Origin: a virus
IMG/VR virus record: IMGVR_UViG_3300009151_000513
Coordinates: 1-20,412 of that record
Length of the DNA stretch: 20,412 bases
Direction: 5' to 3' (one strand)
Position 1 is the stretch's first letter, and every line of letters starts with the position of its first letter. Shown here piece by piece: positions 1 through 20,412 of the stretch. The notes below the pieces were generated by a model that worked only from the letters and a program-made list of their open reading frames with translations, had not been told where the DNA came from and did not search any database. The translations under genes and the position numbers were made by a program.

Positions 1-999
1 GGGGATCAGACTACCCCACTTAATACGGACGCGTTTAATGCGAGCTTTACGGACTGGGCAAAAACAGAGGCGGACAAGCAGGCGATAGCCAAGGCCAACA
101 AGGGTACGCTTGCAAACACCTCATCTTCTGATTTTGTCCCCCAGTACGCTACCGGGGGATACATCACAAAAAAAGCTGAGGGGGGTAGCATTGATACTGC
201 CCCCGTTAAACCTGCGCCAGATGCCGTTACACTTGCGCCAAACTCCAACGTTGAGCCGGAATCCAAACCGGTAGACTCGACAAAGCAGTATAAGGATGTG
301 TTCCAAGATGAACCCTTGGTGGACCGTGTAGGGGAATACCTTGGGGGGTTTAAGGACTTGGTGAAGTACCGTTTATCTGATGGTAAGGGTTTAGATCAGC
401 ACATAACCTACAATAACCAATTGAAGTCCCAGTTCCGTGAAGCATATCCCGAGCTTAAGGATGACAAGCAACGTAGTGGTTTGCTGGATGCAGCGGTTAA
501 GTATGCGGGAGCCTACGACTGGGCGGCACGTCCTAATGTAAGTCCTGAAGATGCGCGGTCCATGGCCCGTGCTTACCAACTCTATGACTACAACACCAGC
601 GACCGTACTCCGTCGAATGAGCTGTCTGACTACTACCGCAATCTGGCAGGTGTAGAGCAGGGCATTAAGCACAGAGCGGAAGGCCGTCGGTTAAGCGAGT
701 CGGAGTTGATGAAAGAAGCGCTTAACTACGCGATATCGCAGACTGGTGGCAATATGCCATTGACCCGACCAGAGCTATGGAATCGGGAATACGAAAAAGG
801 TATGAAGACGAAAAAAGCTGACGGCGGCCTGATCAGAAAGTACGACGAAGGTGGTGATGTCTCGCCAATGAGCTACGACGAGTTAGCGGCGCAGATGCAG
901 AGGGTTGGTGAAGCGCCGAGAGAGGCCCAGACCCCTGAATCGCGGACCACGGTCCGGGAACAGACTGAAAGCGCGAAGATGCTGGAGCGTGTACAATAA
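1..999 (+). CDS. Probable virion-associated protein, 3' part (cut by window start)
   Basis: The reading frame is open from the first base and ends at TAA 997-999, so this is the C-terminal 332 residues of a longer protein. The GTG at 298 is not needed as a start because the frame continues upstream of it. The visible part is hydrophilic and helical, with no membrane segment. It carries two clusters of a Gly-Gly motif, around TGGYITKKAEGGSI (about residues 50-63) and KADGGLIRKYDEGGDV (about residues 272-287). Similar motifs occur in two small proteins later in the window. It lies directly upstream of the portal, where related phages often encode large structural or ejected proteins. No enzymatic motif is visible. 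A virion or ejection role is inferred from position only. Confidence 0.7.
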   Translation, partial: GDQTTPLNTDAFNASFTDWAKTEADKQAIAKANKGTLANTSSSDFVPQYATGGYITKKAEGGSIDTAPVKPAPDAVTLAPNSNVEPESKPVDSTKQYKDVFQDEPLVDRVGEYLGGFKDLVKYRLSDGKGLDQHITYNNQLKSQFREAYPELKDDKQRSGLLDAAVKYAGAYDWAARPNVSPEDARSMARAYQLYDYNTSDRTPSNELSDYYRNLAGVEQGIKHRAEGRRLSESELMKEALNYAISQTGGNMPLTRPELWNREYEKGMKTKKADGGLIRKYDEGGDVSPMSYDELAAQMQRVGEAPREAQTPESRTTVREQTESAKMLERVQ

Positions 1000-1026
1000 C
1001 CGCAAATATATTTAAAGGATACGAAG

Positions 1027-3384
1027 ATGCCGATAGATAGGGCTGTCAACTTAGCACCTAATTCTGACTTGCTTGAAGGCACCAGTGAGTCGCCAGATAT
1101 CGAGATCGTTCTTGAGGACGATGGCAGCGCTACTATTGAGCTAGGGGAAGACGACGAAGATGATGTTGGCTTTTACGGCAACATCGCAGAAGTTATAGAT
1201 GACGGGGACCTTGGTCGGATATCCATGGACCTGATGGCATTGTTTGAGGCCGACAAGTCTAGCCGTTCCGATTGGGAACAGATGTACTCCAAGGGCCTTG
1301 AGCTATTGGGCTTGAAGATTGAAGAGCGTACCAAACCCTTCCGTGGCGCGGCGGGCGCGGTCCATCCGATGCTGACTGAGGCAATTGTTCAGTTCCAAGC
1401 ACAGGCATTTAAGGAGTTGATGCCTGCCAGTGGTCCGGTACGTACTCAGATCGTGGGCAAAGAGACTTTAGATAAGGTCCAACAAGCTTCACGCGTACAA
1501 GATTTCATGAATTATCAGATTACTTCGGTAATGAAGGAATACACCCCGGAGTTTGACCAGCTTCTTTTCTACACGGGCTACGGCGGATCGACTTTCAAAA
1601 AGGTTTATTACGACGAACAGATAGGCCGTATGGTCAGTCGGTTAGTTCTGCCCGACGATATGTATATCCCGTATAACGGTTCAAGTGTTATTTCGGAATG
1701 TCCGCGTCTGACTCACCGCATTTCCATGGATACCAACGAGCTTCGCAAGCGTATTGTCGCGGGTGAATACCTTGATGTGATGATAGACGCCAAGGCAACA
1801 CCGTCTTACGCCAACCAGATACGTTATTCCATTGATAAAGCTACGGGTGTTGTGCAAACAGGCTCCCCGGAAGAAGCTTTTCTATTGGAATTCCAAGTGT
1901 CGTTGGATATTCCGGGCTTTGAGGACATGGATGATGACGATGAGCCGACTGGAATTAAGCTCCCTTACGTAGTTACCATTGACGAAGCCAGTGCAAGGGT
2001 AATTGGTGTACGTCGTAACTGGGTAGAAGGGGATGAAAAGAAACGTCGTCGTGAATATTTTGTTCATTACGTATTGGTTGAGGGCCTTGGTGCGTATGGC
2101 TTGGGCTTTGTTCACCTGATCGGTGGTCTTTCTAAGACTGCAACCAGTGCATTACGTCAATTGTTAGACGCGGGTACGCTGTCTAACCTTCCTGCGGGCT
2201 TTAAAGCCAAGGGTGCGCGCATCGCGGACGACGATACGCCGATCCAACCGGGCGAATGGCGTGATATTGATGCCGGTGGGGCAGAACTTTCGTCTTCCTT
2301 GCTGCCTTTGCCCTACAAAGAGCCATCACAAACGCTATTTCAGCTACTGGGCTTTACGGTTGACGCGGGTAAACGTCTGGCTAGTACGGCGGACATGCAG
2401 GTAGGGGACGGAAATCAGCAGGCAGCGGTAGGTACTACGATTGCATTGCTTGAAAGGGGTTCGATGGTGATGTCTGCCATCCATAAGCGCCTATATTACG
2501 CCCAGACCCAAGAGTTTGAGATGCTAGCCAAGGGTTTTGGTGAGTATTTGCCTGACGAATACCCTTATGACGTACCGGGCGCTAGTCGCAGGATCAAGAA
2601 ATGTGACTTTGACCACATGGTTGCGATATTGCCAGTGGCTGATCCGAACATTTTCTCTGCTGCCCAACGCATAACGTTGGCACAGACGCAGTTGCAGTTA
2701 GCGCAGTCTGCTCCTCAGATGCATAACATGTACGAAGCGTATTACCGCGTCTACGCGGCAATGAACATCCGTGACATTGATGGCCTCCTGCGCGCGCAGA
2801 GCAATAACCTGCCTAAAGATCCTGCTACTGAGAACGCTGACGTGCTGGAAAACATGGAGCTTAAGGCTTTTGCGGGCCAGCAGCATGATGCGCACATTGC
2901 GGCACATATTATGATGGGCTTATCGGCATTAATGCAGGCTAACCCCATAGGCGGCGTGATATTGTACAAGCACATCATGCAGCATATCCGTTTGAAAGCC
3001 GAAGAAGATACCGAAGCGGAATTGTATGTTGAATACGGGTCGGATCCAGACCACATGGTCTCTGACTTGCAGCGCGAAGGCATGATATCGTTGAAGATTG
3101 CGCAGTTCATGCAGGAGATGCGGGCGCTTCAGGATAAGTTAGCCAATCCCGGTGGTGGTGGCCAAGATCCGATTGTTGCGTTGAAAGCACAGGAGCTTCA
3201 GCAGCGTGCAGCGAAGGATCAGGCAGATATCAAGTTGAAGGAAGAAGGCTTGCAGCTTGATCAGTCTAAGATTGCGCAGAACGAAAAAGCTAATCAAGAA
3301 CGGATTGCATCACAGCAGAAGGTTGCTCAGATGCGAACAGGTGTTGCACTGCAGCGGATAAACCAACCGCGTAAAGGAGGCTAA
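1027..3384 (+). CDS. Portal protein
   Basis: 785 residues, the size expected for a podovirus-type portal. The portal forms the dodecameric ring at one capsid vertex through which DNA is packaged and ejected, and it nucleates head assembly. The first 60 or so residues are very acidic (runs of D/E around 30-46). The core then contains RGAAGAVHP (106-114) and QAQAFKELMPASGPV (124-138), which I recall from portals of environmental podoviruses. The last 90 or so residues are Q/K/A-rich and likely coiled coil, matching the helical barrel of long portals. The start ATG has a good site (TTTAAAGGA at 1011-1019). The gene is followed by small head genes, a scaffold and the capsid gene, the usual order. 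The terminase genes must lie outside the window. Identification is by pattern and synteny. Confidence 0.87.
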   Translation: MPIDRAVNLAPNSDLLEGTSESPDIEIVLEDDGSATIELGEDDEDDVGFYGNIAEVIDDGDLGRISMDLMALFEADKSSRSDWEQMYSKGLELLGLKIEERTKPFRGAAGAVHPMLTEAIVQFQAQAFKELMPASGPVRTQIVGKETLDKVQQASRVQDFMNYQITSVMKEYTPEFDQLLFYTGYGGSTFKKVYYDEQIGRMVSRLVLPDDMYIPYNGSSVISECPRLTHRISMDTNELRKRIVAGEYLDVMIDAKATPSYANQIRYSIDKATGVVQTGSPEEAFLLEFQVSLDIPGFEDMDDDDEPTGIKLPYVVTIDEASARVIGVRRNWVEGDEKKRRREYFVHYVLVEGLGAYGLGFVHLIGGLSKTATSALRQLLDAGTLSNLPAGFKAKGARIADDDTPIQPGEWRDIDAGGAELSSSLLPLPYKEPSQTLFQLLGFTVDAGKRLASTADMQVGDGNQQAAVGTTIALLERGSMVMSAIHKRLYYAQTQEFEMLAKGFGEYLPDEYPYDVPGASRRIKKCDFDHMVAILPVADPNIFSAAQRITLAQTQLQLAQSAPQMHNMYEAYYRVYAAMNIRDIDGLLRAQSNNLPKDPATENADVLENMELKAFAGQQHDAHIAAHIMMGLSALMQANPIGGVILYKHIMQHIRLKAEEDTEAELYVEYGSDPDHMVSDLQREGMISLKIAQFMQEMRALQDKLANPGGGGQDPIVALKAQELQQRAAKDQADIKLKEEGLQLDQSKIAQNEKANQERIASQQKVAQMRTGVALQRINQPRKGG

Positions 3385-3385
3385 G

Positions 3386-3658
3386 ATGCCACTTAAGAAA
3401 GGGTCCAGTCCCAAGACTATTAGCAAAAACATCAGCGAAGTTATGGGTGCTTACAAAGAAAAGGGCAAGATCGGTACTAGTACGCCAAATAGCAAAGCCA
3501 AAGCGCAGAAACAGGCTATTGCGATTGCCCTTTCTACTGCGGGTAAGTCGAACAAGATGAAAGAGGGGGGCAAAGTTATAAGCCGTCCTAAGGGCCGTCA
3601 GGGTCCAAGTATGATTGTTAAAAAACGTGACGGAAACAATCCAGTAAAGATATACTGA
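3386..3658 (+). CDS. Small basic conserved phage protein with KGG-type tail
   Basis: 90 residues, strongly basic. The N-terminal half (PLKKGSSPKTISKNISEVM, then GKIGTSTP and KAQKQAIAIALSTAGK) matches a pattern I recall from many phage genomes, where a helix with QAIAIALS is followed by a Lys-rich tail, similar to the DUF6496 type. The C-terminal part contains MKEGGKVISRPKGRQG, one of several Gly-Gly/Val motifs in this window. AAAGGAGG (3374-3381) is a near-perfect ribosome site, and the start lies one base after the portal stop, so translation is probably coupled. Function is unknown. Nucleic-acid binding or capsid-interior packing is possible from the charge. No catalytic motif is visible. 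Confidence 0.8.
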   Translation: MPLKKGSSPKTISKNISEVMGAYKEKGKIGTSTPNSKAKAQKQAIAIALSTAGKSNKMKEGGKVISRPKGRQGPSMIVKKRDGNNPVKIY

Positions 3659-3716
3659 CAGTTGCTCCAGCCTCCAGACAGTGGCTTATAACCGTCTGCT
3701 TTTCATGGGAAACACC

Positions 3717-3908
3717 ATGCTCGAATTTGCAGAAAAGATATTGCGAGAGATTCGCAAGCTACAGCAGGACTCCGAAGCAATCGTGCTCAATGGCACCATT
3801 GCTGATATGGAACGCTACCGTTTCATGATGGGTCGTCTGGAAGGCATAAAATTAACAGAAGCCCTTATCAAACATGAATTAGATAAGAGGTCTAAAGATG
3901 ATTTTTAA
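3717..3908 (+). CDS. Small helical conserved phage protein
   Basis: 63 residues from ATG 3717 (MLEFAEKILREIRKLQ). The frame is open further upstream, with GTG at 3681 and ATG at 3705, but neither has a ribosome site. Only 3717 has a weak one (GGGA 3707-3710), and the conserved-looking sequence begins there. The protein is predicted all-helical and amphipathic, with LREIRKLQQDSEAIVLNG and YRFMMGRLEGIKL as its most distinctive stretches. I recall this as a common small protein between portal and scaffold in environmental podoviruses, of unknown role. Its last 11 bases overlap the next gene, so the two are probably co-translated. There is no membrane segment or Cys motif. Confidence 0.72.
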   Translation: MLEFAEKILREIRKLQQDSEAIVLNGTIADMERYRFMMGRLEGIKLTEALIKHELDKRSKDDF

Positions 3909-4389
3909 CCCACCAGAGGACGTGCAGATGGAAGAACCAAAGTTAACGGCATTGGAACAGCAATGGAAGGAGGCAGCAGAGAATGCACCGCCAACCCTTG
4001 ATGATGCTTACGATGAGGATGGCAAGGTCGATATCGACAAGATTGCCGATTCCGTTTTAAACATGATCCCCCACCCAACCGGATGGCGTATTGCCATTCT
4101 TCCCTTCAGGGGAAGCAAAAGCTCCAAGGGTGGCATTCTGCTATCTGATGAAACTCAAAAACGTACACAGCTTGCGACTAATTGTGGCTATGTGCTGCGT
4201 ATGGGGAATCTTGCGTACTCTGACCAAGAGAAGTTTCCAGACGGTCCGTGGTGCAAGGTTGGCGATTGGATCATCTTTGGGAAGTATGCGGGTTCGCGTA
4301 TTCAGATCGACGGTGGTGAAATCCGGCTGTTAAACGATGATGAAATCTTGGGGCTGATTAACGACCCTAAAGACATCTTGCACATGTGA
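3898..4389 (+). CDS. GroES-like co-chaperonin
   Basis: 163 residues. A helical, acidic N-terminal extension (1-55) precedes a Cpn10-like domain (about 58-150). PTGWRIAILPF is the first strand. SKGGILL (76-82) aligns with the GroES mobile loop, whose GGIVL tip docks on GroEL. VGDWIIFGKYAGSRIQIDGGEIRLLNDDEILG forms the closing strands typical of GroES. An insertion between the mobile loop and the VGD strand contains FPDGPWCK. The position between portal and scaffold suggests a role in folding the capsid protein with host GroEL, as T4 gp31 does. GroEL binding is inferred. ATG 3898 overlaps the previous gene by 11 bases. ATG 3928, with GAGG upstream, is an alternative start that would shorten the extension by 10 residues. 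Confidence 0.85.
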   Translation: MIFNPPEDVQMEEPKLTALEQQWKEAAENAPPTLDDAYDEDGKVDIDKIADSVLNMIPHPTGWRIAILPFRGSKSSKGGILLSDETQKRTQLATNCGYVLRMGNLAYSDQEKFPDGPWCKVGDWIIFGKYAGSRIQIDGGEIRLLNDDEILGLINDPKDILHM

Positions 4390-4399
4390 GGAGCAGATT

Positions 4400-5317
4400 A
4401 TGAACGAGCAACAAGAATTTAAGATAGGCGATGACGAGGAACCGGCTACCGTTGAGATGAACGATGATGGTTCTAACGCTGTTATTACGACAATGGAAGA
4501 GACCCCCCTTGTTGAGGTGGAGCAGCAACAGGCTAAACCTAAAAAAGACGAGCTAGATCAATACAGTGACAAGGTTCAGCGCCGTATTGACAAGCTGACA
4601 TCCCGTTTGCGGGAGACCCAGCGTCGTGAAGAGGCGGCTGTTGAGTATGCCAGAAACGCGCATAATAAGGCTGAAGAGCTTGAGCGTCGGTTCCAGCAAA
4701 CGGATGCTGATCGTTTGACTGAAGCTAAAAGCCGGGTAGAGACTCAGGTTGTAGCACTCAAGCAGATCATCAAGAAGGCTCGTGAAGAGTACGACATTGA
4801 TACTGAGACTGAGGCCCAGCAGCGTCTGACTAGTATGGTGATGGACCAGCAGCGGATATCCGAAGCTACGGCCTATCGTCAACAGACCATGGCCCGTCAG
4901 GCTGCCCCACAACCACAGTATCAACAGCCCCAGCAACAACAACGTTCCCAAGTAGACCCACAGGCAGAAGAGTGGGCCGAACGTAATACATGGTTTGGCA
5001 CCAACCCAACCATGACGGGGGCTGTAAGAGGGATTCATCTTGACTTGGTCCAAAAAGAAGGGTTTGACCCACAGTCAGAGGAGTACTATGATGAAATAGA
5101 TCGTAGGATGCGCGACATCTTCCCAAGGGAACTTAAAGCGACCTCGCAACAAAACAACAGGAATAGCCGTCCCGTGCAGACGGTAGCCCCTGCAACCCGA
5201 TCTTCGGGCGTCAATAGTTCCGCACGCCGCACTGTCCGGTTAAACCCGAGTCAGGTTGCAATAGCTAAAAAACTTGGTGTTCCGCTTGAGGAATACGCCA
5301 AATACGTTAAGGAGTAA
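4400..5317 (+). CDS. Capsid scaffolding protein
   Basis: 305 residues, with the composition expected of a scaffold. The N-terminus is acidic and disordered (1-50). A long charged coiled coil follows (about 52-165, with SDKVQRRIDKLTSRLRE at its start). Next is a Gln/Pro-rich linker (about 170-190), a segment with EEWAERNTWFGTNPTM, and a short basic C-terminal helix-turn-helix-like end (NPSQVAIAKKLGVPLEEYAKY). In known phages the basic scaffold C-terminus binds coat protein. Scaffold is incorporated into the procapsid and leaves or is degraded before DNA packaging. The gene has a GAGGAG site (4387-4392) and lies upstream of the capsid gene in the standard order. Assignment is by composition, remembered family pattern and position. 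Confidence 0.85.
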   Translation: MNEQQEFKIGDDEEPATVEMNDDGSNAVITTMEETPLVEVEQQQAKPKKDELDQYSDKVQRRIDKLTSRLRETQRREEAAVEYARNAHNKAEELERRFQQTDADRLTEAKSRVETQVVALKQIIKKAREEYDIDTETEAQQRLTSMVMDQQRISEATAYRQQTMARQAAPQPQYQQPQQQQRSQVDPQAEEWAERNTWFGTNPTMTGAVRGIHLDLVQKEGFDPQSEEYYDEIDRRMRDIFPRELKATSQQNNRNSRPVQTVAPATRSSGVNSSARRTVRLNPSQVAIAKKLGVPLEEYAKYVKE

Positions 5318-5320
5318 GAT

Positions 5321-5806
5321 ATGACTGACACTATTTCTGTACCAAAACTTAATCGCAGCCCACGTACTAGTGAAACTAGAGAAACAACTGCGCGTCGGAA
5401 ATCTTGGGCACCTCCTTCACGTTTGGATGCACCCCCTGCACCCGAAGGGTTTAAACATCGATGGATTAGATCCGAAGCCGGTGGAATGGATGATCGTATA
5501 AACGTACAGGCTAAAATCCGTGAGGGGTATGAGCTGGTCCGTGGTGACGAGTATCCAGACTTTGCTGGTCAATCGGTTGACGCAGGTAAAAATACCGGCG
5601 TTATCGGTGTTGGTGCTCTTTTATTGGCAAGGATTCCGAATGAAACAGCGGAAGAACGACGGTCCTACTACAGCGCCCGTACCCAAGATCAACTTAAAGC
5701 TGTCGATAATGACCTGTTAAAGTCGAATGCACATTCGTCTATGAAAATTAACCGGCCCGAACGACAGTCCCGCGTAAGCATCGGCGGCCCCAAAGCCACC
5801 GAATAA
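5321..5806 (+). CDS. Conserved head-module protein, unknown function
   Basis: 161 residues, soluble, no membrane segment. The conserved-looking core runs from KSWAPPSRLDAPPAPEG (about 28-44) through RWIRSE and REGYELVRGDEYPD (about 67-80), GVIGVGALLLARIPNE (about 94-109) and AVDNDLLKSN (about 127-136). I recall this pattern from proteins placed between scaffold and capsid in many environmental podoviruses, never with an assigned role. A minor capsid or assembly factor is inferred from that position alone. AAGGAG at 5309-5314 gives a strong ribosome site for ATG 5321, three bases after the scaffold stop. The N-terminal 30 residues are Ser/Thr/Arg-rich and probably disordered. Confidence 0.78.
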   Translation: MTDTISVPKLNRSPRTSETRETTARRKSWAPPSRLDAPPAPEGFKHRWIRSEAGGMDDRINVQAKIREGYELVRGDEYPDFAGQSVDAGKNTGVIGVGALLLARIPNETAEERRSYYSARTQDQLKAVDNDLLKSNAHSSMKINRPERQSRVSIGGPKATE

Positions 5807-5828
5807 CTCACTTTAAAGGACAAATCAA

Positions 5829-6404
5829 ATGGCAAATGTAAACAATCCCTTTGGGCTTCGGCCCCTTGGTAACTTGTCTGCTACTGGTGGCCAGAAGCAG
5901 TATGGTTATGTAATTGACGACAACCAATCGGGTGCAATTTACCAAGGTGACTTGGTAACACTGATTGGCGGTTATCTTGTTAAATTCGCACCCGGTTCAT
6001 ATAACACTTCTGTTGGGGTGTTTAACGGTTGCTTCTATAACGACCCAACCACACAGAAACCTACTTGGAAAAACTACTATCCGGGCAGCATCAATATCAC
6101 TACCGGCACAATTGTTGCCGAAGTGTTGGATGATCCGAACCAGTTGTATATTATCCAAGCAAGCGCTTCACTAGCACAGACCGATATGGGTAACAACGCA
6201 GACATTTCCGGTTCTACCGGTAGCACTGTGAACGGCATTTCCTATATGGTACTGGACACCACAACTAAGGCTACTACCGCAGCACTTAATCTTAAAATGG
6301 TCGGCATATACGATGTTCCAAGCAATACGTTTGGAAGTTACGTACAAGTCGTCGTTAAGATTAACGAACACCGCTATGGCAGTCCCGGCGTTGCAAGTAC
6401 CTAA
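5829..6404 (+). CDS. Probable capsid accessory (decoration-type) protein
   Basis: 191 residues, beta-rich and without membrane segments. It starts MANVNNPFGLRPLGNLSATG and ends with VVKINEHRYGSPGV. Both ends match a family I recall directly upstream of the major capsid gene in environmental tailed phages. Central features are a strand-rich GDLVTLIGGYLVKFAPGS and YIIQASASLAQTDMGNNADI. The position next to the capsid gene and the high expression signal (TTTAAAGGA, 5813-5821, seven bases before ATG) fit an abundant virion protein such as a capsid decoration or cement protein, but this is inference. Virion proteomics would settle it. Confidence 0.75.
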   Translation: MANVNNPFGLRPLGNLSATGGQKQYGYVIDDNQSGAIYQGDLVTLIGGYLVKFAPGSYNTSVGVFNGCFYNDPTTQKPTWKNYYPGSINITTGTIVAEVLDDPNQLYIIQASASLAQTDMGNNADISGSTGSTVNGISYMVLDTTTKATTAALNLKMVGIYDVPSNTFGSYVQVVVKINEHRYGSPGVAST

Positions 6405-6428
6405 TATTAATTCTAAAGGAGCCTACCC

Positions 6429-7334
6429 ATGGCAATTTCACGCGCACAACTAGTAAAAGAACTTGAACCGGGCCTTAATGCTTTGTTTGGTCTTGAATAC
6501 AAGACCTATCAAAATGAACACGCTGAGATTTACGAAATTGAATCTTCTGAGCGTGCATTTGAAGAAGAAGTAATGCTGTCTGGTTTTGGTGAAGCCCCTG
6601 TTAAAAACGAAGGCGCAGGCGTCGCTTACGATAATGCACAGGAAACCTACACCTCCCGTTACACCCACGAGACTATCGCACTGGCCTTCTCCCTGACTGA
6701 AGAAGCCGTGGAAGATAACCTGTACGACCGTCTTGCTGCTCGTTACACCAAAGCCTTGGCTCGTTCCATGGCTACTACCAAACAGGTAAAAGGTGCTGCC
6801 GTTCTTAACGGCGCATTTACTACCTCAGTTGGTGGTGACGGTGTTGTACTGTGCTCACTGAGCCATCCTACGCTGTCTGTTAACGTGGCTAACACGTTGG
6901 CTACTGCTGCGGATCTTAGCGAAACCTCGCTGGAACAAGCCCTGATCGACATTGCTGCGTTCACTGATGAACGTGGCCTGAAGGTCGCTGTTCAAGGTCT
7001 GAAACTGGTAGTTCCAAAAGAACTGCAGTTCACTTCTGATCGCATCTTGAAGTCTACTCTGCGTACTTCTACTGCAGATAACGACATCAATGCCATCAAG
7101 AACATGGGTCTGGTACCAGAAGGTTACACTGTTAACCATTACCTGACTGACCCAGATGCTTGGTTCGTTCTGACCGATGCGCCTAACGGCATGAAAATGT
7201 TTGAACGCGTAGCTATCAAAACTGGCTTTGAAGGTGACTTCGATACCGGCAACGTTAGGTACAAAGCGAGAGAGCGATATTCGTTTGGCTATAGTGATTT
7301 CCGTGGCATTTTCGGTTCGCCCGGTACTCCGTAA
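6429..7334 (+). CDS. Major capsid protein (Mu gpT-like)
   Basis: 301 residues, with the pattern of the Mu gpT-like HK97-fold capsid proteins of environmental phages. N-terminal MAISRAQLVKELEPGLNALF is followed by the SRYTHETIALAFSLTEEAVEDNLYDR helix region (about 75-100), a segment around LKLVVPKELQFTSDRIL (about 195-211), and the typical end KARERYSFGYSDFRGIFGS. There is no obvious N-terminal pro-region, so a separate scaffold fits. Codon use is more regular than in the neighbours (frequent CGT, CTG, AAC, GGT), as expected for the most expressed gene. AAAGGAG (6415-6421) is a strong ribosome site. The strong terminator immediately after the gene would help define an abundant transcript ending here. 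Confidence 0.9.
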   Translation: MAISRAQLVKELEPGLNALFGLEYKTYQNEHAEIYEIESSERAFEEEVMLSGFGEAPVKNEGAGVAYDNAQETYTSRYTHETIALAFSLTEEAVEDNLYDRLAARYTKALARSMATTKQVKGAAVLNGAFTTSVGGDGVVLCSLSHPTLSVNVANTLATAADLSETSLEQALIDIAAFTDERGLKVAVQGLKLVVPKELQFTSDRILKSTLRTSTADNDINAIKNMGLVPEGYTVNHYLTDPDAWFVLTDAPNGMKMFERVAIKTGFEGDFDTGNVRYKARERYSFGYSDFRGIFGSPGTP

Positions 7335-7358
7335 GTCATTGTGTTATAAGTACTATTT

Positions 7359-7388
7359 GAAAGGGGCTTCGGCCCCTTTCTTTTGTTT
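7359..7388 (+). terminator. Strong intrinsic terminator after the capsid gene
   Basis: A perfect 9-bp stem (7359-7367 with 7372-7380) is closed by a TTCG tetraloop on a C-G pair, the extra-stable cUUCGg type. TTTTGTTT follows at 7381-7388. It lies 25 bases after the capsid stop. Downstream genes would be reached by read-through or by a new promoter. Confidence 0.95.
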
Positions 7389-7392
7389 AAAA

Positions 7393-7432
7393 TATGGCAT
7401 ATGCTAGTTCCAAAGGACTAGTTCATGCCATA
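7393..7432 (+). promoter_or_regulatory. Hairpin enclosing the ribosome site and start of the homing endonuclease
   Basis: TATGGCAT (7393-7400) pairs perfectly with ATGCCATA (7425-7432), which contains the start codon ATG 7425-7427. An inner stem pairs CTAGT (7404-7408) with ACTAG (7417-7421), and CC (7410-7411) with GG (7415-7416), around an AAA loop. The SD sequence AAAGGA (7412-7417) sits in that loop and stem. About 15-16 pairs are possible, counting a G-T wobble at 7403/7422. On a read-through transcript both initiation signals would be masked. The structure is seen in the sequence; its regulatory function is inferred. Confidence 0.75.
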
Positions 7433-8015
7433 CGCCGTTGACCATATTGGTATCTATAAGCTTCGTAACACGGTTACGGGCACTTGTTATGTGGGCCAAT
7501 CTCAGCGGGTTAAGAAGCGTATTCGTGAGCATTTCCGACTACTAAACCTTGAAAAACACCCGAACCCTAAACTGCAGAATTCCTATCTAAAGTATGGCCC
7601 AACGGCCTTTGACTGGAGTCTGGAAGTAGAATGTGCGGATACAGATGATCTAGACCTTATTGAAAATGCTTTCATCTCAAAAGACGCATGGTTTGATGAG
7701 CCTGTATTCTTCAATATTGCGGATTTTGCTAAGGCACCAATGCGGGGCAGGACGCATGGCCCCGAGTCTCGAAAAAGGATTTCGGAAGGCCGTCGAAAAA
7801 CGACCTTTAATTATCAGAGTGAAGAGTACTGCAGTAAGCTAAAAGTTATTAGCACTGGCCGTCACTTCGCTAACCCAGAATTCATTGCAAAAGTTAAGTT
7901 TATAGTAGAAAATTCTGACATGTCGTATGCCGAACGCGGACGTGTCATAGGTACGAACACAAGTAACGTTCGGAAGCTAGCACTCAAATATAATCATTTA
8001 CGAGGAGAACTCTAA
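7425..8015 (+). CDS. Free-standing GIY-YIG homing endonuclease with NUMOD3
   Basis: 196 residues. The GIY-YIG nuclease domain (about 6-98) has GIY at 9-11 and YVG at 22-24. R32, H45 and E80 fall at the same spacings as R27, H40 and E75 of I-TevI, and an Asn near 97 follows, so the active site looks intact. A NUMOD3-type DNA-binding motif is at about 107-121 (RGRTHGPESRKRISEG). A helix-turn-helix-like C-terminus follows (about 150-190). Such enzymes cut an intron-less or insert-less allele and spread by repair. This one lies between the capsid terminator and the next structural gene. Its stop overlaps the next start (TAATG), and its final codons contain that gene's GAGGAG ribosome site. Its start is buried in a hairpin. 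Confidence 0.92.
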   Translation: MPYAVDHIGIYKLRNTVTGTCYVGQSQRVKKRIREHFRLLNLEKHPNPKLQNSYLKYGPTAFDWSLEVECADTDDLDLIENAFISKDAWFDEPVFFNIADFAKAPMRGRTHGPESRKRISEGRRKTTFNYQSEEYCSKLKVISTGRHFANPEFIAKVKFIVENSDMSYAERGRVIGTNTSNVRKLALKYNHLRGEL

Positions 8016-8617
8016 TGGCAGCTACACACTTTTCTGGTCCCGTAGTATCCGACAATGGCTTCAGCTCAGGTACTTCTTCCGATCCAGTTGTAATAACAAC
8101 CGCAGGTAACGAAACTAGTTACTACGGTACAACCTCCGCCACTACAGGCGACACGCGTTTAATTTATGCCAAACTGACCTTTACCTCCACCGGTTCGGGT
8201 GAAACGATTCGTTCGTTCTCGGTTGTAACTGCAGCCAACGCGGCTACCGGTGGCACAATCAACGGTTCGCATATCTCCTTGGAAGTTAACGGCTCGGGCA
8301 GCATTTCGGGTGCGGGCAACGCGTTGCGCGCTACTTTGGGCGGCACTCAAACTACTCAGACCGGCACCTTAGGTGTTATCCAGTTGGATACTAACTACAC
8401 CGGCAGCGTAACTACTCCCTCAAACTCGGCTTTTATTCGCGTAACTGACAGCGGCTCGGCTACCGGCAAGATCAACAACCTGATGAGTATCGGTGCTGGC
8501 CCAACGGCTACTCTGGTTTCTACAGGTGCAGCAACCCCCGGCGGCACGATCAAGAAGATCAAGATCGACATCAGCGGCGTAACTTACTACGTATTGGCCG
8601 CTACAACTTGGTCCTAA
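8015..8617 (+). CDS. Beta-rich virion protein, unknown function
   Basis: 200 residues, Ser/Thr/Gly-rich, with no charged clusters or membrane segments; predicted almost entirely beta-strand. The N-terminus AATHFSGPVVSDNGF matches a start (HF-GPVVS-NGF) that I recall from proteins just downstream of capsid genes in environmental phages. The composition resembles decoration proteins or fibre-like surface proteins. GAGGAG (8002-8007), inside the endonuclease gene, serves as its ribosome site, and ATG 8015 overlaps the endonuclease stop by one base. In a phage lacking the endonuclease this gene would probably follow the capsid terminator directly. The virion role is inferred. Confidence 0.78.
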   Translation: MAATHFSGPVVSDNGFSSGTSSDPVVITTAGNETSYYGTTSATTGDTRLIYAKLTFTSTGSGETIRSFSVVTAANAATGGTINGSHISLEVNGSGSISGAGNALRATLGGTQTTQTGTLGVIQLDTNYTGSVTTPSNSAFIRVTDSGSATGKINNLMSIGAGPTATLVSTGAATPGGTIKKIKIDISGVTYYVLAATTWS

Positions 8618-8618
8618 T

Positions 8619-8792
8619 ATGCAAATAACTAAAGAGTTTCTGGAAGCAGAGATTCGTGACCTTGAGCAAGAAGTACAGAAAGCCAATGCTTTTGTACTTC
8701 AGGCTCAGTCTGCAATTACCGTTTACAAGATGTTAATTGGTAAACTGGACACACCGGAACCGGAGAAAGACAATGTCAACACTGATGCTTAA
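8619..8792 (+). CDS. Small coiled-coil phage protein
   Basis: 57 residues, starting MQITKEFLEAEIRDLEQEV. It begins one base after the previous stop and ends inside the next gene, overlapping it by 20 bases in another frame. The protein is one long amphipathic helix (about 4-43) with heptad-like Leu/Ile/Val spacing, then an acidic Pro-containing tail (DTPEPEKDN). No strong ribosome site is present, so translation by re-initiation after the previous gene is likely. I recall near-identical small proteins at this place in environmental phages. Function is unknown. Coding is supported by tight spacing, composition and remembered conservation. Confidence 0.75.
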   Translation: MQITKEFLEAEIRDLEQEVQKANAFVLQAQSAITVYKMLIGKLDTPEPEKDNVNTDA

Positions 8793-9090
8793 TGCGGCAA
8801 CCGCCACTGGCCCGGGTCCTGCATTTGAAATTCGCGGTACAAACCAACTTTATGCCAATAGAAGTTTTCAGGCTGTTGGCATCATGTCTTCCTCGACAGG
8901 TACTGCTAGCGTGGCTATTGAAGTCAGCAACGATGGGATCAATTACATAACCCTTGGGACAATTACCCTATCGCTCACTACTTCGGCTAGCTCAGATGCT
9001 TTTTACGTCCAAACGGTATATGAGTACTATCGTGCGAATGTAACGCAGATTACGACCAATGGCACTGTTTCCGTTTATATGAAGGCATAA
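8773..9090 (+). CDS. Small beta-rich virion-type protein
   Basis: 105 residues from ATG 8773 (MSTLMLNAATATGPGPAFEIRG). An upstream TTG at 8737 would extend the frame, but GGAG (8762-8765) sits seven bases before ATG 8773 and the extension has no plausible content. The protein is a Thr/Ser-rich all-beta chain with GTASVAIEVSNDGINYITLGTITLS, a pattern seen in small jelly-roll or immunoglobulin-like phage proteins. The conserved-looking end is YEYYRANVTQ...GTVSVYMKA. It belongs to the run of short beta proteins between capsid and adaptors. Decoration or tail-surface function is possible but not shown by the sequence. Confidence 0.75.
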   Translation: MSTLMLNAATATGPGPAFEIRGTNQLYANRSFQAVGIMSSSTGTASVAIEVSNDGINYITLGTITLSLTTSASSDAFYVQTVYEYYRANVTQITTNGTVSVYMKA

Positions 9091-9093
9091 CCT

Positions 9094-9570
9094 ATGACAG
9101 TCATAATCAATGAAGCTGCAGCAGGATTAACGACTAGCGACCATGTCATAAAAACAGGCGCTAAAGTGATGGTAACGGGTGATACCCTATTTACCGTTGT
9201 TGGTAGCGTGCAGTTCCTTAGCCTTGTCTCGGAATGCGTAACGTTAAATGATGGGACAGCATCTACATTGCTTTGGAAATTCACTACTTCGGCGGCAAGT
9301 CCACTCACCACAAATTTGTCGGCGGCCTCTTCTACGCTAGCTAACGCTGTTCCCGGTTATGCACTGGCAATGACGAATAGTTCTGCACTAGGTGAGGCCC
9401 CAACACAAGGTGCATCGGGTGTTCTACTTAACACAGCGTCGCGTGGCGTACGAGTTCCTACAGGAGCTGTTAAGATAACCATTGCGGTGGGATCTACCAC
9501 AGGTACATGGCGTCATTACATACGTTACGAACCACTGGAACCCGGCGCGTACGTGGTTGCTAACCAATAG
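9094..9570 (+). CDS. Beta-rich structural-type protein, unknown function
   Basis: 158 residues, Ala/Thr/Ser-rich, predicted all-beta. The start MTVIINEAAAGLTTSDHVIK lies three bases after the previous stop. The middle contains WKFTTSAASPLTTNLSAASST and a GASGVLLNTASRGVRVPTGAVKITI segment. The end, WRHYIRYEPLEPGAYVVA, looks like a conserved terminal strand. There is no signal peptide, Cys or membrane segment. Its neighbours are other short beta proteins, so a minor virion component is the natural guess. I do not recognise a named family. Confidence 0.7.
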   Translation: MTVIINEAAAGLTTSDHVIKTGAKVMVTGDTLFTVVGSVQFLSLVSECVTLNDGTASTLLWKFTTSAASPLTTNLSAASSTLANAVPGYALAMTNSSALGEAPTQGASGVLLNTASRGVRVPTGAVKITIAVGSTTGTWRHYIRYEPLEPGAYVVANQ

Positions 9571-9857
9571 TGGCCGCATCAAAAGGAATGGGCATTAAGA
9601 CTTCTGTCAAGTCGGGAAATTTCCGGCCTACAAAGTCAGGTGCTGGTATGACGGAGAAAGGGGTAAAGGCTTTCCGTAAAGCCAATCCCGGTAGTAAGTT
9701 GAAAACTGCCGTTACTGAGGATAAACCATCCCCAGAAAGGGCGAAAAGAAGGAAATCGTTTTGTGCGCGGTCGGCTGGGCAGATGAAGCAGTTCCCAGAG
9801 GCAGCGAAAGACCCCAATAGTCGTTTACGGCAAGCACGTAAACGGTGGAAATGCTAA
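9570..9857 (+). CDS. Small very basic protein (DUF6321-like)
   Basis: 95 residues, very rich in Lys and Arg. GMGIKTSVKSGNFRPTKSG, GAGMTEKGVKAFRKANPGSKLKTAVT, and the end KSFCARSAGQMKQF...DPNSRLRQARKRWKC match a compact family I recall as DUF6321, found in phages and other environmental genomes. Two Cys residues (in FCARS and the terminal KC) are part of the pattern. Its GTG start overlaps the previous stop (TAGTG). ATG 9588 is a shorter alternative, but its ribosome site would be too close. The charge suggests contact with DNA or RNA, perhaps packaged in the head. The true role is unknown. Confidence 0.8.
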   Translation: MAASKGMGIKTSVKSGNFRPTKSGAGMTEKGVKAFRKANPGSKLKTAVTEDKPSPERAKRRKSFCARSAGQMKQFPEAAKDPNSRLRQARKRWKC

Positions 9858-9876
9858 CAACTGAGAGGTGATTGAC

Positions 9877-10089
9877 ATGGCCGGACGTGGAATGGGTGCT
9901 GCTACTAGAGGTGGCGGAGCAGTAATGCAGGGTACTCCAAATAAAGTATTGAGTAGCCCTTTGAAAAAATCAAAAGCACCGACGATGGATAAAGGTAGCG
10001 ATGCCATTAACCAGCATAAGCGCATGGCTATGGGCGAAAAAGTCATGGCTAAAGGCGGCGCAGTTAAGAAAATGACTAAAGGCCGCTAA
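9877..10089 (+). CDS. Small Gly/Lys-rich protein with KGG tail
   Basis: 70 residues from ATG 9877, which has GAGGTGAT at 9864-9871. A GTG at 9868 in the same frame lies within that ribosome site and is rejected. The sequence is low in complexity: GRGMGAATRGGGAVMQG at the N-terminus, a Lys-rich middle, and MAKGGAVKKMTKGR at the very end. The last part is the same kind of Gly-Gly/Val motif as in the 3386-3658 protein and the 5'-truncated protein. It is basic, probably disordered, with no membrane segment. Its stop overlaps the adaptor start (TAATG). Function is unknown. Confidence 0.72.
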   Translation: MAGRGMGAATRGGGAVMQGTPNKVLSSPLKKSKAPTMDKGSDAINQHKRMAMGEKVMAKGGAVKKMTKGR

Positions 10090-10754
10090 TGGCAACTTCT
10101 GGGACGACTGACTTCAATCTCTCCATCGACGACCTTGTCGAAGAAGCGTTTGAACGTTGCGGAATGAGGATGACCAATGGTTATCAGCTTTCTAGCGCTC
10201 GTCGGTCGCTCAATTTGCTATTTTTGGACTGGGCTAACCGTGGTTTGAACCTATGGACGATTGAGGAAGCAACATATCCTATCGTTCAGGGGTCGAGAGA
10301 GCTTGTATTAGCCAGCGATACGGTCAATGTGCTGTCTGCCGTTATCCGATTGAACACACAGGGTAAGCAGCAAGACATATCTATGGACCGTATTAGTCGG
10401 GAAGAGTACTTAAATCTTCCTAATAAACTGACACAGGCTCGTCCAGCACAGATTTATGTGCAGCGGTCTAACCCCACCACTATCTATTTATACCCCGCGT
10501 CTAATCTATCGTATACGTTGGTCTACTATAGAATTCGCAGGATTCAAGATGCAGGAAGCTACACTAATACTTCTGATGTTAATTATCGTTTTCTTCCTTG
10601 CCTAGCGTCTGGATTAGCTTATATGTTGGCTATTAAATATTCTCCAGACCGTACTTCTGCATTAAAACAGATTTACGAAGAAGATTTCCACCGTGCGGCT
10701 ATGGAAGATCGGGATACAGCAAGCGCTCATTTTATTCCTGACTTTGGGAGATGA
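10089..10754 (+). CDS. Head-tail adaptor-like protein
   Basis: 221 residues. The N-terminus (FNLSIDDLVEEAFERCGMR, then SARRSLNLLFLDWANRGLNLW) is a helical bundle pattern that I recall from adaptor or connector proteins of environmental podoviruses. It is followed by a beta-rich middle (VQGSRELVLASDTVNVLSAV; IYLYPASNLSYTLVYYRIRRI) and a C-terminal helix region (LPCLASGLAYMLAIKYSP). This helix-beta-helix layout resembles the SU10/P22 gp4-type adaptors that dock under the portal. A second protein of similar layout lies at 11109-11765. The start overlaps the previous stop. Exact placement in the tail is not decidable from sequence. Confidence 0.7.
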   Translation: MATSGTTDFNLSIDDLVEEAFERCGMRMTNGYQLSSARRSLNLLFLDWANRGLNLWTIEEATYPIVQGSRELVLASDTVNVLSAVIRLNTQGKQQDISMDRISREEYLNLPNKLTQARPAQIYVQRSNPTTIYLYPASNLSYTLVYYRIRRIQDAGSYTNTSDVNYRFLPCLASGLAYMLAIKYSPDRTSALKQIYEEDFHRAAMEDRDTASAHFIPDFGR

Positions 10755-10755
10755 G

Positions 10756-11106
10756 ATGGCACATGCTTCAGGAAAGTTTTCGTTTGGGCTGTGCGATTAT
10801 TGTGGCCAGCGCTATCGATATACTGTCCTGCGCAAGAACTGGCGTGGGTTCATGGTTTGCCCTGACGATTATGAGCCGAAAGAACCACAGCTTTTTCCCC
10901 TTAAGTTTCGGGGGGACGCCATTGCACTCCAGAACCCACGTCCAGACCGCATTGAACCAGTGGTTGTGTATGTGGGTTTACCGGGTTTTTCGTCGTTTCA
11001 AAGTATAGGAAGTGCCGCCGACATAAATAATATGCAACCATTTCCCACACAAGTACCCATACAAGGGGTAGGATATGTTGGAACAGTTACTATAGTGATT
11101 ACATAG
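10756..11106 (+). CDS. Small protein with Cys-type metal-site motif
   Basis: 116 residues from ATG 10756, preceded by GGGAG (10746-10750). The frame is open upstream to 10693, but that part lies inside the adaptor gene. The N-terminal region SGKFSFGLCDYCGQRY holds C13 and C16, and FMVCPDDYEPKEPQLFP holds C35, with Asp at 38 where a fourth Cys would complete a zinc ribbon. The CxxC...CxxD spacing suggests a small metal-binding knuckle. The rest is a Pro/Gly-rich tail with little predicted structure. I recall similar proteins sandwiched between two adaptor genes in other environmental phages. Role unknown, probably a minor virion or assembly protein. Confidence 0.75.
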   Translation: MAHASGKFSFGLCDYCGQRYRYTVLRKNWRGFMVCPDDYEPKEPQLFPLKFRGDAIALQNPRPDRIEPVVVYVGLPGFSSFQSIGSAADINNMQPFPTQVPIQGVGYVGTVTIVIT

Positions 11107-11108
11107 CC

Positions 11109-11765
11109 ATGACATACGACGAACTGGTTACCAATATAAGGAATTACACTGAGGTTGGCAGCAATGTCTTCAGCGATTCAGTGATAAATACCTTTATTAC
11201 CATGGCCGAGAACAAAATTCTGCGAGATATCGATCTGGATATCTTCAAGGTCGAGTCTGCGGGCACTCTTACTACAGGCAATAAGTTTCTTACTGCTCCT
11301 TCCACTATTTTGACCCATCGCTATATGATGGTGACATCGGCTGGAGTGCAGATATTCCTTGATTTTAGGGATACTTCTTTTATGAAGGAGTATTGGCCCG
11401 ATTCCACTGTGACAGGCGTTCCAAAATACTACTCGGTATGGGACCAAAACACTTTTTATATGGCCCCAACGCCTAATGCCGATTTTGTAGTTGAATTAGG
11501 CTACATTTATCGTCCTACACAACTATCTTCGACTAATCCCACAACATGGGTGAGCCTAAATGCTCCCGAAGCACTGCTTTATGCGTGTTTGGTACAGGCG
11601 TACAGTTATACAAAAGGCCCTGCAGAGATGTTAAAATATTTCACGGATAGTTATCAACAAGCCATCCAAGGTTTGGGCATTGAACAACAGGGTCGTCGTC
11701 GTCGTGATGAGTACAGAGACGGTATGATTAGAATTCCAGTTAAATCGGAGTCACCGGGTCCATGA
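11109..11765 (+). CDS. Second head-tail adaptor-like protein
   Basis: 218 residues. The start MTYDELVTNIRNYTEVGS, with an early helix pair (FSDSVINTFITMAENKILRDIDLDIF), a beta-strand middle (TYRP-type segments, FVVELGYIYRPTQLS), and a C-terminal helix region (EALLYACLVQAYSYTKGPAEMLKYF) matches the phage SU10-type adaptor pattern as I recall it. The end is Arg-rich and flexible (GRRRRDEYRDGMIRIP). This gene and 10089-10754 may form successive connector rings below the portal. No good ribosome site precedes ATG 11109, so coupling with the upstream gene, whose stop lies two bases before, is likely. Its last four bases overlap the next start (ATGA). Confidence 0.75.
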   Translation: MTYDELVTNIRNYTEVGSNVFSDSVINTFITMAENKILRDIDLDIFKVESAGTLTTGNKFLTAPSTILTHRYMMVTSAGVQIFLDFRDTSFMKEYWPDSTVTGVPKYYSVWDQNTFYMAPTPNADFVVELGYIYRPTQLSSTNPTTWVSLNAPEALLYACLVQAYSYTKGPAEMLKYFTDSYQQAIQGLGIEQQGRRRRDEYRDGMIRIPVKSESPGP

Positions 11766-12049
11766 TAAGCAGTGTAGGTGGGGGATTCTTAGGCGAAGTT
11801 AAGGCGATGATGGTATCTGGGCGAGGCTTTACCCCAGAAGAAGTTGCTGAGATGGCGCTGGACAAGATTATTTACATTGGGGCTAATGCTAACCCGATCA
11901 TACGGGAGCAGGCAGAGGCATACAGAACACAGCTTCGTGAGGTGTTGGTGAGGTACATGAAGCAGGCAGTCGCATCACACAACACCACGCTGATGAACCG
12001 CTTCCGCAACGCGGGGCACCCGGAACTCGTTAAACTTTTGGAGAATTAA
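11762..12049 (+). CDS. Small helical conserved phage protein
   Basis: 95 residues, predicted mostly helical. After a Gly-rich start (SSVGGGFLGEV), the segment GFTPEEVAEMALDKIIYIG and then NPIIREQAEAYRTQLREVLVRYM is well patterned for a helical bundle. The basic end (NRFRNAGHPELVKLL) finishes the protein. No catalytic or metal motif is visible. It overlaps the upstream adaptor gene by four bases (ATGA), so it is probably made in step with it. That suggests an assembly partner or minor tail part. I recall similar short proteins in comparable phages without a known function. Confidence 0.72.
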   Translation: MISSVGGGFLGEVKAMMVSGRGFTPEEVAEMALDKIIYIGANANPIIREQAEAYRTQLREVLVRYMKQAVASHNTTLMNRFRNAGHPELVKLLEN

Positions 12050-12050
12050 G

Positions 12051-12509
12051 ATGACTGGATTTACTACTGCAATGCCGACTAGCTTTAAGGTTGAAATCCT
12101 GACTGCTACTCACAACTTCACCGCTAGCACCGGTAACACGTTCAAATTGGCACTGGGCAAGGCTGCAGCGTCGTTGGCAGGTACTTATGGTGCCGCTACG
12201 ACTAACTACACTAACTTGACCGGTAACTCGGATGAGCTGGCTAACGGCAGCGGTTACACTACTGCGGGTAACACCTTGGTCTCCATTACGCCTGTGGCCT
12301 CTAGCACTACGGCTATCTGTGACTTTGACGATACTACTTGGTCGTCCGCTAGCTTCACTACTTCAGGCGGCATCATCTACAACAGTTCCGCTTCGGGTAA
12401 AGCTTGTGCGGTGTTGAGCTTCGGTGGTGACCAGACAGTAAGTTCCGGAGATTTCCAGATTCAGTTCCCGGCCGCTGCCGCTGCAACCGCCATTATCCGT
12501 ATTGCTTAA
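12051..12509 (+). CDS. Ser/Thr/Ala-rich beta structural protein
   Basis: 152 residues, poor in charged residues, all-beta by composition. The N-terminus MTGFTTAMPTSFKVEILTATHNF is followed by FKLALGKAAASLAGTYG and many Thr/Ser/Gly turns, and the chain ends FQIQFPAAAAATAIIRIA. The start is one base after the previous stop, with GGAG at 12040-12043. The position at the head of the fibre genes suggests a tail or fibre component. The pattern is familiar from environmental phages, but I know no assigned function. Confidence 0.72.
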   Translation: MTGFTTAMPTSFKVEILTATHNFTASTGNTFKLALGKAAASLAGTYGAATTNYTNLTGNSDELANGSGYTTAGNTLVSITPVASSTTAICDFDDTTWSSASFTTSGGIIYNSSASGKACAVLSFGGDQTVSSGDFQIQFPAAAAATAIIRIA

Positions 12510-12522
12510 GTAAGGATTAGCC

Positions 12523-13521
12523 GTGACCACCTATACCAAAGGCTGGGGGCAAGGTGGCTGGGGCATTAACGGCTTTGGTGGGATAGCTCCTGCCTATGCG
12601 GTAACTGGAGTATCCGGGACTGGCGCGGTTGGTACGGTAAAACTTGTAATAGCTAAAGCAGTTACTGGAGTATCTGGAACTGGCGCGGTTGGTACTGTAA
12701 CGACCAAAGTTGTAAAGGTAGTAGTAGTTACTGGAGTATCTGGAACTGGCGCAGTTGGTACAGTAAAACTCGTAGCGATTAAGGCTGTTACCGGGGTTGC
12801 TGGCACGGGTGCCATAGGTACAGTAAAACTTGTAGCGATTAAAGCTGTTACAGGGGTTGCTGGTACGGGTGCCATAGGTACAGTAAAACTCGTAGCGATT
12901 AAAGCTATTACGGGAGTCGCAGGTACAGGTGCGATAGGTACCATAGCCGTAAAAGTAAGTGATGGGTTGGTCGTTACGGGAGTCGCAGGTACAGGTGCGA
13001 TAGGTACGGTAAAACTTGTAGCAATTAAAGCTGTTACAGGGGTTGCAGGAACCGGCGCGGTTGGTACAGTAAGACCCACGGTAATTAGAGCTGTTACGGG
13101 GGTCGCAGGTACAGGTGCGATAGGTACCATAGCCGTAAAAGTAAGTGATGGGTTGGTTGTTACTGGAGTTACGGGAACCGGCGCGGTTGGTACAATAAAA
13201 CCCGTAGTAACCAAGGCAGTCACTGGGGTTGTAGGGACTGGCGCGATAGGTACCGTAACTGCCAAAGTTGTAAAATTGGTGATAGTCACTGGGGTATCAG
13301 GTACCGGAACAGTTGGTACAGTCTCCTTACGATTTAATAAGACCATTGTTGCCGTTGGAGTATCCGGGACAGGCGCAGTAGGAACGGTTAGAATCATTGG
13401 GTGGACTACAATTAACGACGGCCAGACCCCGAATTGGACAAATATAAACGACGCTCAGACTCCGGGTTGGGCGGATATAACCGATGCTCAGACCCCGAAC
13501 TGGGTTGACATAGCAGCTTGA
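12523..13521 (+). CDS. Repeat-built fibre-like virion protein (13 Gly/Val repeats)
   Basis: 332 residues. The GTG start follows AAGGAT (12512-12517). A short Gly/Trp-rich head (GWGQGGWGINGFGG, 7-20) precedes 13 units of VTGVxGTGAVGTV (about 26-293). Linkers alternate between a 20-residue unit (KLVAIKA type) and a 23-residue unit (KVSDGLV or KVVKVVV type). The C-terminus (294-332) is a second repeat of 11 residues, W--I-DAQTPN, in three and a half copies. Regular Gly and Val placement suggests a beta-solenoid or strand-rich stalk. Similar Gly/Trp heads and VTGV...GTVTV repeats are familiar from marine phage tail proteins. Tail or fibre function is inferred. Repeat copies are also near-identical as DNA, so copy number could change by recombination. 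Confidence 0.8.
   Translation: MTTYTKGWGQGGWGINGFGGIAPAYAVTGVSGTGAVGTVKLVIAKAVTGVSGTGAVGTVTTKVVKVVVVTGVSGTGAVGTVKLVAIKAVTGVAGTGAIGTVKLVAIKAVTGVAGTGAIGTVKLVAIKAITGVAGTGAIGTIAVKVSDGLVVTGVAGTGAIGTVKLVAIKAVTGVAGTGAVGTVRPTVIRAVTGVAGTGAIGTIAVKVSDGLVVTGVTGTGAVGTIKPVVTKAVTGVVGTGAIGTVTAKVVKLVIVTGVSGTGTVGTVSLRFNKTIVAVGVSGTGAVGTVRIIGWTTINDGQTPNWTNINDAQTPGWADITDAQTPNWVDIAA
12598..13401 (+). repeat. Tandem coding repeats, 60 and 69 bp units, 13 copies
   Basis: Thirteen copies of a unit encoding VTGVxGTG(A/T)(V/I)GT lie in one frame. Units with the KLVAIK linker are 60 bp and those with KVSDGLV are 69 bp. A block spanning the KVSDGLV unit at about 12906-12970 recurs almost exactly at about 13092-13155. 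The low base divergence points to recent duplication or ongoing exchange between copies. Confidence 0.85.
13402..13518 (+). repeat. 33-bp coding repeats, about 3.5 copies
   Basis: Successive 11-residue units (WTTINDGQTPN, WTNINDAQTPG, WADITDAQTPN, then WVDIAA) are encoded by 33-bp units with visible base similarity (AACGACG/CGATGCTCAGACCCCG). They cap the preceding Gly/Val repeat array. Confidence 0.8.
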
Positions 13522-13532
13522 GGATTTAGGAC

Positions 13533-14822
13533 ATGGCAACTTACGCGAATAACCTACGTCTTACCGAGATTACTACCGGTGACGAAAGTGGGACATGGGG
13601 CACGACGACCAACAATAACTGGGAGTTTTCCACCGCTGCCCTTGGTTACGGCCTCAAGAGCATGGCGACCGATGCGGATGTGACCTATACGATGGCCGAT
13701 GGCAGTGTGGATACCTTGCGCTCCATGTACCTCAAGGTTACTTCTGGGGTATCGCTGACTGCCACTCGCACCATTACCATTGCGCCCAACACAGTGTCTA
13801 AGGTTTGGATCATCGAGAACGCTACTACGGGTAGCCAGAGCATCATAATCAAACAGGGTTCCGGTGCTACCATTACGATTGCCACGGGCACTAAAGCCAT
13901 GGTGTACACCGACGGCGCGGGGTCAACGGCTGCTGTGTTTAACGCAGCTCCTACGGCGTCTACGAGCGGTACAGTCACTAGCGTAGCGGCAACGGTCCCA
14001 AGCCTTCTGAGTGTCTCCGGCAGCCCGATCACTTCCTCGGGTACACTGGCGTTCACCTACTCTGGCACTGCACTGCCCATCGCTAACGGGGGCACCGGGG
14101 CTTCAACAGCCGCAGGCGCTAACGCTGCATTGCAAGCTTTCACTACTACAGCTACTGCTGGGGCCACTACGACCCTCACTAACACAAGCACGTACTACCA
14201 GTATTTCACGGGGATAACTACCCAGACGGTGGTAATGCCTGTTACTTCTACGCTGTCTACGGGCTGGTCATTCCATATCTGCAACAACAGCACGGGGAAC
14301 ATTACAGTTAACTCGTCTGGCGCAAACCTGATTGGAACGATTATCCCCGGCACTACGATACACATCACTTGTATTGACACTACGGTAACGACTGCTGCTG
14401 GTTGGGACTTCGGGTTCACAGACTTCGGTACGATTACCGGCACCGGCTCGGCTGTTCTTGCTACTAGCCCAACCCTGACTACTCCCACCGTCACAGGCTA
14501 CACCGAAACCGTCACAGCGGGCGGCACGGTAACGTCCACCAAAACAATTGTAATCAGCACAGGCACGGTCTACACCGCCACGTTGACATCTGCCACTGCA
14601 TGTACGTTCACCATGCCCACGGCTACTGCGGGCACCTCGTTCCTGATGTTGCTCAAACAGCCTGCGTCCGGCACGGCAACTACTGCGACGTTCACCTCGG
14701 TTAAGTGGGGCACTGCGGGTGCGCCAACGATTACGGCTACTGTGGGTAAGATGGACATTTTGACTTTCGTTGCCGATGGCACTAACTGGTACGGCTCTGC
14801 TGCTCAAGGGTATACATACTAA
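13533..14822 (+). CDS. Tail fibre protein
   Basis: 429 residues, Thr/Ser/Gly/Ala-rich and strand-rich. The N-terminal part (MATYANNLRLTEITTGDESGTWGTTTNNN) resembles starts of phage fibre proteins that I recall. In the middle, LPIANGGTGASTAAGANAAL (about 184-203) is the GGTGAS-type linker widespread in tail fibres. GSAVLATSPTLTTPTVTG (about 306-323) is a second motif typical of such fibres. The C-terminus, ending in WYGSAAQGYTY, is probably the distal domain. Fibres of this type form trimers that contact the host receptor. No intramolecular chaperone or peptidase motif is visible. The stop overlaps the next start (TAATG), coupling it to the propeller protein. Confidence 0.82.
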   Translation: MATYANNLRLTEITTGDESGTWGTTTNNNWEFSTAALGYGLKSMATDADVTYTMADGSVDTLRSMYLKVTSGVSLTATRTITIAPNTVSKVWIIENATTGSQSIIIKQGSGATITIATGTKAMVYTDGAGSTAAVFNAAPTASTSGTVTSVAATVPSLLSVSGSPITSSGTLAFTYSGTALPIANGGTGASTAAGANAALQAFTTTATAGATTTLTNTSTYYQYFTGITTQTVVMPVTSTLSTGWSFHICNNSTGNITVNSSGANLIGTIIPGTTIHITCIDTTVTTAAGWDFGFTDFGTITGTGSAVLATSPTLTTPTVTGYTETVTAGGTVTSTKTIVISTGTVYTATLTSATACTFTMPTATAGTSFLMLLKQPASGTATTATFTSVKWGTAGAPTITATVGKMDILTFVADGTNWYGSAAQGYTY

Positions 14823-16684
14823 TGTTTGCGTCGAAGAACTTTTTTCAGGCTGGTGACACTGCTGTTGCAGTCGCGGGGTTTACTGACTTTTATCCTGTTG
14901 CTGTGATGAACAATTCTACGGCTACGGGCGTTATGTTAGGGGTTGCGGTTAACTCTGCCGGTAAGTTTGTAGCCGTGGGGTATACCAATTCTGCCTACCC
15001 CGTTGCCGCCTACTCCACCGATGGTACTACGTGGACTACTCCGGCTACAATGAATGGCTCTAGTGTTCTTGCCCGTATGTGGTCAGTAGCAGTTAACTCC
15101 GCTGGTAAATTTGTAGCCGTGGGGTATAACGGCTCCTTCTACCCCGTAGCCGCCTATTCGACTGATGGCACTACGTGGACTACCCCCGCGTTGATGAACG
15201 GCGTTAGTCTTGAGGCCCAAATGTACTCGGTAGCTGTTAACTCCGCTGGTAAATTTGTAGCAGTGGGGCTTAACAGTTCTGTCTACCCCGTTGCCGCCTA
15301 CTCCACCGATGGTACTACGTGGACTACCCCAGCTACGATGAACGGCTCTACTACGGCTGCCCAAATGTACTCGGTAGCTGTTAACTCCGCTGGTAAGTTT
15401 GTAGCCGTGGGGTATAACAATTCTGGCTACCCCGTTGCCGCCTATTCAACTGATGGCACTACGTGGACTACCCCCGCTACGATGAATGGCTCTACTACGG
15501 TTGCCTATATGTTCTCGGTAGCTGTTAACTCCGCCGGTAAATTTGTAGCGGTAGGTCGGAACAGTTCTGGCTATCCTGTTGCCGCCTACTCCACCGATGG
15601 TACTACGTGGACTACCCCAGCTACGATGAACGGCTCTACTACGGCTGCCAGTATGTCCTCGGTAGCTGTTAACTCCGCTGGTAAATTTGTAGCCGTTGGG
15701 GCTGGCTCACCTAGTTTTGCCGTATCCGCATCCTCAACAGACGGCACTACGTGGACTACTCCAGTCCTAATGAACGGCACTAACTCACGATCCGCCGTTA
15801 TGCGGTCGGTCGCTGTTAGCTCCGCCGGTAAGTTCATGGCGGTTGGCTATGACACCCAAAGCACTGTTGTACCTGCATCCGCTAACGCTGTCCCTTCGTA
15901 CGCCTATTCTTGGGACAGTGCTACCACTACTCGACCCCCCGGAAGTTTTACACAGCGCACCTTTGGGCTTTCCTCGTGGATAGCGCCCTCCTGTGTTGTG
16001 AGCGTTTCTGTCGTGGCTGTGGGTTCCGCCGGGTGTACCACTAACGGGGGTGGCGGTGGGGGGTTGGGGTACAAAAATAATTATTCCGTAACTGCTGGGA
16101 GTAGCTATACCGTTAGAGCAGGGTGCACCACTAGCCGCTGTTCATATTTTGTCAGCACGGCGGTTGTGAAGGGTGGGGGTGGAACGGGCAGCACAGGTGG
16201 TACCCATACGGGTGACGGCGGGGGTAATGGGGGTACTGGCACTACTTGTAGCCCCGGCGGGGCAGGTGGGTATTCGGGGAATGGGGGTAATGGCGCTGTG
16301 GCCCCGGCTTCTGCGGGTTCTGCGGGGGCTGGCGGTGGGGGCGGAGGTGGAGGCACTCAAACTGTGGGTGTTGGTGCTGGTGGGGTGGCTCTGTTGGGGC
16401 AAGGGTCAAATGGCGCTGGCGCTGGGGCTTATGGGGCTACCCCGGGGGGTGGTGGTTCATGCGGGCAAGGTGGGACTTCCTGCTCTTCTGCGTCCTGCCA
16501 CACCGGGAGCACTACAACGTTTAATCTTAGGTACTATGGGGGTAACGGGGGCAGCTATGGGGGGGGCGCAGGTGGCAGGGGAACCACCAGCAACACCGCC
16601 GGTACTCCCGCACCGGGTGCAGTCCGTATGGTCTGGCCCGGCGCTACACGTACATTCCCAACAACCTGTGTGAGCTACCCATAA
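14822..16684 (+). CDS. Tail receptor-binding-type protein: seven-repeat beta-propeller plus glycine-rich Cys tip
   Basis: 620 residues. Residues 29 to about 370 hold seven units of 48 residues, beginning at M29, 77, 125, 173, 221, 269 and 317. Each has SVAVNSAGKFVAVG and, in six of them, YSTDGTTWTTP, an Asp-box-like turn of beta-propellers. Seven units plus an extra FYPVAV strand at 23-28 suggest a seven-bladed propeller closed by its N-terminus. A linker (about 371-400) leads to a glycine-rich domain (about 404-592) with several GGGG runs. It ends in GAVRMVWPGATRTFP, a closing motif I recall from phage fibres. Nine Cys lie between 390 and 616, unusual for such a domain. The glycine-rich part may form a polyglycine sandwich adhesin tip as in phage S16 gp38 (inference). 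Confidence 0.82.
   Translation: MFASKNFFQAGDTAVAVAGFTDFYPVAVMNNSTATGVMLGVAVNSAGKFVAVGYTNSAYPVAAYSTDGTTWTTPATMNGSSVLARMWSVAVNSAGKFVAVGYNGSFYPVAAYSTDGTTWTTPALMNGVSLEAQMYSVAVNSAGKFVAVGLNSSVYPVAAYSTDGTTWTTPATMNGSTTAAQMYSVAVNSAGKFVAVGYNNSGYPVAAYSTDGTTWTTPATMNGSTTVAYMFSVAVNSAGKFVAVGRNSSGYPVAAYSTDGTTWTTPATMNGSTTAASMSSVAVNSAGKFVAVGAGSPSFAVSASSTDGTTWTTPVLMNGTNSRSAVMRSVAVSSAGKFMAVGYDTQSTVVPASANAVPSYAYSWDSATTTRPPGSFTQRTFGLSSWIAPSCVVSVSVVAVGSAGCTTNGGGGGGLGYKNNYSVTAGSSYTVRAGCTTSRCSYFVSTAVVKGGGGTGSTGGTHTGDGGGNGGTGTTCSPGGAGGYSGNGGNGAVAPASAGSAGAGGGGGGGGTQTVGVGAGGVALLGQGSNGAGAGAYGATPGGGGSCGQGGTSCSSASCHTGSTTTFNLRYYGGNGGSYGGGAGGRGTTSNTAGTPAPGAVRMVWPGATRTFPTTCVSYP
14906..15937 (+). repeat. Seven tandem 144-bp coding repeats
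   Basis: Units start at 14906, 15050, 15194, 15338, 15482, 15626 and 15770. The first six are exactly 144 bp; the seventh is longer and degenerate at its 3' end. Units 3 to 6 share long stretches of identical bases (for example around GTTAACTCCGCTGGTAA), so homogenisation between copies seems recent. They encode the blades of the predicted propeller. Confidence 0.88.
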
Positions 16685-17118
16685 TGACTCTCTATATACA
16701 AGTGCAAGACGGGCAACCCGTTAACCACCCCGCGTTGGTGGATCATCTGTATGGGGCGTTTGGGGGTATACCTGATAACTGGAAACCATTTACTCGCGTT
16801 GACCGCCCCTCACGCACGGTTATGCCAGTGGGGGTGTACCAAGTCGCTGAAGTTATTTATTTGCCCGAGGGCGAGGGGTTTAAAGACCAGTGGTTTGTCC
16901 GGGATATGTCTGAAGAAGAACGTATTGAAAAAATAAATGCTTACCGGGCACTGCAGCCCTATCCGTCTTGGTCGTTCGACGAACTTATTTGTGCTTGGGT
17001 GCCCCCTACACCAATACCAGACATAGAGAAATGGTGGGCGTGGGACGAGGAAACACTGGGCTGGAAAGATATTACACCGCCCGAACTACGGCTTTCAGCA
17101 GTGAGTTTTGCGTTATGA
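16684..17118 (+). CDS. Tail fibre assembly-like protein
   Basis: 144 residues. It starts TLYIQVQDGQPVNHPALVDHL and contains VGVYQVAE, KDQWFVRDMSEEERIEKINAYRA and WSFDELICAWVPPTPIPD, then WAWDEETLGWKDI. The Trp-rich pattern of a strand-rich head followed by repeated W-D-E---W elements is the layout I recall for small proteins downstream of fibre genes, related to fibre-assembly chaperones of the Tfa type. The position directly after the glycine-rich fibre (TAATG overlap) supports a role in folding or capping it. It may instead remain on the fibre. Its end overlaps the sulfotransferase start by four bases (ATGA). Confidence 0.7.
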   Translation: MTLYIQVQDGQPVNHPALVDHLYGAFGGIPDNWKPFTRVDRPSRTVMPVGVYQVAEVIYLPEGEGFKDQWFVRDMSEEERIEKINAYRALQPYPSWSFDELICAWVPPTPIPDIEKWWAWDEETLGWKDITPPELRLSAVSFAL

Positions 17119-17918
17119 GCTACTTATTTTTAGCTGTTCCGCCCTATTCCGGCAGCACTGCCCTGCACAATTATATTGCTAAGTGCGCCAATGTAACGCC
17201 GCTAACCGATGAAATAAGAAAGGCAAATTCCACAGATGAAGTTGGAATAATTGAAGGGAACGCGGCAACTAAAGCTAGGACACTGTACGGAGACAAGGGT
17301 ATTGCTGGGATACGTATAGCCCCCGGTGCACATATACCAATAATCCAAGACCCGACAAATTACGACTGGGGGGGTATTAAAACTTTTCTCGATACCAACT
17401 GGGAGCAAAATAACTCTACCGCTCCCGTCCGGCTACAAAAGACCCCCAACGATACCTACCGTATACAAATGATGCAGCCGTACTTCGATGCGAACTGGAT
17501 CATCATGGTACGTGAGCCGTATGCGTGGGTGCAGTCAACCATTGAGATGTACTTAAAGCGCCGGATTAACCCTAGTAACAGCGCGCAAGAAATAGTTGAC
17601 CACATGGTTAACACCTATGTTATACAGAAGGAGAATCAGGCGTTTCTCGGTGACAAAGCGTACACAATGACCTTTGAAGACTTTGTCACCAACGAAGACA
17701 AACACACTCAAGCACTTAAAGATTGGATGCCTGAACTGTCTGACCTTACCTTTAAAGGCGAATGTCTTGTTAAGCAAAAGGTGGTGCAGGGGCTAAATAA
17801 CAATAATGCGGAGCGTGTAGCACTACTGCGCACAATTCCCGGTGCGGTGGGTAAGTTTACTGAGCTATTTAAGCCTCATGAAGCGGTGTTGAACTCTTGG
17901 GGTTATGAAACGCTATGA
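17115..17918 (+). CDS. PAPS-dependent sulfotransferase-like enzyme
   Basis: 267 residues. FLAVPPYSGSTALHNYI (5-21) is the 5'-phosphosulfate-binding loop, with P-x-SGST resembling P-x-SGTT. QKTPNDTYRI (108-117) is the K-x-P-N element usual before the second motif. WIIMVREPYAWVQSTIEMY (128-146) has the Arg133...Ser141 pair that binds the 3'-phosphate. TFEDFVTNEDKHTQAL (186-201) and the end LNSWGYETL match the close of bacterial sulfotransferases. The set is complete, so an active enzyme moving sulfate from PAPS to a hydroxyl or amine is likely; the acceptor is unknown. An in-frame extension upstream to 16968 lies inside the previous gene. ATG 17115 overlaps that gene by four bases, and the 3' end overlaps the oxygenase in the same way. 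Kinases share the P-loop fold, but the later motifs favour sulfotransferase. Confidence 0.83.
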   Translation: MSYLFLAVPPYSGSTALHNYIAKCANVTPLTDEIRKANSTDEVGIIEGNAATKARTLYGDKGIAGIRIAPGAHIPIIQDPTNYDWGGIKTFLDTNWEQNNSTAPVRLQKTPNDTYRIQMMQPYFDANWIIMVREPYAWVQSTIEMYLKRRINPSNSAQEIVDHMVNTYVIQKENQAFLGDKAYTMTFEDFVTNEDKHTQALKDWMPELSDLTFKGECLVKQKVVQGLNNNNAERVALLRTIPGAVGKFTELFKPHEAVLNSWGYETL

Positions 17919-18574
17919 TAATAGAGCAACCCGAAACTAAGCCCGAGTTTGAAGCCTTTTATTACTTTCCGTCACCAATATATGTAAGCAAAAAACCAGA
18001 GTTCCTTGACGTAGTAAGTGAGGTTTCCGAAGAAGCCTTGAAAAGGATAACGCACGACGTGCATGAGTTATTTCCGATGCACAACACGGATGACTACGCG
18101 GGTGATCCTCGTCTAGTTGACTTTGTCACGTACCTTTGGCAAAACGGTTGGAACATCCTGCAGGGTCAAGGTTACGATATGAATGTCTTTGATGTCGTTG
18201 TTGACGCGGCTTGGACGCAGGAGCACTACAAGCACTCGTTGATGGAGCAGCACGTACATGGTGCCGGGACACAGCTAGTAGGTTTTTACTTTTTGGAGAC
18301 ACCGGAGAATTGTTCCCGCGCCATGTTCCATGATCCACGAGGCGGCAAGGTGCAGATCAACCTGCCCGAAACTGACATGAGTAACGCGACACCGGCAAGT
18401 AACACGATCAATTTTGCACCAGAACCGGGGATGTTGATTATCAGTAATGCTTGGCTGCCTCACTCGTTTGGGCGACATGGTTCCGAAAAGCCGATTAAGT
18501 TCGTGCATTTTAATTTGAGCGTGCGATATAACCCGCCTCATACATGTGCAGCTCCAGCGGCTGAAGTGATTTGA
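17915..18574 (+). CDS. 2OG-Fe(II) oxygenase (TIGR02466-like)
   Basis: 219 residues with a double-stranded beta-helix pattern. EQHVHGAGTQLVGFYFLETPEN (111-132) carries H113/H115 as metal-ligand candidates. FHDPRGG (138-144) is the DPR element of this family. FAPEPGMLIISNAWLPHSFG (167-186) carries the distal ligand His183. The family usually has Arg in a R-S-FN element binding 2-oxoglutarate. Here the segment is KPIKFVHFNLSVR, with Lys195 in the likely place and Arg204 nearby. Members hydroxylate proteins or small molecules using 2-oxoglutarate, oxygen and Fe(II). The substrate is unknown. ATGA overlap with the sulfotransferase suggests coupled production and possibly sequential modification of one target (inference). 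Confidence 0.83.
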   Translation: MIIEQPETKPEFEAFYYFPSPIYVSKKPEFLDVVSEVSEEALKRITHDVHELFPMHNTDDYAGDPRLVDFVTYLWQNGWNILQGQGYDMNVFDVVVDAAWTQEHYKHSLMEQHVHGAGTQLVGFYFLETPENCSRAMFHDPRGGKVQINLPETDMSNATPASNTINFAPEPGMLIISNAWLPHSFGRHGSEKPIKFVHFNLSVRYNPPHTCAAPAAEVI

Positions 18575-18804
18575 AGTACTCGATCAGGTTCAACAAAAAT
18601 AGGGGGCAGCCGGGACGGGGCACAATGGACCACGTCTGGCGGGTGTTTGAGGGGGACAAAAGTGAGAAGGAATACCTTGTGAAACACTTCCGACTCGAAG
18701 TACCCTCTGCGAGCGAACAGGATGGGCAAGACTGGAATGTAACCTGTTATGGACAACTCACGCTAGATCGAGAAACATCAACGGCGACCATTAACCCGCA
18801 GTAA
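18571..18804 (+). CDS. Small conserved phage protein, TTG start
   Basis: 77 residues from TTG 18571, which overlaps the oxygenase stop (TTGA). The sequence KYSIRFNKNRGQPGRGTMDHVWRVFEG is, from memory, a strongly conserved start of a small family found in many marine and freshwater phages, followed by KEYLVKHFRLEVP and DWNVTCYGQLTLDRETSTATINP. Conservation of the part before the internal ATG 18625 is why the TTG is preferred. Compact beta-rich protein without Cys pairs or membrane segments. Function unknown. It separates the enzyme pair from the lysis-like genes. Confidence 0.78.
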   Translation: MKYSIRFNKNRGQPGRGTMDHVWRVFEGDKSEKEYLVKHFRLEVPSASEQDGQDWNVTCYGQLTLDRETSTATINPQ

Positions 18805-18815
18805 GGAAGTAAGAC

Positions 18816-19040
18816 ATGGACTACCAAGTGCTATTCAATATCGCAGTCGCAGTTGCAGCATTTTTTGGCGGATGGACGCTGAACCGCATTTACACTGCTA
18901 TTGACCGCCTTGATGGGGACGTTAGGAACATGCCAATAACCTACGTCACAAAGGATGATTACCGGGACGATATTAAGGACATGAATCGCAAGCTGGACAA
19001 GATTTTTGATCTGCTGCAAACCAAGGTAGACAAGGCATAA
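18816..19040 (+). CDS. Small membrane-anchored coiled-coil protein
   Basis: 74 residues. One N-terminal membrane segment (about 5-24, VLFNIAVAVAAFFGGWTLN) is followed by a charged helix (about 45-72, DDYRDDIKDMNRKLDKIFDLL) with heptad spacing. This anchor-plus-coil layout is common in phage lysis neighbourhoods, where such proteins act as spanin-like or accessory proteins. No lipobox or clear spanin partner is seen, so the role stays open. AAGGAAG (18804-18810) is a good ribosome site. The next gene, another membrane protein, starts two bases after the stop. Confidence 0.78.
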   Translation: MDYQVLFNIAVAVAAFFGGWTLNRIYTAIDRLDGDVRNMPITYVTKDDYRDDIKDMNRKLDKIFDLLQTKVDKA

Positions 19041-19042
19041 AC

Positions 19043-19282
19043 ATGGCTACACCGAGTGAAGTCAAGGGAAAGCTGACGTTTGCCGTAACGCTGATGGTGT
19101 CTGCCACGCTATGCATATCGGTGCTGTTGATGGTCGTCGCGCTCGTGACCGGCTTGTGGTTTCAAGAAATAGACAACGGCGAGATATTTAAGCTCATCAG
19201 TCCTGCATTTCAGACTATCGTTGGCGGCTTTATCGGGCTGCTTGCTGGGGTAAAACTCAGCCACGATGATAATTCAAAATAA
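19043..19282 (+). CDS. Small two-helix membrane protein, holin candidate
   Basis: 79 residues with two predicted membrane helices, about 12-39 (a long hydrophobic run through VLLMVVALVTGLWF) and about 52-71 (ISPAFQTIVGGFIGLLAGV), and short charged ends. Length and layout fit class II holins, which form the membrane lesion that releases or activates endolysin. The second helix pattern (F-LISPAFQTIVGGFIGLL) is familiar from small phage membrane proteins without proven function. A separate holin-superfamily protein lies at 19690-20103, so only one may be the actual holin, or this one may be an antiholin. Confidence 0.7.
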   Translation: MATPSEVKGKLTFAVTLMVSATLCISVLLMVVALVTGLWFQEIDNGEIFKLISPAFQTIVGGFIGLLAGVKLSHDDNSK

Positions 19283-19291
19283 GGCGGCAGC

Positions 19292-19690
19292 ATGATCATC
19301 GAACATCGCCGTACATATCAGACTGACAAAACCATTGGCGTAATACAAATTGGTGATGAAGTTTTGGGCGTTACGCTCGAAGACATTGGCCGCCCTGCCG
19401 GCATCAAGATTTCCAAAGAGACCTGCATCCCGGAAGGCGAGTACAAAGTAGCAGTCACGATGTCTACCCGGTTTGGGCGGGAAATGTTGTTGCTCTACTC
19501 CAACGAAAAAGACCGGAGCTGCGACTTGTCGGGCTGTTTATTCACCGGAATTCGCGTGCATAAAGGTACGAGAACAGAACATACCGAAGGCTGTGTCCTC
19601 TATCAGGGCGACTTACCTGCTTTAGAGCAGTTAGTCTCCGAGACGATTGCCAAGGGCGAAAAAGTCACTTGGATTATCGGGAGAGCCTAA
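19292..19690 (+). CDS. DUF5675-like protein, candidate cell-wall enzyme
   Basis: 132 residues, soluble, beta-rich. ETCIPEGEYKVAVTMSTRFGREM (43-65) and GIRVHKGTRTEHTEGCVLYQG (86-106) match the pattern I recall for DUF5675. The second segment places H90, H97 and C101 in an H...H-x-x-GC arrangement reminiscent of the His/Cys site of L,D-transpeptidase-fold enzymes. It sits between two membrane proteins in a lysis-like cluster, and no lysozyme, amidase or transglycosylase is recognisable in the window. It is therefore the best local candidate for an endolysin-type enzyme, but catalysis is inferred. AAGGCGGC before ATG 19292 is a usable ribosome site. Confidence 0.75.
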   Translation: MIIEHRRTYQTDKTIGVIQIGDEVLGVTLEDIGRPAGIKISKETCIPEGEYKVAVTMSTRFGREMLLLYSNEKDRSCDLSGCLFTGIRVHKGTRTEHTEGCVLYQGDLPALEQLVSETIAKGEKVTWIIGRA

Positions 19691-20103
19691 TGGCGATGGA
19701 TCCTATTACTGCTGGAATTGGCTTGCTTGATACGTTCATCAACAAATTTGTTGCTGATAAAGATTTAGCCGCCAAGTTGGCGATTCAGGCCCGATCCGAA
19801 GAGTTCCAAGGCAATATAACCTTGCTGACCGGACAGATGGCCGTTAATCAAGAGGAAGCCAAAAGCACGAACTGGTTTGTGGCCGGTTGGCGACCTTGGA
19901 TCGGCTGGATCTGCGGTGCTGGTCTTGCCTATGCAGTTTTGATTGAGCCGCTTGCCCGATTCATAGCACAAGTAGGTTTCCACTACGCTGGCCCATTTCC
20001 TGTAATCGACACCACGCTGACGATGCAAGTGTTAATCGGCATGCTCGGGTTAGGCACCATGAGAACATGGGAAAAGACCAAAGACGCTGAAGGCAAACGG
20101 TAA
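19690..20103 (+). CDS. Holin of the 3TM superfamily type
   Basis: 137 residues from ATG 19690, which overlaps the previous stop (TAATG) and has GGGAGAG at 19679-19685. An in-frame start at 19669 lies inside the previous gene and is not used. A helical N-terminal part (1-58) is followed by NWFVAGWRPWIGWICGAGLAY, the hallmark I recall for 3TM holins (gene-transfer-agent-release type), giving a first membrane helix at about 68-90. A second hydrophobic helix is at about 108-125 (TLTMQVLIGMLGLGTM). The protein ends in a charged tail. Role: permeabilising the inner membrane at the end of infection. Confidence 0.82.
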   Translation: MAMDPITAGIGLLDTFINKFVADKDLAAKLAIQARSEEFQGNITLLTGQMAVNQEEAKSTNWFVAGWRPWIGWICGAGLAYAVLIEPLARFIAQVGFHYAGPFPVIDTTLTMQVLIGMLGLGTMRTWEKTKDAEGKR

Positions 20104-20127
20104 ACTTTAATCAACTAGGACACGACC

Positions 20128-20412
20128 ATGAAAAGAATAATCGCTGTGTTTGTTACCCTGTTCAGCATGGCTGTCCATGCAGATCCAAACCTTGCCATCT
20201 GCCACGGCGAGTATGCTTTGTGCGCATCAAGCGCCACTGAACCGACGGGCAAGACGATGGTCGTAGGCAGCAAAACTTTTGAGGAAGGTCACGCGGTTTG
20301 CCCAGTGATCAAAGGCGAAAGCGTTGCCGACTTTAACCTCACCAACGGATCTTGCGCCCCGCCTAAAGGCGACCATACCGTGTGGAGTCTGTTTGGCACC
20401 CCCAGCACTTAC
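20128..20412 (+). CDS. Secreted Cys-containing protein (cut by window end)
   Basis: Open frame from ATG 20128 to the window edge, 95 residues visible, no stop. The start MKRIIAVFVTLFSMAVHA is a typical signal peptide with probable cleavage after Ala18. The mature part begins DPNLAICHGEYALCASSATEPTG and continues with AVCPVIKGESVADFNLTNGSCAPPKG. The regularly spaced Cys could form disulfides in the periplasm. I recall a similar exported family in many phages, next to lysis genes and without assigned function. AGGA (20117-20120) lies seven bases upstream. Superinfection exclusion or envelope modification are possible roles, but nothing in the visible sequence decides. Confidence 0.8.
   Translation, partial: MKRIIAVFVTLFSMAVHADPNLAICHGEYALCASSATEPTGKTMVVGSKTFEEGHAVCPVIKGESVADFNLTNGSCAPPKGDHTVWSLFGTPSTY

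Follow-up and report, generated by a model that had tools for sequence, protein, structure and literature searches.

A conserved hairpin over the start of a GIY-YIG homing endonuclease gene behind a phage capsid gene is a probable translational lock

Results

The endonuclease gene and its neighbors

The window, the whole stretch of DNA analyzed here, is a 20.4-kb virus record. Phage DSL-LC04 and Pelagibacter phage HTVC023P are the isolates closest to it in capsid DNA. A 56.5-kb record (L003) contains an identical endonuclease with near-identical neighboring genes. The features of the locus are collected in Table 1. The hairpin under study begins just past the capsid terminator, where the original prediction had placed it, and the gene behind it is indeed a homing endonuclease. 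The protein matches GIY-YIG in Pfam (3.1e-6, above the cut-off) and homing endonuclease in PHROG (1.1e-19). A profile built from 29 homologues hit 1mk0 (6e-11) and 1ln0, both structures of the I-TevI catalytic domain. Because the catalytic positions G9, Y11, Y22, G24, R32, H36, E80 and N97 are invariant in the 29 homologues, the endonuclease looks undecayed. It is an I-TevI-like GIY-YIG homing enzyme by these matches, with cutting and self-copying as its predicted activities.

Table 1. Features at the capsid-endonuclease site of the window, with the locations of the leader RNA found in endonuclease-free relatives
Feature	Position	Strand	Evidence or remark
Major capsid protein gene	6429..7334	+	Pfam Phage_capsid_4 6.6e-14; PHROG 371 major head protein 5e-22
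Intrinsic terminator behind capsid gene	7359..7380	+	9-bp stem, TTCG loop, T-rich tail
Outer left arm TATGGCAT	7393-7400	+	Pairs with ATGCCATA at 7425-7432
Inner left arm GCTAGTTC	7403-7410	+	Pairs with 7415-7422; homologue consensus AC.AC
Loop CAAA	7411-7414	+	Fold
Shine-Dalgarno (SD) AAAGGA	7412-7417	+	Sequence; 7 nt spacing to ATG
Inner right arm GGACTAGT	7415-7422	+	Pairs with GCTAGTTC; homologue consensus GT.GT
Outer right arm ATGCCATA	7425-7432	+	ATG, codon 2, first two bases of codon 3
Free-standing GIY-YIG homing endonuclease, 196 aa	7425..8015	+	Pfam, PHROG and structure-profile matches
SD GAGGAG of next gene	8002-8007	+	Inside endonuclease gene
Next gene, in cement gene's place	8015..8617	+	Start overlaps endonuclease stop (TAATG)
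Leader RNA in relatives	L094:3990-4110; L089:4460-4590; L096:4980-5095; L507:2465-2550 (DSL-LC04); L508:2500-2592 (HTVC023P)		

The next gene stands where a cement protein is annotated in DSL-LC04, and the window protein is not alignable with the DSL-LC04 one. A TATAAT at 7989-7994, inside the endonuclease gene, was considered as a promoter for this gene and rejected, as it has no good -35. The first ~20 codons of the gene (MAxTHFSGPV.., 8015-8075, and the first 60 bases of the gene in L012, L013 and L018) are conserved and the remainder differs between loci; the conserved 5' end may represent a co-conversion tract or the target of the endonuclease. Farther along the window, the gene at 12523-13521 contains tandem VTGVxGTGAxGTV-type repeats and probably encodes a repetitive structural or fiber protein.

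Scans of viral contigs yielded 75 distinct endonuclease leaders from uncultivated phages. The endonuclease lies ~80-190 nt behind the capsid gene in 75 of 81 representative loci, at capsid identities down to 40%. The two genes are ~0.9-1.5 kb apart in L019, L026, L031 and L046, where the inverted repeat is still present, and in two of the 81 loci the contig ends too early to place the capsid gene. A start codon overlapping the endonuclease stop recurs in 57 distinct loci. Relatives with up to 90% identical capsids have no endonuclease at the site or have another one there. No relative of the endonuclease was confirmed in GTDB genomes, and isolated phages contained nothing but distant endonucleases (<60% identity). 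The capsid-cement site is a repeated target: relatives have genes of at least two more GIY-YIG families there (L084:4906-5882, L086:4909-5950, L321-L332 and L361-L367). These further genes are often preceded by a TTGACA-N17-TATAnT-like promoter.

A predicted hairpin closes the endonuclease start

RNA folding of 7380-7450 gave a hairpin at 7393-7432 with a minimum free energy (MFE) of -20.1 kcal/mol and z = -3.29; none of 200 dinucleotide shuffles was equally stable. The hairpin has 16 bp arranged as two 8-bp stems with a 2x2 internal loop and a CAAA terminal loop, and it still forms in a 145-nt context, with the capsid terminator folded alongside. The coordinates and the pairing of TATGGCAT with ATGCCATA in the outer stem and of GCTAGTTC with GGACTAGT in the inner stem are those of the original prediction. 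In the predicted fold the ATG is paired in the outer right arm, and the SD straddles the loop and the inner stem, with half of it in each.

The unpaired probability of each gene start was averaged over -12 to +5. The endonuclease start has the lowest value of the 25 gene starts in the window (0.25 versus 0.36-0.74). It also has the highest opening cost at 15.3 kcal/mol, followed by 15.0 kcal/mol for the gene at 10089 and at most 9.3 kcal/mol for the remaining genes. In these models the SD and/or start codon is closed by a stable stem formed with the upstream leader. Rfam searches of the window and its relatives in gathering and E-value modes returned no family matching the hairpin.

The inverted repeat is conserved in homologous leaders

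Leaders were compared ungapped. The 75 leaders share a register of TGGC at -30 to -27, AC.AC at -22 to -18, GG at -10/-9 and GT.GT at -7 to -3, followed by ATGCCATA, which gives the consensus TGGCAT.AC.AC ... GG.GT.GT..ATGCCATA. The left-arm T, G, G and C are conserved in 71, 71, 68 and 62 of the 75 leaders, respectively. Where a pair is conserved both of its members are, and the intervening columns are much less conserved; columns 10/31 are both low, and 16/25 are low but less so. Outer runs of ≥4, ≥5 and ≥6 pairs are present in 70, 63 and 58 leaders, respectively. Many homologues have a poor inner stem. In register 75% of the cells are paired, and sliding the arms by 1-3 columns lowers this to 46% or less. 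Conservation of the inverted repeat is certain.

Opening the SD and start costs a median of 10.7 kcal/mol across the 75 leaders, and the leader MFE is on average 2.5 standard deviations below versions with a shuffled left part. At the homologous loci, endonuclease starts are less accessible than the starts of the next gene (MWU p 2e-8), with mean MFEs of -14.2 and -6.7, respectively. The original prediction had named homologues that have the SD and lack the pairing as its counterexample. About 5 of the 75 leaders are of this kind, and several of these close the SD or start otherwise. In L219, TGGCA is displaced upstream and still pairs with the start region, with an ACCCTTT/AAAGGG pairing added over the SD; in L186 and L212 the start or SD is closed by different stems.

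Phage RNA stems elsewhere are RNase III sites or decay barriers, and the structure might likewise be a processing or stability element without effect on initiation, or simply a chance fold. A z of -3.3, the most closed of 25 starts and a position relative to the ATG that is fixed in 70 of 75 leaders make this explanation very improbable.

Sequence conservation exceeds compensatory change in the arms

Compensatory changes in homologous leaders, which had been proposed as a check on the hairpin, are weak. Leaders with swapped partners pair nearly as well as the real ones (11.36 versus 11.53 of 16 pairs), and 75.1% of cells are paired versus 74.2% in shuffles. The covariation score of 0.160 compares with 0.141 in shuffled alignments and was reached in 13 of 500 shuffles. 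Against a tree-based null, pair 15-26 alone among 17 pairs fell below 0.01; it is G-C in the window's clade and C-G in most other leaders. Among the window and its nearest relatives both sides of the inner stem do change: pair 11-30 is G.U in the window, A-U in L164 and C-G in L190. RNAalifold predicted no consensus pairs from 52 leaders, probably a result of mismatches that individual leaders have at many of the inner pairs. The right outer arm is unable to vary or covary because it encodes the invariant MPY, and the three leaders with an altered Pro codon have no compensating change in the left arm. The arms are thus kept mostly by conservation of their sequence.

Symmetry that is kept by sequence and not by covariation would also be expected of a DNA palindrome that serves as an operator, for example in autorepression by the endonuclease or by another dimeric protein. 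There is precedent in the known autorepression by I-TevI of its own late promoter (PMC2988022). Several observations argue against an operator. Of the inferred left-arm changes, 9 of 15 at position 2, 9 of 11 at position 6 and 9 of 16 at position 7 left a G.U pair; G.U is tolerated by RNA and not by a symmetric DNA site, but transitions are common anyway. The exceptional leaders close the SD by other pairings, and to our knowledge the sites of homing endonucleases are usually not palindromic. An operator is accordingly a poor candidate, and an RNA lock is the likeliest reason for the conserved inverted repeat.

The left arm resembles a promoter element

Endonuclease-free relatives have a promoter-like TGGnnTATATT at a similar distance from the terminator. 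The left arm might be kept mainly as the -10 element of a promoter inherited from such a site, with the pairing secondary or a later refinement. Transcription would then begin near hairpin position 20, immediately ahead of the SD, giving RNAs without the hairpin. Scored with a weight matrix built from 25 endonuclease-free promoters, 29 of the 75 leaders have their best match exactly at hairpin position 8, which also has the highest mean score of all positions, and TGG at -5 to -3 is common to the endonuclease leaders and the endonuclease-free promoters. The -10 hexamer would read TATGCT in the window, however, and a motif scan of the same phage's 56.5-kb record did not place the site among its top hits. 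No sigma-70 promoter was detected at the site in a scan of 6300-8800; the scan gave a single weak match, at another position, and shuffled sequences gave more. A promoter also leaves three conserved features unexplained: the CA at positions 6-7, which is the complement of the start codon UG and is mostly T/G in the relatives' promoters; the C at position 12; and the GT.GT between the SD and the ATG. We consider it unlikely that promoter function is the main reason for the conservation of the left arm.

An RNA starting at -13 would have a mean opening cost of 6.4 versus 10.7 kcal/mol, and 2.9 versus 15.3 kcal/mol in the window. When the endonuclease-free promoter motif was scanned in two genomes, the capsid-cement site alone stood out, in one of them, and the motif is therefore not a genome-wide phage promoter at that stringency. 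One clade (L179, L198, L213, L231 and relatives) has TTGACA directly before TGGCAT, with TAAGGT or TATGGT 17 nt on. As read from the sequence, the -10 element would then coincide with the SD and transcription would begin at the ATG, giving a leaderless mRNA.

A double-pseudoknot leader RNA occupies the endonuclease-free site

In endonuclease-free relatives, the gene next after the capsid gene (annotated as a cement protein in DSL-LC04) is preceded by a strongly covarying leader of ~100 nt. The leader RNA is made of three interlocked helices, H1, H2 and H3, in a double pseudoknot, with the SD right after H3 and the fixed letters CTGAC..AGAC..AGA. H1 is CCGGG/CCCGG or CTAG/CTAG, and H3 is ACATGC/GCATGT, GTTGTAG/CTACAAC or CATACAA/TTGTATG. 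H2 is mostly 9-10 bp and exists in 54 distinct, compensating versions. At all nine positions, 48-55 of 55 distinct H2 arms are paired, with at least four standard pair types at positions 4-8, and partner swapping shortens the mean length from 9.4 to 6.5. The same RNA was recognized by eye in DSL-LC04 and HTVC023P. No Rfam family matched it in gathering or E-value modes across the window and relatives. The leader is probably an undescribed cis-regulatory RNA of HTVC023P-related phages.

The leader RNA and its promoter are absent from this site in the window (7380-8015). L084 has another endonuclease at the site and retains both elements downstream of it. It is conceivable, although doubtful, that the endonuclease of the window replaced the promoter and double-pseudoknot leader of a cement-type gene, which would now be expressed via the locked leader and the TAATG overlap. 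In that case the hairpin would control both the endonuclease level and the capsid-to-cement ratio, and the parasite would be hard to lose.

Discussion

The hairpin is a real element and probably functional, and we estimate a probability of about two in three that it acts as a translational lock on the start of a mobile endonuclease gene. Polymerase reading through the capsid terminator would produce an mRNA whose leader folds onto the endonuclease start. With its SD and start codon closed, little endonuclease would be made from the abundant late capsid transcript, and ribosomes could still start the next virion gene via the SD located in the 3' end of the endonuclease gene. Such a lock may be beneficial by reducing toxicity or by limiting interference with the virion genes. 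The putative lock appears to travel with the endonuclease and is kept across highly diverged phages. A left-arm promoter in part of the family may be an addition that supplies a shorter, unlocked mRNA, as for I-TevI.

Another type of GIY-YIG gene, from other phages (L333-L352; L334:1432-1495, L340 and L347), has a long leader stem flush with its GTG or ATG start. Leader stems of the L334/L347 type have z values of -7.5 and -7.2 and, on the basis of these folds, are likely another lock. Start closure is mixed and weaker in the GIY-YIG genes of L321-L332 and L359-L367, some of which lie at the capsid-cement site.

Structures that close the SD are described for I-TevI, I-TevII, I-TevIII, SegB and Aeh1 MobE in a review of T4 mobile DNA (PMC2988022). 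The initial suggestion that hairpin control of a free-standing enzyme would be new was wrong, because SegB and Aeh1 MobE are free-standing and have such hairpins (PMC2988022, citing Gibb and Edgell 2007, 2009). T4 I-TevI belongs to the same catalytic domain family as the window enzyme (profile match 1mk0). As in the window, the I-TevI, I-TevII and I-TevIII genes have an SD ~7-8 nt before the AUG that is closed by a stem with the upstream leader, and each is embedded downstream of a host gene, whose read-through RNA includes the endonuclease. Unlike the window gene, they are intron-borne and have a mapped late (or middle) promoter that gives unlocked RNA; the window yielded no convincing internal promoter.

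T4 segB and mobE of Aeromonas phage Aeh1 share with the window a free-standing gene, an SD-closing hairpin and the same arrangement. They differ in location: segB lies among tRNA genes and mobE, of the HNH type, in a ribonucleotide reductase gene, whereas the window gene is flanked by the capsid gene on one side and the next virion gene on the other. We know of no hairpin sequence common to segB or mobE and the window. The T4 segD gene, between genes 23 and 24, is also a GIY-YIG endonuclease gene that adjoins the major capsid gene, but it has the opposed orientation and no hairpin lock is described for it. A stable leader hairpin is predicted for seg43 of Aeromonas phage 25, but its stem leaves the SD open (PMC2988022). 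We found no earlier description of such a hairpin in the present phage group, at the site behind the capsid gene or with this breadth of conservation.

A translational lock at this site would extend an idea derived from T4 to uncultivated phages that are distantly related to the abundant HTVC023P group. It would be represented by ~70 diverged leaders instead of a handful. The case also suggests that the lock moves with the gene. These leaders would form a natural series of variants for measuring how much silencing a selfish gene needs behind a highly expressed phage gene.
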